From: a virus
Direction: 5' to 3' (one strand)
Virus record (IMG/VR): IMGVR_UViG_3300014913_000013
Location: 1-61,847 of that record
DNA: 61,847 nt
Positions 1 through 61,847 of this stretch are shown one piece after another; the first letter of the stretch is position 1; every line of letters begins with the position of its first letter. Below the pieces are notes generated by a model that saw nothing but the letters and a program-made list of their open reading frames with translations, was not told where the DNA came from and made no database searches. The position numbers were made by a program, and so were the translations under genes.

Positions 1-20
1 AGTATATATAGTATAACAAT
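1..20 (+). promoter_or_regulatory. Truncated promoter core at the window edge
   Basis: The window opens inside the recurrent promoter: the TATATA -10 region and TATAACAAT tail are present and the -35 box lies outside. The following leader up to the AGGAGG is the same as the leader after the promoter at 16075, so this is a copied promoter-leader cassette. Confidence 0.7.
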
Positions 21-44
21 GAAACACAAACATAGGAGGCACGT

Positions 45-269
45 ATGGCAAGAATGTATTCAGTAGGCCACTTCATGGATCAGGTAAATAAACGGCACAG
101 CCATTACTCAGACGGCCTGATTTCTAAAGGCGAATTTGTAAGGCTGTGTATGGATGACCTGCACACTCTGATGAACAATGACCTCAAGGAAGCACAACGG
201 GTCATTGACAGTTACGGAATCACCATGAATGATTTCTCCACATGGGCTGAAAACACAAAGGAGGTGTAA
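45..269 (+). CDS. Small hypothetical protein (74 aa)
   Basis: First gene of a promoter-driven cassette. AGGAGG lies about 6 bases before the ATG. The protein is mainly helical and mildly acidic. It has no recognisable domain. The next gene begins one base after the stop. Confidence 0.75.
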   Translation: MARMYSVGHFMDQVNKRHSHYSDGLISKGEFVRLCMDDLHTLMNNDLKEAQRVIDSYGITMNDFSTWAENTKEV

Positions 270-270
270 C

Positions 271-657
271 ATGGGAATAACTGTGTGGTCTTGGCATTGC
301 AACTCTGACTATAATGCCCACCGTATAACTGAGAGCAGTTTTCCACCTATACCACCACTGAAAAGGAATTATACACATTTCAGGGTTCCTGTGTGTATGG
401 AATTCGTTCCTGATAAATTGCACACTGAGCCTGAAGAAGTGCTGCAACAGGCATTTCACTTCTTTAATTGGGTCAGCCAAGATTATGTTGCTCCAGAAAA
501 GGTAAATGAATTTGCCAGAAAATATGGTTCTCATGCTTCACAGTCAGTTGGGGATATGGTTGAAATAGTGGGGGAAGGGTATTGGATGGTTATGCCTTTT
601 GGTTGGGAGAAACTCAAAGATGAAGACCTTTACGGGTATATGACGGAGACAGTATGA
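271..657 (+). CDS. Hypothetical protein (128 aa), aromatic-rich
   Basis: The ATG at 271 is chosen because AAGGAGG precedes it at 258-264; an upstream in-frame ATG inside the previous gene has no ribosome site. The protein is rich in Trp, Tyr and Phe and ends with a GYWMVMPFGWEKL segment. Family unknown. Confidence 0.75.
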   Translation: MGITVWSWHCNSDYNAHRITESSFPPIPPLKRNYTHFRVPVCMEFVPDKLHTEPEEVLQQAFHFFNWVSQDYVAPEKVNEFARKYGSHASQSVGDMVEIVGEGYWMVMPFGWEKLKDEDLYGYMTETV

Positions 658-737
658 CACCACAGGAAATAGCAAACTTCGCTGAAAATGCAAAATGCAG
701 GGCAGGCTCTACCTGGAATAACTGTGTGATCTTTTAA
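654..737 (+). CDS. Possible 27-aa ORF
   Basis: It starts in an ATGA overlap with the preceding stop, the coupling style used throughout this genome, and ends just before the AAGGAGG of the next gene. It is too short for homology, so it may be only a coupling spacer. Confidence 0.35.
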   Translation: MTPQEIANFAENAKCRAGSTWNNCVIF

Positions 738-747
738 GGAGGTAATT

Positions 748-1089
748 ATGGCTAAGACACTTACTTACACAGACTTTGCTGGTATTGAACATGAGATACC
801 TGCCATGTATGCAGTATGCGATAGGTGCAATGGTGAAGGGAGACACACCAATCCTAACATTGATGCTGACGGTCTTACTGAAGATTTCATTAATGATCCT
901 GAATTTATGGAGAATTACAGGAATGGGGTGTATGATGTTACATGCTCCAAGTGTAATGGCAAGAGGGTTATGTTGGTACCAAATGAAAATATCGCTGATC
1001 CTGAAGATGTGGAAGAGTACTATCGTGAACAAAGGGAAATTGAAAAAATGTACGCAGAAATTGATGCTGAAAGAAGATTTGGGGCATAG
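748..1089 (+). CDS. DnaJ-type zinc-finger protein (113 aa)
   Basis: Two CxxCxGxG-like knuckles are visible: CDRCNGEG near residues 25-32 and CSKCNGKR near 67-74. This is the spacing of one zinc site in DnaJ cysteine-rich domains. The C-terminus is an acidic, charged helix. No J-domain is present. Phage proteins of this type are common and uncharacterised; a protein-binding zinc scaffold is an inference. AAGGAGG precedes the ATG. Confidence 0.7.
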   Translation: MAKTLTYTDFAGIEHEIPAMYAVCDRCNGEGRHTNPNIDADGLTEDFINDPEFMENYRNGVYDVTCSKCNGKRVMLVPNENIADPEDVEEYYREQREIEKMYAEIDAERRFGA

Positions 1090-1101
1090 GAGATTTGTCA
1101 A

Positions 1102-1308
1102 ATGTTTATTCCAGAAATAATAGCAACTATAATATTCGCCACACAATTTGATTGTGTGCAATACATGGACCACAAAATAACTACCAGACCAGAACATTCT
1201 ACAGTCACATATCTAAATATGCACAAAGCAATTATTAGTCTGTGGGGTGCTGATCTTGTTCTTGTTTGTAATGGTAAGGAGTACACGGCACACTTACTGA
1301 CAAACTGA
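1102..1308 (+). CDS. Small hypothetical protein (68 aa)
   Basis: It follows the previous stop by 12 bases, with TAGGAG upstream. The N-terminus (FIPEIIATIIFATQF) is hydrophobic and could be a short membrane-associated helix. No family is recognised. Confidence 0.55.
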   Translation: MFIPEIIATIIFATQFDCVQYMDHKITTRPEHSTVTYLNMHKAIISLWGADLVLVCNGKEYTAHLLTN

Positions 1309-1321
1309 ATATCTACATAGC

Positions 1322-1381
1322 CTAAAAAGCTCGTATTTGGCCTGTATTCAAATCTTTTGTGGCAATGTATATGTAGGTATA
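1322..1381 (+). repeat. 60-bp intergenic repeat, copy 1
   Basis: This intergenic sequence, starting CTAAAAAGCTCGTATTTGGC and ending GTAGGTATA, recurs at 7459-7518 with one mismatch. Each copy lies after one operon end and before the next gene. There is no -35/-10 pair of the usual type in it, so a second promoter class or protein-binding site is possible. Confidence 0.75.
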
Positions 1382-1409
1382 TAATGTATTTTTAATGAGG
1401 AAGAAAACC

Positions 1410-1610
1410 ATGAGTAAATATAGAATACTAAAGTTTAATGGTGATGATGCATACTCCTACGCAATATTTTACGCAAAATCTGTTAAAGGAAGGTCAAGTC
1501 CTATTAACTGGCATCCGCAACCTATTGTATGTGGCATGTCGTACAAACAGGCTGTATATCACAAAGAAAAAATGGAGCAGGATGATAAAAACAAATCCAT
1601 ACAAAAATAA
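1410..1610 (+). CDS. Small basic hypothetical protein (66 aa)
   Basis: Start set at 1410 because GAGGAAG sits about 7 bases upstream; the ATG at 1395 overlaps that site. The protein is Lys/Tyr-rich with an acidic-basic C-terminal tail. Not recognised. Confidence 0.6.
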   Translation: MSKYRILKFNGDDAYSYAIFYAKSVKGRSSPINWHPQPIVCGMSYKQAVYHKEKMEQDDKNKSIQK

Positions 1611-1613
1611 AAC

Positions 1614-1652
1614 TTGACAAATGATGTCTTTTATAGTATATATGTTATCACA
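1614..1652 (+). promoter_or_regulatory. Sigma70-like promoter
   Basis: TTGACA at 1614-1619, a 17-base spacer and TATATA at 1637. It drives a region with no long ORF that contains structured RNA (1704-1894). Confidence 0.8.
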
Positions 1653-1696
1653 ATAAAAATTAATAAAAACCAAAGCTCAACTTAGGAGGTATTGCC

Positions 1697-1714
1697 ATGA
1701 TCAGAGTACTGTAA
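1697..1714 (+). CDS. Five-codon minigene (MIRVL)
   Basis: A strong TAGGAGG ribosome site precedes ATG ATC AGA GTA CTG TAA. The GTACTG at its end pairs with CAGTAC 5 bases later, so ribosomes here would melt a hairpin. It resembles a leader peptide or minigene; its role is inferred. Confidence 0.4.
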   Translation: MIRVL

Positions 1715-1894
1715 AGCAGTACACATATTAGGGAGGAGTCCCCCACTATATACAGGTTAGCACATAGGATGCATATATAACCTGCGGCGAAGCTCAAATG
1801 GTAACGCCTGAATCGTGCTGAAGATTTATTGCACCAGCAAGGGCGGCTCCTCCCTATTTAGGGCGCACTACCCATTCCCATACAAGGGTATGCG
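1704..1894 (+). ncRNA. Structured RNA candidate behind a dedicated promoter
   Basis: No ORF of useful length exists here. A 10-bp perfect stem TAGGAGGGAG-like (1729-1738, TAGGGAGGAG) pairs with CTCCTCCCTA (1847-1856). Inside it CAGGTTA (1753-1759) pairs with TAACCTG (1778-1784), and GTGC/GCAC and GGCG/CGCC helices follow. Outside are GTACTG/CAGTAC (1706-1722) and a CGCA/ACCC hairpin (1864-1894). A GGC-GAAA-GCC tetraloop hairpin lies at 1930-1939. Family unknown. Confidence 0.6.
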
Positions 1895-2013
1895 TAAAAC
1901 ATTAATGAAGAAAATACTAATCATAATTAGGCGAAAGCCGGAGGTAAGCCAATGTTCAAATAAGATAAATAGATAAATATATTATAGTTTTATAAAGAGA
2001 TATATAGAGAATA

Positions 2014-2052
2014 GAAAACAGGCATCCTTCCTGATATGGGGTGCCTGTTTTC
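2014..2052 (+). terminator. Rho-independent-like hairpin
   Basis: GAAAACAGGCA (2014-2024) pairs perfectly with TGCCTGTTTTC (2042-2052). It ends the RNA region at 1.6-2.0 kb. The U-run is part of the 3' arm and not downstream of it, so termination strength is uncertain. Confidence 0.6.
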
Positions 2053-2068
2053 ATTAATAGGAGTCAAT

Positions 2069-2419
2069 ATGAAAGCTGTATTCACAGATAGGCAGGGTAT
2101 ACGATATGAGGTAGATCCTATAGGTAAGTACCCCCATGTTTCCGCACAAACCTTGATTAATTCTATTGGTATTATACCAACTTTCTTAAACCCAGAAGCA
2201 GAAAATGTAATTGAAGAAGCTGTGGGTTCATACGGATTTTCTATGGGTCCTATGACGGGGGGCACAATAGAAAAAGATGGTACGTATAAGTACCCTGGAG
2301 ACCCTGATCTATACCCACTTACAAGATGTGTTGTCAAAGACGTAATTGTGTTTATTTATCCTTACGGTATGACAGCATTTGTGGATGGTGACAAAACAGT
2401 TATGTATAGATTTGACTAA
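2069..2419 (+). CDS. Hypothetical protein (116 aa)
   Basis: The ATG at 2069 has TAGGAG just upstream, and the longer reading start lies inside the terminator hairpin. The protein is beta-rich, with Gly/Pro/Tyr patches (GPMTGGTIEKDGTYKYPGDP). Unrecognised. Confidence 0.65.
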   Translation: MKAVFTDRQGIRYEVDPIGKYPHVSAQTLINSIGIIPTFLNPEAENVIEEAVGSYGFSMGPMTGGTIEKDGTYKYPGDPDLYPLTRCVVKDVIVFIYPYGMTAFVDGDKTVMYRFD

Positions 2420-2429
2420 GGGGGGCATT

Positions 2430-2654
2430 ATGAAAGAAATTACGTACCATGTCACCTGTCACCCTATAGATAGGGATTTTTTGGAAAGGGTGGGAATATA
2501 CGATAATAGCAGGGTACATTATATGTCACTTGGAACAGTACTGGCTGCCGTAGTAGATGCTGGATATACAAAAATACATTCCCATTATGCACAATACAAT
2601 GACGGGGAAAGACGCATAAATATACATTGCAAAAAGATATATAAAGAGGTGTAA
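2430..2654 (+). CDS. Small hypothetical protein (74 aa)
   Basis: AAGGGGGG precedes the ATG at 2430. His and Tyr are abundant. The next gene starts 2 bases after the stop, so the two are probably translated from one message. Confidence 0.65.
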   Translation: MKEITYHVTCHPIDRDFLERVGIYDNSRVHYMSLGTVLAAVVDAGYTKIHSHYAQYNDGERRINIHCKKIYKEV

Positions 2655-2656
2655 GT

Positions 2657-3073
2657 ATGTTTGTAGAAAAGACTTGGTGGTATAAAGGATATCAATGTTC
2701 TGTAGTGCAAAATATGTTTGGGCACAGATGTGGATATGTTGTTGTATCTATAGATACAAAAATACCTATGAGTACAAGTGAAGACTACTCATATGTAGAT
2801 ATAAATGTACATGGGGGTGTCACTCTTTATGAAGATATAGTAATGCCTATGGGAACACGTGCTAGATTAGGAGGTGTAGTAATCAGTGATGGTATGCGTG
2901 TTCTTGGATTTGATTGTGGGCATTTCTATGATAAACCTGATATAGAAGCTGCAGAAAGAAGGGGTATGTATACACATGGAATTCACCTACAAAATGGGGT
3001 GGTCCGTACGCAATCCTACTGCGAGGCTGAATGTAGAAAGATGGTTGATCAGATAAAAGAATTTAACAAATAA
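2657..3073 (+). CDS. Hypothetical protein (138 aa)
   Basis: AGAGGTG precedes the ATG. Cysteines and histidines are scattered (CSVVQNMFGHRCGYV, FDCGHFYD, YCEAEC) without a clear zinc motif. Last gene before the promoter at 3092. Unrecognised. Confidence 0.65.
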   Translation: MFVEKTWWYKGYQCSVVQNMFGHRCGYVVVSIDTKIPMSTSEDYSYVDINVHGGVTLYEDIVMPMGTRARLGGVVISDGMRVLGFDCGHFYDKPDIEAAERRGMYTHGIHLQNGVVRTQSYCEAECRKMVDQIKEFNK

Positions 3074-3091
3074 TCTCACACAAAGTAAAAC

Positions 3092-3132
3092 TTGACATTT
3101 AATGTCTTTTATAGTATATATACTATAACAAT
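3092..3132 (+). promoter_or_regulatory. Sigma70-like promoter with palindromic core
   Basis: TTGACA, 17-base spacer, TATATA, embedded in TATAGTATATATACTATA. The leader downstream (GCCAGAGAAACTATAATTAG and on to the GGAGG) is duplicated after the promoter at 9421. Confidence 0.85.
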
Positions 3133-3185
3133 TTAATACGGGTAATGCACCCTGCCAGAGAAACTATAATTAGTGGAGGCTTCAA

Positions 3186-3374
3186 ATGACCCTCAAAGAA
3201 CTCAAATCTGAGTACGGTTTAACCAGTGAAGAAACAGGCCATGTAGATGTACTTCTCATGATGATGCCAGATAATCCTGATGGCATTTGGGCAATGTGCG
3301 AAGATGCCGATATTCATCTTGAATTTGATGATATAGCTGATCTCTGTGAACAATACAAACAGGAATCATTATGA
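3186..3374 (+). CDS. Small acidic hypothetical protein (62 aa)
   Basis: First gene after the promoter, with GGAGG at 3175. It is acidic and Met-rich (LLMMMPDNPDG). It overlaps the next gene by ATGA. Confidence 0.7.
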   Translation: MTLKELKSEYGLTSEETGHVDVLLMMMPDNPDGIWAMCEDADIHLEFDDIADLCEQYKQESL

Positions 3375-3595
3375 AAACAGAAATACATTACAAAGATAAA
3401 TGTGGTGCCTGTAATGACAGAAAGGCACTCATAGATATGCTCCACTGGTACGGAAGATTTAAACAATTCAAACTACTGGTAAAGGGAATAAAAAGTGGTT
3501 GGTCTTTCAAACAACTGGCATTTTACGCTGGATTCAGTGGTGTAGAAGGATATCCAGTACATGCTATGTGGAGGAGATATTCTAATGAAGTATAA
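3371..3595 (+). CDS. Small hypothetical protein (74 aa)
   Basis: Starts in the ATGA overlap. It has an N-terminal CGACNDR pair and a basic helix. The pattern WSFKQLAFYAGFSG resembles a short helix-turn-helix, but no family is certain. Confidence 0.6.
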   Translation: MKTEIHYKDKCGACNDRKALIDMLHWYGRFKQFKLLVKGIKSGWSFKQLAFYAGFSGVEGYPVHAMWRRYSNEV

Positions 3596-3920
3596 ACTGA
3601 CATTCCTTGATATGTGCCTTTCTGATTATTTTGCAGGGCACCCTAATCCTGTACTTCAAATACCAGTATGGCAGGATATGACTAAAAAAGAATTGATGGA
3701 AGAAATAGTATCTGATTACAATATGGTTTACGATTATTTGTGTTCTGAAAACCGCAAGAATCCATGGCCAAATCTCAGTGATAGTGAATTATTCACAATG
3801 GCAGATAAACTAATACTTAAAGAAATGCCGTTTGAAAATAACGATATACCCACATCTGAAGAGTGTGAAAAAACTTTGGATGATGTGTGTATATTCTTAA
3901 TATGCGAGGAGGATGTGTGA
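3585..3920 (+). CDS. Hypothetical protein (111 aa)
   Basis: The ATG at 3585 has GGAGGAG upstream at 3570-3576 and overlaps the previous gene by 11 bases. The protein is acidic and helical. It ends TGATG with the next gene. Confidence 0.65.
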   Translation: MKYKLTFLDMCLSDYFAGHPNPVLQIPVWQDMTKKELMEEIVSDYNMVYDYLCSENRKNPWPNLSDSELFTMADKLILKEMPFENNDIPTSEECEKTLDDVCIFLICEEDV

Positions 3921-4252
3921 TGTACGATTTTTCTAAACAGTATAGTGTTGGAAGATTCCATATACCAACACGTATGATGCCTTCCATAGAAAGGTACGTA
4001 TTAAAAGGCATAATTCCTGGTGACTTCTTACAAGGTATCATATGTATGGATCTTTTCAAAGCTGTGTCACATGCAGACAATGAAAACATAGAAAATATAC
4101 CTGCCTATGTCTACCTGTTTTATAATGAACTTCCAAGTGCCTGTTGGGGAAGTAAAGAAGCAATGTATGAATGGTACGAAATTGGTGGTATGGGGTGGTC
4201 TAAATTCAGTGGCAGAGAAGGCTGCCTAAAATCTAAGGGAGAATCAGCATGA
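3920..4252 (+). CDS. Hypothetical protein (110 aa)
   Basis: The start is in TGATG with GAGGAGG just upstream. The C-terminal YEIGGMGWSKFSG resembles the WEIGGRWSG motif of the larger protein at 10285-11292, suggesting a distant shared fold. Function unknown. Confidence 0.65.
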   Translation: MYDFSKQYSVGRFHIPTRMMPSIERYVLKGIIPGDFLQGIICMDLFKAVSHADNENIENIPAYVYLFYNELPSACWGSKEAMYEWYEIGGMGWSKFSGREGCLKSKGESA

Positions 4253-4437
4253 AAAAAGAATATTGCTACCTTGTAAAATTCTATGATGAAGACGGTAGGC
4301 TGGTATGTGCAGAACCATACACTACACCTGCTGAAAATTCAGATGAGGCCATGGATATAATAGATAGGACTGTCAGTAAAGATATGAACTTATTTGATTA
4401 TTATGATGCAGACATTAAATTGGAGGATGTCTGCTGA
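4249..4437 (+). CDS. Small acidic hypothetical protein (62 aa)
   Basis: ATGA overlap with the upstream gene. A strand-turn-strand start (YCYLVKFYDEDGRLV) and an acidic helical end are apparent. No family recognised. Confidence 0.65.
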   Translation: MKKEYCYLVKFYDEDGRLVCAEPYTTPAENSDEAMDIIDRTVSKDMNLFDYYDADIKLEDVC

Positions 4438-4458
4438 TTAATATAAAGGAAGTATTTT

Positions 4459-4752
4459 ATGAAAACTGTAGAATGTAAAACAACTCTAATCACAAATACG
4501 GATAGGGAGGTTGAATTAACACTTATTTGCTCATGGTCTCCATATAGACCAGCAAGAGGGCCAACATTCTCTTGTGCAGGAGAACCACCTGAGCCAGAAG
4601 AATTTGACTTGGAAGAAATCTATATCAGAGGGTTATATCTGCCAAATAATCATAGATATTATAATTTGGTGGATATACAAGAAGTAAAAGAAAAATTGGA
4701 CAAAGCAATGGAAGAAGCAGAAGCAGAAAACTATATTGATTTAATGACATAA
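4459..4752 (+). CDS. Hypothetical protein (97 aa)
   Basis: Preceded by AAAGGAAG. A beta-rich N-terminus, a Pro/Glu linker (PPEPEEFDLEEI) and a C-terminal acidic helix are apparent. Unrecognised. Confidence 0.65.
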   Translation: MKTVECKTTLITNTDREVELTLICSWSPYRPARGPTFSCAGEPPEPEEFDLEEIYIRGLYLPNNHRYYNLVDIQEVKEKLDKAMEEAEAENYIDLMT

Positions 4753-4761
4753 GGGGGTTTT

Positions 4762-5592
4762 ATGAAATTCAAAGTCGGCGACAAGGTTAGGCTAATCAAA
4801 GAAAGCCCATTCTCAAAAAGTAATTGCCTTAGCTTAGGGAAAATTTACACAGTCACCAAGAAATCTAAAGATAACTCCTGCATAAAAGTAAACAATAGAG
4901 AATGGTTTATACATAAAAACTGCTTTGTCCCTTCGCAGGAAGTAGGAGAAGGTTCTATGGAATTCAGAGTAGGAGACAAAGTAAGGCTGGTTAGCGAAGG
5001 CTCATGGACAATAAACAATGGCCTTATATTAGGAGAAGTATATACAGTTGCTCTTATTTCTTCAGATAAAAGTTGTATAAGAGTATATGGTAAAGAAGCC
5101 TTTATAGGCAAAGAACGCTTTGAGCTTTTTCAAAAAGCAGAATCAAAAAGAGAACAAGAACATGCAAGAAAATGGGCAAAATTGGCAGAAGGATTTGAAA
5201 TTGAGTGCAAAAACTACAGGGAGAATAAAATGAAAACAAACAACCGAAAAAGCTGGAAATTCAAAGTATCAAGCAAAGAAGCACTGCACTACAATGAAAT
5301 AGGAGAGACTCTAAATAAAGATAGGTTGATAGCCATTACCACCACTGATGATCCAACCAAGGGATGTGCTGTATACGTACATAATAGGATAATGGTAAAA
5401 TCGCATCAAGTGGGGATTGAACTGCCATCTTACAATGGCATGGTGTACGAAATGCCTTGTGGACATGTGGCATTTATATTGAGACATGCTGATTCTATTA
5501 AAAAAATCACCAAGTGGGTAAAAGAAGTAAGGACAGCTAAATGGGAAAACCAAGAAAATCTTGAAGTCACTGTACGTTATCCTGAATTATAG
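4762..5592 (+). CDS. Protein with two tandem KOW/SH3-like repeats (276 aa)
   Basis: Residues about 1-55 and 71-125 are copies of one module: FKVGDKVRLIKES then LGKIYTV, against FRVGDKVRLVSEG then LGEVYTV. GDxVR followed by YTV is typical of small SH3-like barrel domains in phage proteins. A charged helix and an unrelated C-terminal half follow. The module recurs more weakly in the next gene, suggesting local duplication. AAGGGGG precedes the ATG. Confidence 0.65.
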   Translation: MKFKVGDKVRLIKESPFSKSNCLSLGKIYTVTKKSKDNSCIKVNNREWFIHKNCFVPSQEVGEGSMEFRVGDKVRLVSEGSWTINNGLILGEVYTVALISSDKSCIRVYGKEAFIGKERFELFQKAESKREQEHARKWAKLAEGFEIECKNYRENKMKTNNRKSWKFKVSSKEALHYNEIGETLNKDRLIAITTTDDPTKGCAVYVHNRIMVKSHQVGIELPSYNGMVYEMPCGHVAFILRHADSIKKITKWVKEVRTAKWENQENLEVTVRYPEL

Positions 5593-5602
5593 GAGGTGTG
5601 GA

Positions 5603-5830
5603 ATGGGTGGAGTAAAAACCAATAAATTCGAAGTAGGAAATTTGGTACGTTCTGTAGAATACTTCCCATTGATGATGGGTGCCCTTACTATTAAAGAGAT
5701 AAATACTGACTATACTCCTACTTTGTACCATTGTACTGATATGGTAGGAAATCAGTACACTTTCTATGAAGAAGAATTAGAAACACAATATCAACATGAT
5801 AAAAGGTTCGGCTTATTAAATAAATGTTGA
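5603..5830 (+). CDS. Small SH3-like hypothetical protein (75 aa)
   Basis: TAGGAGG precedes the ATG at 5603. The FEVGNLVRSVEY...LTIKEI pattern is a diverged copy of the GDKVR module in the upstream gene. Its TGA stop lies inside the TTGACA of the next promoter. Confidence 0.65.
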   Translation: MGGVKTNKFEVGNLVRSVEYFPLMMGALTIKEINTDYTPTLYHCTDMVGNQYTFYEEELETQYQHDKRFGLLNKC

Positions 5831-5867
5831 CATTTTACATCTTTTATAGTATATATAGTATAACAAT
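5827..5867 (+). promoter_or_regulatory. Sigma70-like promoter overlapping a stop codon
   Basis: TTGACA at 5827-5832, 17-base spacer and TATATA at 5850, with the TATAACAAT tail. The -35 box contains the stop codon of the upstream gene. Confidence 0.85.
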
Positions 5868-5891
5868 GAAACAATTACTTAGGAGGCAGGT

Positions 5892-6155
5892 GTGAAATGC
5901 TATTCTGAAAATTTCAGGTATGAGGGAGACAATAACCCATATCCAAGCAAAGCCCAAACATACTCTTCTATAGAGGAGGCTGTCAGTAAGTACAAAGACT
6001 TTGTACAAGAATCAGAAAATTTCAGTTCTGGAAAACCTGCTCCATTATGGCTGTATTTTGGAGAACCTGACGGTGATGAAGAACAGTATGGGTATCCAGA
6101 TTGGTATGATAAACTTATCAGAGTAGGACCACGGGGTGGCATTATCTGTGAATAA
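5892..6155 (+). CDS. Hypothetical protein (87 aa), GTG start
   Basis: The GTG at 5892 is 5 bases after AGGAGG and no ATG fits. It has a Tyr/Asp-rich C-terminal half with the pattern LYFGEPDGDEEQYGYPDW. Unrecognised. Confidence 0.65.
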   Translation: MKCYSENFRYEGDNNPYPSKAQTYSSIEEAVSKYKDFVQESENFSSGKPAPLWLYFGEPDGDEEQYGYPDWYDKLIRVGPRGGIICE

Positions 6156-6169
6156 AATAGGAGTGAATT

Positions 6170-6313
6170 ATGAAATGTCCAGTATGTTGTGAAAAATTAA
6201 TATTTATAGGAGTGTGTGGAGTTGGTACTGTTTATCGTTGTAGGGAATGTCGTAAAGAGTGGATAATAGCTGAATACACTGACTGGAAAATAGTACGGAC
6301 ACCACAAAAATAA
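6170..6313 (+). CDS. 47-aa zinc-ribbon protein
   Basis: CPVCC at residues 3-7 and CRECRKEW near residues 24-31 form a CxxC...CxxC ribbon. TAGGAG precedes the ATG. Proteins of this size usually bind nucleic acid or protein; no specific role can be given. Confidence 0.65.
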   Translation: MKCPVCCEKLIFIGVCGVGTVYRCRECRKEWIIAEYTDWKIVRTPQK

Positions 6314-6330
6314 AAGTAAGGAGTGTATGT

Positions 6331-6531
6331 ATGACGAAATTTCCTAAGATTGATGCCACTTACTGTAAAGGCACACTCGAAATACAGGACACTTTCAAAA
6401 TGTTCCCACATAATCTACTTGATATAGAACTCGGTATACAAATAAGTGATGACGGTAGATTGTGGGTGTGCATAAATGGTAGTTCTTTTATAAGATTCAG
6501 GCCACACAAACATATTGAGGATAAAAAATAA
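6331..6531 (+). CDS. Small hypothetical protein (66 aa)
   Basis: AAGGAG lies about 9 bases upstream. It looks like a beta-strand protein with one Cys pair. Unrecognised. Confidence 0.6.
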   Translation: MTKFPKIDATYCKGTLEIQDTFKMFPHNLLDIELGIQISDDGRLWVCINGSSFIRFRPHKHIEDKK

Positions 6532-6776
6532 AACCTATTCTAAGAATATATGATATTGACAATGGATTTTGTAGAATAAACTATAAAGCAGAAAATGAAG
6601 AAGAACAAACTATAAATTACTGTATTCAAGATGAAGGGGTATACTGCATAATGTACAGATCAACCTCTGAATGGGAACCGGATTATCCTGTAAAAGGCCC
6701 AAAAGAAATATGGGAAGTCCCTACTGGTAATTCTGAAATAGAAAAAAGAGTAAGAGAGTTTTTAATAGGAGAATAA
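6528..6776 (+). CDS. Hypothetical protein (82 aa) with possible ATA start
   Basis: A coding-like frame (RIYDIDNGFCRINYKAE... STSEWEPDYPV) runs to TAA at 6774. It has no ATG, GTG or TTG before mid-gene. An in-frame stop limits the start to 6525-6530. GAGG is 7 bases before ATA at 6528, which overlaps the TAA of the upstream gene. Initiation at ATA by coupling is an inference; a sequence error is the alternative. Confidence 0.45.
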   Translation: MKPILRIYDIDNGFCRINYKAENEEEQTINYCIQDEGVYCIMYRSTSEWEPDYPVKGPKEIWEVPTGNSEIEKRVREFLIGE

Positions 6777-6778
6777 TT

Positions 6779-7000
6779 ATGTCAGTATGGAGTGATTATC
6801 ACTGGAGTAACCCACCAGCCCCGTTTAACCCAAATTTTAGAAGGGGCTTTGGAGAAGCAATATCAAAAGAGTATACTGCATATTGTGAAGAGCATCCAAA
6901 TTCTACACAAGAAGAAAGAAAAGCAGCATATAAAGATATAGCTGAAAATCTTGAAAGCTGTTTTCCAACTGAAAGAGAAAGACACCCTGAGAGGTACTGA
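6779..7000 (+). CDS. Small hypothetical protein (73 aa)
   Basis: TAGGAG precedes the ATG. The N-terminus is Pro/Trp-rich (SVWSDYHWSNPPAPFNPNF) and the rest a charged helix. Unrecognised. Confidence 0.6.
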   Translation: MSVWSDYHWSNPPAPFNPNFRRGFGEAISKEYTAYCEEHPNSTQEERKAAYKDIAENLESCFPTERERHPERY

Positions 7001-7001
7001 T

Positions 7002-7208
7002 ATGGCGTACTTATACAATTACAGTAAGGAAGAACTACAAGAGTGTGTCCAAGTCAAATGTCCATATTGTAGGGGGTTTGGGGGTGTTTCATCTGATGAA
7101 GGAGTCTGCTTTCTCTGTAATGGGTGGGGAAGGCTTTGGCAATCAACAAAGGACCCTGCATGGTATAGGGCACTATATTCTAGAATAGAACAGTCAGTAG
7201 CATATTAA
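7002..7208 (+). CDS. Small zinc-knuckle protein (68 aa)
   Basis: CPYCRGFGG near residues 20-28 and CFLCNGWGR near 37-45 are two DnaJ-like CxxCxGxG knuckles, as in the gene at 748. GAGAGG precedes the ATG at 7002. Confidence 0.65.
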   Translation: MAYLYNYSKEELQECVQVKCPYCRGFGGVSSDEGVCFLCNGWGRLWQSTKDPAWYRALYSRIEQSVAY

Positions 7209-7217
7209 GGAGAAACT

Positions 7218-7451
7218 ATGCAAACAATAACAGCAAAGAAAATGACCCTTATAATAAGGGCTAATTTTTTACCTGAAGATAAAATAATGCTGTACTCTGA
7301 AAACGCGAGAACACATGAATATGGATGGGCTTTCGACACTGCGTATGAAATAATAAAAGTATTGTTAGATCCTGAAGTATTTGATGATGAAGCAGAACTG
7401 TACTACTTCTCTGTTGGTAAGTGCATTATGTATGAAGGCACCATGTTGTAG
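7218..7451 (+). CDS. Small hypothetical protein (77 aa)
   Basis: AAGGAG lies upstream. Mixed strand and helix, acidic. Last gene before the 60-bp repeat at 7459. Unrecognised. Confidence 0.65.
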   Translation: MQTITAKKMTLIIRANFLPEDKIMLYSENARTHEYGWAFDTAYEIIKVLLDPEVFDDEAELYYFSVGKCIMYEGTML

Positions 7452-7458
7452 ATTATGG

Positions 7459-7518
7459 CTAAAAAGCTCGTATTTGGCCTGTATTCAAATCTTTTGTGGC
7501 AATGTATAGGTAGGTATA
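7459..7518 (+). repeat. 60-bp intergenic repeat, copy 2
   Basis: Matches 1322-1381 with a single difference. It again sits in a gap before a new gene group. No ORF and no standard promoter boxes. Confidence 0.75.
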
Positions 7519-7565
7519 CTTTTTAATTAAAAGACGTTTAAAAAGCAATATGAGGTAATTACACA

Positions 7566-7820
7566 ATGAATGAAAAAGAAAAGGCGCGTATGAAAGCTGA
7601 TATGGCATTACAAGGTCTTATGGAAGGTGCCCTAATAAAAATAGAAGAGATGCCATCTAAGGATAAAGAAATAATGGCAGCAGCATTCTATGTTTTAGTA
7701 GAAGGGCTGTCCATATTCAAAAACTTTGTCTCTGAAGAAAAACAACATAAACTTACTGTGGGAGTACTAAATACTGCTATAGATATGCTTATGGAAGAAC
7801 ACAAAGAACCAGTACAATGA
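7566..7820 (+). CDS. Helical hypothetical protein (84 aa)
   Basis: TGAGG is upstream. Almost entirely alpha-helical, Met/Glu/Lys-rich, with KIEEMPSKDKEIMAAAFYVL typical of a small dimerising helical bundle. Unrecognised. Confidence 0.65.
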   Translation: MNEKEKARMKADMALQGLMEGALIKIEEMPSKDKEIMAAAFYVLVEGLSIFKNFVSEEKQHKLTVGVLNTAIDMLMEEHKEPVQ

Positions 7821-7823
7821 GCC

Positions 7824-8078
7824 ATGCTCACTGTAATAGGGATGATAGAGTCTGAGTGGTGGGGGTGGGCACAAGAAAGGGGGGAAGAATTTGCTGGTTA
7901 TAGGAATACACCGCTAACACTAAAGACTATTTCATGGAATGATGCTCTATTGTACAGTAATTCACAGAGCGTACATAATTGCAAAATGAAGCCCCCTGAT
8001 CCAACTATAACCAGAACTGCTGAAGAAATAAGCAATGATGAAAAGATACAGCAACTAATACAGGAATTTGGTAGGTAG
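7824..8078 (+). CDS. Hypothetical protein (84 aa)
   Basis: The start is ambiguous: ATG at 7824 follows the previous stop by 3 bases without a good ribosome site, and a second in-frame ATG follows 6 codons later. A Trp-rich segment (ESEWWGWAQERGEEF) is the most distinctive part. Confidence 0.5.
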   Translation: MLTVIGMIESEWWGWAQERGEEFAGYRNTPLTLKTISWNDALLYSNSQSVHNCKMKPPDPTITRTAEEISNDEKIQQLIQEFGR

Positions 8079-8079
8079 T

Positions 8080-8253
8080 ATGACAAAGTTAGAATTTGCA
8101 AAAATGATTAATAGAGACCTTAATCTAACTTCTGCTGATATAGTTGGTGCATTATACTATGTATTTAGAGAGTGTACTGTACGTAAATTTAAATGGGAAT
8201 TCTCAAAATTGTATAGTGCTATAGGCAATAAAAAAGAATTACTGGGGGCTTAA
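8080..8253 (+). CDS. Small basic hypothetical protein (57 aa)
   Basis: TAGGTAG precedes the ATG at 8080, one base after the previous stop. Short helices resemble a small DNA-binding fold but no motif is diagnostic. Confidence 0.55.
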   Translation: MTKLEFAKMINRDLNLTSADIVGALYYVFRECTVRKFKWEFSKLYSAIGNKKELLGA

Positions 8254-8254
8254 T

Positions 8255-8899
8255 ATGAACAAGCGTGAAAAAATGAAACAAAAACTTTTAGAAGAAAAGT
8301 CTCTTACACGTAGCAGAGAAGTGATAGAAGATTCACTGGAATTTTTGGCAGATAAAAAATTCACAAAAAGACAATTATATGACATGATTCAACAATATAC
8401 TAATGGGAAGCCCATAAGCAGCATTGCTTCTTATTACGATTCATCTGTTTATATAGTAAAACATAGAATAGATCTACTAAAAAAGTATGGATTCATATCT
8501 AATAATACCAGCAAACATAGAAAAATTAACCCTAATTGTAAGACGTCATATACAAGGGAAGAATGCCTAAAACTAATAGAGTTGCGATATTCTGGTTATT
8601 CTTACGAAGAAATAGCGGAAGAACTTGAACGCAGTATTAGTTCTATTTCTAACAAAATGTTTAAATTGCGTCATAGCAAAAAGGGCAAAAGACTTATAGA
8701 AGAATACCATAAAAATAAAAATAGTGAGAATAATAAGCAACCAATAATAGAGAATACTACAGAGCCAAAGGAGGAAAATAAAAGTGGCTCACTATCTACA
8801 TTAATAGAGGAAATGCAGCAAAAAGCCATTACCTCAGAAGAAGGAATCTCTATAAAACATAAAGAGATGCTCATTGAAATTTTACACAGGGTGATCTAA
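8255..8899 (+). CDS. Helix-turn-helix protein, Myb/SANT-like (214 aa)
   Basis: Two HTH-like segments are present. One is near residues 45-75 (ISSIASYYDSSVYIVKHRIDLL). A clearer one near 98-130 has the pattern YSYEEIAEELERSISSISNK, the trihelical Myb/SANT-type or Sigma-70 region 4-like form found in phage regulators. A charged linker and a short C-terminal helix follow. A DNA-binding transcription factor is likely by family. Coupled with the next, related gene. Confidence 0.6.
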   Translation: MNKREKMKQKLLEEKSLTRSREVIEDSLEFLADKKFTKRQLYDMIQQYTNGKPISSIASYYDSSVYIVKHRIDLLKKYGFISNNTSKHRKINPNCKTSYTREECLKLIELRYSGYSYEEIAEELERSISSISNKMFKLRHSKKGKRLIEEYHKNKNSENNKQPIIENTTEPKEENKSGSLSTLIEEMQQKAITSEEGISIKHKEMLIEILHRVI

Positions 8900-9403
8900 A
8901 TGATGATACCATCAGGCCTTAACAAACAAGTAGGGCGTGGATACAAAATTATCAGCTCCAATATAATATCTATATTGGTAAAAGAAAGAGGCACAGCTAC
9001 TCTTGACTTCATTGAAAAAGAGACTGGACTTAAAGCAGAAAGTTTAAAATGGGCAGCTGACATCTTACTTTTCTTGCAAAGCAAAAAGATACTGACCATA
9101 AAAGAAAATATTGTTGCAGCAGACCTTGCTAAAATACAAGCTATTAGAGAACAGGAAAAAACACTGCTACCAGATAACTACGGTAAGCCGTGGAGTGAGA
9201 ATGATACAGCTATCTTATGTGAAATGTCACTTGCAGATAAACACCCACACGAGATAGCACTGAAACTTAAAAGGACAGAAAAAGCTGTTTTAATGCGCCA
9301 AACATTCCTGCGTAATGTAGGTAGGACAATACCATGGGTAGATAGGAACCCAATAATTAAAGAATTCGTAGAAGTGTTTAAATCTCCTAATCCTGAGAAG
9401 TAG
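8900..9403 (+). CDS. Winged-helix/Myb-like DNA-binding protein (167 aa)
   Basis: The N-terminal half reads as a winged helix (IISILVKERGTATLDFIEKE). Residues about 95-130 (WSENDTAILCEMSLADKHPH then EIALKLKRTEKAVLMR) are a Myb/SANT-like repeat like that of the upstream gene. The two form a pair of putative regulators ahead of the promoter at 9421. The start could also be the ATG at 8903. Confidence 0.55.
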   Translation: MMIPSGLNKQVGRGYKIISSNIISILVKERGTATLDFIEKETGLKAESLKWAADILLFLQSKKILTIKENIVAADLAKIQAIREQEKTLLPDNYGKPWSENDTAILCEMSLADKHPHEIALKLKRTEKAVLMRQTFLRNVGRTIPWVDRNPIIKEFVEVFKSPNPEK

Positions 9404-9420
9404 CGTTATTAAAATAAAAC

Positions 9421-9461
9421 TTGACATTTTATGTCTTTTATAGTATATATACTATAACAAT
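9421..9461 (+). promoter_or_regulatory. Sigma70-like promoter with palindromic core
   Basis: TTGACA, 17-base spacer, TATATA and TATAACAAT. Promoter and leader closely match 3092-3180. Confidence 0.85.
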
Positions 9462-9514
9462 TTAACAGGGCCTAACAGCCCTTGCCAGAGAAACTATAAT
9501 TAGTGGAGGCTTCA

Positions 9515-9748
9515 ATGAAGGAGGGTGAAGAAAAATATGCCATTGGAAGATATGTGTCTGGTAGAAAGACAACTATCGAATATTTGGTAGACCCTTTAGG
9601 AGAAACAGTTCTATTCAACTCAAAAGACCATGCCGTAAAGTTCCTTACTGATAATGGGGACTCTTATGAAGAAGCTACTGATCCTGGCCTATACATTTTC
9701 CAAAAAGTTAAAAAACTTGGCAAAATGTTGGTTATAGTGGAGGAGTAG
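9515..9748 (+). CDS. Small hypothetical protein (77 aa)
   Basis: The ATG at 9515 follows the shared leader GGAGG. Beta-rich with a DNGDSYEEATDPGLYIF stretch. Unrecognised. Confidence 0.65.
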   Translation: MKEGEEKYAIGRYVSGRKTTIEYLVDPLGETVLFNSKDHAVKFLTDNGDSYEEATDPGLYIFQKVKKLGKMLVIVEE

Positions 9749-9749
9749 T

Positions 9750-10019
9750 ATGCAACTGCAAAGAGATTTCTATACAGATCCTGGGCATGGGTGGCTTGCT
9801 GTCTCTTATCAAGAACTTGTAAAACTTGGCATTTCAAAAGACATCAGTACTTGCTCCTATTTTCACAAGGGTACTGTATATCTTGAAGAAGACGTAGACG
9901 CTGGTGTGTACATTGATGCTATCAAGAAAAATGGTGACAGTATATGTGTAACTGAGCATTATGCAGAAAACACCCCAATAAGGGGATACTCATATTACAG
10001 AAATAATCACAACTATTAA
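9750..10019 (+). CDS. Small hypothetical protein (89 aa)
   Basis: GGAGGAG lies just upstream, overlapping the previous stop. Aromatic-rich (GYSYYRNNHNY C-terminus). Unrecognised. Confidence 0.65.
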   Translation: MQLQRDFYTDPGHGWLAVSYQELVKLGISKDISTCSYFHKGTVYLEEDVDAGVYIDAIKKNGDSICVTEHYAENTPIRGYSYYRNNHNY

Positions 10020-10027
10020 GAGAAAAC

Positions 10028-10267
10028 ATGAACGTAACAATAGATTATGATAAGCTGGCTATAGGTCTCTTGGATACATTTACAGAAGGTGATAAAGCGG
10101 CAATGGCATTTGGAATGATCCCATTGGCACCTTTCAATGCATTTCTAAAATTGGTATACGAAGAAATACATAAGAAAGGTGGTACTGCATTAACAGAAGG
10201 TGATAAAGAACACGTTGAAAAGGAACTTTCAATGGCATTGTATCGCAATGCTGAAATGGTAGTCTAA
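10028..10267 (+). CDS. Small helical hypothetical protein (79 aa)
   Basis: AAGAG is upstream. A short imperfect internal repeat (FTEGDKAAMA and LTEGDKEHVE) is present in a helical protein. Unrecognised. Confidence 0.6.
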   Translation: MNVTIDYDKLAIGLLDTFTEGDKAAMAFGMIPLAPFNAFLKLVYEEIHKKGGTALTEGDKEHVEKELSMALYRNAEMVV

Positions 10268-10284
10268 CAATTAACGGAGGTAAT

Positions 10285-11292
10285 ATGTCGCATTTTATTG
10301 TTATGGTCATAGGGACAGATGTAACAGAACAACTTGAGCCTTTTTGGGAACTTGATTTATCTCAAGAGGAAATCAAGTATGACGAGAGGGTGGAATTTCA
10401 GGACTGCACTGATGAAGTGGAAGAAGACTGGAATGGGCGTAAAAATCTTGTGCGTATGCCTGATGGTCGGATACTCACTCCATGGGACGATGTTTTCAGA
10501 GTAGGAGACACTGTTGGGATAGGCCCTAACACACACGAAGTCAAGCCACCATTGAAAGTAGAAGAAGTACCAACAAAAGAGTATGTGAAATCGTTGGGAA
10601 TGACCAAAGAGGAACATATTGCTGATTGGTACGGATATGTGCAAAATGATGAAGGAAAATGGGGATACTACTGCAACCCAAACGCTAAGTGGGATTGGTG
10701 GGAAATTGGTGGAAGGTGGTCTGGGTACTTCAAGGTAAAAGAAGGTGTACCATCATATAGATACACATTAGGAAAACCTGGAGTAATGGGGAGCTGTAGA
10801 GACAGGGGGGAAAAAAGGGCGGATCAAATACACAAAGGGGATATTGATTTAAAAGGTATGCGTAAGGAGGCTGAAGAAAAAGCCAATGAATTGTACGATG
10901 TGTTTGAGCAAACTGTTTCAGGTCTGCCTGTAAGTGAATCATGGGAATCAGTACGCACACGTATGGAAACTATTGATGAAGCAAGGGAGTTCTATCACAA
11001 TCAGCCTATGATAAAGGCAATGACAAAAGTAGATAAACTCACTTGGTACAAACCGGAAGACTTTTTTGTCAGTAATGGAGGTAGAAAAAGGTTTGTAGAA
11101 AACGCATTTTGTAGGGTAATAACCCCATTCGCTATTTTGAAAGATGGTAAATGGTACGAAAAAGGTAAGATGGGGTGGTGGGGGGTAGTTCATGACGAAA
11201 AGTTACAGTACGACTGGTCTGCCAAATTCATGGAACTGTTTGAAGAACTACCGGATGACACCCTTATCACTATGGTAGATTGCCACATATAA
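10285..11292 (+). CDS. Conserved phage protein with WWEIGGRWSG motif (335 aa)
   Basis: The diagnostic segment is NPNAKWDWWEIGGRWSGYF near residues 130-150, preceded by DWYGY. This motif marks a protein family common in phages and plasmids whose role is unknown. The N-terminus starts with a short strand (HFIVMVIG). A related but weaker motif occurs in the gene at 3920. The ATG is set by ACGGAGG upstream. Confidence 0.65.
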   Translation: MSHFIVMVIGTDVTEQLEPFWELDLSQEEIKYDERVEFQDCTDEVEEDWNGRKNLVRMPDGRILTPWDDVFRVGDTVGIGPNTHEVKPPLKVEEVPTKEYVKSLGMTKEEHIADWYGYVQNDEGKWGYYCNPNAKWDWWEIGGRWSGYFKVKEGVPSYRYTLGKPGVMGSCRDRGEKRADQIHKGDIDLKGMRKEAEEKANELYDVFEQTVSGLPVSESWESVRTRMETIDEAREFYHNQPMIKAMTKVDKLTWYKPEDFFVSNGGRKRFVENAFCRVITPFAILKDGKWYEKGKMGWWGVVHDEKLQYDWSAKFMELFEELPDDTLITMVDCHI

Positions 11293-11301
11293 GGAGGGCA
11301 T

Positions 11302-11481
11302 ATGGCATACAAAAGTGTAGTGAAGTTTATAATAAGTGGATGGGTAGTTGCCGTATTATTTTGGGTAGCTTTCATCATTGGTACTATCTACTATATAGAT
11401 AGTGGTAAATTCCGTAAAGACATAACCAAAACAGGAATAGCAGTAAAACAAATAGTAAAAGATATCAAGGAGGCTGAATAA
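11302..11481 (+). CDS. Single-pass membrane protein (59 aa)
   Basis: Residues about 8-31 (IISGWVVAVLFWVAFIIGTI) form one transmembrane helix, followed by a basic tail. AAGGAGG precedes the ATG and TAATG overlaps the next gene. Probably an inner-membrane protein; no lysis motif is evident. Confidence 0.6.
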   Translation: MAYKSVVKFIISGWVVAVLFWVAFIIGTIYYIDSGKFRKDITKTGIAVKQIVKDIKEAE

Positions 11482-11897
11482 TGGATGTTGCTACTAAAGA
11501 AATGATGGGTAAACTGAATTCTGATAAACTTAGTGTGGAAGATATATCTAAAGACCCAACTTCTGCACTATTGTTAATACTTCATCTTGTAAAACCCAAA
11601 CTGAATTTTGACCACGATGCTGAATTGGCTAAAGACGCTATTCCTGGGTATGATACAGAAAAATTGAATGAATTTCAATATCAATTCTTTAGCTTACTTA
11701 TGGAAGGCAATGGCGCAACTTCTAAACTTGTAGAATTTTTGTACAACCACAATGATCCTGTAACAGTGGCCATAGCAAGTGCTGTCTCCATGAGAAATGA
11801 AATGTCATCTAAAATGGAGGAATTGATAGAAGGGTCACTTGGTGATCTTATAAAGAAATTTGCTGAACTTACTAAACCACATAATGAGGAGGATTAA
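11481..11897 (+). CDS. Helical hypothetical protein (138 aa)
   Basis: Starts in TAATG with AAGGAGG upstream inside the previous gene. Long amphipathic helices; acidic. Unrecognised. Confidence 0.65.
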   Translation: MDVATKEMMGKLNSDKLSVEDISKDPTSALLLILHLVKPKLNFDHDAELAKDAIPGYDTEKLNEFQYQFFSLLMEGNGATSKLVEFLYNHNDPVTVAIASAVSMRNEMSSKMEELIEGSLGDLIKKFAELTKPHNEED

Positions 11898-11898
11898 C

Positions 11899-12192
11899 AT
11901 GGGTGCCATGGAATTTGAATCAATAGCAAAAGGAAGTACTGCAAAAGAAGCCTTTCAAAATGCTCGTGAAGAAGCATTCTATGACTATGGACACTCTGGG
12001 TATACTGGTACTATAGCTGAAAAGAACACGTTTAGGATGATACACTGCGAATGTACGTCAGAAGCAGTATCAGCTAAAATGGATGAAGTGATGGAAAATG
12101 AAAGTCATTGGATACAAGATAAGTGGGGTCCAGCAGGATGCATAAAATTAGAAAATAATGAATGGTTATTTTTTGGATTTGCAAGCAGTTAA
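11899..12192 (+). CDS. Hypothetical protein (97 aa)
   Basis: The ATG at 11899 follows GAGGAGG. The segment KGSTAKEAFQNAREEAFYDY then GHSGYTGTIAEK resembles a phage family with an AxEAF..A...A.Y..G..GYTGTI pattern. Function unknown. Confidence 0.65.
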   Translation: MGAMEFESIAKGSTAKEAFQNAREEAFYDYGHSGYTGTIAEKNTFRMIHCECTSEAVSAKMDEVMENESHWIQDKWGPAGCIKLENNEWLFFGFASS

Positions 12193-12209
12193 ATACTGGA
12201 GGATGTACA

Positions 12210-12515
12210 ATGCCTATAATTAATAAGAAAGATTGGAAAGAGTGGGTACATAATAACAAAGATCCGTATGGAAAAACATGTGTGGATGTAGCCAGAGAAG
12301 TTATGCGTATGCTTGATGAAGGAGCAGAAATGAATGTGCATGAACTAATCAATCAAGCAGATAAACAAATTGGTGCAGGTGGTATTACTGGATTTATGGC
12401 AGGATGTGTAGCTCAAATGGTTTCTCACTGCCACAGCAGAGGCCCTGAATTTCTTGCTGTATGGAATAGAAAAATACAGATAAGCACTGAGGGGAAAAGC
12501 AACAAAAGAAGGTAG
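12210..12515 (+). CDS. Hypothetical protein (101 aa)
   Basis: TGGAGG precedes the ATG at 12210. Helical core with a Gly-rich turn (QIGAGGITGFMAGCVAQMVS). Phage relatives of this pattern exist without a known role. Confidence 0.6.
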   Translation: MPIINKKDWKEWVHNNKDPYGKTCVDVAREVMRMLDEGAEMNVHELINQADKQIGAGGITGFMAGCVAQMVSHCHSRGPEFLAVWNRKIQISTEGKSNKRR

Positions 12516-12575
12516 GATACTAAATCCAGCTTTGGTATGTATCAAATGATGGTCAACCACGTAATTAAATAAAAC

Positions 12576-12616
12576 TTGACATTTTATGTCTTTTATAGTA
12601 TATATACCATAACAAT
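12576..12616 (+). promoter_or_regulatory. Sigma70-like promoter
   Basis: TTGACA, 17-base spacer and TATATA; the palindrome has one change (TATATACCATAACAAT). Confidence 0.85.
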
Positions 12617-12633
12617 TTAAATAAGGGGGCAAT

Positions 12634-12780
12634 ATGGGCAAGAAAACAATCAAACATGAAGGAGATGTGTGCAAAGGATGTAAGTATTTCAAATCTAATC
12701 CAGGCAGGTGTACGTACACTAATCAATATATAGCACGCAAACATCCTGCATGTACGCACTTTAAAGGCAAAAAGAGGTAG
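12634..12780 (+). CDS. 48-aa cysteine-rich protein
   Basis: CKGCKYF (residues 13-19), a Cys near 26 and a Cys near 40 followed by HF make a four-Cys zinc or Fe-S pattern seen in small phage proteins (CxxCxxF...C...C). AGGGGG precedes the ATG. Confidence 0.6.
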   Translation: MGKKTIKHEGDVCKGCKYFKSNPGRCTYTNQYIARKHPACTHFKGKKR

Positions 12781-12784
12781 AAAT

Positions 12785-12973
12785 GTGCACATTCTAATTA
12801 CAGATGATAAAGGCAAGAATCATGTAGTAAGAAAACAAAGTATTTCAAGAGTAACAAGTACTATAGGAGGCAAAACAGTAGTAAGATTCTGCAATAAAAA
12901 GGAAAATTTACCTATTTTTGTCAAAGAAACGGTAAAAGGGTTCTATTATAAGTACTTAAAAAAGAAACCCTAA
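12785..12973 (+). CDS. Small basic protein, GTG start (62 aa)
   Basis: GTG at 12785 with AGAGG 8 bases upstream; the nearer ATG opens a frame of only four codons. Lys-rich beta protein. Unrecognised. Confidence 0.5.
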   Translation: MHILITDDKGKNHVVRKQSISRVTSTIGGKTVVRFCNKKENLPIFVKETVKGFYYKYLKKKP

Positions 12974-12989
12974 CAATACAGGAGAGGGC

Positions 12990-13190
12990 ATGTCAGAATT
13001 AGGGAGAATAGAGAGATACACACTATATAAAGGGATAATGTTCTCTAAAATAGGGGAAAAGGCAGGTATTTATTTTTATGAAAATGCGTATGAAGATGTA
13101 ATACTACTGACAGATAAAGCAGGGGATGTAATAGCAAAGATATATGCTGATGCAGCTCAAAATTGTGTTTATCTGAAATTAAAACTTTAA
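12990..13190 (+). CDS. Small hypothetical protein (66 aa)
   Basis: GGAGAGG upstream. Beta-rich. Unrecognised. Confidence 0.6.
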   Translation: MSELGRIERYTLYKGIMFSKIGEKAGIYFYENAYEDVILLTDKAGDVIAKIYADAAQNCVYLKLKL

Positions 13191-13203
13191 ATAGGAGAGT
13201 ATC

Positions 13204-13647
13204 ATGGGAACGCGGTGTTTAACTGTAGTCAAAGATGATGGTAAGGATGTATGTGTTCTGTACAGGCAGTTTGATGGATATCCTGAAGGACACGGACTTG
13301 AACTGTGTGAATTTCTCAACAAGATTAAGCGCATCACAAACGGTATTTCTGGTGATCCAAAAGGCACAGCCAATGGGATGGGATGCCTTGCTGCTCAATT
13401 AGTAGCACACTTCAAAAATGAAGTTGGACAATTCTATCTGTACCCAAGTGGTACCAGAGATGTGTGGGAAGAGTTCATCTATGTTGTAAAAAACAAAGAT
13501 GGGGCACCTTATGTCATAGTTTACGATACATACGGTGATGAAACTGAAATGTCAGTATTTGATGGAGTAAAAGTAAAACCTGTTATGGAGGGCACACCAC
13601 AAGAACTTATTGAAGACATCAGGAGCAATAAAAATGAATTTGTATGA
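13204..13647 (+). CDS. Conserved phage/plasmid protein (147 aa)
   Basis: The opening MGTRCLTVV then VLYRQFDGYPEGHG matches a widespread family in phages and bacteria (GTR...I..Y.QwDGYP.G.G) of unknown biochemical role. Length is as usual for the family. TAGGAG precedes the ATG. Confidence 0.7.
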   Translation: MGTRCLTVVKDDGKDVCVLYRQFDGYPEGHGLELCEFLNKIKRITNGISGDPKGTANGMGCLAAQLVAHFKNEVGQFYLYPSGTRDVWEEFIYVVKNKDGAPYVIVYDTYGDETEMSVFDGVKVKPVMEGTPQELIEDIRSNKNEFV

Positions 13648-13939
13648 TGAAACAAGAAGGAAAGAAGCTGAGTGGGCTGCAAATGCACTAGAAAAGTTTG
13701 TTAACTCATACACATACGATGTAAATACATTCATTGACAAAATAGTGTGCAGAACACATAGAACACTACAACAGTCAATAGGGGGACTAGTATTCGCACT
13801 AATCAGAAAATGGGCAGAAATGTACAGAAAAGATATGTATGACCTTAGAAATGAACAACTCTGTCAGGTATGTCATAATATAGATGAAACTATGACACAA
13901 GAATACAATGGTGACTGGACTACGTTGCCTACTATATAG
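13634..13939 (+). CDS. Helical hypothetical protein (101 aa)
   Basis: The ATG at 13634 has AGGAG upstream and overlaps the previous gene by 14 bases. Long helices with two clustered Cys near the C-terminus. Unrecognised. Confidence 0.6.
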   Translation: MNLYDETRRKEAEWAANALEKFVNSYTYDVNTFIDKIVCRTHRTLQQSIGGLVFALIRKWAEMYRKDMYDLRNEQLCQVCHNIDETMTQEYNGDWTTLPTI

Positions 13940-13948
13940 GGAGTGATC

Positions 13949-14140
13949 ATGGATTTAACAGAAGGTATGTGGGTGGCAGTAATATTTAATGGAGGGCAGC
14001 GTGCTGTAGGACATGTACGTGAAGAGTACAATACTTTGTACATTAACTGCATTACAGAAGACAATGCTGTTACTACTATACGTGGTGAAGATGTTGAAAA
14101 CTGGTGTGAAATACAAGTAAATTGGGAGGCAGCCGAATGA
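13949..14140 (+). CDS. Small beta-rich protein (63 aa)
   Basis: The ATG at 13949 follows AGGGAG. The LTEGMWVAVIFNGGQRAVGH pattern suggests a small barrel. Overlaps the next gene by ATGA. Confidence 0.6.
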   Translation: MDLTEGMWVAVIFNGGQRAVGHVREEYNTLYINCITEDNAVTTIRGEDVENWCEIQVNWEAAE

Positions 14141-14337
14141 AAGAACCAGATAAAAAACCAGTAGTCAGACTTACTGGGAGGAATGGAGATGCATTCGCAA
14201 TATTGGGGGCAACTATACGTGCCCTAAGAGAAGCTGGTGCTGACGTAGAATACATAGATAAATATCAAAATGAGGCCACTTCTGGTGATTACAATAATCT
14301 TTTACGTACCACTATGGAATATGTAGATGTTTGCTAG
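14137..14337 (+). CDS. Small conserved phage protein (66 aa)
   Basis: ATGA overlap, with GGGAGG upstream. The RNGDAFAILGATIRALREAG pattern occurs in a family of short phage proteins of unknown role. Confidence 0.6.
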   Translation: MKEPDKKPVVRLTGRNGDAFAILGATIRALREAGADVEYIDKYQNEATSGDYNNLLRTTMEYVDVC

Positions 14338-14349
14338 ATAACATAAAAC

Positions 14350-14390
14350 TTGACAACTTACGTCTTTTATGGTATATGTATTACAACAAT
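14350..14390 (+). promoter_or_regulatory. Sigma70-like promoter, diverged core
   Basis: TTGACA, 17-base spacer, then TATATG with the palindrome altered to TATGGTATATGTATTA. The ACAACAAT tail is kept. Confidence 0.75.
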
Positions 14391-14411
14391 TAATTCAAAT
14401 TAGGGGGCAGC

Positions 14412-14555
14412 ATGAAATCTTTTGAAATTTACTTTGACGACCTGAATGAGGAAGCACAGGAGAACCTGTGTAAAGAGTTTAATACTACTCCAGGTGATGA
14501 AAATTGGGAATATCAGCCACTTGCTATCATAGAGCGTGAGGAGGAAGAAATATGA
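14412..14555 (+). CDS. 47-aa acidic protein
   Basis: AGGGGGC precedes the ATG. Very acidic, with LNEEAQENLCKEFNTTPGDE then NWEYQPLA; similar short acidic ORFs occur in other phages. ATGA overlap with the DUF932 gene. Confidence 0.6.
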   Translation: MKSFEIYFDDLNEEAQENLCKEFNTTPGDENWEYQPLAIIEREEEEI

Positions 14556-15391
14556 ACTCTATAGCTTACTACAAAAACAAAGAAATAAGTGACATGGAAT
14601 TTCCTGATCCTGCCAAAAGGAGAATAGGACATTTAGTACGTAATGTAAAGCCAATTCCAAACTACAGAGCAGTTGTAGATAGGAATACTGACCGTACATT
14701 TGCCATAGTAAAAGATGGTTACAAGGTAGTAAAGCATGAAGATGTTATCAACCAAATGGATGAACTTTGTGCTGAATTTCCAGAGTATGGTACCCCAACA
14801 AGAGAAGTATGGCTCAGTAACTACGGAGGTAGGATGAAAACACGGTGGACATTCACTGATGTAGACTTTGAAATAACAACGCTTTCAAACGGAAAACCAG
14901 ATATAGTACACCCAACAATGGAAACATTTGCAAGTTATGACACATCACTTGCACATAGGACACTTGTGGGTGGGTTCAGAGTAGTTTGTTCTAACGGTAT
15001 GATTGTAGGTAAAATACTCGGTGAATATAAGAGAAAACATACAGCGAGCCTTGAATTGGGCATAGCAAAAGCAGTATTAACAGACGGTATGAGAGAATAC
15101 AGCAAAGCTACTGATTTGTGGATATCTTATGCTAATAGAAACGCTTCTATTACTGAAATAAACTGCTACGAAGAAATAGGGTTTAACAAAAACGAACGCG
15201 CTTCAATAGAAGCCTCAATTAAAAGTAAAGGCAAAGTAATTCAATGGGATAATGAAGAAAAGAAAAACCGTAAGGTAGAGATAAATGCATGGGAGTTATA
15301 CAATGTGCTTACCCAAGAAGCCTCCCACAGAATAACTGATGTTAAAAGACAACTCAAAGTAACAGACAATATCTCTAAAGTATTTGCATAA
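14552..15391 (+). CDS. DUF932 family protein (279 aa)
   Basis: The central GGFRVVCSNGMIVG with KHTASL just after is characteristic of DUF932, a phage/plasmid-borne family of about 250-350 aa. N- and C-terminal parts are of family-typical length. Biochemical function is unknown. GAGGAGGAAG precedes the ATG. Coupled upstream to a 47-aa ORF and followed by a DUF2786-type gene. Confidence 0.75.
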   Translation: MNSIAYYKNKEISDMEFPDPAKRRIGHLVRNVKPIPNYRAVVDRNTDRTFAIVKDGYKVVKHEDVINQMDELCAEFPEYGTPTREVWLSNYGGRMKTRWTFTDVDFEITTLSNGKPDIVHPTMETFASYDTSLAHRTLVGGFRVVCSNGMIVGKILGEYKRKHTASLELGIAKAVLTDGMREYSKATDLWISYANRNASITEINCYEEIGFNKNERASIEASIKSKGKVIQWDNEEKKNRKVEINAWELYNVLTQEASHRITDVKRQLKVTDNISKVFA

Positions 15392-15400
15392 AGGTGTATT

Positions 15401-16078
15401 ATGAAAATAGATAAAATACAAAAAAGGCTACAAAAATTGCTTGCACTAAGTGCAAGTCCCAATGAGGCTGAAGCTTCCCTTGCCATGCAGAAATGCAATG
15501 AATTAATGGAGAAGTATCAAATACGTACTATCGACGTAAACGAAGAAACACACGAAGTTGGTATAAAAACTTCCCGTGTACAAGGGTATACAAAAAGACA
15601 CGCCACATGGGAGTCTAAATTAGCTGCCTCTATATGTAGTTGTTTTGATGCCGAGGCTATTATACACAGAAAAAAAGATAGTTGGGGTATTGTGTTTATC
15701 TCAAGTTTGAGTGAACACGAAATTATAGTAGACTTATTTAAAAGATTGCGCAGAACAATAAGTAAACTGAGTAAATCGTATGCTGATAATAATGTAGGAA
15801 ACAGCCTAAGTCTACAAAAATCGTATGCGTTCGGTATGATAGACACAATACATGGTAGATTGATGACCATATACAGTAATTTACCAGAAACAACTGAACT
15901 TGTCGTATTTAAAAAGGAAGCTATAAATAATAAAATACAGGATATGTTTGGTACCATTAGTAGACAACGTATTGCTCCACCTACTAATAGAGATGCTTTC
16001 ATTAAAGGTGCGAGGGATGGCAGATCTGTGAATATTAATAGGGCTGTAAAACACAGGGAGCAGCGTGAAATAGCTTGA
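15401..16078 (+). CDS. DUF2786-type protein (225 aa)
   Basis: Residues about 3-45 read KIDKIQKRLQKLLALSAS then NEAEASLAMQKCNELM, the DUF2786 helical signature. The C-terminal part resembles the domain that usually accompanies it. Often found beside DUF932 in mobile elements; role unknown. The stop codon overlaps the -35 box of the next promoter. Confidence 0.7.
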   Translation: MKIDKIQKRLQKLLALSASPNEAEASLAMQKCNELMEKYQIRTIDVNEETHEVGIKTSRVQGYTKRHATWESKLAASICSCFDAEAIIHRKKDSWGIVFISSLSEHEIIVDLFKRLRRTISKLSKSYADNNVGNSLSLQKSYAFGMIDTIHGRLMTIYSNLPETTELVVFKKEAINNKIQDMFGTISRQRIAPPTNRDAFIKGARDGRSVNINRAVKHREQREIA

Positions 16079-16115
16079 CATACGTAATCTTTTATAGTAT
16101 ATATAGTATAACAAT
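16075..16115 (+). promoter_or_regulatory. Sigma70-like promoter overlapping a stop codon
   Basis: TTGACA at 16075-16080 contains the upstream TGA. It has a 17-base spacer and TATATA. The downstream leader equals that at the window start. Confidence 0.85.
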
Positions 16116-16139
16116 GAAACACAAACATAGGAGGCAATA

Positions 16140-16511
16140 ATGAAAAATGGAGTAATCATCAAAGTGCAGGATGAAGAATTAAATGAAAAAATAAATGAAG
16201 GGGTAACATGCGATAGGGAAATAAAAAGGTTGCAGCTAAAACTGACCAGCATTAAGGAGGATTTGGAATACTTGGAACCTGGAAAGTATATGACACCTGG
16301 AGGTAATACTGTAACTATTTCTGAATCTGCAAAATACTCAGAAATATCTCCTGAGGATGCTAAACAGGCATTACGTTCAAAACGTCTTGGCAAGAACTTC
16401 TTGGTGTGTGTAAAAGTAGTGGTTAAATGTCTCAAAAGGTACCTATCTGATGAAGAGCTGAACGCACTAAGAAGAATTGAGTCCTACACACGTAGGTACT
16501 CATTTAAATAG
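16140..16511 (+). CDS. Coiled-coil-like hypothetical protein (123 aa)
   Basis: AGGAGG precedes the ATG. Residues about 25-50 are a charged amphipathic helix (CDREIKRLQLKLTSIKEDLE) likely to form a coiled coil; a basic helical C-terminus follows. Unrecognised. Confidence 0.65.
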   Translation: MKNGVIIKVQDEELNEKINEGVTCDREIKRLQLKLTSIKEDLEYLEPGKYMTPGGNTVTISESAKYSEISPEDAKQALRSKRLGKNFLVCVKVVVKCLKRYLSDEELNALRRIESYTRRYSFK

Positions 16512-16520
16512 AGGGTTGAT

Positions 16521-16703
16521 ATGTTTTCTATACTATTCGACGTACTGTTCCTTTCAGTTATAAAGAAATTAACAAAGAGGGTACCGCAACAAAATGCAGG
16601 GTGTGACGTTTTTATACCATTTGAAGATAGGGATGTCAAAAACAACATGCAAGAAAAAACAGACTACTACCCTGAAGATTTTGATGATTATGGGAACTTT
16701 TAA
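16521..16703 (+). CDS. 60-aa protein with hydrophobic N-terminus
   Basis: MFSILFDVLFLSVIK could be a short membrane anchor or uncleaved signal. The C-terminus is acidic. AGAGGG precedes the ATG. Confidence 0.5.
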   Translation: MFSILFDVLFLSVIKKLTKRVPQQNAGCDVFIPFEDRDVKNNMQEKTDYYPEDFDDYGNF

Positions 16704-16705
16704 AA

Positions 16706-16755
16706 TGGCCTGTAATCAAATTTCATAAAAATAGGGGTACAGGTATACAATACAC
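16706..16755 (+). promoter_or_regulatory. Intergenic motif related to the 60-bp repeats
   Basis: TGGCCTGTAATCAAAT and GGTACAGGTATAC resemble the two halves of the repeats at 1322 and 7459. No TTGACA promoter precedes the helicase gene, so this may be its control region; that is an inference. Confidence 0.4.
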
Positions 16756-16800
16756 TAATAAAATTGAATACAGGGCATTTTAGAGGTTTTTATAGGTAAT

Positions 16801-18153
16801 ATGATTAAAATTATACTAAAAGGTAGTTGCTTAATACATGGTGCGCCAGAAAGTAAACTGAACCTGATAAAGAAAAGGCTTACTTTCGACAACCCTAAAT
16901 ATGTACAGGCAAAAAGAAATGGGAGGTTTATACCAAGAAGTGTGCCACCCACACTTGAATTCTATAAAGAACGTGGAAGCGCATTAATGGTACCACGTGG
17001 AATGTGCGGATTTGTCTGCAAAACGATAGGGGTAGATCCAAAATATGTAAAAGATTTTACAGTATGTGATCCTATCAATATACAATTTAAAGGAAAACTA
17101 CGTGATTACCAAGAAAAAGCAGTACAAGACGTACTTGGTAGGAGATACGGTATATTAGAGGCTGGTACAGGTTCTGGTAAAACAATAATGGGCATAGCTG
17201 TCGCAACTAAAAGAAGTACCAAAACACTGGTGATCGTACACAATAGGGAATTATTACTACAATGGATTGAACGGTTTAAAACATTTACAGATATTGAAGA
17301 AGTTGGAGTAATAAGTGGTGGAACGTTTGATATAAAAGATGTGACAGTAGGGATAATAAACTCAGTAAATAAATGTGCTGCTTCTATAAAAAAAGAGTTT
17401 GGGTTTGTTATATATGACGAATGTCATAGAACACTTGGCAATACATGGATCAGCACAATCAATACTCTGATGCCTAAATACCACTTAGGGTTATCTGCAA
17501 CACCATACAGGAGTGATAAACTTACTGGTGCTCTATTCAGTATAGTTGGTCCAATAGTACACAAAGTAAGTAAACAACATCTAGAAAATACTGGTGCCAT
17601 ATTAATACCAGAAATAATAAGGGTGCATACTAAATTTTCTTACAGATATAATAATGACTATCCACAAATGCTTAGTGCGCTCACAGCAAATGAAACAAGG
17701 AATATACAAATAGGAAATGCTATAGTTAATGATTATTTACGGAATAAAGAGCCAATAATGGTAGTATCTGATAGGGTTTCACACTGCGAAGAATTGAGGT
17801 ACATAATTGATAACGTAAAAGGGATAAAACCAGTGGTATTAAGTGGGAGATTATCCAAAGAGTATAGAAAGCAAGCTGTAAAGGATTTATATGATAGAAA
17901 ATATAATATACTAATAGCCACAGTCCCACTACTTGGTGAAGGGTTTGATGCCCCTGATCTAAACGCAGTGTTCTTGACTACCCCAATGAAGTTTTCAGGC
18001 AGAACTATACAAACAGTTGGTAGAATACTACGGCCAAGTGAAAGTGGGGTACCACCACGGGTTTACGATTTTAGGGATACTTTAATACCAGTACTAAGAT
18101 ACAGTGGATTTGCTCGTGACAGGGTATATAGAAAACAGGGGTGGTTACAATGA
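16801..18153 (+). CDS. SF2 DNA/RNA helicase, UvsW/RAD25-like (450 aa)
   Basis: ATP-dependent helicase or branch-migration translocase. Motif I AGTGSGKT lies near residues 121-128, motif II DECH near 206-209, motif III SAT near 231. The second RecA fold ends with QTVGRILRPSE (motif VI). The N-terminal 95 residues form a substrate-binding domain like that of UvsW. UvsW-type helicases rescue stalled forks and unwind R-loops in T4. The length is close to UvsW (about 500). The ATG lacks a strong ribosome site. Confidence 0.8.
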   Translation: MIKIILKGSCLIHGAPESKLNLIKKRLTFDNPKYVQAKRNGRFIPRSVPPTLEFYKERGSALMVPRGMCGFVCKTIGVDPKYVKDFTVCDPINIQFKGKLRDYQEKAVQDVLGRRYGILEAGTGSGKTIMGIAVATKRSTKTLVIVHNRELLLQWIERFKTFTDIEEVGVISGGTFDIKDVTVGIINSVNKCAASIKKEFGFVIYDECHRTLGNTWISTINTLMPKYHLGLSATPYRSDKLTGALFSIVGPIVHKVSKQHLENTGAILIPEIIRVHTKFSYRYNNDYPQMLSALTANETRNIQIGNAIVNDYLRNKEPIMVVSDRVSHCEELRYIIDNVKGIKPVVLSGRLSKEYRKQAVKDLYDRKYNILIATVPLLGEGFDAPDLNAVFLTTPMKFSGRTIQTVGRILRPSESGVPPRVYDFRDTLIPVLRYSGFARDRVYRKQGWLQ

Positions 18154-18329
18154 TAGATACTAAGAAATACCAAAAATTAATGGATATGAAATTACATGAG
18201 GGAGTATCTATAACAGATACTACACGTATTATGCGTGTTCTTGGTGGGTGGGTATATATCACAGACACCACAAATGGAGTTACTTCTACTTTTGTGCCAT
18301 TGCCAGATAATAGTAGGAGAAAATTATGA
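18150..18329 (+). CDS. Small hypothetical protein (59 aa)
   Basis: ATGA overlap with the helicase stop. Beta-rich (GGWVYITDTTNGVTSTFVPL). Phage proteins ending in T..FVP are common, role unknown. Confidence 0.6.
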   Translation: MIDTKKYQKLMDMKLHEGVSITDTTRIMRVLGGWVYITDTTNGVTSTFVPLPDNSRRKL

Positions 18330-18523
18330 ACGTACAAAGTTGCGAAAACTGTGGTGTTGTGTACGACTATAGCAGAATGCCTGAATTTTACAGGTATGAT
18401 GATGAAGGAAATCTGAATAGTAATGAGTATGCATGGGATGAGTACAAAAAAGAATATATGCCTACTGTAGACTGCCCAAACTGCGGTGTTCTGATATTTA
18501 AAGAATCAGGGGAGGTAGTATGA
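18326..18523 (+). CDS. Zinc-ribbon protein, tandem paralogue 1 (65 aa)
   Basis: CENCGVVYD near residues 6-14 and CPNCGVLIFK near 50-59. The same pattern and length recur in the next gene, so the pair arose by duplication. ATGA overlaps on both sides. Confidence 0.65.
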   Translation: MNVQSCENCGVVYDYSRMPEFYRYDDEGNLNSNEYAWDEYKKEYMPTVDCPNCGVLIFKESGEVV

Positions 18524-18732
18524 CAATAGCAAGCTGCAAGAAGTGTGGGATTCTATATGATGCAGGTGTAATGAAAGATATGCCTAAATTTATTGAGAAT
18601 GAAGAATATGAAGATTTTACTGTTGATGAAAGATACTTTGCATGGAGTGATAGTATAGATGATTTTGCTCCTACTATTAACTGCCCATGCTGTAATACAA
18701 GAATATTTAAATTTACAGGAGAGAAGGTATGA
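18520..18732 (+). CDS. Zinc-ribbon protein, tandem paralogue 2 (70 aa)
   Basis: CKKCGILYD and CPCCNTRIFKFTGE align with CENCGVVYD and CPNCGVLIFKESGE of the upstream gene. ATGA overlaps on both sides. Confidence 0.65.
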   Translation: MTIASCKKCGILYDAGVMKDMPKFIENEEYEDFTVDERYFAWSDSIDDFAPTINCPCCNTRIFKFTGEKV

Positions 18733-19028
18733 AAATTAATCCTAACAAAAAAGAAGATTTGTTTGAAAGAATTGATGCCAACCAATGCAACGTATGTGGA
18801 TATACTCCTGAAGAATTAGGCAAAGAAAAACACTATGCATACTGGTCTGGTCATTATTGCTCTGATGAATGTTATGATACCCTATTCGACATTTGTGATA
18901 CTTGTGGGAAATTGAACATGACAGTAGTTTCAAATGATGAAGATGGTAAGGGTAAAATATGTGATGCCTGCTATAATAAGAAGCACAATCTTAGTGTAGT
19001 AACTATATGTTATAGGGGAAGAAAATGA
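18729..19028 (+). CDS. Multi-zinc-knuckle protein (99 aa)
   Basis: Four Cys pairs: CNVCGY, CSDEC, CDTCGK and CDAC, separated by short linkers, consistent with two zinc sites. The HYCSDEC part is reminiscent of treble-clef proteins. No specific function can be stated. ATGA overlap with the next gene. Confidence 0.65.
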   Translation: MKINPNKKEDLFERIDANQCNVCGYTPEELGKEKHYAYWSGHYCSDECYDTLFDICDTCGKLNMTVVSNDEDGKGKICDACYNKKHNLSVVTICYRGRK

Positions 19029-19219
19029 AAAATATAATGGAAAAACCCCTAAAGTTTATTGTAAGAGGGGATCATGTAATCTTAGCAAGACAAGATAAAG
19101 TATTCCTTTCTGAAGAGAAAGCTAAAGATCATGTAAAGATGCTCAAAAATCTTGGATATGAAAATGTGGAAATAATAAATTTTGAAGAAATAGTTAAATA
19201 TTATAATCCTAAACAATGA
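19025..19219 (+). CDS. Small hypothetical protein (64 aa)
   Basis: ATGA overlap. Basic, alpha/beta pattern (LKFIVRGDHVILARQDKVFL). Unrecognised. Confidence 0.6.
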   Translation: MKNIMEKPLKFIVRGDHVILARQDKVFLSEEKAKDHVKMLKNLGYENVEIINFEEIVKYYNPKQ

Positions 19220-19225
19220 GGAAAC

Positions 19226-19534
19226 ATGAAACTTTTATTTTGTTCTAGATGTTTTGATGTATTCAAACTTGATTTTGAACTTAGGTCTTGTAAATGCGGC
19301 AAGGTCAAGGGGATGTATACAGATAATACAAATTCTGTTACTAATGGAAAAGGCATAAGTCTTGCTATTGGTAATGGTTCTCTTATTAATTCAGTTCTTG
19401 ATTTAAATATTATGCCTGATGATCTTGAAAGAGGTGATTACATAGAATCTTGTAAAATCCAGTACGCATGGGTAAGGCCAAATGAAGGGCCGGGAAACCC
19501 ACACAGTACAGTAGATGAAACATTAGGAGAGTAA
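19226..19534 (+). CDS. Phage protein with CxxC and CxCG (102 aa)
   Basis: CSRCFDVF near residues 6-13 and CKCGKVKG near 24-31 start the protein, then an ND/GN-rich stretch and a C-terminal H. The layout matches a conserved phage family in which the C-terminus carries the P.NPHST-like motif. Role unknown. Confidence 0.6.
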   Translation: MKLLFCSRCFDVFKLDFELRSCKCGKVKGMYTDNTNSVTNGKGISLAIGNGSLINSVLDLNIMPDDLERGDYIESCKIQYAWVRPNEGPGNPHSTVDETLGE

Positions 19535-19535
19535 A

Positions 19536-20240
19536 ATGAAATACACATTTACCGGCAAGGAAAAAGACGGACTTAAACAAATACAAAGAATCTCTGATGG
19601 TTGTGTAGGTGGATGGATACAACACGAAAGAAACTTATCTCAGTCTGGGTATGCTTGGGTATTTGAAAATGCCAAGGTGTTTGAAAATGCCAGGGTATGC
19701 GGAAATGCCTGTGTATCTGGGGATGCCTGGGTATCTGGAGATGCCAAGGTATGCGGAAATGCCAGGGTATTTGAAAATGCCTGTGTATATGAAGGTGCCG
19801 AGGTATACGGAAATGCCAAGGTATTTGAAAATGCCTGGGTATCTGAAAATGCCAAGGTATACGGAAATGCCTGTGTATCTGGGGATGCCTGGGTATCTGG
19901 AGATGCCAAGGTATACGGAAATGCCAAGGTATCTGAAGATGCCAGAGTATCTGGAGATGCTTGGGTATACGGAAATGCCTGTGTATTTGGGAATGCCTGG
20001 GTATCTGGAGATGCCACAGTACATGGAAATGCTAAAATAAAAAAAGTATATTGTATCTCAGGTCTTCAATATTATATAACAGCATATGGGAACTATATTC
20101 AAATTGGATGTAAATTACATACTCTTTCTGAATGGGAAGAAATCTTTTCAAAAAATAAGTACATAGAATTATGTTACTCTAAAAAGTCATATGAAAAAAT
20201 TAAGAAAGCAGTTGAACTTTGCAAGTATATTTTATCATAA
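19536..20240 (+). CDS. Left-handed beta-helix (hexapeptide) repeat protein (234 aa)
   Basis: Residues about 38-168 are made of six-residue units of the form GNAxVx or ENAKVx (GNAWVSGDAKVY and so on), about 21 in a row. This is the signature of a left-handed parallel beta-helix. A basic, Tyr-rich C-terminal domain of 65 residues follows. Similar repeat proteins occur in phages and bacteria without known enzyme activity; binding or surface roles are possible. The N-terminus (YTFTGKEKDGLKQIQRI) is family-typical. TAGGAG precedes the ATG. Confidence 0.7.
   Translation: MKYTFTGKEKDGLKQIQRISDGCVGGWIQHERNLSQSGYAWVFENAKVFENARVCGNACVSGDAWVSGDAKVCGNARVFENACVYEGAEVYGNAKVFENAWVSENAKVYGNACVSGDAWVSGDAKVYGNAKVSEDARVSGDAWVYGNACVFGNAWVSGDATVHGNAKIKKVYCISGLQYYITAYGNYIQIGCKLHTLSEWEEIFSKNKYIELCYSKKSYEKIKKAVELCKYILS
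19653..20036 (+). repeat. 18-bp coding repeats
   Basis: The hexapeptide array is encoded by nearly identical 18-base units (GGAAATGCCAAGGTATAC type) repeated about 21 times. Nucleotide identity exceeds what the protein requires, indicating recent expansion by slippage or recombination. Confidence 0.75.
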
Positions 20241-20263
20241 AAGTAAACTAATAGGAGAGTAAA

Positions 20264-20449
20264 ATGAAATCATTCTATTCATTTATTTTAGGTGCTTGGA
20301 CATTTCACTGGTTTGGTATGAGTGTAACCTACATTGGTAAAATGCCATCAGTTGAAATGGTTCCCTATGATTGGACTCTATCAGCTGTTGTTCTTATAAT
20401 GACAGTTGTTCCAGCTGGTCTTGGTTGTTTAATAGGGAGTAGCAAATGA
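20264..20449 (+). CDS. Membrane protein with two TM helices (61 aa)
   Basis: Residues about 5-27 and 40-58 (LSAVVLIMTVVPAGLGCLIG) are hydrophobic and fit two membrane helices. TAGGAG precedes the ATG. Could be a small inner-membrane protein; no holin context is visible. Confidence 0.55.
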   Translation: MKSFYSFILGAWTFHWFGMSVTYIGKMPSVEMVPYDWTLSAVVLIMTVVPAGLGCLIGSSK

Positions 20450-20670
20450 ATCTGAATAACTATACAAAAATACCTGTAGAAGAAGCTATAATACCTAAGA
20501 ATGGCTCAACTGTATATGTTGATAAGTATTGGTGTATTGTAGATAACTGTGTGTTGTTTTACAGAGACGTTGCTCCTCAATGTAATAGTAATAGAGAGAT
20601 AGCAGAAAGAGTGGCGGAAAAACTATACCCAGAAGCTACTGTACAATTCATTCCACGAATATATAAATAA
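20446..20670 (+). CDS. Small hypothetical protein (74 aa)
   Basis: ATGA overlap with the membrane protein gene. The middle VYVDKYWCIVDNCVLFYRDV matches a phage pattern of YxxxYW...D....f....Q.N.......... of unknown role. Confidence 0.6.
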   Translation: MNLNNYTKIPVEEAIIPKNGSTVYVDKYWCIVDNCVLFYRDVAPQCNSNREIAERVAEKLYPEATVQFIPRIYK

Positions 20671-21041
20671 TGACTGAATATTTATACAGATATGAAGAAA
20701 TAAGGTATTCATTAGGGGTGAACTACTTTGATAATCCATATCCTGGATACAGATTAGCAGTACACTGTAACAAATATAAGATAATAAAAAGAACTCCAAA
20801 AGGGGCATGGATACGTTATTGTACTGGTTTCCCCGAATTTGATAAATACGAAAATAAAAAGTTTGTTCTTCTTACTGCCAGAAAGAAGTTTGCTTGTGAA
20901 ACAAAAGAGGAAGCAAGAAAATCCTTTATAGCAAGAAAGAAAAGACAAATTGAAATACTCAAAGCATACCTAGAACAGGCAGAAACCTCATTGTATATAG
21001 CGGAAACAGATATTGAAAATAAAAGTATAGTTATCTCATGA
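20670..21041 (+). CDS. Hypothetical protein (123 aa)
   Basis: TAATG start. An N-terminal basic beta region (KIIKRTPKGAWI then RKKFACETKEEARKSF) is followed by a C-terminal coiled-coil helix. The pattern resembles a conserved phage family with K.T.kg.wi. and FA..T.eEAl.s. Role unknown. Confidence 0.65.
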   Translation: MTEYLYRYEEIRYSLGVNYFDNPYPGYRLAVHCNKYKIIKRTPKGAWIRYCTGFPEFDKYENKKFVLLTARKKFACETKEEARKSFIARKKRQIEILKAYLEQAETSLYIAETDIENKSIVIS

Positions 21042-21103
21042 CTAAAAGAAATAAAGAAATATTATTATCCATTTTCATACTGACTTTAATGTTTTTGCAG
21101 TAA
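21038..21103 (+). CDS. 21-aa hydrophobic peptide
   Basis: Starts by ATGA overlap and encodes MTKRNKEILLSIFILTLMFL and a final Gln: a basic head and a short hydrophobic helix. Could be a membrane-active peptide, or chance. Confidence 0.35.
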   Translation: MTKRNKEILLSIFILTLMFLQ

Positions 21104-21152
21104 TAGAGATACTTGGATTTGTATTCTTTATAATAATACCTAAATATTTCTG

Positions 21153-21389
21153 ATGAAAAACAAAAGCTACATAGAACAGTTTATAAAACACGACGTTGAA
21201 TATATAAAGAATAATAACCTAATATTAAAAAAACTAACAGATAATCAAGTAATGGAATTATACAAAGAATGGTCTAATATACAGGGGGGTTTTTGGCTAA
21301 CCTTAAACAAAAGATCAATGGCAACATTCGAAGAATGGCTGTTTAATACTCCGTTTGATCTATACATTAAAAAATATGGGGGTAGATAA
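21153..21389 (+). CDS. Small hypothetical protein (78 aa)
   Basis: Start by TGATG with the weak preceding frame. Helical. TAATG into the next gene. Unrecognised. Confidence 0.6.
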   Translation: MKNKSYIEQFIKHDVEYIKNNNLILKKLTDNQVMELYKEWSNIQGGFWLTLNKRSMATFEEWLFNTPFDLYIKKYGGR

Positions 21390-21613
21390 TGAATATAAGG
21401 GTGTGTACTAATAACAATATTGATATAGAAGGGTACATAAGTAGATGGGAGTTCATGGGCACTAAAGTATCTTTATACACATTTTTAAAAGAAAGTGACC
21501 AATTTTTTCCAGTAGAAAATGTAATACTGTATGTAAAAGACATAGCTATTGCCAAGAAACAAGTATTAATTAATAAAGATAATATATTATTTATAGAGGA
21601 AATTAAAGATTAA
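21389..21613 (+). CDS. Small hypothetical protein (74 aa)
   Basis: TAATG coupling, with GGGGG upstream. Beta-strands then a helix. Unrecognised. Confidence 0.6.
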   Translation: MNIRVCTNNNIDIEGYISRWEFMGTKVSLYTFLKESDQFFPVENVILYVKDIAIAKKQVLINKDNILFIEEIKD

Positions 21614-21635
21614 TTGGGTATTTTAAGGAGATACC

Positions 21636-21677
21636 ATGGAAGATTTTTTATTCTTTATAATACCTAAGTATTTCTAA
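21636..21677 (+). CDS. 13-aa hydrophobic peptide with strong ribosome site
   Basis: AAGGAG is 7 bases before ATG, and the peptide is MEDFLFFIIPKYF. A related sequence ending in FFIIIPKYF lies at 21108-21152 without a normal start codon. The duplicated sequence and good ribosome site argue that it is translated. Confidence 0.4.
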   Translation: MEDFLFFIIPKYF

Positions 21678-21713
21678 AATATTATGAATTATATGCGACT
21701 AAGGAGGTATAAA

Positions 21714-21899
21714 GTGATCTATAAAAACTACATTATTATCTGTGACAGAAAACCGATACCAGACAGAGACTTTGATTTTAGTTTTGAGCATATTGATTAT
21801 GACGGCCCAGAAGACCATAGATGTGGGCATGCTTCGTCATATGAGAATGCTGTAAAGCAGATAGATGAGATTGAAGAAGAACTGGACAATATAGAGTAA
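21714..21899 (+). CDS. Small acidic protein, GTG start (61 aa)
   Basis: The GTG at 21714 is 6 bases after AAGGAGG. An ATG 30 bases further upstream lacks a site. The protein contains DYDGPEDHRCGHASSYENAV, a pattern seen in short phage proteins. TAATG into the next gene. Confidence 0.6.
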   Translation: MIYKNYIIICDRKPIPDRDFDFSFEHIDYDGPEDHRCGHASSYENAVKQIDEIEEELDNIE

Positions 21900-22420
21900 T
21901 GCACTCTGATATTCAAAAAGCTGCTGACATAGCAGAAAAAGCACATACAGGGCAAACCAGAAAGTATACTGGCAGGCCATATGTAACACATCCTTACTCA
22001 GTAGCCTGCTATGTAAAGATGGTAACAAAAGATTCTGATATGATCTGTGCTGCTTTACTGCATGATACAGTTGAGGACACAGATGTTACATTAGACTATC
22101 TATCTACTGTTTTTAATCCTAGAGTAGTTTCTTTGGTAGAAAATCTTACTGATATATCTGTACCTGAAGATGGTAATAGAAAAAGAAGAAAAACTATTGA
22201 TTTAAAACACACGGTAACAGCACATCCAGATGCTAAGACAATAAAATTAGCTGATCTTGTGGATAATAGTAGAAGTATTACTCAACATGATCCTAACTTT
22301 GCTGTTGTGTACATGAAAGAGAAAGAAAGATTGCTTGATGTATTAACAGAAGGCCATCCATTACTATTTGAAATGGCGCAAAGAATACTAATTGATTATT
22401 ACCTTAGGAGGCTACTATGA
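21899..22420 (+). CDS. HD-domain (p)ppGpp-hydrolase-like protein, MESH1/SpoT type (173 aa)
   Basis: The order of metal-binding motifs is that of small alarmone hydrolases: AHTGQTRKYTGRPYVTHP near residues 16-33, the ALLHDTVEDT HDxxED box near 58-67, and KLADLVDN near 121-128. No synthetase domain follows, as in MESH1-like stand-alone enzymes of about 180 aa. It could degrade alarmones during infection or act on other pyrophosphorylated nucleotides; the substrate is inferred. TAATG coupling to the upstream gene. Confidence 0.75.
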   Translation: MHSDIQKAADIAEKAHTGQTRKYTGRPYVTHPYSVACYVKMVTKDSDMICAALLHDTVEDTDVTLDYLSTVFNPRVVSLVENLTDISVPEDGNRKRRKTIDLKHTVTAHPDAKTIKLADLVDNSRSITQHDPNFAVVYMKEKERLLDVLTEGHPLLFEMAQRILIDYYLRRLL

Positions 22421-22575
22421 TACGTTTTGTTGATATAGAAATTTATGACCTTGAGAAAGAGCAATGGGCACAAGCACGATATCTTGTTCATGGTCATGAT
22501 GATGTTTTATGGACTGATGATGTAGAATCTGCACTCGCCTTTCTACGAGAGTCTTTATCTGAAAAGTATGATTAA
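22417..22575 (+). CDS. 52-aa acidic protein
   Basis: ATGA overlap with the hydrolase stop, with TAGGAGG upstream. Acidic alpha/beta pattern ending in a helix. Unrecognised. Confidence 0.6.
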   Translation: MIRFVDIEIYDLEKEQWAQARYLVHGHDDVLWTDDVESALAFLRESLSEKYD

Positions 22576-22586
22576 AAGGAGACACC

Positions 22587-22997
22587 ATGACAAAAATTGA
22601 ATTAACAGACAATCTGCAAGACGTAGTAGTAAAAATGTCAGAAGGGAATTCAGGTGGCTTAACAGCTATTATGGAGATTTTACAGAAAACAGAAGAAATA
22701 GATCCCCAAAATGCTATGGGAGGGTTAGCCCATATTCTTAGTTTAGATACATATGGCATATATGGGTCAAGTATCTATGTTCTATGGTCTGACCAGTGCA
22801 ATAGAGATATAAGAGAACTTATTATGCTGCTTAGGGCTACTCAGTTAGGCTTTTTCTCTATTGATAAACTAAAAGCAATAGCAAATGACCAGATGGGCAG
22901 GTACTTGTTGACACAAGAAGAAATGGATGAGCTTGATACATTAGTTACAGAAAGGCTGCCAGAATTTAAAAAACGTGAAGTGGAGATATCAAAATGA
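22587..22997 (+). CDS. Hypothetical protein (136 aa)
   Basis: AAGGAG precedes the ATG. Helical; the central DPQNAMGGLAHILSLDTYGI then YGSSIYVLWSDQCNRD matches a phage family (DP.....L..LD...IyGs.IW.Ly.d.C) of unknown function. Confidence 0.65.
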   Translation: MTKIELTDNLQDVVVKMSEGNSGGLTAIMEILQKTEEIDPQNAMGGLAHILSLDTYGIYGSSIYVLWSDQCNRDIRELIMLLRATQLGFFSIDKLKAIANDQMGRYLLTQEEMDELDTLVTERLPEFKKREVEISK

Positions 22998-23280
22998 CAA
23001 AGATTATGTTTGGTATTTTTATTGGCCTGATGGTGGGAAGGACTGCTCTAATCAAAAGTTGTATTCTAAACTTCCTAAATTTAGAAATATAGTTGAAATA
23101 GATGGTAAGTATGCTATCAGGTATGGCTTTTATCCTTTTTATAAGTATAAGGATGTAATATCAGCAACATTCTATTGGGGAAGAAATAGTAAACATTTTA
23201 AAGACTGCTTAATGAATACTATTGAAGAGGCTAAGGAGCATATAAATAAAGCGTCTGATTTTGGAAATGTTGTACGATAA
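22975..23280 (+). CDS. Hypothetical protein (101 aa), start uncertain
   Basis: A coding-like frame (DYVWYFYWPDGGKDCSNQKL) overlaps the previous gene; GTG at 22975 is the only conventional start and has a poor ribosome site. Aromatic and basic. Unrecognised. Confidence 0.5.
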   Translation: MKWRYQNDKDYVWYFYWPDGGKDCSNQKLYSKLPKFRNIVEIDGKYAIRYGFYPFYKYKDVISATFYWGRNSKHFKDCLMNTIEEAKEHINKASDFGNVVR

Positions 23281-23283
23281 TAT

Positions 23284-23493
23284 ATGAAAACAAAACATAG
23301 AATTGTTAACGGATTACGACAATGGAATCATGTGCCTGACGGATATTATCAATTAAAGTCTGATGATACTATACAGGCACATGATGTTCAAAAGATAAAT
23401 GATGAATGGTACCTGGAATACCCTAATAACTCACTTCTTATAGGAAACTATGTAGGTAGTGCAAATTGGTACAGAAAAAATGACACTACGTGA
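23284..23493 (+). CDS. Small hypothetical protein (69 aa)
   Basis: Follows the previous stop by 3 bases; the ribosome site is weak. Phage-like start (RIVNGLRQWNHVPDGYYQL). Unrecognised. Confidence 0.5.
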   Translation: MKTKHRIVNGLRQWNHVPDGYYQLKSDDTIQAHDVQKINDEWYLEYPNNSLLIGNYVGSANWYRKNDTT

Positions 23494-23722
23494 CATATTG
23501 AAAAGAACTAAACCTACTATTGTAGATCTAGAGTATGTTGAAACAGGTCCACAATGGACCTGTGGTTCTGACGTACCAGTCACATGGAATACCAAAGATT
23601 TGAAAAAATGTGAAAAACAGTGTATACGTATAAATTACAAAAATGGGTATTTTACTAAAGGACAGTATATAAAAGAACTCAGAAATATACGCAAAAAATA
23701 TAAAAGAATGAATCAAGGGTAA
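23480..23722 (+). CDS. Small basic hypothetical protein (80 aa)
   Basis: Overlaps the previous gene by 14 bases. The ATG at 23480 is preferred over an in-frame start 21 bases upstream, but neither has a good ribosome site. Basic C-terminus. Unrecognised. Confidence 0.5.
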   Translation: MTLRDILKRTKPTIVDLEYVETGPQWTCGSDVPVTWNTKDLKKCEKQCIRINYKNGYFTKGQYIKELRNIRKKYKRMNQG

Positions 23723-23724
23723 AA

Positions 23725-23817
23725 TTGGCTAAAGAGTTTGGTGTATCTGATTGTACTATCAGAGACATAATTAAAAAAAAGGAGCTGGATACATGCTTAA
23801 TATTAAAGCCCTTCTAG
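23725..23817 (+). pseudogene. HTH fragment, possible homing-endonuclease relic
   Basis: A 30-codon frame opens LAKEFGVSDCTIRDIIKKK, a helix-turn-helix of the kind found at the C-terminus of HNH homing endonucleases. It has no upstream catalytic part and overlaps the start of the primase gene. It is probably a remnant of an inserted nuclease gene. Confidence 0.4.
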
Positions 23818-24672
23818 GTGACATAGGAGTATCTTATTGGACATCTGGAAAAAATGTATCGCACGGGTGGACATCGGTGCAATGTCCGCTCTGCGGGTGA
23901 CCGAAGTAATCATGGAGCCTTCTCACCAGAAGGTAATGCCTACTCCTGTTTTATATGCGGTAAACATTCAGTACGTTCTATAATAGCACACTTCACATCC
24001 TGGAAAGAGGCCGGTGACTTAATAAAAGAGTATTCTAACGAATTAATATATTACGGCACTATAGAAAAAGAACGTGCTACTAATGTACAATGGCCCCCTG
24101 ACTGTGCTACTCAAATGCCAAGTATCCATGCAAAGTATCTTCATAAACGTGGATATGACCCTAAATTATTGAGAGAATTGTATGGTGTAGAATGTTGTTA
24201 CCAAACAGGATTCATGAAATATAGGATAGTTATACCAGTATACCAAAATGGGGTAATAGTTACCTACGTTGGTAGAGATGTAACTAACAAAGCCCCACTA
24301 AAATACAAGAACCTGCCAGAAAGAAATAGTGTACTACCAGTAAAAGAAACTATTTTCAACATAGATAATGTTCATGAAAAAGCAATAATATGCGAAGGGC
24401 CATTCGATGCTATGCGGTTTGGTGCGCATGGTGTATGTACATGGGGACTACAGTTTACCAGTAGGCAAACAAACATTCTTGCAAAGCGTTTAAAGCACGC
24501 TTTTATTATGTTTGATAGTGACCCTACAGCCCAAGCAAAAGGACGTGAATTAGGGGCTATATTATCATTTCAAGGAGTAACAACAGATATTGTTTTCATA
24601 GAGGAATATAAAGACCCAGGAGAACTTCCACAACACATTGCAGATGATGTAAAAAGAGAATTATTACAATAA
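23793..24672 (+). CDS. Zinc/Toprim DNA primase with putative +1 frameshift
   Basis: Frame 1 starts at ATG 23793 (AAGGAGC upstream) and ends after 35 codons at TGA 23898-23900, within VQCPLCG. The frame from 23899 on continues DRSNHGAFSPEG, then CFICGKHS. Skipping the single U at 23898 joins them into CPLCGDRSNHG...CFICG, the known zinc ribbon of phage primases. The Toprim residues follow: EGPFDAMRFG with the acidic Glu, and FDSDPTAQAKG. The joined product is 292 aa. The site is GGG-UGA-C: the Gly tRNA can re-pair on GGU, and UGAC is the weak-stop context of bacterial prfB. A sequencing error or true mutation is the alternative. Confidence 0.75.
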
Positions 24673-24685
24673 TATAAAGCAGTTA

Positions 24686-24714
24686 TTGACAAATGACAAT
24701 TTTTATGGTTATAT
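24686..24714 (+). promoter_or_regulatory. Promoter candidate, diverged
   Basis: TTGACA at 24686, 17-base spacer and TTATAT at 24709. The palindromic core of the other promoters is lost. Confidence 0.6.
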
Positions 24715-24756
24715 AAAAACAGGGCAATAATGCCATATAATAAAAAGGAGAATTTA

Positions 24757-25041
24757 ATGCAAGAAGAAATGAGTTCAACAGAAACACTTGAAAAGGTATT
24801 ATCTAATTTTAATGGAAGAGATCCTATAAAAGAATTAGGTATAAGAGTAAAAGCCATGAACAAGTCAGATCTAGAAAAACTGGTATTAATAGCTGCAAAT
24901 ACAGTAGGGACAGCTATAAAAGGGGAAGACTACAGTAATACCTATGATGCCATACTACACCTAAATATGGGTGCAGACATGCTCATGAACGCATACGATA
25001 CAGCACTTATGTCTATTGATACTAATAGTGGGACAGCTTAA
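24757..25041 (+). CDS. Helical hypothetical protein (94 aa)
   Basis: The ATG at 24757 has AAGGAG 6-7 bases upstream, better than the in-frame ATG at 24730. Acidic, entirely helical. It is a one-gene unit between a promoter and a terminator. Confidence 0.65.
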   Translation: MQEEMSSTETLEKVLSNFNGRDPIKELGIRVKAMNKSDLEKLVLIAANTVGTAIKGEDYSNTYDAILHLNMGADMLMNAYDTALMSIDTNSGTA

Positions 25042-25077
25042 ATACTACGGAAAGTTGCCCAAAAAATTTGCCAGGAT

Positions 25078-25106
25078 AGTGCCCCTATAGTTGGGGCACT
25101 TTTTTA
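25078..25106 (+). terminator. Rho-independent terminator
   Basis: AGTGCCCC pairs with GGGGCACT across a 7-base loop and a run of T residues follows. Classic form. Confidence 0.9.
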
Positions 25107-25294
25107 TTGACAATAAAAAAACAATAGGGTAAAAGCAAAAATACAGGCTTGTGTTGATGCAGAGTGATGAACTGCTGAATAAGTTTGTAATAATAAAGAT
25201 TATAATATAAGAGAATACAGCCAAAATCAAAAGCTTTGTAGAGCATTGGTTGAGATTTTTTAGGGGCTTTATTGTTTAATATAATGGAGTACAT
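25107..25294 (+). other. Gap of about 190 bases, nothing certain
   Basis: A TTGACA occurs at 25107 directly after the terminator but has no -10 box at normal spacing. The rest is AT-rich (TTTGTAATAATAAAGATTAT) with no ORF and no strong hairpin. GGAG precedes the gene at 25295. Confidence 0.4.
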
Positions 25295-25747
25295 ATGAAA
25301 GTATGGATACTTATTCAAGAAGATTGTACTAACCCTATATTAGCAATAATAGAAGGCAGTAAAGAAAAAGTACTCCAACAATTACCCAATAGCATAGGTA
25401 TTATAGATAAAGGGCTTTATCAAAAATCTATTAATAATGCTATGGGCAGAAATCCACCTCCTTGGACAAACATACTCTGTCCAACCTGCCACCACTTTAG
25501 CTCTGAATTTCAAGGGTGTGCCATTAATTGGAATTGCGCTAAAGATGAACAATCAATTAAAGAAGCTGCATTAAAATTCTTCAATGGTGACACAAATTTA
25601 GTATCAAGTTATCCAGCAAAAACAGAAGAGGAAGCTAAACCACTTGCTGATTATTTAGCTTATAATCAATGTTTGTTGAATTTAAAAAGCGGCTTCTATA
25701 AATTAGTAGATTCTGATTCTGTAATTAGTCTAACAACAGAGGAGTAA
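25295..25747 (+). CDS. Hypothetical protein (150 aa)
   Basis: TGGAG lies upstream. A four-Cys cluster (CPTCHHFSSEFQGCAINWNC) near residues 62-82 may bind a metal. The rest is helical. First gene of the helicase operon. Unrecognised. Confidence 0.6.
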   Translation: MKVWILIQEDCTNPILAIIEGSKEKVLQQLPNSIGIIDKGLYQKSINNAMGRNPPPWTNILCPTCHHFSSEFQGCAINWNCAKDEQSIKEAALKFFNGDTNLVSSYPAKTEEEAKPLADYLAYNQCLLNLKSGFYKLVDSDSVISLTTEE

Positions 25748-25751
25748 CCCC

Positions 25752-27011
25752 ATGTCAGATATATTCATGGTATTAACTGTACATACGTACACTAAAATAT
25801 ATAATGAAGCTAAATACCCAGATAATGCTCTAGCGCTATATCTATTCTACTACAAAAATGCTAAGTACCAAAAAACTAATCAACCTTGGTCTACCAAATC
25901 ATTTTGTATGAAAGGATTAGGGTGGAGTAAAGCAAAAGTGGAACGTGCTAAAAGAGATTTAGTGCAATTAGGGTTAGTAGAAAGAGTGCCAGCATACGGA
26001 CAAAAAACAAAGGAGTATGTCAAACTAAATTATATGTCAACAGAACAAACTACATCAGAAATTTTTACACAAAATAAACAAAAGTTGGGGCCTCAAAATG
26101 ATGGGGGGCAACAAAATAATGCACAAATGCTTAAAGGAAGTAATAAAAGTAATGATAGTGTATTACTTCGTAATACAGTCACAAATCAAAATGATTTGGT
26201 AAATCTTGATAATTCTATTGAACAACGTAACACACGTGTTGACAGGTCTACATTAAAACCAAAACTAAATTCATTGAAAAAGACAACTACGTTGAATAAA
26301 GAGAAAAAAGCTGCTCATAAGAAAATACCTAGCGAATATATAAAACTCATAGAATATTGGAATTCATTTGACACCTTGAATACTCATAGAATAAAACGTA
26401 GTAAAAGACATGTTTGGTATGATAAACAAACAAAGACTATTAAAACTGTATGCGATACCCTTGAATCAATAATGAGAGGCCAGTTTTATAGAAAGTTAGG
26501 AGTAGATGAAAAGTTTGTGCCCAAAAAAATGAAATTCCGTTTGATAAGACGTGCAATAAAAAGATGCGCCCTTGCAGTTAGTCCTGAATATGCCCAAAAT
26601 CCCTATAAAATGTCCATGACAACCTTTTTTGTAACAAATGGAAATGTTGGTGAAGGGCGTACTAAATACAGATATAAATACCCTTTGCTCCATTTCATAT
26701 TGAATGAACCTGTGAAGTACAAATCTAAAATATTGAAAAAGAAAAATACTGAGTACCCACTTACTGTTGGTAGAATATTGGATATTATAGGGTCAGACAG
26801 TATAGAGGATTACAATAGAGTTGCTAAGTATGTTGATCCTGCTGTAGCAATGATAAAACGCAGATCAAATGGAAATTTCAATCCAAATCTAGGAGAATTG
26901 CCTCAACGTGTGGCAGAGGGAGTAAAAGGAAAACTGACTATGGACAACTTACACTTTGGATTTATGCATTTAGAGCGTACTTTTGAAAAACACCTTAAAT
27001 TCAGAGATTAA
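25752..27011 (+). CDS. Winged-helix replication protein, candidate helicase loader (419 aa)
   Basis: Residues about 1-100 form a winged helix like the N-terminus of phage and plasmid replication proteins (ALYLFYYKNAKYQKTNQPWS then KGLGWSKAKVERAKRDLVQL). A low-complexity Gln/Asn/Ser linker to about 190 follows, then a basic C-terminal domain. The layout and position directly before the DnaB-like helicase suggest origin binding or helicase loading; no ATPase motif is visible. This is an inference from context. Confidence 0.55.
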   Translation: MSDIFMVLTVHTYTKIYNEAKYPDNALALYLFYYKNAKYQKTNQPWSTKSFCMKGLGWSKAKVERAKRDLVQLGLVERVPAYGQKTKEYVKLNYMSTEQTTSEIFTQNKQKLGPQNDGGQQNNAQMLKGSNKSNDSVLLRNTVTNQNDLVNLDNSIEQRNTRVDRSTLKPKLNSLKKTTTLNKEKKAAHKKIPSEYIKLIEYWNSFDTLNTHRIKRSKRHVWYDKQTKTIKTVCDTLESIMRGQFYRKLGVDEKFVPKKMKFRLIRRAIKRCALAVSPEYAQNPYKMSMTTFFVTNGNVGEGRTKYRYKYPLLHFILNEPVKYKSKILKKKNTEYPLTVGRILDIIGSDSIEDYNRVAKYVDPAVAMIKRRSNGNFNPNLGELPQRVAEGVKGKLTMDNLHFGFMHLERTFEKHLKFRD

Positions 27012-27022
27012 GGATTGTAGTA

Positions 27023-28546
27023 ATGTCCATAAAAATTGATAGGGTAAACTACAACAGAGAAAAACGTGTCCTTATAAATCTAATATTAAGCACAGAATTT
27101 TGTGATAAGGTACTACCTGCTGCAAAGGATGAATACTTTGAATTAAAATATGCCTCAACACTAATTGATTGGATAAAGGCGTACCATGACTCTTATGGTG
27201 TTGCCCCTAAAGGACATATCAATGAAATGTTTGAAGAGCATGGTCATTTATTAGATAGGGATATTCATGAACAAATAGGAAGTATATTACAACACTTATC
27301 AGATATTTCTGATACAGATGTGCATAATATTCCTTATCTTATAGATATAGCTAATGATCTTTTCAAAGAAAAACATATATCATTACAAAACGCAGCTGTA
27401 GATAACTACTTAAGAAATGGAGAGATAAGTAAAGCAGAGAAAGCGCTTGCTAATCATTATAAAGATATAGAAGGCAGCAGTAGAAATTTTATAGCTTTTA
27501 ATGATGATGGTTTTATGCGGTCTGTCATACGTAATATGATTAGACAGCAAGACCCTGATGATGCTTTCTTTATGTTCAGTGGTAAACTTGGTGAATTTAT
27601 AGGCCCAATAGATCGTGGCTGGTTTATAGCTTATTTAGCCCCTGCAAAACGTGGTAAGACAACATATATGCTGGATGCAGCCATTGATTCTATAAGGCAA
27701 AGAAAAAATACCCTTATAGTATCCCTAGAAATGACTGAAGAACAACTTATGCAGAGATATGCACTGGCTATAACAGGTGTAAAGCCAGAAGTAGAAGAGT
27801 ACACTACTATGGTACCTATAATGGATTGTGAGTACAATCAAAGTGGGGAATGTACCAAGAGTGAATGTGTTAGTGAAGATAGGCTATTACATGAAGGAAA
27901 ATTAGATACGTATGATGATAACCCAGAATGGGAGGTATGTACAGAATGTAGGGGTACTAAAGATTTTATACCTACATCCTGGAAAATACCTATTAAGAAA
28001 AATTATATATCAGAAGGTAGATACATAAAAAAGGTACATAGGTTTAATAAATTCTTTGGCAAATATGGTAGGGTAGTGCATATGCCCTCTAAAACTGTCA
28101 CAGTTGCAGATATACGTAGTGAGGTAGACTACCTAGAAAATACTCAAAACTTTATCCCTGATATAATAATAATAGATTATGCAGACTTAATAAAACCTGA
28201 TAGTATAGGAGAGAAAAGACATCAATTAGATGATATATGGGAGGGACTAAGAAGTTGGGGGCAAGAACGTAGGGTAACTATAATATCAGCCTCACAAACC
28301 AATAGAATAAGTGCTGATGTTGATTACCTTAGAGACATTCATGTAGCAGAAGACTATAGTAAGATAGCTAAATTAGATATTGCTATAGGGTTGTGCCAAA
28401 CAGACAAAATGAAAGAAATGGGGATAATGAATATAAATAAAGTTGTACATAGGCATAAAGAATATATACAAAGCCATGTTTGCACTGTTTTACAAGATAT
28501 AAGTCACCAGCAGTCACATCTTGATTCAGAATTTGTAATGAAATAG
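27023..28546 (+). CDS. DnaB-like replicative helicase (507 aa)
   Basis: Hexameric RecA-fold helicase acting at the fork. Walker A is APAKRGKTT near residues 205-213, followed by SLEMTEEQL; the Walker B region is IIIIDYADLI near 380. The C-terminal SQTNRIS and AEDYSKIAKLD segments fit motifs H3/H4. The N-terminal 170 residues correspond to the helical primase-interacting domain. Between Walker A and B is an unusual Cys-rich insertion (about residues 270-315, with CEYNQSGECTKSEC and CTEC), possibly a zinc finger. No primase domain is fused; the primase is at 23793. Confidence 0.85.
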   Translation: MSIKIDRVNYNREKRVLINLILSTEFCDKVLPAAKDEYFELKYASTLIDWIKAYHDSYGVAPKGHINEMFEEHGHLLDRDIHEQIGSILQHLSDISDTDVHNIPYLIDIANDLFKEKHISLQNAAVDNYLRNGEISKAEKALANHYKDIEGSSRNFIAFNDDGFMRSVIRNMIRQQDPDDAFFMFSGKLGEFIGPIDRGWFIAYLAPAKRGKTTYMLDAAIDSIRQRKNTLIVSLEMTEEQLMQRYALAITGVKPEVEEYTTMVPIMDCEYNQSGECTKSECVSEDRLLHEGKLDTYDDNPEWEVCTECRGTKDFIPTSWKIPIKKNYISEGRYIKKVHRFNKFFGKYGRVVHMPSKTVTVADIRSEVDYLENTQNFIPDIIIIDYADLIKPDSIGEKRHQLDDIWEGLRSWGQERRVTIISASQTNRISADVDYLRDIHVAEDYSKIAKLDIAIGLCQTDKMKEMGIMNINKVVHRHKEYIQSHVCTVLQDISHQQSHLDSEFVMK

Positions 28547-28594
28547 ACTATTTATATTTTTAGTAGAATTTTGGAGTTTAATTAGCAAAAAGCA

Positions 28595-28635
28595 TTGACA
28601 AATAAATAAAAATATAGTATATATATTATAACAAT
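28595..28635 (+). promoter_or_regulatory. Sigma70-like promoter
   Basis: TTGACA, 17-base spacer, TATATA and TATAACAAT. Confidence 0.85.
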
Positions 28636-28705
28636 AAAAAGCAGGTAGGCATTGTGCCGATATGCTGTAATGAAAAAGCCATATGGCAGAAGAATGGAGG
28701 AAAAA

Positions 28706-29467
28706 ATGGGATTAGGTAAATTGAAGGACTATGGACTCAAGTTCAAAGAGCTGAAAGAGGTATGTGTATCTTTGAATGAGGCTGGTATTGCTCCTGCTGT
28801 TACTGTCAAAGTAGGTACTAAAGGTGAGGACATGTTGTCCTCATTTATGGATGCCATAGAAGCAGTAGAGGATAAGGATGTTAAAAATATACCTGCTGAA
28901 GTAAGCGCATATTACGATGCTATTCCACAAGAAGCATTTGATGATGACGATAATACAGTCACTCAATCTGATTCTAAGGGTGAGCCTGTTGAGGAACAAG
29001 AGGAACAAGAGGAAGTAGTTGAATCTGATTGTCCATCGTTCTTGACAGGTTGTGATGATACTGAACCTGATTGCCAAGAATGTAAAAAAGACATGCCAGA
29101 TGAATATAGTGCATGTAAAAAAGCAACAGAAGCTAAGGCATCTAAGAAAAGCAAGAAAAAATCTAAAGGCACTAAAAATGCTGGGAAACGTACAAGGTAT
29201 GGCCACATGCCAAATAGTATGGCTGGATTTATTGATGATATGGTATGGAAAGGCCATACTAAAGATGAGATGGTGCAGGTGTTGATGAAAGAATTTGGCC
29301 GCTCAGAAGATAAGGCTAAAGGAAAGGTGAATAGTCACCTTAATACTCTGATTAATAAAAAAGGCATTACTATTACAGAGAAAAAAGGAGATGTGTTAAA
29401 AGCAAAGCAAAAGTACGCAGATGGGTATGATAAGAGCAATACCCAAAAATGCACATTATCTGAATAG
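28706..29467 (+). CDS. Acidic/basic modular protein (253 aa)
   Basis: The ATG at 28706 follows GGAGG by 6 bases. The N-terminal 85 residues are helical. An acidic linker (EEQEEQEEVVESD) and a Cys-rich segment (CPSFLTGC, CQECKKD) follow, then a Lys-rich stretch. The C-terminal domain contains the HTH-like DEMVQVLMKEFGRSEDKAKG. It precedes the clamp gene behind its own promoter and terminator. Function unknown; nucleic-acid binding is likely from charge. Confidence 0.6.
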   Translation: MGLGKLKDYGLKFKELKEVCVSLNEAGIAPAVTVKVGTKGEDMLSSFMDAIEAVEDKDVKNIPAEVSAYYDAIPQEAFDDDDNTVTQSDSKGEPVEEQEEQEEVVESDCPSFLTGCDDTEPDCQECKKDMPDEYSACKKATEAKASKKSKKKSKGTKNAGKRTRYGHMPNSMAGFIDDMVWKGHTKDEMVQVLMKEFGRSEDKAKGKVNSHLNTLINKKGITITEKKGDVLKAKQKYADGYDKSNTQKCTLSE

Positions 29468-29488
29468 TAATATGTAAGGTTGTCAAAC

Positions 29489-29517
29489 GGGGCGTGTATA
29501 CTACACGTCCCATTTTT
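29489..29517 (+). terminator. Rho-independent terminator
   Basis: GGGGCGTGTA pairs with TACACGTCCC across a short loop, with ATTTTTAT following. Confidence 0.8.
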
Positions 29518-29530
29518 ATAGAGGCACACA

Positions 29531-30262
29531 ATGATAGAAACAGATAAGTTATCTGCTATGTTCACAGATGTTTCTTTGAACAAAACAATAACAGAATGTG
29601 TAGTTAATGTAAAAGATGAGATTGCTACAGTATATGCTTTGGATCTTACTGAATCTGTATTTGTGCAAACATCTACTGATCTACAAGGGGTAGAAGATTG
29701 TCAATTTGGTATTGGATCATTAGATGTATTTGTACGCTACTTAAATATGATACGGGGTTCGTCTATAAAAGTATCAATAGATGACTCCAGGCTTATTATA
29801 GTGCCAAAGAAAGGACGTAAACTTAGTTACTTATTAGCTGAACCAGATTTAATAGTAACTTATGAAGATAGTTTTTTGGAGCAGGGTGATGTAATACAGG
29901 GAGAATTTTCAGATTATGATTATGGTAAAGGCATAGATCTAAAACAGGAAGAAGTTAAAGATTTATTGGGAATAATATCGTTATTTGATCCTAATAGTAT
30001 ATCATTACGGGTGAACAGTAAGGGAAAACTTACAATACATACTGGTAATGAAACGCAGCATCAATCTGATATATCATTTGGTAAAACTTCCTGCAAAGAA
30101 TGTGAACACAAATTATACAGTGAATACTTTGCCTCTATACTTTCTATAATTAAATTTGAGCATAATCCTAAAATGTTCATCAGTAATGAAGAAGGCTCTT
30201 CTGTTATAATTACTACTGATAATACTGGATGGATACTACAGCCTGAAACAGTAGATGTCTAA
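29531..30262 (+). CDS. DNA polymerase sliding clamp (243 aa)
   Basis: The beta-rich layout, length (T4 gp45 is 228 aa) and the immediately following clamp-loader gene identify it. The two halves each carry clamp-like strands (FGIGSLDVFVRYLNMIRGSS; SLRVNSKGKLTIHTG). It would encircle DNA and tether the family-A polymerase. A Cys pair (CKEC) near residue 190 is unusual. Identity rests partly on context. Confidence 0.65.
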   Translation: MIETDKLSAMFTDVSLNKTITECVVNVKDEIATVYALDLTESVFVQTSTDLQGVEDCQFGIGSLDVFVRYLNMIRGSSIKVSIDDSRLIIVPKKGRKLSYLLAEPDLIVTYEDSFLEQGDVIQGEFSDYDYGKGIDLKQEEVKDLLGIISLFDPNSISLRVNSKGKLTIHTGNETQHQSDISFGKTSCKECEHKLYSEYFASILSIIKFEHNPKMFISNEEGSSVIITTDNTGWILQPETVDV

Positions 30263-30458
30263 CATATCTTACGAAAAAGAATGTGTGGCATTTACACGTG
30301 GTGTAATTTCTGCATTAAATGATAATGGCTTCTTTGTAAATTCTACACAAGAAGCCTTTTTCTGTATCTTGAGTATACTTAGGAAACAGGTATACACAGA
30401 TATGTATAATTCAGTAAAAGAAATTGACACAAATAATAACAAATCAAAGATAAATTAG
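30255..30458 (+). CDS. Small hypothetical protein (67 aa)
   Basis: Overlaps the clamp gene by 8 bases and precedes the loader gene. Helical. No family recognised. Confidence 0.5.
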   Translation: MSNISYEKECVAFTRGVISALNDNGFFVNSTQEAFFCILSILRKQVYTDMYNSVKEIDTNNNKSKIN

Positions 30459-30468
30459 GGGAATATTA

Positions 30469-31410
30469 ATGGCTAAATTGGGGAGCTACATATGGTTTGA
30501 AAAATACAGACCACAAAAATTAAAGGATCTTTCTCTTAATAAAGAGCATAGAGTAGCCTTTAAGGCATACGTAAAAGACAAACAAATACCACACCTTTTG
30601 TTAGAAGGGCCTGCTGGTAGTGGAAAAACCACTATATCACATATACTTATGAACCACATACCAAGTTCTGTACTAATGTTAAATGCTTCTGGTAAAGAAG
30701 ATAGAAGTATAGATACAATGCAGACTAGGGTAAAGACTTTTGCTGGTTCTCAGGCCAAAAAGGGAAAACTTAAAATAGTTTTTATGGATGAGGCAGATGG
30801 TATGTTAGGCCCTGCCCAGGAATCACTCAAAAACCTTATGGAGACTTACAATAAAAATTGTAGGTTTATCCTTACATGCAATTATGTAGATAAGATAATA
30901 GATCCAATACAATCAAGGTGCACAAGATTTACATTTGATAGGTTTCCAAAACGTAAATTAGTAAATGTATGTGAAAAAATATTAGAACAAGAAGAAATTG
31001 ATGGTGTCAGCAGGGAAGACATAAATAATCTAATAAATAGATTTTACCCTGACATGCGTTCTATTATAAACAACTTACAATCTGCATGTGTGGATGGCTC
31101 ATTCAATCCTAAAGCAATAGGGTCATTACAAGTAGATCCTGAGGAAGTTACTAAACACATACGTGATGGTGCTATACTTAGTATAAGGCAGAAAGTAGCT
31201 GGTATTACAAACTTTGCATTTATGTACAAGTACCTATTTGACGAGTTCTTATTCAGTCATGGTTCTGATGCTGAAAAAAGCGAAATGGCATTGGCTATAG
31301 CAGAATCCTGTAGGTATGATAACACTGTACCAGACAGGGAAATAGAATTTGTAGGGTGCTGCATAAATATAATGGGATCATTAGGGGTTACTCCAAACTT
31401 CAATAAATAG
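30469..31410 (+). CDS. Clamp-loader ATPase, gp44/RFC small subunit-like (313 aa)
   Basis: AAA+ ATPase that opens the sliding clamp. It begins with the RFC box WFEKYRPQKLKDL. Walker A is GPAGSGKTT near residues 46-54 and Walker B is VFMDEADG near 104-111. Sensor 1 is ILTCNY, and SRC with the arginine finger is in IQSRCTRF. The C-terminal collar domain is of usual length. AGGGGA precedes the ATG. Confidence 0.9.
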   Translation: MAKLGSYIWFEKYRPQKLKDLSLNKEHRVAFKAYVKDKQIPHLLLEGPAGSGKTTISHILMNHIPSSVLMLNASGKEDRSIDTMQTRVKTFAGSQAKKGKLKIVFMDEADGMLGPAQESLKNLMETYNKNCRFILTCNYVDKIIDPIQSRCTRFTFDRFPKRKLVNVCEKILEQEEIDGVSREDINNLINRFYPDMRSIINNLQSACVDGSFNPKAIGSLQVDPEEVTKHIRDGAILSIRQKVAGITNFAFMYKYLFDEFLFSHGSDAEKSEMALAIAESCRYDNTVPDREIEFVGCCINIMGSLGVTPNFNK

Positions 31411-31505
31411 CCCTTAAATCAAAATTTGGCCTATTGTATGCCTACCTATAGGGCAACCACTGAAAATTGAAATTTACCCCCTTTACGTAATCTTATGGTG
31501 TATCT
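31411..31505 (+). promoter_or_regulatory. Short gap with a motif related to the 60-bp repeats
   Basis: TTTGGCCTATTG and the inverted GTATGCCTACCTATA echo elements of the repeats at 1322 and 7459 (TTTGGCCTGTATTC; TATAGGTAGGTATAC). No ORF and no TTGACA promoter. Confidence 0.35.
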
Positions 31506-31883
31506 ATGAGTGATTTATTTGAACAAATAAATGATGTATGGAGTAGTAGTGGTTCTATAACTACCAAAACCAAACCTAACTCTGTATACATGACAAACAG
31601 ATTCTTGTCACTAGATATAAATGGGTTTTTGGCAGCAAGTGATTGTAATAGGATGCATGGTTTACCAGAATGGGCTGCACTCCCATTCCTAAAATGCTCT
31701 ACACCAACAATGGCCCCACCTAGGAATAAGTACCCAAAGAAGTTAGTACAAGAAAAGAAATTATCAGATAAAAAGAAGTTAACCTTAAAAAGAATATGTA
31801 GAAAGTTCAATGTATCTGAATTTCACGGTAAGCAAATAGTACAGCTTCTTGAAATGCAAGGTTTTTCACTTGATGCCAATTAA
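31506..31883 (+). CDS. Candidate clamp-loader accessory subunit, gp62-like (125 aa)
   Basis: It follows the gp44-like gene. The NRFLSLDINGFLAASDCNRM then LPEWAALPFLK pattern resembles the start of T4-type gp62 subunits (NR.LS........N......P). A Lys-rich middle and an HTH-like C-terminus (RICRKFNVSEFHGKQIVQLL) follow. Identity is mainly by position. Shorter than T4 gp62 (187 aa). Confidence 0.4.
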   Translation: MSDLFEQINDVWSSSGSITTKTKPNSVYMTNRFLSLDINGFLAASDCNRMHGLPEWAALPFLKCSTPTMAPPRNKYPKKLVQEKKLSDKKKLTLKRICRKFNVSEFHGKQIVQLLEMQGFSLDAN

Positions 31884-31887
31884 ATAG

Positions 31888-31926
31888 TTGACAGGTTAAT
31901 AAAAATATAGTATATATACCATTAAT
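31888..31926 (+). promoter_or_regulatory. Sigma70-like promoter for the RNA cassette array
   Basis: TTGACA at 31888, 17-base spacer and TATATA at 31911. Transcription would start about 10-20 bases before the first RNA unit. Confidence 0.8.
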
Positions 31927-31935
31927 AAATGAAAA

Positions 31936-31991
31936 GGGCATAAACGGTTCCTTAAAAAATATACTTTAGATATATAAAATACCGTTCGCCC
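31936..31991 (+). ncRNA. Covarying stem cassette, unit 1
   Basis: GGGC (31936-31939) pairs with GCCC (31988-31991). ATA opposes a single C. Then AACGGT pairs with ACCGTT. TCCTTA follows the 5' strand. The apex is a hairpin ATATA-CTTTAGA-TATAT. Confidence 0.65.
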
Positions 31992-31998
31992 ATATAAC

Positions 31999-32118
31999 AG
32001 GGGTGTAGCTCAGTCAGGGAGAGCGCCGTTATATACTTCTGGCCTTACAGCAAAAGGAGTTCCTTTTAATAGCTTTGGGAGCCGGAGGTCGCTGGTTCGA
32101 ATCCAGCCGCCCCTGCCA
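31999..32118 (+). tRNA. tRNA-Val(UAC)-like gene with insertions
   Basis: The acceptor AGGGGTG/CGCCCCT, D-arm GCTC/GAGC, T-arm GCTGG-TTCGAAT-CCAGC and encoded CCA are all intact. The anticodon region is 66 bases, not 23. CTGGC/GCCGG can form the anticodon stem with CTTACAG (anticodon TAC) beginning the loop. About 30 extra bases, including an AAAAGG-AGTT-CCTTTT hairpin, sit after it and 14 extra bases before. It could be a tRNA with an unusual intron or a disrupted gene. Confidence 0.5.
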
Positions 32119-32129
32119 GTAGTTTGATA

Positions 32130-32245
32130 GGCATAGATGGTTCCTTAACTATCTAGAAGGTAGCTCAATGGTTAGAGCAATCTGGTCTATGCCAGATGGT
32201 TGTAGGTTCAAATCCTACCCTTCTAACCAGCGTATACCATCCGCC
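32130..32245 (+). ncRNA. Covarying stem cassette, unit 2 (encloses a tRNA)
   Basis: GGC (32130-32132) pairs with GCC (32243-32245). ATA opposes C. GATGGT pairs with ACCATC, and TCCTTA follows. Here the apical insert is a complete tRNA-like gene (32154-32229). Confidence 0.65.
32154..32229 (+). tRNA. tRNA-like gene, apparent anticodon CUA, abnormal loop
   Basis: The acceptor TAGAAGG/CCTTCTA, D-stem GCTC/GAGC, T-arm GTAGG-TTCAAAT-CCTAC and ACCA end are canonical, 76 bases. The anticodon arm pairs ATCTGG with CCAGAT, leaving only TCTATG as loop, so T is followed by CTA. Loop size (6 or 8, not 7) and T at 37 are abnormal. An amber-reading or non-decoding role is possible. RecA and other genes here end in TAG, arguing against wholesale recoding. 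Confidence 0.55.
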
Positions 32246-32324
32246 TTATTTATTACTGTTTCTTACTTGGTAGTATATTGTGACTGGTTAGACTACTTGA
32301 AATTAAGTACAAAAGCTAAACTTA
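32246..32324 (+). other. Spacer between cassette units 2 and 3
   Basis: AT-rich; begins with TTATTTATTA, which also follows unit 3. CTTACTTGGTAGTATATTGTG contains no clear tRNA or stem. Confidence 0.3.
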
Positions 32325-32377
32325 GGCATAGGTGGTTCCTTATTAGGTAGTCCTATAACCTAAAAATACCATCCGCC
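32325..32377 (+). ncRNA. Covarying stem cassette, unit 3
   Basis: GGC/GCC, ATA opposite C, GGTGGT paired with ACCATC (one G-U), TCCTTA. The apical hairpin is TTAGGT with ACCTAA. Confidence 0.65.
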
Positions 32378-32389
32378 TTATTTATTAAC

Positions 32390-32465
32390 GGCATAAGCGG
32401 TTCCTTATTAATCCCTAAAAAGGATACGTGGTGGCTACCCATGCCCCATGTTAATACCGCTCGCC
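32390..32465 (+). ncRNA. Covarying stem cassette, unit 4
   Basis: GGC/GCC, ATA opposite C, AGCGGT paired perfectly with ACCGCT, TCCTTA. The apical insert is closed by ATTAA/TTAAT and contains ATCC/GGAT and GGT/ACC mini-hairpins. It lies 20 bases before the next start codon. Confidence 0.65.
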
Positions 32466-32485
32466 ACTTTATAGGAGAATTAAAA

Positions 32486-34399
32486 ATGAATAAAGAAGTT
32501 GTACGTGCATCATTGCGGTTATTTAATGCTGTACAGATCAAAGAAGATGCCATAAAGGATGAAAAAATAAATGATACTTTGCTAGAAAGAACTGTGCCTA
32601 ATGGGTACATACTTAATCCCTACATATTTGCCACTACTGAATTACTAAATATTATAGAGGATGTAGTTGGAATATCTGGTGAAAAAGCCAACTCTTCTTT
32701 TCATAAATCATGGGCTGTTGTACGTGATTCTAGCATGGAAGAATTAGTCATGCATCAAATTGTACACTACATAACTACCTATGGATTTGAGGCCCTTGGT
32801 ATTTATAATGAATCTACTGTATACATCCCTAATGAAAAATTAGAATTACCTGAACTACGTGATGGTGGAATTCCTTTGACTGTTATCAAAGCATTTACTG
32901 GGAATGACATGATAACATCAATAATAAAATTGGGGTCTTCTGGTATTGCTTTACATGAAGAAATACTAGATGATATTATGACTATCATCGAGCATAATAA
33001 GTGGGATAGCAAATATTTTATAAATGATATCCAAAACAGGGAACTTAAAACACGCCTGCTTGATTTTTATGGTGTGGTTCCATCTGAACCTGTAGAATTT
33101 TTACGTCATGTTATCAGCAAGCTCACAGATGAATCATTGTTAATTAAGAACTTTGCATTAATAGAGAAAATAAAAGCTTCTAATGGTAAATTCTGTGATG
33201 AACTTATGAAACAGGCTCCGCCTGATCTTGCATCAATATTCTTGAGGTACAAACCTATATTTCTAGCCTTACGTTCTATATCCAAAAACAAAGGGGTATT
33301 TAATAAACTACGAAGGCAGGCTGTTACTATGCACAAGCCTCTGCCTGAAGATTACCTTAATAATGTCACAGGTAGGTTGAAAGAGGGCACATTAGACATT
33401 AAAAAACTGCAAGATAAACTAGAAAAGGCCCCTATATTTAGGAAGATACGCCTTGCTTATGCTTTACGTCATAGAATGGAAGTACAGAGTACTTCAGAAT
33501 CTATTGTGTATCAAGTACGTAATGGTAAAGGATGGTCTACTACTTTTAATTGGGGAGTACCTAAACAAAAGACTGATGAAGTATTTAGAGCGGTGATGTC
33601 CTCTATAATGCTAGATATCAGCAAAAATGTTAAAGATAAAATTATCTATATACCTGAAGGGGTGTACTACTCAATACCGGCTACTGAGAAACAGTTTACT
33701 GGAAATATACCTTCTGGTAGTTATGTATCTGTGCCTGAAGATTTAGTAGTTGGAGTGCAGTGGAAGAATCAGAATGGATATAGAGTAGATTTGGATCTAG
33801 CTTCTATAAGTGTAGAAGGTAAAATAGGGTGGGACAGTTCTTATCGCAGTGTCTCACATAATGTGCTATTTTCTGGGGATGTCACAGATGCACGTGGTAG
33901 AAATGGTGCCTCAGAATTATTTTACTTTTCAGGTTCTAAACCGTACAGCCCTATGCTGATTACTTTGAATTACTATAATTTTGATTCAGATGTGCCTGTA
34001 CCTACTAAATTATTTGCCGCATCAGAAAGAATAAGCAATATGAAAAGAAACTATATGGTGGATGTTAATAACATAGTTTTTTCTTCATTAATAACTGTAA
34101 ACAAGAAGCAAAATTTCTTGGGTTTATACATGCACAATGAAGGTGAAAACAGATTTTACTTTTATCATACCTCTATTGGTGGGGGTATATCTTCTAGGTA
34201 TGACAGTAACACTATAAGAACCCGTGAGTTCTTAGAGACAAAAATGGCATCTCCTATAATTCTTAACGAAGTATTAGAATCAGCAGGGGCTATAGTAATC
34301 ACTGATAAAAAGGAGATATTAGAGGATAACTATATTGACTTATCTCCAGAGAATATTGACAAAAATAGTTTTATAGATATATTGGTAGGGGAAATGTAA
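32486..34399 (+). CDS. Large protein with C-terminal TerD-like domain (637 aa)
   Basis: The start at 32486 follows TAGGAG. Residues about 1-400 are an alpha-helical solenoid-like region. Near residues 430-510, VDLDLASISVEGKIGW and then VLFSGDVTDARGRNGASEL follow the TerD-type pattern (DLDLS, GxIGW, SGDxTxA...GAxE) also seen at the end of large bacterial proteins linked to tellurite-type stress systems. Its function in a phage is unknown. It begins a five-gene coupled run ending in the radical SAM gene. Confidence 0.5.
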   Translation: MNKEVVRASLRLFNAVQIKEDAIKDEKINDTLLERTVPNGYILNPYIFATTELLNIIEDVVGISGEKANSSFHKSWAVVRDSSMEELVMHQIVHYITTYGFEALGIYNESTVYIPNEKLELPELRDGGIPLTVIKAFTGNDMITSIIKLGSSGIALHEEILDDIMTIIEHNKWDSKYFINDIQNRELKTRLLDFYGVVPSEPVEFLRHVISKLTDESLLIKNFALIEKIKASNGKFCDELMKQAPPDLASIFLRYKPIFLALRSISKNKGVFNKLRRQAVTMHKPLPEDYLNNVTGRLKEGTLDIKKLQDKLEKAPIFRKIRLAYALRHRMEVQSTSESIVYQVRNGKGWSTTFNWGVPKQKTDEVFRAVMSSIMLDISKNVKDKIIYIPEGVYYSIPATEKQFTGNIPSGSYVSVPEDLVVGVQWKNQNGYRVDLDLASISVEGKIGWDSSYRSVSHNVLFSGDVTDARGRNGASELFYFSGSKPYSPMLITLNYYNFDSDVPVPTKLFAASERISNMKRNYMVDVNNIVFSSLITVNKKQNFLGLYMHNEGENRFYFYHTSIGGGISSRYDSNTIRTREFLETKMASPIILNEVLESAGAIVITDKKEILEDNYIDLSPENIDKNSFIDILVGEM

Positions 34400-34986
34400 T
34401 GAGTTTTTTTGACAAACAGAAAAAGTCTAAATCCAAGAAGTTTGAAAAAGCTACTGAAGGGATGACTAAAGAAGAAATACGTGAAGCTGAACTGTGTTTA
34501 CTTAAACCAGAACCTATACCACCGTATGATGGTGAACAACCAAAACATAAGAGCGAATTATCTTCTAGAACTGCTTTAATAGTTTTTAAGGATAAGGCAC
34601 AACAAGATTTAATAGGGGAAATATTCCATATACGCACATCTATCAATGGCACTACGTATATCACAGATATTTCCCTATTAGAAAACATAGCAAAAATGGT
34701 AAAGGAGGATGTATATTCTATTGTAGATGGTAAGATAGTTGAAATAGCCCCACTTGAATCTGGTGAATGTCAATCAGATTATGAGTTTGTGCCACTTAGT
34801 ACTGAACAAGAACAGTCATTAAAAAAGAAAGCTAGAAAAAAATACAAAAAAATACTAAATACTAATGATGCCAAAGCTATGAAAAAATTTATGTCTAAAC
34901 ATTTTCCTGATATACATGAAACAGTACCAGAATCAGAGGTGGAAGTACTAGAGGAAAAGGTTATTCGTAAAAGGAGAAAATTATAA
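34399..34986 (+). CDS. Hypothetical phage protein (195 aa)
   Basis: TAATG coupling. The middle SRTALIVFKDKAQQDLIGEI then GTTYITDISLLENIA is a conserved phage pattern. N- and C-termini are Lys-rich and charged. No enzyme motif. Confidence 0.55.
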   Translation: MSFFDKQKKSKSKKFEKATEGMTKEEIREAELCLLKPEPIPPYDGEQPKHKSELSSRTALIVFKDKAQQDLIGEIFHIRTSINGTTYITDISLLENIAKMVKEDVYSIVDGKIVEIAPLESGECQSDYEFVPLSTEQEQSLKKKARKKYKKILNTNDAKAMKKFMSKHFPDIHETVPESEVEVLEEKVIRKRRKL

Positions 34987-35333
34987 TGATAAAATGGTTC
35001 AAGACATTATTTAGTATGGTGTCTGACTATATATGGCTGTGCAAACGTATAGAAAGTGTAGAGAATGACTTGGTTTATTTACAAAATGAACTGAGACACC
35101 GCACAGAAGTACATCTTGACATACATCATATTAGTAAATTTCCAACATCAGTAATAGTTATTGGTAGATATCGCAATAGGGACTATGTAAAGACATTTAA
35201 TTTCACTCATGAAGGTATGGGAGAACTTCTTCATATAATGCGTAGTTTAGAACGTCAATATGGGCATATTAAATATGTAGACTGCCCCCCATTATTTGAT
35301 GCTACCATTGAAAAATATACTAAAGAGTACTAA
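34986..35333 (+). CDS. Hypothetical protein (115 aa)
   Basis: TAATG coupling, with AAGGAG inside the upstream gene. A short amphipathic or hydrophobic N-terminus, a brief coiled coil and an alpha/beta C-terminus with HIDHH-like His residues (LDIHHISKF). Unrecognised. Confidence 0.55.
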   Translation: MIKWFKTLFSMVSDYIWLCKRIESVENDLVYLQNELRHRTEVHLDIHHISKFPTSVIVIGRYRNRDYVKTFNFTHEGMGELLHIMRSLERQYGHIKYVDCPPLFDATIEKYTKEY

Positions 35334-38300
35334 ATGAAAAAATTACCTGATACTTTACCCTCATACTACAGCCCAAGAATTTCAAGTGAATTACCTGATT
35401 GTTCAAGCCCACTAACTTTTGATACGTACAGCAGATGCTCAATGCGCTGCCAATATTGCGTACCTAAAGGTTCTGGAATAACAATGGCAGACGGCACTAT
35501 CAAAAAAGTAGAGGAAGTAATAGTTGGCGATATTCTTCTTGGGTACAATGAAAAAACCAAGAAACCGGAAGCCACTGTAGTAAAACAATGTATGAAACAT
35601 ACAGAAAGTATGTATGCAACATTCGTCTTTTCTGGTAATGGGGGTTCTTTTAGCACCACATTAAACCACCCTATTTTTACAAAGGAACAAGGTTGGATTG
35701 ATGCTAGATACGTAAAAAAGGGTATGCATGTACTACGGCATAATAAATTCGCACCTGAAATTACAGAATCTAGGTTTATTGAATTAATCTTTCATAAAAA
35801 AGTACCAAAAGGTGCTTTTTCTGAGAATAAACAATTATACCCTATATGGAACCAAATGGTGCAAAGATGCCATAATCCAAATGCCCATAATTTTAAATAT
35901 TATGGACTACGTGGTGTACAAGTTTGTAAAGAATGGAGATATGACCCCAGACCTTTTTATAAATGGGCTGAAAAACAAGGGTACAGAAAAAGATTAGAAT
36001 TAGATCGTATAAGTACTAATGGTGATTATACGCCATCTAATTGTAGGTGGGTGACACATAAAGAAAATTCATCTAATAGAAATAAGAATGGTAAGGATAA
36101 TAAAACTGGATATACTGGTATATACCAAAAAAACGGCAGATTTTACATTAGAAAACATGGCAAAAATAGGTCGTATACACTTCCAGAACAAGCAGCCATA
36201 TTGTACGATAGAAAAGTAAAACCTGTTAATTTTGAAAGGATCCCATTTGCTGAATTTAGATGGGAGAAAATTAAATATGTAAGAACACATTATAAAACAA
36301 TACAAGTACATAATTTCGAGTGCTGGCCTAATAATGATTATTGTACACAAAATAAGCGCAACACAAGAAAGTTTGAATTACATCATGGAGTTGTAGTGTC
36401 TAATTGTTTCTCACACTCTCAAAAGGATGTGAATCCTGGCACTAAAGATGCCCCATTACAGAGTGTAGATGTAGATAAACTATTTAAAATGATTGATGGT
36501 ACTTCTAAAACCAAAGAAGCTCAGTTATTTTATAAGTATTTCTTTAAGGATAAATTTCTATTCCATTGGGGTGGGTTAGCAGATAGTTTTTGTCACTATG
36601 AAAGAAAGTATGGCACTTCTTACGAAATATTAAAGGGTTTATTAGAAAGAAAGTACCCACTCATGTTCAGTTCTAAAGGCCCTGCTATAACTGATGATAA
36701 ATATATTCAGTTATTTGAGCAGTACGCTTATCAGAATACTGTTGCATTCCAATTCAGCATAGTAACAGCAGATGACAGTTTAGCAAAAAAAGTAGAACCA
36801 GGAGTACCCAGTCCCACAGAACGATTAGAATACATGAAGATGCTTAGTGATATGGGGTACTGGTGTTTAGATAAGGATACAGAGATTTTCCATAAAACTG
36901 AAAATTCTCCATATGTTAGGAAATCTACACTACAACGTGTATATAAAACTGGAAATACTATACAAGTGAACTGTAATGGGAAATGGAAAGAAGCGTACCC
37001 CATGCGTATAGAATATAGTGGTTATTGGTATAAAGTAACACTGCGCAATGGTGCTGAAATAATACAAATAGACAAGCACGAGAATTTCACAGACAGTGGC
37101 ATTAAAAAAGGGGAAAACCTCAAAGTTGGTGACAGATTATTAGTATCTACAAAACCTATGAATTGGGATTGCTCCAGGGGTACATTTGATCTTGGAAGAT
37201 TTGTGGGTTTGTGGGTAGCAGAAGGGTGTTACATAGGAAGTAAACAGGGCTTTAAATTTACCTATGGCACACACGAGGAAGAATACATACAGTTCACCAG
37301 ACAGTTTGCAGAGAAATTAGGAGGGGCTGTCCACATTCAGCATAATGGTAGTTGGACAGATGTGATTGTGTATTCCAATTATATAAAAACATTGCTGGAC
37401 TCTTTTATTATTAGAGGACGTACCTGTGATACTATAACACTAGATGATGTATGTCATTCAATGTCCAAAGATTTTAAAATAGGACTGCTTGCTGGATGGG
37501 AGGAAGGAGACGGGAATGATAAACGCCAGATTGGATCAACATCTATACAACTTATAAAGGATATGTTTGTCCTTGCTAATTCTATAGGAGTTAAGTGTAG
37601 TATGCCCTCTCCCACTATATTGCAGGTGTGTGATATACTTACTAAGAATGCCAAAGTCTACAAATTTAACCCTAATACAAGCCCATACAGTAGAAAAATG
37701 TACTCCGAAGTGGTATCTATAGAAAAGTACAAACGCCCAAGAATAAAATATGCCTACTGCTTAGAAGTCCCAGAAGGGAATTCCTTTGAGCTAACCAATG
37801 GAATAGTAACGCATAACTGCGTGCTGCGACTACGCCCATTCATTATAGGTGTTACAGATGAAACCCTGCCAGAGCTATTACAAAAAGCGTATGAATCTGG
37901 TGCAAAGGCTATAAGCACAGAATTCTACGCATTAGATCATAGGTGTGTTGGTAGTATGAGAAAAGCTACCAACAGAATGGGAGAATTGATGGGCATAAAG
38001 GACATATTTACGTATTTCACAAAGCTCTCACCAAAAGAACGTGGTGGGTATAATAGATTAAATAGGCTCATAAAGGAACCCTACGTAAAATATATGTATA
38101 CATTTTGCCAAGAGCACGATATGGTATTTGCATGTAGTGACCCAGATTACAAAGAACTATGTTCAGGCACAGCTAATTGCTGTGGACTCCCACCAAAAGG
38201 GTACCACCCAACCAGAGATTTGAATAACTGGTCATCTAATCAACTTACCAGTTACGTTATGGAAGCCAGGATAGATTATCACAAAACTGGTAAGTTAAGA

Positions 38301-38699
38301 ATATTTAAATTTGATGAAGTGTACGGCACACCTGATTGGATATTTGATGATATAGCATTAAGCCATCAAGATATAGGGTGTACTAAATATCCATACGCTA
38401 TGCGTAAACAATTAACACTAAAACATTTGTTACAAGAAAAATGGAACAACCTTAAATCATATGCTAATCCACGTAATTATTTACATGGTAAAATAGTGCC
38501 AATAGGTGTAGATAATTCTGATAATATGTTATATAGATATAATCCAAGTGCATATGAAGAAGTGTGGACAAATGATGGTGTAGACTTGTCGTGGGATTGG
38601 AGAGATACACACACAAAATATTACGATATAAATATGTGGGGCAATGATAATATAAAATTGGATAATTGTGAGGAGTGTGCCAATGATACGAGAATTTAA
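35334..38699 (+). CDS. Radical SAM protein with two inteins (1121 aa precursor)
   Basis: Exteins are residues 1-41, 358-510 and 829-1121, giving a 487-aa mature protein. The cluster motif is CSMRCQY plus the C-extein Cys (CxxxCxxC), so it is complete only after intein 1 is spliced. Downstream, FSIVTADDSLAKKVEPGVPS then PTERLEYMKML matches the spore-photoproduct-lyase/COG1533-like radical SAM group (SI...D......EPG.PSP..RL). Extra Cys in the C-terminus may bind another cluster. The substrate is unknown; context with a glycosyltransferase and another radical SAM protein suggests nucleobase chemistry. Confidence 0.8.
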   Translation: MKKLPDTLPSYYSPRISSELPDCSSPLTFDTYSRCSMRCQYCVPKGSGITMADGTIKKVEEVIVGDILLGYNEKTKKPEATVVKQCMKHTESMYATFVFSGNGGSFSTTLNHPIFTKEQGWIDARYVKKGMHVLRHNKFAPEITESRFIELIFHKKVPKGAFSENKQLYPIWNQMVQRCHNPNAHNFKYYGLRGVQVCKEWRYDPRPFYKWAEKQGYRKRLELDRISTNGDYTPSNCRWVTHKENSSNRNKNGKDNKTGYTGIYQKNGRFYIRKHGKNRSYTLPEQAAILYDRKVKPVNFERIPFAEFRWEKIKYVRTHYKTIQVHNFECWPNNDYCTQNKRNTRKFELHHGVVVSNCFSHSQKDVNPGTKDAPLQSVDVDKLFKMIDGTSKTKEAQLFYKYFFKDKFLFHWGGLADSFCHYERKYGTSYEILKGLLERKYPLMFSSKGPAITDDKYIQLFEQYAYQNTVAFQFSIVTADDSLAKKVEPGVPSPTERLEYMKMLSDMGYWCLDKDTEIFHKTENSPYVRKSTLQRVYKTGNTIQVNCNGKWKEAYPMRIEYSGYWYKVTLRNGAEIIQIDKHENFTDSGIKKGENLKVGDRLLVSTKPMNWDCSRGTFDLGRFVGLWVAEGCYIGSKQGFKFTYGTHEEEYIQFTRQFAEKLGGAVHIQHNGSWTDVIVYSNYIKTLLDSFIIRGRTCDTITLDDVCHSMSKDFKIGLLAGWEEGDGNDKRQIGSTSIQLIKDMFVLANSIGVKCSMPSPTILQVCDILTKNAKVYKFNPNTSPYSRKMYSEVVSIEKYKRPRIKYAYCLEVPEGNSFELTNGIVTHNCVLRLRPFIIGVTDETLPELLQKAYESGAKAISTEFYALDHRCVGSMRKATNRMGELMGIKDIFTYFTKLSPKERGGYNRLNRLIKEPYVKYMYTFCQEHDMVFACSDPDYKELCSGTANCCGLPPKGYHPTRDLNNWSSNQLTSYVMEARIDYHKTGKLRIFKFDEVYGTPDWIFDDIALSHQDIGCTKYPYAMRKQLTLKHLLQEKWNNLKSYANPRNYLHGKIVPIGVDNSDNMLYRYNPSAYEEVWTNDGVDLSWDWRDTHTKYYDINMWGNDNIKLDNCEECANDTRI
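35457..36404 (+). mobile_element. Intein 1 in the radical SAM gene (316 aa)
   Basis: It begins at Cys42 (CVPKGSGITMADGTIKKVEE, block A), has TLNHPIFT as block B, and ends HHGVVVSN with Cys +1. Between lies a nuclease domain with YGLRGVQVCKEW and LDRISTNGDYTPSNCRWVT, an HNH-type homing endonuclease pattern. It interrupts the protein at the third cluster cysteine. Confidence 0.85.
36864..37817 (+). mobile_element. Intein 2 in the radical SAM gene (318 aa)
   Basis: Starts CLDKDTEIFHKTE after GYW and ends SFELTNGIVTHN before Cys +1. GRFVGLWVAEGCYIG and FKIGLLAGWEEGDG are two LAGLIDADG helices, so the homing nuclease is of a different family from intein 1. Confidence 0.85.
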
Positions 38700-38883
38700 A
38701 AACCCAGAATACGTACAAATAACTGTTGTGCTGAGGGATGGATATGTATATGAACGTAAAGATATACCTGAAGCTCCTCTTGGAGACGGTGAAAAATACG
38801 TTTCTTTTTGGGATGATGATCATATAAAAATAATTCCACTTGACCTAGTAGATCATATAAAATTACACGAAAATTCTGTGTAA
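38683..38883 (+). CDS. Small hypothetical protein (66 aa)
   Basis: The ATG at 38683 follows GAGGAG and overlaps the radical SAM gene by 17 bases. Beta-rich. Unrecognised. Confidence 0.55.
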   Translation: MIREFKNPEYVQITVVLRDGYVYERKDIPEAPLGDGEKYVSFWDDDHIKIIPLDLVDHIKLHENSV

Positions 38884-38902
38884 TATTAAATTGGGGGCAG
38901 TG

Positions 38903-39073
38903 ATGTATTATTGTTTTTTTGTGTTTAATGGACTTACTTATAAAACAAAGGCAAAAGAAATTAGTGTATTTCAGCATGGTTTCTGGGTGACTAGTCTATT
39001 GGAGTATACTAATGGGTCTGATTGTGCTTATTGGATACCACCAAGTAAGATAGAATATATAGAAAAGGTATAA
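38903..39073 (+). CDS. Small hypothetical protein (56 aa)
   Basis: GGGGGC is 5 bases before the ATG at 38903; GTG at 38900 and TTG at 38891 are alternative starts. Aromatic beta-rich protein. Unrecognised. Confidence 0.5.
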   Translation: MYYCFFVFNGLTYKTKAKEISVFQHGFWVTSLLEYTNGSDCAYWIPPSKIEYIEKV

Positions 39074-39074
39074 T

Positions 39075-39452
39075 ATGGACTGTGCATGTACAGTAGAAGT
39101 ATACATAGATGATCACTGTGAATCTTTATCTAATAAATTTGTGAAAGCCCGTAAGGAACATAAGTGCACTGAATGTCGTAGGGTGATAGCAATAGGTGAA
39201 GAATACTTTAGGGAAGTAACTTCTTATGAAAACAGTATATCTACGTATAAAACGTGTGAGGATTGTTACTCTATAAGACAGGTATTTTTTAGTAGTGGCT
39301 GGTGTTATGGAGAAGTTAGGGAAAACATGGAAGAATTCATATGGGATTGTAATGGAGATGTTTCTGTATCTTGTATTTTAATGCTAACCAAACCTGCTAG
39401 AGATTGGGTATTAGATATAATAGAAGAGGTGTACAATAATTATGAAGATTAA
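39075..39452 (+). CDS. Conserved phage zinc protein (125 aa)
   Basis: KARKEHKCTECRRVIAIGEE then YKTCEDC is a CxxC...CxxC site typical of a common phage family with an additional C-terminal Cys-containing helix (WCYGEVRENMEEFIWDC). Function unknown. Overlaps the glycosyltransferase gene by 11 bases. Confidence 0.65.
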   Translation: MDCACTVEVYIDDHCESLSNKFVKARKEHKCTECRRVIAIGEEYFREVTSYENSISTYKTCEDCYSIRQVFFSSGWCYGEVRENMEEFIWDCNGDVSVSCILMLTKPARDWVLDIIEEVYNNYED

Positions 39453-40272
39453 GGATACTATTATAATCATTAATTCAAGTAACAGGGCAGACAAAGTAGT
39501 TACGCACAAGATGTTCAAAAATGTTGAGATGGAATGGTTGTATGCTGTACCAGTAGAGCAACATACACAATATTTAAATAACCCTAATATTTCTGATCAT
39601 ATTATTACCATACCTGAAGAAGTGCCACAATTTTTATCATCTCAGCGTCAATGGGTTATGGAAAATTTCACTAAAGAAGGATATAAGTACGTATGGTTTA
39701 TGGATGATGACCTTACCTTCTTTAGAAGAGTTGATATGAGACTCAAGAAATGCAAAAAGAAGCATGTAGCAAAAATGGTAAATGAGGTACGTAAACACCT
39801 AACAGAAATGCCAGTAGTAGCCATCTCAACTAGGCTTGGAAATAATAGGGTAGTGGAAGACTATGATGAAACTAATCGGATTACTCGTTGTTACGCTATG
39901 AGTACAAAAGCATTTGTAGATGTTGGTGCTACCTTTGCTCCATTTGAACCATTCTTGGCACAAGATTTTCATATTAACTTATGCTTCCTTAATAAAGGGT
40001 ATAATAATCGTATACTGTATACATATGCTCAAGAAGATATTGGTAGTAATGCAGAAGGTGGATGCAGTGTATATAGAAATCAGGAATTACAAAAGAGAGT
40101 ATCCTTTTGGATGGCTGATAATCACCCAGAAGTTACTGTAAAAGTAAAATCTAGTAAAAATTGGAAGGGATACAAAGGGGCACGTGTAGATATGGTGGTG
40201 CAATGGAAAAAAGCGTACAAGCCAGTAAAGAAAAGAACTAGGGGGGGCCTTAGAAGGTTACTTAATAAATGA
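39442..40272 (+). CDS. TET-associated-type glycosyltransferase (276 aa)
   Basis: The opening strand IIIINSSNRADKVVTHKM, FLSSQRQWVMENF, and the metal-binding VWFMDDDLTFFRR near residue 90 fit the GT-A fold of the TAGT family, described in phage base-modification gene clusters. The later EGGCSVYRNQEL also fits. TAGT enzymes are proposed to glycosylate hydroxymethylated bases in DNA. No TET/JBP dioxygenase or hydroxymethylase is in the window; it may lie outside. Overlaps the next gene by ATGA. Confidence 0.65.
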   Translation: MKIKDTIIIINSSNRADKVVTHKMFKNVEMEWLYAVPVEQHTQYLNNPNISDHIITIPEEVPQFLSSQRQWVMENFTKEGYKYVWFMDDDLTFFRRVDMRLKKCKKKHVAKMVNEVRKHLTEMPVVAISTRLGNNRVVEDYDETNRITRCYAMSTKAFVDVGATFAPFEPFLAQDFHINLCFLNKGYNNRILYTYAQEDIGSNAEGGCSVYRNQELQKRVSFWMADNHPEVTVKVKSSKNWKGYKGARVDMVVQWKKAYKPVKKRTRGGLRRLLNK

Positions 40273-41105
40273 TATTATTTAATACAATAGCATTAGAAAT
40301 AGGAGCAATGTGCAATCGCAAGTGCTGGTTCTGCCCAAATGCGTATAATACACGCCCAGATGAATTTATGCCTTACGAATTGATAAAAAAAATTTTATCT
40401 GAATTAGGCTCTATACAGTATGATAAAAGAATAATATTTTATATATACAACGAACCATTACGTGATAAACGATTGTTAGATATAATCAGGCTATCTAGAA
40501 AAACAGTGCCAAAGGCGACCTTGATGATAGCCACAAATGGGGATTACATAAAGAATACTAAACAAATACAGGAACTATTTAATTCTGGACTTAATCAATT
40601 GCAAATAAATGTCTATTCAAATATGCGTAGGTATAGAAAGTTACTTTCTATAGTAAAAGAGACTGATGCTGAAGAAGGTAATATATACTGTAATACTTCC
40701 CCAAAGAAAAAGTACTATTCAATAGAAATAAAGTTTGATAAGAGATTGACTAAGACAGCATTGAAAATAGGCAGGTTTGAGTTATCTAACAGGAGTGGAC
40801 ATATACCCATAGGTACACCAACAGAACCACTAAAAAGGCTATGTGTACGTCCTTTTAGGGCTATGCAAATTAATTGGAATGGAAAAGTCATACTTTGTTG
40901 TAACGATTACAATGCTGACGTTATTTGTGGTGATGTAAATAAACAAAGCGCCCAGGATATATGGTACAAAAGCACTACACTGGAAATGTATAGGAAAAAA
41001 TTAATAAAATACAACAGGTCTGGTTTGAAATTATGTTCTACATGTTCATTTAAAGGAGGTGAATATCAGCACTTTATTAAAAAGCATTGGCAAGAGTTAG
41101 TATAA
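40269..41105 (+). CDS. Radical SAM/SPASM-like protein (278 aa)
   Basis: The CNRKCWFCPN cluster motif is at residues 15-24. The C-terminal region has CVRPFRAMQINWNGKVILCC and LCSTCSF, a twitch/SPASM-like second iron-sulfur site. Coupled to the glycosyltransferase by ATGA. Related radical SAM genes are found in phage base-hypermodification clusters, so a role in rebuilding a modified pyrimidine side chain is plausible but inferred; peptide modification is the alternative. Confidence 0.7.
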   Translation: MILFNTIALEIGAMCNRKCWFCPNAYNTRPDEFMPYELIKKILSELGSIQYDKRIIFYIYNEPLRDKRLLDIIRLSRKTVPKATLMIATNGDYIKNTKQIQELFNSGLNQLQINVYSNMRRYRKLLSIVKETDAEEGNIYCNTSPKKKYYSIEIKFDKRLTKTALKIGRFELSNRSGHIPIGTPTEPLKRLCVRPFRAMQINWNGKVILCCNDYNADVICGDVNKQSAQDIWYKSTTLEMYRKKLIKYNRSGLKLCSTCSFKGGEYQHFIKKHWQELV

Positions 41106-41115
41106 GGAGTATCAC

Positions 41116-43047
41116 ATGGCATTTTTCAAAAAGAATACTATAACAAAACCCAACTGTGTGTCATGTGGGCTATATAAAGATTGTTTATCCCCACATATGA
41201 AATTTTCTGGTGAAGGTGGAAAAGAAATATTAATAATAGCAGAAGCTCCTGGTAAATATGAAGATGAAAGGGGGGTACAATTAGTAGGTAAAGCAGGACA
41301 AAGGTTACGTAAAGAGTTACGTTTATTAGGAATAAAATTAAATAAAGATTGTTGGAAAGTAAATGCTGTAAACTGTAGGCCAATAGATAATAAAGGTGGT
41401 AATGCCACACCAACTCCTAAACAAATAGAATGTTGTAGACCATACGTTGTAAACACTATAAAAACGTTAAAACCTAAGAAAATAATATTATTAGGTAATA
41501 TAGCACTACAATCTTTTTATAAAGATAGGCCAAACAAGGGCATAGGTATATCTGCAGGTCTAAAGTTTTGGGATAGTACGTATAAAGCGTGGGTATATCC
41601 TATATGGCACCCATCATATATAGAACGTATGAGTTATGATGATCTGCTTGCAGCTGAATTTGTCAGGTGTCTAAAACGGGCCATTGATGATGACCCTACC
41701 CCATTACAAAAACAATGGAATAAAACCTATCCAATATCTGATTATAAATATGCAGTAAATGCGCTCACAAATTGCCTAAAAAATGATACAATAATTGCAA
41801 TAGACTATGAAACAACCGGCCTTGATATGTATAAGGAAGGGCATAAAACAGTATCATTCGCATGGGCAAATCATAAAGGTTCCTGGTCAGTGCCAGTAGA
41901 ACATCCCACCTTTACTAAAAAACAACAGAATAAAATATTATCAATCATACGTAAGATACTCAAGAAGCGTAAAATAAAGAAAATAACACATAATGTATCT
42001 TTTGAGTATCAATGGACTAAAGCTGTATTGGGTGTAGAGCCGCGTAACTTTTTTTATTGTACACAATTAGCAACCCACGTATTAGATAATAGAAGGGGTA
42101 TAACAAAATTAAAATTCCAGGCATTTATGCGGTGGGGTATAGAAGATTATGATGTATTAAGCAAACAATATATTAAAGCAACTAATACCGGCTTTAATAA
42201 CATGCTTAAAATGCCGTTAGACGCTCTTTTACAGTACAATGCATATGATACCCTATATACTTTTGAATTGTACCGTGAGCAGCTTACAGAGTTTGTAGGA
42301 AATGAACTGAAAGCCTACAAGTTTTTTCATAGAGGGGCACTCACATTATCTGAAATGAGTTACAACGGTATAAAAATAAAAGAGGCTTTTTATTTACAGC
42401 AAAGAAAAGAGTTAGTAAAAAAACGCGACAAACTTGTAAAGAAAATAATGAGTACAAAGGAAGTAAGTACTTTCAAAAAGAGGTACGGCTCATTTAATTA
42501 TGATAGTCCAAAAGACTTACAAGTTATCCTGTTTAAATTAATGAAGTTGAAACCAATAAAAGAGACAAAGACTGGGTACAGTGTAGATGAAGAAGTATTA
42601 GGTAAATTAAACGTGCCCCTTACTAATGATATAGTTAAGGTACGTAAAATAAATAAGATGATATCTACATATATAGATAATTATCTTAAACTAACACAAG
42701 AAGGCGTACTGCACCCCACCTTTTCGCTTAGTAGGGCGCGGTCATTTAGGAGTTGTATTGCGGAAGGTTCTCTTATTTCTACAACTAATGGGTACGTACC
42801 AATTGAAAAAGTGCCAGTAGGTTCTACTGTACATTGTTTTGATTCTAAAATGAAACCAGTCAAAAAAACAGTAGTATGGTCTGGGTGCACTGGATATAAG
42901 AAAGTAATAGCGTTAACTATCAAAAAAAGCTCTGGTGCATTGTGTACTATTAAATGTACACCAGAACATAAAATAAGGTTACAAGACGGATCTTACAAAA
43001 GAGCTGATTCATTATTACCAACAGATAACATATCGGAGGAATATTAA
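41116..43047 (+). CDS. DNA polymerase A, N-terminal half: UDG-like and 3'-5' exonuclease domains plus split-intein N part
   Basis: Residues about 10-185 are a family-4-type uracil-DNA glycosylase-like domain with Cys ligands (CVSCGLYKDC, CCRPYV), AEAPGKYEDERGVQLVGKAG and the late WHPSY. Residues about 215-400 are a DnaQ-like exonuclease (IAIDYETTGLD). The thumb part of PolA follows to RARSFRS at residue 546. Residues 547-643 are an intein N-fragment. The frame ends in TAA that overlaps the ATG of the second half. UDG-like domains fused to PolA are known in some large phages. Confidence 0.85.
   Translation: MAFFKKNTITKPNCVSCGLYKDCLSPHMKFSGEGGKEILIIAEAPGKYEDERGVQLVGKAGQRLRKELRLLGIKLNKDCWKVNAVNCRPIDNKGGNATPTPKQIECCRPYVVNTIKTLKPKKIILLGNIALQSFYKDRPNKGIGISAGLKFWDSTYKAWVYPIWHPSYIERMSYDDLLAAEFVRCLKRAIDDDPTPLQKQWNKTYPISDYKYAVNALTNCLKNDTIIAIDYETTGLDMYKEGHKTVSFAWANHKGSWSVPVEHPTFTKKQQNKILSIIRKILKKRKIKKITHNVSFEYQWTKAVLGVEPRNFFYCTQLATHVLDNRRGITKLKFQAFMRWGIEDYDVLSKQYIKATNTGFNNMLKMPLDALLQYNAYDTLYTFELYREQLTEFVGNELKAYKFFHRGALTLSEMSYNGIKIKEAFYLQQRKELVKKRDKLVKKIMSTKEVSTFKKRYGSFNYDSPKDLQVILFKLMKLKPIKETKTGYSVDEEVLGKLNVPLTNDIVKVRKINKMISTYIDNYLKLTQEGVLHPTFSLSRARSFRSCIAEGSLISTTNGYVPIEKVPVGSTVHCFDSKMKPVKKTVVWSGCTGYKKVIALTIKKSSGALCTIKCTPEHKIRLQDGSYKRADSLLPTDNISEEY
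42754..43044 (+). mobile_element. Split intein N-fragment (97 aa)
   Basis: It starts CIAEGSLISTTNGYVPIEKV (block A) and contains TIKCTPEHKIR (block B with TxxH). It ends LLPTDNISEEY. About 100 residues is the usual IntN length, and there is no nuclease domain. Confidence 0.8.
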
Positions 43048-43151
43048 TGGGGACATTATTAAACGTAGTAGATGTGGGGTATACGAACGTGTACGATTTA
43101 GAAATAGAAGATGAGCACAATTTTTTTGTTGATGGAATTTGTGTCCACAAT
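43047..43151 (+). mobile_element. Split intein C-fragment (35 aa)
   Basis: MGTLLNVVDVGYTNVYDLEI then HNFFVDGICVHN: block F and block G with the terminal HN, followed by Ser +1. 35 residues is the usual IntC length. It has its own ribosome site and start codon. Confidence 0.8.
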
Positions 43152-46100
43152 AGTTCATCTAATCCCAACTTTTAATTTTGGAAGTTGTAAAAGCCGTTGA
43201 ATTGCTGGAACCTCCTAAAGACACACAGCTACAGCAGAATTGGTGACAATAAATGCGAACGCTCAAAAATGTGTTGTATGATTTCTCTATTTGGGGTATT
43301 ATGTACATTAGTTAATTTAAAAATACAAGATAGAGGATGAAATGGACAATCAGCAGCCAAGCAACTTAACAGGAATACAAACTTTAGCCCGTAATGCAAA
43401 ATTTGGTGATGGATATTATTGGAAACATCCAGAATGTGTCAACTATAAAATCATTTTCACTTCTACAGATAAAGGATTATTAAAAAAGAAAATGGGGCTA
43501 TGCCCATCTTTATTCCCATCTGGTGTTTCTTTGTATAGAAAAGGTGGCGCTGTAACCAATTATTGCACAAACAGCAAGCCATTGTACAAATTGACTTCTT
43601 TGGTACACCCTATATTTACAATTTATTATGGTATGCCCAAAGAAACTGTACTGCCTGAAATGACATTATTTGATTTTGCATTGTGGTACTTAGATGATGG
43701 TAGTTACATAGCTAGACCCCCAAGAGGACATAGATTTATGATTCATATTGGGGATGCTGCTACAGGAAACAATAGAAAAGCTGCCTTTTTATCTAAGGTC
43801 AGAGAATTATTCGGTCATATAAAGACTAGAGGTAATTCTATTGGTTTTATTATCAAAAATAATTCCAAAGCTACTGAAAACAATCTAACATGGAAAATGC
43901 CTGTACCATATGGGTTACGTATAATACAGGAGTTGAAGCATTTCTATGTTATTCCTAATAAGTTTCCTAAAGTTGAAGGTTCAGAGACTATCCCATATGG
44001 GAGTACTACTGTAGGGAGAAGCAGTAGGAAGCGGCGGCAACTACATATGTAGTTATGATATAGTCCGAACTCACTGGAAACAGTGAGAGTACATTCAATC
44101 CTGGTCTGTACGCAACATATAGCAAAATGTGCCTAAACGTGCACCAGAAGCAAAACGTATTGTACGTTCTGGTATGGTCCCTAGAGAAGGAAGGGTGTTA
44201 GGTGAATGTGATTTCTCAGGTGCAGAGATCTCAACTAGTTGTGTAACTTTAGATACAATCATTGATACTATTCACGGTTCAATGACAATGGGTTCTTTAT
44301 TGCGTAGGCTCAGATTAAAAAAAGACACGTATGTATATTCGTATAGTACTGAAAAAGAAAGGATATGTATATCTAAAGTAACCACTGGTGGTATTACAGG
44401 AAGAAATAAAAAAGTATACAAAGTCACTTTAGATAATGGGTCTACTATCAAAGCTACTTCAGACCATAAATTCATGCTTCGTAATGGTTCCTATGCACAA
44501 CTGTGCGAATTGTCTGTAGGAAATAGTTTAATGCCCTTTTACAAAAAAGCAAAAAGGAGGGCCTGCGATGCTGTTTCCTACGAAGATGTGTATTTGAACA
44601 ATGGGTCACATATATTAGCACATAACTTAATAGCTGAAGATGTACATGGTATAATCATAAAAGGTTCTAATTTACTCGTACATCATAAAGATGGTAATGG
44701 GCTAAACAATGATTTAGATAACTTACAAATAATGGATAGAAGAGAGCATATGCGTATTCATTCTATTCAAGGGTGGAAAAGGAGGCCAAATAGGACATTT
44801 AATAAAGAACTTCTGCGTAAAAGGGCCATAGAATTAAACAAAAAACGTAAAGAAGAGTGGACTGAAAAAGATTGGGAGGAATTTAGCCGTAGAGTTAGTG
44901 AAGGAATACGAACAAAACGTAATGGTAATAGGGGAAAATTCAACCCTATGTATGGAAAAATACAAAGTGATACATGCAAAAAAGCTGTTAGTGCTGCTAA
45001 TAAGGGAAGAGTCCCTTGGTGTAAGGGCAAAAAACTGCCCCCATTGACAGAAGAGCACAAAAACAAACTTAGGGTGCCCTGTCCAGAAGAGAGGAAACTA
45101 CGTATAAGTGCTGCATTAAAAGGTAGGGTACTTTCAAAAGAGCATAGAGAAAAATTACGTATACCTAAAACAGAAGAACATAAAAGAAAAATTGCTATAG
45201 CAAAGAAAAAATGGTGGGAAACAAGAGGATTAGAAAAATGCCATGTATGTGGAAGGTCATTCAAAACAGTAACAAATACTCATCTTAAATATGCGCACGA
45301 TATGACACTAGAGGAATACAAAAAAGTACATAATCATAAAATAGTTTCTATTGAAGAATGTGGGTATGAAAATGTATACAATATAAATGTTGAGGGCACT
45401 CACTGTTACTCTGCTAATGGGGTCATTGTAAAGAACTGTTATTATCATAAGGATCCTACTTTCTATGAGTACCAAACAGAAGGTGGTGGGGATATGCATA
45501 GGGATGCCAGTGCTGAAATACTTAAAATAATTGGTGATGAAGTATCTAAACCTGTACGGCAGGCTACTAAAAGTATATGGACATTTGCACAATTTTATGG
45601 TAGTTACTACGGCTCATGTGCTAAACAGGGGTGGGAGGAATACCCATTACTTGTAGATGATGATGGGGCACCTGTACAAATACGTGGCATTAATATAGAT
45701 GAATGGATGAAAAAAACATTCAAAAACTACAGGGTATTTGAAAATCATCTCAAAAAGTTTGAAGATAAATTTTGGAATGATTGGTTTAAAGTATACACAG
45801 AGTGGAAAAAAAGTGTAGTACAAAAATATAAAAAAGATGGGTACATTGAAACATTCATGGGATTTAGGTTTAAAGGGTACATGAATAGCAAACAATGTAC
45901 TAATTATCCAATCCAAGGCACCTCATTCCATTTACTACTGTACACAGCTTACGCTTTTTGGCAGGAATGTATAAAAAGAAATTTGGATACATTAATAATA
46001 GGTCAGATACACGATTCTTTAATATTAGACATACCTATAGATGAAATTGATATTGTTAGTGAAATACTAGTAGATATAATAAGTAATTTACATAAAAAAT

Positions 46101-46198
46101 TTACTTGGATGGATTTCCCTATGGGGCTAGATTTCGAAATTAGTGCCCCATACGAACAAGGTGGGTCATTTGCTAAAATGAAAAAGGTTACTATTTGA
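43047..46198 (+). CDS. DNA polymerase A, C-terminal half (split-intein C part, group I intron and cis intein)
   Basis: ATG at 43047 with its own GGAGG at 43035. The coding parts are 43047-43172 and 44123-46198. The product starts with a 35-aa intein C-fragment, then SSSNPNF, and after intron removal QNVPKRAPEAK. Motif A is CDFSGAEISTS with intein 2 inserted before CYYHKDP; motif B is ATKSIWTFAQFYGSYYG; motif C is IGQIHDSLILD, with Ser where family-A enzymes usually have Glu. The mature C-extein is about 299 aa; joined to 546 it gives an 845-aa polymerase. Confidence 0.8.
43173..44122 (+). mobile_element. Group I intron (950 bases) in the polymerase gene
   Basis: The exon end CAACTTT pairs with the internal guide GGAAGTTG at 43180-43187, giving P1 with a T-G wobble at the cut. 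Conserved core-like segments are TTGAATTGCTGGAACCTCCT followed by AAAG, and GATATAGTCCGAACTC near 44057. The intron ends in G at 44122. Removal joins AAC TTT to CAA AAT and restores SSSNPNFQNVPKR, the normal polymerase sequence. Confidence 0.85.
43342..44052 (+). CDS. LAGLIDADG homing endonuclease in the group I intron (236 aa)
   Basis: Its own ribosome site (GAGGATG) precedes the ATG. The helix TLFDFALWYLDDGSY near residues 112-126 is a LAGLIDADG motif; KGLLKKKMGLCPSLFP and HFYVIPNKFPKV are common in this group. It would cut intronless alleles and spread the intron. Confidence 0.8.
   Translation: MDNQQPSNLTGIQTLARNAKFGDGYYWKHPECVNYKIIFTSTDKGLLKKKMGLCPSLFPSGVSLYRKGGAVTNYCTNSKPLYKLTSLVHPIFTIYYGMPKETVLPEMTLFDFALWYLDDGSYIARPPRGHRFMIHIGDAATGNNRKAAFLSKVRELFGHIKTRGNSIGFIIKNNSKATENNLTWKMPVPYGLRIIQELKHFYVIPNKFPKVEGSETIPYGSTTVGRSSRKRRQLHM
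44240..45436 (+). mobile_element. Cis intein with HNH/NUMOD nuclease in polymerase motif A (399 aa)
   Basis: Starts CVTLDTIIDTIHG and has ATSDHKFMLRNG as block B. It ends HCYSANGVIVKN before Cys +1. The insert contains LLVHHKDGNGLNNDLDNLQI (HNH), KFNPMYGK and LKGRVLSKEHREKLR-type NUMOD repeats, and a CHVCGRSF zinc knuckle near the end. It separates GAEISTS from CYYHKD. Confidence 0.85.
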
Positions 46199-46217
46199 TT
46201 GTACAATGAAAAATAGG

Positions 46218-46246
46218 TTGACTTCTTATTTACTATATGGTATATG
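46218..46246 (+). promoter_or_regulatory. Promoter placed for a leaderless or near-leaderless transcript
   Basis: TTGACT at 46218, 17-base spacer and TATATG at 46241. The expected start point, about 46252-46254, is only 2-4 bases before the ATG at 46256, and no ribosome site is present. Confidence 0.6.
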
Positions 46247-46255
46247 TAGCACACT

Positions 46256-46804
46256 ATGAATGAATTTGACGGAAAATTAAAGTTTAGAGATTGGGATGAG
46301 TATGACCTCCATGAAGACGCTAAATTTGATAAGTATGCATTAGATATTGATGCAGAAAATCAAGCACAGTTAATGGAGAAATGGGTAACTTTACTCTCTC
46401 AAGCACAGGCTGAATTGTTAAAGGCGAAGGAGGTGGTGCTACATCAAGAAGCTAAATTATTCTTAAAGGTAAAAACTGAGGGTGTTCCTGCACTAGGACC
46501 CAAACCCACAGAAGCTACCGTTAAAGCGTGGGTACACACCCAACCTGAATATAGAAAAGCGCAAAGACGTAAAAGAAAAGCACAAAATAACGTGCAATAT
46601 TTACAAAATGCTAAATCCGTAATGGAAAACAGAAAATCTATGATAAAGGTTGAGGCCAATCTGTGGATAACAGGGTATTTTGCACGCCCTCATATAAAAG
46701 AGGACGTTAAAAAGGAACTAGATGAAAGTCGCAGATTACAATGCGCCAATGAACTTAAAAAGTCCATGATTAAAAGACATAGACGTCAACTAGAGGAAAA
46801 ATAA
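46256..46804 (+). CDS. UvsY-like recombination mediator candidate (182 aa)
   Basis: Long, charged and helical. The PEYRKAQRRKRKAQNNVQYL then QNAKSVMENRKSMI region resembles phage proteins encoded next to RecA/UvsX and SSB that act as recombination mediators. It directly precedes the SSB and RecA genes. By analogy it would load RecA on SSB-coated DNA. Identity is moderate; coiled-coil similarity alone could mislead. Confidence 0.5.
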   Translation: MNEFDGKLKFRDWDEYDLHEDAKFDKYALDIDAENQAQLMEKWVTLLSQAQAELLKAKEVVLHQEAKLFLKVKTEGVPALGPKPTEATVKAWVHTQPEYRKAQRRKRKAQNNVQYLQNAKSVMENRKSMIKVEANLWITGYFARPHIKEDVKKELDESRRLQCANELKKSMIKRHRRQLEEK

Positions 46805-46805
46805 A

Positions 46806-47771
46806 ATGGCAAAGCGAATAAACATGCGAGACAAAATGAAGAAGTCCCTTGGAAAGCGTACACAAGAGTCCCATAAAAATAGGGATAGTGGTGGGGGCAT
46901 TAAAAATTATTTTAATGAATCAAAAATGGAAGGTGTGTCTACTTGGTGGGCTGGTAAAGGAGATCATATAATTGATATTATACCATACATTGCTGGAAAG
47001 CATGATCCACGTAATGAAGAAGGGGAGCCTTCTTACGTACTTGATATTGAAGTACATAGATATGTAGGCCCTATGGATGATATGGTAGTATGCCTAGAAC
47101 AGTATGGTAAACCCTGTCCTATATGTGAACGTTCTAGGGAACTCAATAGGGAGGGGGCTGATTGGAAAACTGAGATAAAACCCCTCAAACCAAGCCGTAG
47201 AGCTATGTACAATGTTATTGTACGTGATGACGGTGAAATGGAAAAGAAGGGTGTACAGGTATTTGAAATAGCTCACTGGTTTATGGAAAGACACCTTGCT
47301 AAAATAGCCAAAGATCCTCGTGGTGGGGGCTTTACAGTTTTTAGTGATCCAGATGAAGGTAAATCTATATCCTTTGAGCGCACTGGTGTAGGTTCTGAAA
47401 ACACAATGTACGGTGGGCACAGATTTGCTGATAGGCCAAACCCTATTTCAGATGAAGAGCTTGATTCTGCTTATTGTTTAGATGACCTCATTGAAATAAA
47501 AGACTACGATGAAATATACAGTATATTTTATGGGGAATCTTCTGACAATGAAGAAGATGCTGATGATACAGAACCAAATACTTCAAATGAAGAAATTGAG
47601 GATGAAGAAGAAGCACCACCCAAACGTAGGAATAAAAGTAAGAAAAGTAAGCGTAAGCGTGCCCCAAAATGTCCACATGGGTTTGTCATAGGTGAAGATA
47701 TTGATGAATATGACGAATGTGAAGAGTGCGAAAAATGGGATGAATGTAATGATATTGCAGATGCTATGTAA
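46806..47771 (+). CDS. Single-stranded DNA-binding protein, gp32-like (321 aa)
   Basis: A basic N-terminus and an OB-fold-like core with a metal site (CLEQYGKPCPIC near residues 97-108) follow the gp32 pattern. The acidic tail region near 240-270 matches SSB tails. It then departs from gp32: a basic stretch (PKRRNKSKKSKRKRAPK) and a second Cys cluster (CPHGF, CEECEKWDEC) end the protein. Neighbours (mediator, RecA) support the role. Confidence 0.7.
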   Translation: MAKRINMRDKMKKSLGKRTQESHKNRDSGGGIKNYFNESKMEGVSTWWAGKGDHIIDIIPYIAGKHDPRNEEGEPSYVLDIEVHRYVGPMDDMVVCLEQYGKPCPICERSRELNREGADWKTEIKPLKPSRRAMYNVIVRDDGEMEKKGVQVFEIAHWFMERHLAKIAKDPRGGGFTVFSDPDEGKSISFERTGVGSENTMYGGHRFADRPNPISDEELDSAYCLDDLIEIKDYDEIYSIFYGESSDNEEDADDTEPNTSNEEIEDEEEAPPKRRNKSKKSKRKRAPKCPHGFVIGEDIDEYDECEECEKWDECNDIADAM

Positions 47772-47780
47772 TTAATAATA

Positions 47781-47804
47781 AGGGGTAGTATTCATTTACT
47801 GCCC
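47781..47804 (+). terminator. Hairpin between SSB and RecA genes
   Basis: GGGGTAGTA pairs with TACTGCCCC with one T-G. There is no U-run, so it may be an RNA processing or attenuation stem. Confidence 0.45.
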
Positions 47805-47830
47805 CACACTCTACACTTTGAGGGACAAAA

Positions 47831-48886
47831 ATGGTACGCAGACGTAGAAGTAAAATGGATGAAGCAGTTGAATCTGTTAAAGAATCTGCTGAAATGGAAC
47901 CACTGGAAGATCTGGTGGTAAATTGGAAACAAACACTCAGTACTGGCAGCACTCTATTAGATCTTGCAATAAGTTCAGGAAGAAAGTATGGTGGCGGTGT
48001 TCCAGGAGGCATACTGATGGAAGTGTATGGTAGATCTGGTTCTGGAAAAACATCTATACTTAGTGAGTTGTGTGGTTCTGCACAAGCTAATGGTGGAGAA
48101 ATATTCTTTGCAGATCCTGAAGCACGTTTAGATAAAGAGTATGCAAGAACATATGGTGTAGAAGTACCTAAAAATGCATATTTTCAACCAGATACAGTAA
48201 CAGAACTATTCGATAAATTTGGAAATTGGAAACCTGACACTAATAATACTATTAACGTATTTGCAGCAGACTCACTTGCAGCTCTTTCAACTGACCTAGA
48301 AATGGAGAAGGGTGATAAAATGGGTATGAGAAGGGCTAAAGAGTTTAGTCAGGAATTACGTAAGAAAGCACGTATGATAAATAAAAATAACTGGATTCTA
48401 GCCTGTAGCAATCAAGTGCGTCAGGGTGATTATGGTGATGTGACTCCTGGTGGTAAAGCCGTAGAATTCTATTCTTCATTACGTATAAGTGTTAATCAAG
48501 TTGGTAAATTATTTAAAGAAAGACAATTAAAAAAGGATGGCAGGAAAGGCAAGAAAATAAAACGCGCATTTGGAATAGAGTCTAGATGTGTAATAACTAA
48601 ATCATCTATTGACAAGCCGTACAGAGATGTTCCCATTTATATAGTATTTGATTACGGAATAGATAATATAAGAGGCAATCTTCAATGGTTGAAAGATACG
48701 TTAGGTTTAACAACCTATAGGGCAGTAGATAAGACCTACCAACGTATGGATCAGGCTATAGACTGGATTGAGAAAAATGATTATGAAGAAGCCCTAGAAA
48801 AAGAAGTTATTGAATTATGGCAAGAGGTAGAAGAAGCATTTCAACAAAAGAGAAAAAAGAAAAATAGAGGGGCAAAACATGGGTAG
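47831..48886 (+). CDS. recA: RecA-like recombinase (351 aa)
   Basis: Strand-exchange ATPase. Walker A is YGRSGSGKTS near residues 71-80, followed by EIFFADPEARLD. Walker B is NVFAADSLAAL near 136-146, and the L2-region-like SNQVRQGDYGDVTPGGKA follows. The C-terminal region is basic. Its last 65 codons are duplicated almost exactly in the downstream HNH gene. The TAG stop overlaps that gene's ATG. Confidence 0.85.
   Translation: MVRRRRSKMDEAVESVKESAEMEPLEDLVVNWKQTLSTGSTLLDLAISSGRKYGGGVPGGILMEVYGRSGSGKTSILSELCGSAQANGGEIFFADPEARLDKEYARTYGVEVPKNAYFQPDTVTELFDKFGNWKPDTNNTINVFAADSLAALSTDLEMEKGDKMGMRRAKEFSQELRKKARMINKNNWILACSNQVRQGDYGDVTPGGKAVEFYSSLRISVNQVGKLFKERQLKKDGRKGKKIKRAFGIESRCVITKSSIDKPYRDVPIYIVFDYGIDNIRGNLQWLKDTLGLTTYRAVDKTYQRMDQAIDWIEKNDYEEALEKEVIELWQEVEEAFQQKRKKKNRGAKHG
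48672..48866 (+). repeat. recA 3' segment, copy 1
   Basis: From GAGGCAATCTTCAATGG to the end of the gene, this matches 49348-49545 with few differences. It includes a truncated copy of the start of the Zn-ribbon gene (ATGGCAAGAGGTAGAAG, stopping after 16 codons). Confidence 0.85.
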
Positions 48887-49547
48887 GACGAAAACTCATG
48901 TAAGCATTAGACTTAAAAGAAATGTTAACCATATACCTTCAGGATGTTGGGAGTGGAACAAGGCATTGTTTAAGGATGGATACGGACAAATACAGGAAGG
49001 AGGTAAATCTCAAAGAGCACATAGAGTTTCCTATACTACATTTGTCGGTGCAATACCAAAAGGCATAAAAGTATGTCATAAGTGTGACAACCCAAAATGT
49101 ATTAACCCAAATCATTTGTTTTTAGGCACAGATGCTGAAAACATGAGGGATAGAGATAATAAGGGCAGAGGTCCACAAGGTGAGCGCAATGGTAATAGTA
49201 AATTGTCAGAAGCAGAAGTGTCAACCATTAGAGTTTTGCGTGGTTATGGATATAACCAACTACGTGTGGCTGAATTTTTTAATGTTAGTGTAATAACAGT
49301 AAGCCGTATCCATAGAAAACTTCTATGGAAGAAGATAGACGACATACGAGGCAATCTTCAATGGTTGAAAGATACGTTAGGTTTAACAACCTATAGGGTA
49401 GTAGATAAGACCTACCAACGTATGGATCAGGCTATAGACTGGATTGAGAAAAATAACCTGGAAGAGGAGCTTCGAAAAGAAGTTATTGAATTATGGCAAG
49501 AGGTAGAAGAAGCATTTCAACACAAAAGAAAAAAGAAAAAAAGGTAA
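48879..49547 (+). CDS. HNH homing endonuclease fused to a RecA C-terminus (222 aa)
   Basis: Residues about 1-95 are an HNH nuclease: GCWEWNKALFKDGYGQI, AHRVSYTTFVG and CHKCDNPKCINPNHLFLGT. Residues 105-150 carry an HTH (YNQLRVAEFFNVSVITVSRI). From DDIRGNLQWLKDTLGL onward the sequence is RecA's own C-terminus. AGAGGGG precedes the ATG. This is the arrangement expected if a nuclease gene entered recA together with a replacement 3' end, leaving the displaced original fused to the nuclease. Confidence 0.8.
   Translation: MGRTKTHVSIRLKRNVNHIPSGCWEWNKALFKDGYGQIQEGGKSQRAHRVSYTTFVGAIPKGIKVCHKCDNPKCINPNHLFLGTDAENMRDRDNKGRGPQGERNGNSKLSEAEVSTIRVLRGYGYNQLRVAEFFNVSVITVSRIHRKLLWKKIDDIRGNLQWLKDTLGLTTYRVVDKTYQRMDQAIDWIEKNNLEEELRKEVIELWQEVEEAFQHKRKKKKR
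49348..49545 (+). repeat. recA 3' segment, copy 2 (probably the displaced original)
   Basis: Same sequence as 48672-48866. Here the overlapping ATG of the zinc-ribbon gene (49493) leads into an intact frame, which suggests this copy holds the ancestral gene junction. Confidence 0.8.
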
Positions 49548-49726
49548 ATATACAACAAGGTTCTGGTATACGGTGCCCAAAATGTGGGGAATCAACCCAC
49601 GTTAATAACTCTGTACCATTACCTAACAAAAGTATTATGCGTAGATACAGAGAGTGTAATGCATGTGGTCATCGTTTTATGACTGAAGAAGTAATAAAAC
49701 GTGATACTACACCAAGGAAGAAATGA
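49493..49726 (+). CDS. NrdR-like zinc-ribbon protein (77 aa)
   Basis: IRCPKCGESTHVNNSVPL then MRRYRECNACGHRFMTEEVI is the zinc ribbon of NrdR-type regulators, without the ATP-cone domain. It starts inside the RecA-derived sequence; no later start codon precedes the ribbon. Could bind DNA. ATGA coupling to the nuclease gene. Confidence 0.65.
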   Translation: MARGRRSISTQKKKEKKVNIQQGSGIRCPKCGESTHVNNSVPLPNKSIMRRYRECNACGHRFMTEEVIKRDTTPRKK

Positions 49727-55929: not shown

Positions 55930-56421
55930 GTGAAACCCACACAATTAAAACATAAAGAAATACCAGAAATACGAGAGAGTATACTGAGTCAACAAGATGG
56001 TGTATGTGCTATTTGTAAGCAAATACCAAAACGACCATGTTTAGACCATAGCCATGTAAAAAGAACTAAGGGTACAGGTCTTGTACGTGGAGTATTGTGT
56101 TCTACATGCAATGTATTTGTAGCAAAATCAGAAAATAATTGTGTTAGGTATGGTATATCTCAAGATGATTTACCTACTATTCTCAGGGCGTGTGCTGATT
56201 ATTTAGAGCAAGATCATTACCCATATATACATCCAAGTGAAGCTCCAAAACCGCCTATACTGACAAAGAGAAGCTATGCAGATCTTAGAAAATGGTATCA
56301 TAATCACTATAGAGGAAGTGCTAAATTACCAGATTACCCTAAAAGTGGAAAGTTGACTAAACCTCTAGATAGAGCTTTTAAATGGGCTGGCATTAAACCT
56401 AAATTCTACAAGAAAGGTTGA
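55930..56421 (+). CDS. Recombination endonuclease VII-like (163 aa)
   Basis: Junction-resolving nuclease. CAICKQIP, LDHSHVKRTKGTG, VRGVLCSTCN and the following helix are the His-Me finger and zinc site of the T4 gp49 family (CxxC...DHxH...RGxLCxxCN). The C-terminal half is a basic DNA-binding region. GTG at 55930 is the likely start; TTG at 55918 is an alternative. Confidence 0.85.
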   Translation: MKPTQLKHKEIPEIRESILSQQDGVCAICKQIPKRPCLDHSHVKRTKGTGLVRGVLCSTCNVFVAKSENNCVRYGISQDDLPTILRACADYLEQDHYPYIHPSEAPKPPILTKRSYADLRKWYHNHYRGSAKLPDYPKSGKLTKPLDRAFKWAGIKPKFYKKG

Positions 56422-56422
56422 T

Positions 56423-56662
56423 ATGAACTCTGACAGAATAAAAGAGATACAAAGCAAGACCCCATATCCTGAAAGTGTAAGTGTACATAATGCACTACAT
56501 CAAGTATGGAATGAAACATATCATGAGCAAGAATCAGAAATAGCAGCATTAAAACAAAAAGTAGGGGAGCTGAAAGATTTTTGTATATGGCTTACTGGAT
56601 GTAGGTACGACTTTACTCAACATGAATATTATCTTAAAACTATGAAAAGGCTAATGAAATGA
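56423..56662 (+). CDS. Coiled-coil hypothetical protein (79 aa)
   Basis: AGGTTG upstream. Residues about 30-50 form a coiled coil (ESEIAALKQKVGELKDFCIW). ATGA overlap with the Tat-signal gene. Confidence 0.55.
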   Translation: MNSDRIKEIQSKTPYPESVSVHNALHQVWNETYHEQESEIAALKQKVGELKDFCIWLTGCRYDFTQHEYYLKTMKRLMK

Positions 56663-57177
56663 ATAGAAGAACATTTCTTAAATTAGCTGCTGCTACCCCA
56701 TTAGCTTTTTCACTCCCTATTGATACTATTGATAGGGGAGTAGATATAATACAAAGAACACCAACTTCAATTTTAAGTTCTAATGAAAAGTTAAATACAT
56801 GCGGCATGTACGTTGCTAGTTACTTACGGAACAACCTACCTGCAAATAAAATATCTTTTTATTCAAGAAGAAAATCGTTTCATCCTAATTATGATAAACA
56901 TATAGATATTTCTATCGGACTTACTGCAAAAGAACAAGAGTATGATAAAGAACAGTTTTTACAACATTTTGCAAAACCTGCTGCATTTTCATTAGTAAAT
57001 CATATTAAAGCATATAGAGGGAAATTTAGCTTTGGTGATGTTCTTTCTGTACCAGATAATATTACAGGAGGTATTTACTACTTTAGGGGGAGTAATATAC
57101 GAGTACTTTATAGCTATGATATAAATTGTCTACAAACAGTATTATCATTCGACACTGTATTAATGAGGGTTCCTTAA
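56659..57177 (+). CDS. Tat-signal-bearing hypothetical protein (172 aa)
   Basis: MNRRTFLKLAAATPLAFSLP is a textbook twin-arginine signal (RRxFLK then a hydrophobic stretch with a proline break). The mature part has no recognised domain. It would be exported folded by the host Tat system, which is rare for a phage early-region protein. TAATG into the next gene. Confidence 0.6.
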   Translation: MNRRTFLKLAAATPLAFSLPIDTIDRGVDIIQRTPTSILSSNEKLNTCGMYVASYLRNNLPANKISFYSRRKSFHPNYDKHIDISIGLTAKEQEYDKEQFLQHFAKPAAFSLVNHIKAYRGKFSFGDVLSVPDNITGGIYYFRGSNIRVLYSYDINCLQTVLSFDTVLMRVP

Positions 57178-57698
57178 TGAGCAAACGATTCGGTAGAAAT
57201 CAAAAAAGAAAACTAAGAAATAGGATAAAAGAACTTGAAGAAGCATTAGAACGAGATGATTCCCTTATAAAATATATGAGGGGTAGAATAGATCAACTTG
57301 AATATGAGTTTAATAAGTTAGTCACTTGTATTGAACAGATTGCACCAAATTCAGTGTGTTTACCACCTAAAAAAATAGAAGCTCATGTAAATTGTGATAG
57401 AATGTATATGCCATTGTATAGCCCTATTTCTTTTGATATGACAAATAGTGCTGTACCAGTACCTCTAGAAGTAAGTAGAGTAAAACTTAGTAAATTCTGT
57501 GTAGATATAGAAAAATATAGAGAAAGGTTTGAAACTTTAATTCATGTATACACAGAAGATAGATACTGTGATATTAAGTACATGATTTCTGATAATGTAT
57601 TAAATACTGTAGGACTTCCTACTACATACGTAGCACAAGAAATTGCTAATTATTGGAGAAAAGAGCATATGGATGCACAAAAGCTGCAAAAAGTTTAA
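57177..57698 (+). CDS. Hypothetical protein with N-terminal coiled coil (173 aa)
   Basis: Start at 57177 by TAATG. The first 50 residues are a basic coiled coil (RKLRNRIKELEEALERDDSL); a globular part with scattered Cys follows. Unrecognised. Confidence 0.6.
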   Translation: MSKRFGRNQKRKLRNRIKELEEALERDDSLIKYMRGRIDQLEYEFNKLVTCIEQIAPNSVCLPPKKIEAHVNCDRMYMPLYSPISFDMTNSAVPVPLEVSRVKLSKFCVDIEKYRERFETLIHVYTEDRYCDIKYMISDNVLNTVGLPTTYVAQEIANYWRKEHMDAQKLQKV

Positions 57699-57728
57699 GA
57701 AGAAAACTGAATACCTTAGAGGGACATC

Positions 57729-57893
57729 ATGAGAGGAAAAGTAGCTAAACGTATAAGAAAACAATGCTATGGTAATAGAGTGTCTGGGCTTATTATGCGT
57801 AAATACAGCACAGATGGTGTATCTAGTACTGTACATGCAGATAGCCTAAGAAAGATGTACCAGCGTAAGAAATTAGAACATACACGTGGTTAG
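57729..57893 (+). CDS. 54-aa basic protein
   Basis: AGAGGG lies before the ATG. Arg/Lys-rich (MRGKVAKRIRKQCYGN; LRKMYQRKKLEH). This pattern resembles small phage proteins near replication genes; probably nucleic-acid binding. Confidence 0.55.
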   Translation: MRGKVAKRIRKQCYGNRVSGLIMRKYSTDGVSSTVHADSLRKMYQRKKLEHTRG

Positions 57894-57902
57894 TATTATA
57901 CC

Positions 57903-57941
57903 TTGACAAATTCAATAAAATATAGTATATATACTGTATAA
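57903..57941 (+). promoter_or_regulatory. Sigma70-like promoter
   Basis: TTGACA, 17-base spacer and TATATA; the tail is diverged (ATACTGTATAAAAC). Confidence 0.8.
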
Positions 57942-57961
57942 AACTTTTAAATAGGGGTAAC

Positions 57962-58534
57962 ATGAAATCAAAAAGAATCAATAATGGAATGCGTGCTGAA
58001 CTATGCTGCCATATAGAATACTTAGCATTTAATGATAAAGATACAGAACTAAAAGAAGAATTCATACAATTCGCTGATGAATGTTATAATTATAGGTACA
58101 ATGGAGAACAGCAAAAGTACATGAATTGTGTTTATTATGATAAGATGTTCGAGGTTCGTGAGACTATAGTGTGTTGGTTTTCTGGTAGTGCTGCATATAT
58201 GCATATGTCTGACAAGAGGCCATTTTGGTTTAGTGACTATGACAGTCTGCGTAAATTTGACAGTGATCATTATCTAACTAAGAAATGGCTGACATTAAAA
58301 GAAAAAGAATATAAAATAAATTCTGATAAAAGAGAATTACGTAGTGAGATAAATAAAGTATTGCATAGTGTTAATACTACAAAGCAACTATTAGAAGTAT
58401 GGCCGGAATGTGAACAATGGATAAAAGATTTAGGGTGGTTACGAGAAGAAGCTAAAGTGCCTATGGTGTATCCAACAAAATTAAATGATATGCTTTGTGA
58501 TGCTTTGTGGAAATCAAGCCCAACTTGTAAATAG
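57962..58534 (+). CDS. Hypothetical protein (190 aa)
   Basis: AGGGG precedes the ATG. Long helical protein; first of the ligase operon. The MRAELCCHIEYLAFNDKDTE start and WPEC..W end suggest a phage family of helical proteins, role unknown. Confidence 0.6.
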   Translation: MKSKRINNGMRAELCCHIEYLAFNDKDTELKEEFIQFADECYNYRYNGEQQKYMNCVYYDKMFEVRETIVCWFSGSAAYMHMSDKRPFWFSDYDSLRKFDSDHYLTKKWLTLKEKEYKINSDKRELRSEINKVLHSVNTTKQLLEVWPECEQWIKDLGWLREEAKVPMVYPTKLNDMLCDALWKSSPTCK

Positions 58535-58542
58535 GAGCGGTA

Positions 58543-59889
58543 ATGTCATTAAAATCTGTATACGAAAAACTAGAGCACATTGCTAATTTATCTTCTACAT
58601 TAGATAAGAGAGAGTATCTAAAAACAGCATTACAGGACAAACTATTCCTGAAAACTGTGCAGTACGCTTTGGACCCAACTAAGAAATACCATATAAAAAG
58701 GTTTCCTAAAGAACCTCAAATGTTTATCCTGAAGGATCATCTGAAAGGCCCTTCTAACTTATTTTCATATTTAGATACTCTCAGTAATCAAAGAGGTGCT
58801 AGTAATATTGATAAAGATTTTTTGTACCAACTTGCCAGTATTGATAAAGAAACGTATGAAGTAGTTAAACGCATCTGTAAAGGTGATTTACGTTGTGGTG
58901 TAGGGGTACGTATACTTAACCAAGTAAGACCAAATACAATACCATTTACACCTTATTTAAGATGCAGCACCCGTAGACATATTAACAACATAGTATACCC
59001 TGCTATAGTTCAAGAGAAAGCAAATGGCATGTATGCAGAAATGAGAATTGATAATGGCAAAATTACTTTTGGTACAAGGGACAGCAAAAAGATAAAAAAG
59101 TTGAAACATCTTAAGGAAGTATTTTGGAACTGCTCTGCTTCTGAACATGAAGAATTTAATAATATTGTTCTAATGGGAGAACTCAGAGTATATGATAAGC
59201 ATGGAAATGTATTAGACAGACAAACAGGCAATGGTATTATTAATCAATGTATTCAGGGAACAGTCAATAAGAAAAAAGCAAAGAGAGTATTCTTTACTAT
59301 GTGGGATGCTGTACCTCTTGAAGACTACTTGAATGAAAAATGCAGTATACCTTATTATTCACGGTTTAATACCGTAGAAATGTTCTGTAAATCATGTGCC
59401 TGTGACTATTATTTTCAACCCATACGTAATATGATAGTTCATTCTGAAAAAGATGCACAGTATTACGCAAACGATATTATAGAATTAGGTGGGGAAGGGG
59501 CTGTACTTAAAAATGTAAGGGCAACATGGAAGCACGGGACAAGTTTGGAGCAGATCAAACTAAAAGCATTGTATGAAGCAGAATTGAGAATACTTTCATG
59601 GGACTATGGAGATAAAGGCAAAAAACATGAGACAGTTATGGGGAGAATTACTGTTGGTACCGATTGCGGTGGTCTGGTTTGCTCTATTGGTGGTGGTTTT
59701 TCTGATGAACTTCGTGCTGATAATTGGGACAACAATATTGGAAGGATTTGTGAAATTGAGTACCAAGATGTTTCAGAATCAAAATCCAGAAAAGATGGAG
59801 TAAAGTCATTATATGGACCACCAGTTTTTGTATGCTTTAGGGATGATAAAGACAAACCAGATACATTAGAGGACATATTAAACAGGTGA
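58543..59889 (+). CDS. ATP-dependent DNA ligase (448 aa)
   Basis: Seals nicks by transferring AMP from ATP. The helical N-terminal domain contains DLRCGVGVRILN. Motif I is EKANGM with catalytic Lys159, where the usual KxDG has Asn in place of Asp. Motif III is LMGELRVYD, motif IV LGGEGAVLKN and motif V QIKLK. The C-terminal OB fold follows (VMGRITVGTD). The length fits T4-type ligases (487). AGGAG precedes the ATG. Confidence 0.85.
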   Translation: MSLKSVYEKLEHIANLSSTLDKREYLKTALQDKLFLKTVQYALDPTKKYHIKRFPKEPQMFILKDHLKGPSNLFSYLDTLSNQRGASNIDKDFLYQLASIDKETYEVVKRICKGDLRCGVGVRILNQVRPNTIPFTPYLRCSTRRHINNIVYPAIVQEKANGMYAEMRIDNGKITFGTRDSKKIKKLKHLKEVFWNCSASEHEEFNNIVLMGELRVYDKHGNVLDRQTGNGIINQCIQGTVNKKKAKRVFFTMWDAVPLEDYLNEKCSIPYYSRFNTVEMFCKSCACDYYFQPIRNMIVHSEKDAQYYANDIIELGGEGAVLKNVRATWKHGTSLEQIKLKALYEAELRILSWDYGDKGKKHETVMGRITVGTDCGGLVCSIGGGFSDELRADNWDNNIGRICEIEYQDVSESKSRKDGVKSLYGPPVFVCFRDDKDKPDTLEDILNR

Positions 59890-59895
59890 TGGGAT

Positions 59896-59943
59896 ATGAA
59901 ACAGCAAGATATAAAAGAAATTAGGGAGAAGTCGGGTATATGA
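59896..59943 (+). CDS. Possible 15-aa ORF
   Basis: ATG then KQQDIKEIREKSGI and TGA, overlapping the next ATG. Its AGGGAG provides the ribosome site of the next gene, so it may be incidental. Confidence 0.25.
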   Translation: MKQQDIKEIREKSGI

Positions 59944-60140
59944 ATAAAACCATACAACTTATGTACGATAGCATAGTATTTGAAACAGAGGATGCTTGTT
60001 TAATAGAATTTGAGGACCATATTGAAGAATGGATACCAACATCTATGTGTGAATTTACAACTATTGATAATGTAGAATGCGTAATAATGCCTATATGGCT
60101 TGCTGAAGATAGGGGAATAGAAATGTATGAATACGAATAA
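59940..60140 (+). CDS. Small conserved phage protein (66 aa)
   Basis: AGGGAG precedes the ATG. The EEWIPTSMCEF then MPIWLAEDRGIEMYE pattern matches short phage proteins (WIPxSqv...iP.WLA...GL) of unknown function often near ligase or primase genes. Confidence 0.6.
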   Translation: MNKTIQLMYDSIVFETEDACLIEFEDHIEEWIPTSMCEFTTIDNVECVIMPIWLAEDRGIEMYEYE

Positions 60141-60324
60141 TGGTTGGGTTACTATATCAGAAGTTACTGATGGACTACTGTTATTAATAGAAGATACTAA
60201 TTGGGAACCATCAGGTTTTAGTGGAAATTCTAAAATAAGGTTGATAGAAGTTAAAGCTATGTTGATAAATGCTAAGAGTAAACTAATGCAGGTAGCAATA
60301 GATGAGGGGTACTTAGATGAATAA
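60127..60324 (+). CDS. Small hypothetical protein (65 aa)
   Basis: Overlaps its neighbour by 14 bases. Ribosome site AGGGG. Mixed fold. Unrecognised. Confidence 0.55.
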   Translation: MNTNNGWVTISEVTDGLLLLIEDTNWEPSGFSGNSKIRLIEVKAMLINAKSKLMQVAIDEGYLDE

Positions 60325-60517
60325 TGATTTTCAAGGGGTTTCTCTACGTGATCAGTTTGCTATGTCAGCTCTTATAGGTGTACTGTCGTCACTTACTCTA
60401 GGTAATGAATACGCAGTAGCACAAGAAATAGCAGAACAATCTTATTTAATAGCAGATGCTATGCTTAAAGAGAGGAGTAAATTAGCAAAATCTAGGTATG
60501 GCAAAAAGAAAACCTGA
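60317..60517 (+). CDS. Small phage protein (66 aa)
   Basis: Overlaps the previous gene by 8 bases, with GAGGGG upstream. SLRDQFAMSALIGVLSSL is the start of a family of short phage proteins (LRDxFA..AL.......) of unknown role. Confidence 0.6.
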   Translation: MNNDFQGVSLRDQFAMSALIGVLSSLTLGNEYAVAQEIAEQSYLIADAMLKERSKLAKSRYGKKKT

Positions 60518-60674
60518 TACAGGAGTCGTGGGTACTGTGCGATGTTCTGGGGCCTACATCTTTTCGTGGCAATTCTCATTGCAGCCACACGTAGGTATTG
60601 CCTCCTGTATACTGAAATCCAGAACTCCTACCTTGGCATTGTCTGTTCTGAGGTTATGCAACAGTATGACAGAC
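60517..60674 (+). ncRNA. Structured RNA candidate with possible pseudoknot
   Basis: ATACAGGAG (60517-60525) pairs with CTCCTGTAT (60602-60610). Inside, CCTAC/GTAGG encloses GTGGCAAT with its partner ATTGC...GCCAC. GTTCTGG (60544-60550) can also pair with CCAGAAC (60619-60625) outside the stem, which would make a pseudoknot. ATACTG/CAGTAT and GTCTG/CAGAC follow. A 64-aa frame from 60498 overlaps but looks non-coding. Confidence 0.6.
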
Positions 60675-60701
60675 CATGTATTGTATGAGTGAGTTATAAT
60701 A

Positions 60702-60806
60702 GGGTAGCTCCATACACTACATGCATGTGTGGAATGTAGGGATGTGTACTACCAATTAGGGATAGTCCCGTTATGGAATAATATTATCCCTACTACACCA
60801 CACTTT
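60702..60806 (+). ncRNA. Structured RNA candidate
   Basis: GGTAG/CTACC and CAC/GTG helices near 60703-60753 are followed by TAGGGATA (60757-60764) paired with TATCCCTA (60785-60792). TGTGG near 60728 can pair with CCACA before the T-run at 60804, which may act as a terminator. Confidence 0.5.
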
Positions 60807-60831
60807 TTAAATTTAACAAAAGAGGTATAAA

Positions 60832-60975
60832 ATGTCTATAAAGAAATGTACGTGCAAACACGATGGGCAAGATAAATTACATGGTAAGGGTATGCGTGTC
60901 CACAATAAAACAAAAATAGGTAAAGGCAGTACAGAAGTAAAGTACAGATGCACTGTATGCAAAACTGAGAGGTAG
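60832..60975 (+). CDS. 47-aa zinc-binding protein
   Basis: AGAGG precedes the ATG. CTCKHDGQDKLHG and YRCTVCKTE form the Cys pattern of a small phage family (CxCxHxxQDxxHGxGxRVHN). Function unknown. Confidence 0.65.
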   Translation: MSIKKCTCKHDGQDKLHGKGMRVHNKTKIGKGSTEVKYRCTVCKTER

Positions 60976-60979
60976 CAAA

Positions 60980-61120
60980 ATGCCGTATAGAATATCACCT
61001 AAAAACAAAACTGTAGTACAGGTGAAAAAGAATAATAGGTGGACTAAACTCAAGAAACATCCATCTAAAGAAAAAGCAAGGAAACATCTAGCTGCCTTGA
61101 AAATAAATGTCAAGCATTAA
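60980..61120 (+). CDS. 46-aa basic protein
   Basis: It follows the previous stop by 4 bases. Lys-rich beta-helix pattern (YRISPKNKTVVQVKKNNRWT then KEKARKHLAAL) common in tiny phage proteins. TAATG into the SbcC-like gene. Confidence 0.55.
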   Translation: MPYRISPKNKTVVQVKKNNRWTKLKKHPSKEKARKHLAALKINVKH

Positions 61121-61847
61121 TGAAGAAATTAATACTGCAAAACTATCAATCTCACAAAGATACAGTTATAGAATTTGCCCCTACCCTTACTGCATTAACA
61201 GGTAGGAGTGACAGTGGTAAATCTGCTGTACGCCGTGCTATAAGTTCTGTAGTACATAATAAACCTGCTGGTAATGCTTTTATTCGTACAGGTACTAAAA
61301 AAGCTACTGTAACTATTGATGATGTTTCATACGAAAAAACAAAATCTTCTACTAAGTACTACATAGCTGGCAAAAAAGACCCATTCAAAGCTCTCAGGGG
61401 GGCCGTACCTGATGAAGTTGCCAGTGCCCTAAATATAGGGGATGTTAATATACAGGGGCAACATGACAGTCCATTTTTATTAGATGATAGTCCTGGTAAA
61501 GTAGCAAAAAGGTTGTCTGAATTAATAGATTTGGATAGACCTACGCAAGCACTTGCATACATCAAAGCAAAAAAGAGACACCACAAAAGTAAGTTAGATG
61601 TTGTTAATAAATCTATAGAAGAAACTGAAGTACAGCTTTCATTATTAGAGCATGTTGAACAGGCTGATAAAGAACTTTCCAAAATTGAGCGTAAACGGGC
61701 CAAATTTGAAAAATTACGTGAAACGCGTACCCAACTATACAATGCATACAAAAATGCAGCACAGGCCAAATACGAGCTTTCTAGGATACCTTCAACACAG
61801 GCATTGCAACCAGCTAAACAATTAGTACAGCATTATAATGAACTACA
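61120..61847 (+). CDS. SbcC/gp46-like recombination ATPase, N-terminal part
   Basis: Open to the window end (242 codons seen). The N-terminal strand LILQNYQSHKDTVIEF, Walker A GRSDSGKSAVRRA near residues 28-40 and Q-loop NIQGQHDSPFLL are those of SMC-like exonuclease subunits (T4 gp46, SbcC, Rad50). A coiled coil begins near residue 145. Its nuclease partner (gp47/SbcD-like) is not in the window and may lie downstream. Confidence 0.85.
   Translation, partial: MKKLILQNYQSHKDTVIEFAPTLTALTGRSDSGKSAVRRAISSVVHNKPAGNAFIRTGTKKATVTIDDVSYEKTKSSTKYYIAGKKDPFKALRGAVPDEVASALNIGDVNIQGQHDSPFLLDDSPGKVAKRLSELIDLDRPTQALAYIKAKKRHHKSKLDVVNKSIEETEVQLSLLEHVEQADKELSKIERKRAKFEKLRETRTQLYNAYKNAAQAKYELSRIPSTQALQPAKQLVQHYNEL

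Follow-up and report, generated by a model that had tools for sequence, protein, structure and literature searches.

The window analysed here is the whole of a 61,847-b stretch of DNA from the IMG/VR record IMGVR_UViG_3300014913_000013, and it carries an array of RNA units directly upstream of a gene for a protein of 637 amino acid residues (Table 1). The sequence GGCATANNNGGTTCCTTA occurs in four exact copies on the plus strand (starting at 31937, 32130, 32325 and 32390) and nowhere else in the window without a mismatch, a number of matches that was attained in none of 100 shuffles. Downstream of each copy lies its own ACCNNNCGCC, the NNN of which is complementary to that copy; in units 1 to 4, the variable bases pair as AAC/GTT, GAT/ATC, GGT/ATC (with one G-U) and AGC/GCT, respectively. 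The plan of the units is GNC-A(T/A)A-NNNNGT-TCCT ... ACNNNN-C-GNC, and units 1, 3 and 4, when folded for minimum free energy, gave exactly (((...((((((...)))))).))). The initial annotation of this DNA had described a four-copy array with bases covarying copy by copy, inserts that differ completely, a whole tRNA inside unit 2 and no known RNA family. All of these points were borne out: the inserts are a short A/T-rich sequence, a whole tRNA-like sequence, a hairpin and a branched structure, and the element strands in the window had no match in Rfam. It had also given the array its own promoter. A promoter-like sequence is indeed visible by eye upstream of unit 1, but a consensus scan neither listed this site nor exceeded the shuffles, and we therefore treat it as a resemblance only.

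Table 1. Positions of the array, the interrupted tRNA gene and the neighbouring gene in the window
Feature	Position	Strand	Remarks
Possible promoter, TTGACA-17 nt-TATATA	31888-31916	+	upstream of the array; recognised by eye
Unit 1	31937-31990	+	5' strand 31937-31954, short A/T-rich insert, 3' strand 31981-31990
tRNA-Pro-like gene with permuted element in the anticodon arm	31999-32118	+	Rfam tRNA model, 45.9 bits, with a gap in the arm
Unit 2	32130-32245	+	5' strand 32130-32147, whole tRNA-like insert 32154-32229, 3' strand 32236-32245
Unit 3	32325-32377	+	5' strand 32325-32342, hairpin insert, 3' strand 32368-32377
Unit 4	32390-32465	+	5' strand 32390-32407, branched insert, 3' strand 32456-32465; MFE fold z -4.2
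Neighbouring gene, 637 aa	32486-34399	+	N-terminal helical repeat, C-terminal TerD fold (predicted); start 20 nt past the array

Between units 1 and 2 lies a tRNA-Pro-like gene, which was overlooked in the initial annotation. In the anticodon arm of this gene, 54 nt are skipped by the Rfam tRNA model, and they contain both strands of the element in permuted order, with ACTTCTGGCC (32035-32044) followed by a short TTAC loop and AGCAAAAGGAGTTCCTTT (32049-32066). The array therefore has five members. By enumeration of possible excisions, removal of 43 nt from this gene would leave a perfect CCGGC-TTTGGGA-GCCGG arm, as in a textbook tRNA-Pro. The tRNA-like insert of unit 2 appears unlikely to take part in normal decoding, because its anticodon loop has 6 or 8 nt. 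Besides this fifth, tRNA-inserted member, two other features of the array had escaped the first reading, namely the link to the neighbouring gene and the permuted tRNAs in related arrays, both of which are described below.

Beyond the window, the element was present in more than 20 phage contigs, in most cases no more than 1.5 kb from a gene homologous to that at 32486-34399, and its carriers are many unrelated large phages. A motif scan of viral contigs yielded mostly chance matches, together with arrays upstream of homologues of the window gene in L013 and L015 (L numbers are our locus labels), and two gapped patterns led to the additional phages L142/L145, L194 and L238. Homologues of the window protein were found in the cyanophages S-CRM01 and S-CBWM1 and in the gut phage Phass-1, and elements were present at these loci too. 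The window protein as a lone query recovered no relatives in viral contigs; an alignment of eight sequences as the query gave 37 viral loci, some of which are near-duplicates. Elements were present in 32 of these 37 protein-found loci, and a control scan of the reversed sequences gave one match in total. Among the other five protein-found loci, L307 has a variant element, in which TCTCGA replaces TCCT; the 5' flank of L293 is missing, and no element was recognisable in L305, L306 and L312. Conversely, contigs found by the DNA pattern alone encode the protein (for example, L325, L326, L327, L331 and L096, the last a contig of a Bacteroidales MAG); two fragments found in this way, L324 and L328, do not encode it. 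Matches to a 15-base motif in bacterial genomes were mostly without the element and without the gene, and the exact element was not found in Campylobacter phage CP21, Lactobacillus phage LpeD or the two scanned stretches of phage P100. Searches in both directions show that the element and the gene are linked.

The distance from the end of the last unit to the start codon is a few dozen bases in most loci (20 nt in the window), as might be expected if the stems served as leader elements of the downstream gene, to which its product would bind on the mRNA so as to regulate its own production. We consider such autoregulation decidedly unlikely. Arrays also lie downstream of the gene in L314, L315, L299 and L319, which makes a purely cis-regulatory role less likely, and the many copies, the differing cargoes and the tRNA-like inserts would be superfluous for it.

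The covariation of the stems was assessed without selection for pairing. In 26 loci, all GTTCCT sequences up to 1.5 kb from the gene were taken (94 sites), and the closest AC....CG on the downstream side was assigned as the partner (76 sites). Full pairing of the four inner positions was seen at 64 of the 76 sites, compared with a mean of 7.3 and a maximum of 16 when partners were dealt at random (2,000 trials), and the inner stems comprised 41 distinct pairs. The outer two pairs, which were unselected too, were complete in 60 of these 64 sites (shuffled mean, 38; maximum, 46). For a count of individual pairs, 57 distinct units were drawn from the paired sites, so the percentage paired in this set is biased upward; here, 135 cells had changed on both sides against 34 after shuffling, and the covariation score was 0.706 against 0.230, a signal that was lost when the partner was slid. 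The covariation is decisive. The initial annotation had inferred a real RNA helix from the four copies and had named a search for further covarying homologues as the check; the helix is supported, and homologous arrays exist in many viral contigs.

The resulting structure, which we call the handle, has an outer stem of 3 bp and an inner stem of 6 bp, the latter ending in G-U/A-C. Between the stems is a 3:1 internal loop, in which AWA faces C, and a conserved, single-stranded UCCU follows the inner stem on the 5' side. The C-G pair closing the outer stem, the AWA opposite C, the G-U/A-C end of the inner stem and the following UCCU are all near-constant; GU, UCCU, AC and CG belonged to the selection of sites, and the AWA loop did not. 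No group I or II intron or known small ribozyme was matched at the Rfam gathering score, the scanned regions giving tRNA and tmRNA families only, and the element is an RNA family absent from Rfam. We discarded a likeness between UCCUUA and the 3' end of 16S rRNA because relatives carry UCCUAU, UCCUCC or UCCUGT. As hairpin-forming ends are repeated around unrelated inserts, the units might instead act as DNA, in the manner of recombination or transposition cassettes. This is very improbable in our judgement: the copies pair only with their own partners and neighbouring stems differ, G-U pairs are tolerated, and, at the scanned loci, the elements and the gene are on one strand.

The neighbouring protein belongs to a family that was previously without annotation and has no significant match in Pfam or PHROGs. 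Its structure was predicted with AlphaFold2 on 26 homologues (mean pLDDT, 89). In the predicted model, residues from about 408 to 583 form a TerD fold (3ibz; Z 13.2, 150 residues, rmsd 3.1); six of the top rows for this C-terminal part were TerD or TerD-like (Z 10.3-13.2), with no sequence match in Pfam. The N-terminal part is predicted to be a helical repeat. The Ro60 entries 2nvo, 9nf8 and 9l5y ranked within the first 13 rows for this part, but their Z values near 5 are at background for helical repeats. A Foldseek comparison with the PDB returned no match with E under 0.001. Membership of the TROVE family (PF05731) had no support from sequence: there was no Pfam match, and hhalign against three TROVE proteins gave values under 1%. 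Because of this background Z value and the empty TROVE profile comparison, kinship with Ro60 is a lead, not a result.

The inserts range from 14 to 95 nt, and 58 of 64 are not tRNA-like, being short and of modest structure only. Others show that tRNA-like sequences are among the cargoes. Whole tRNA bodies are joined through their acceptor end and have the anticodon arm closed by GCAA (L324), GAAA (L328) or GTT (L301); to judge from these closures, which are too short or tetraloops, and from the 6- or 8-nt loop in the window, such bodies are unlikely to decode. A minority of units contain circularly permuted tRNAs with the T arm first, in S-CRM01 (L296:4619), L288:4728 and L297:7573, and T-arm-like inserts are present in L297 and L292. 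In the opposite arrangement, the element lies within the anticodon arm of a tRNA in about eleven cases (the window, L286, L283, L284, L287, L295, L298, L325, L326, L327 and L331), and these interrupted tRNAs are mostly in or beside arrays, not spread across tRNA clusters. In six of ten interrupted tRNAs (the window, L283, L286, L287, L298 and L327), GGA is located directly 5' of the 3' strand of the anticodon stem, where it is able to pair with the UCC of the element (UCCUAA/UUAGGA in L298 and UCCUAU/AUAGGA in L327). At about 3980-4050 of L286, and at the same place in L013, a tRNA 5' half is continuous with the 3'-strand-like ATTACCCTCCGCC; no tRNA 3' half is nearby in L286, suggesting a split or degenerate tRNA.

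The main alternative, to which the interrupted tRNAs lend themselves, is that the element works as a tRNA-type intron of very small size, which would splice itself or depend on a protein and would be removed from the anticodon arm; on balance we find this rather unlikely. In the array units, the two halves are permuted, so that splicing would circularise the insert and mature permuted tRNA genes, a proposal that seems to us similarly doubtful. Permuted tRNA genes that yield mature tRNAs occur in some algae and archaea. The full form of the alternative, an intron-like phage RNA of about 40 nt that is spliced from anticodon arms, gives circular RNAs and mature tRNAs from its permuted copies and has the helical-repeat/TerD protein as its splicing partner, is likewise not what we would expect. 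In its favour are the number of tRNAs with the element in this arm and the canonical-looking arms produced by excision in the window (Pro UGG), L283 (Arg ACG), L284 (Gln CUG), L287 (Gln UUG) and others. tRNA introns of an unexplained type are also on record in Lak megaphages (PMC6784885). With these recorded introns and with the tRNA introns and permuted tRNA genes of archaea and algae, it shares the interruption of the anticodon arm and the reversed tRNA halves; it differs from archaeal and eukaryal introns in lacking a bulge-helix-bulge, and has instead the 3:1 loop between the 3-bp and 6-bp stems, and UCCU.

We gave the canonical anticodon loops little weight as proof of splicing, since A/T-rich flanks allow many excisions and make a fitting one likely by chance, and since the UCC of the element is an alternative pairing partner for the exon GGA. 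A canonical arm was not obtained in L295, L326 and L327, and the implied splice positions vary. Whole-tRNA cargoes with tetraloops would be senseless as exons of decoding tRNAs, and the confinement of most interrupted tRNAs to arrays or their vicinity also speaks against splicing. RNA ligase families scored above the cut-off in 9 of 22 records, which would suit splicing, whereas the complete genomes of S-CRM01 and S-CBWM1 have no RNA ligase of the three families searched; overall, ligase presence or absence in the 22 records did not discriminate between the readings.

Bacterial Y RNAs present modules on Ro60. The units resemble the Y RNA family YrlA (RF02553) in their end-to-end stem with an asymmetric internal loop, inner stem, single-stranded stretch on the 5' side and variable module on top, and in the permuted tRNA-like body of some units (L296, L288 and L297). 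Two of these bodies were recognised by the YrlA model, that of L296 over the whole unit (35.9 bits, E 2.7e-6) and that of L288 over the tRNA-like part (36.8 bits, E 4.8e-7). Both scores are below the gathering cut-off of 69, the window units had no YrlA match, and the phage units differ from YrlA in their stem sequence and in their tandem multi-unit arrays. As with Ro60/Rsr, a gene for a helical-repeat protein adjoins the RNA units; the phage protein differs from Ro60 in having TerD, not vWA, at its C-terminus and in showing no detectable sequence similarity to TROVE.

A parallel system was found in Listeria phage P100 (NC_007610, about 123,170-123,440, minus strand, L352), where three RNA units lie directly upstream of gp165. 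These units share ACAGCAAWTACTA in covarying 7-bp stems (AGGAATC/GATTCCT, AGAGAGC/GCTCTCT and AGGAAGC/GCTTCCT) and have variable inserts, and gp165 is a DUF2828/DUF7788 protein with a vWA-like signature. In the related phage CKA15, HHpred ties the RNA-binding protein to Rsr (Ro60), the protein was detected in purified virions, and extremely abundant RNAs, suggested by the authors to be Y RNAs, are made within 2 kb upstream of the Rsr-like gene (PMC12282133). From size, neighbourhood and phage group, gp165 of P100 probably corresponds to CKA15_055. The likeness to CKA15/P100 comprises an array of covarying-stem units with a constant 5' motif and differing inserts, located directly upstream of an RNA-binding, Ro60-like protein and beside tRNA genes; the constant motif and the protein family are different, and the exact element of the window is absent from the stretches scanned. 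In Lactobacillus phage LpeD, two similarly built units (MF787246, about 132,710-132,895, minus strand, L350) lie upstream of a distant homologue of the window protein (hhalign 96.6%, E 5.5e-10); they have a constant TTACTTCTA, which differs from the motif of the window, and covarying inner stems AAAAGC/GCTTTT and ATACGC/GCGTAT; a single partner of this kind has an 8% chance in shuffles, and each is weak alone.

The P100/CKA15 parallel is our main reason for preferring a reading in which the array and the protein form a Y-RNA-like RNP; the protein would bind the stem as a handle, and the inserts would serve as effectors that can be exchanged for one another. We hold this reading to be somewhat probable. 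The covariation, the gene linkage, the tRNA bodies unlikely to decode, the permuted tRNAs with their YrlA matches and the LpeD array also count in its favour, as do, at background level, the three Ro60 entries among the fold matches. The array would be transcribed and processed into a set of small separate RNAs sharing one folded handle, and the helical-repeat/TerD protein would bind this handle. If the protein binds the common handle, each RNA would display its own cargo on the same protein, as Y RNAs do on Ro60. Since several cargoes are tRNA-like, the particle would engage host tRNA-binding enzymes, and might tether or decoy those of processing, decay, modification or tRNA-targeting defence. 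Against this reading, the tRNAs that bear the handle keep anticodon loops of real-looking sequence (UUUGGGA in the case of the window), and the role of a pure handle would not call for these; most inserts are not tRNA-like, and the low YrlA scores and the lack of a detectable sequence relation to TROVE/Ro60 also count against it.

In a limited search of the open-access literature, neither the element nor the protein was found to be described. The working likeness, that of a Y RNA with Ro60, is already known, and some of the defining marks of membership are lacking here. If the Y-RNA-like reading is correct, a widespread RNA-protein system of large phages (S-CRM01, S-CBWM1, Phass-1 and many uncultured ones) has been missing from Rfam, Pfam and PHROGs, in which one protein is served by a menu of RNA modules, tRNA mimics included, and Ro60-Y RNA biology would extend to modular arrays. 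Hypothetical genes that lie within the tRNA clusters of phages would also gain a testable function, and phage tRNAs that look odd or bear an 'intron' would gain a candidate explanation that can be checked in cultured phages.

Several other features were observed near the protein gene and elsewhere in the window. tmRNA genes of the permuted (two-piece) type lie near the protein gene in L276 (9463-9773) and L319 (8894-9260), and a one-piece tmRNA lies near it in Phass-1 (L282:9458-9896). The window has an ordinary cluster of 13 tRNA genes at 51406-54602, in which ARAGORN found no proline tRNA; apart from the interrupted tRNA of the array, no Pro-like tRNA was found in the window. At 35334-38699, a radical-SAM-like ORF carries two apparent intein-like insertions, as read from its translation.
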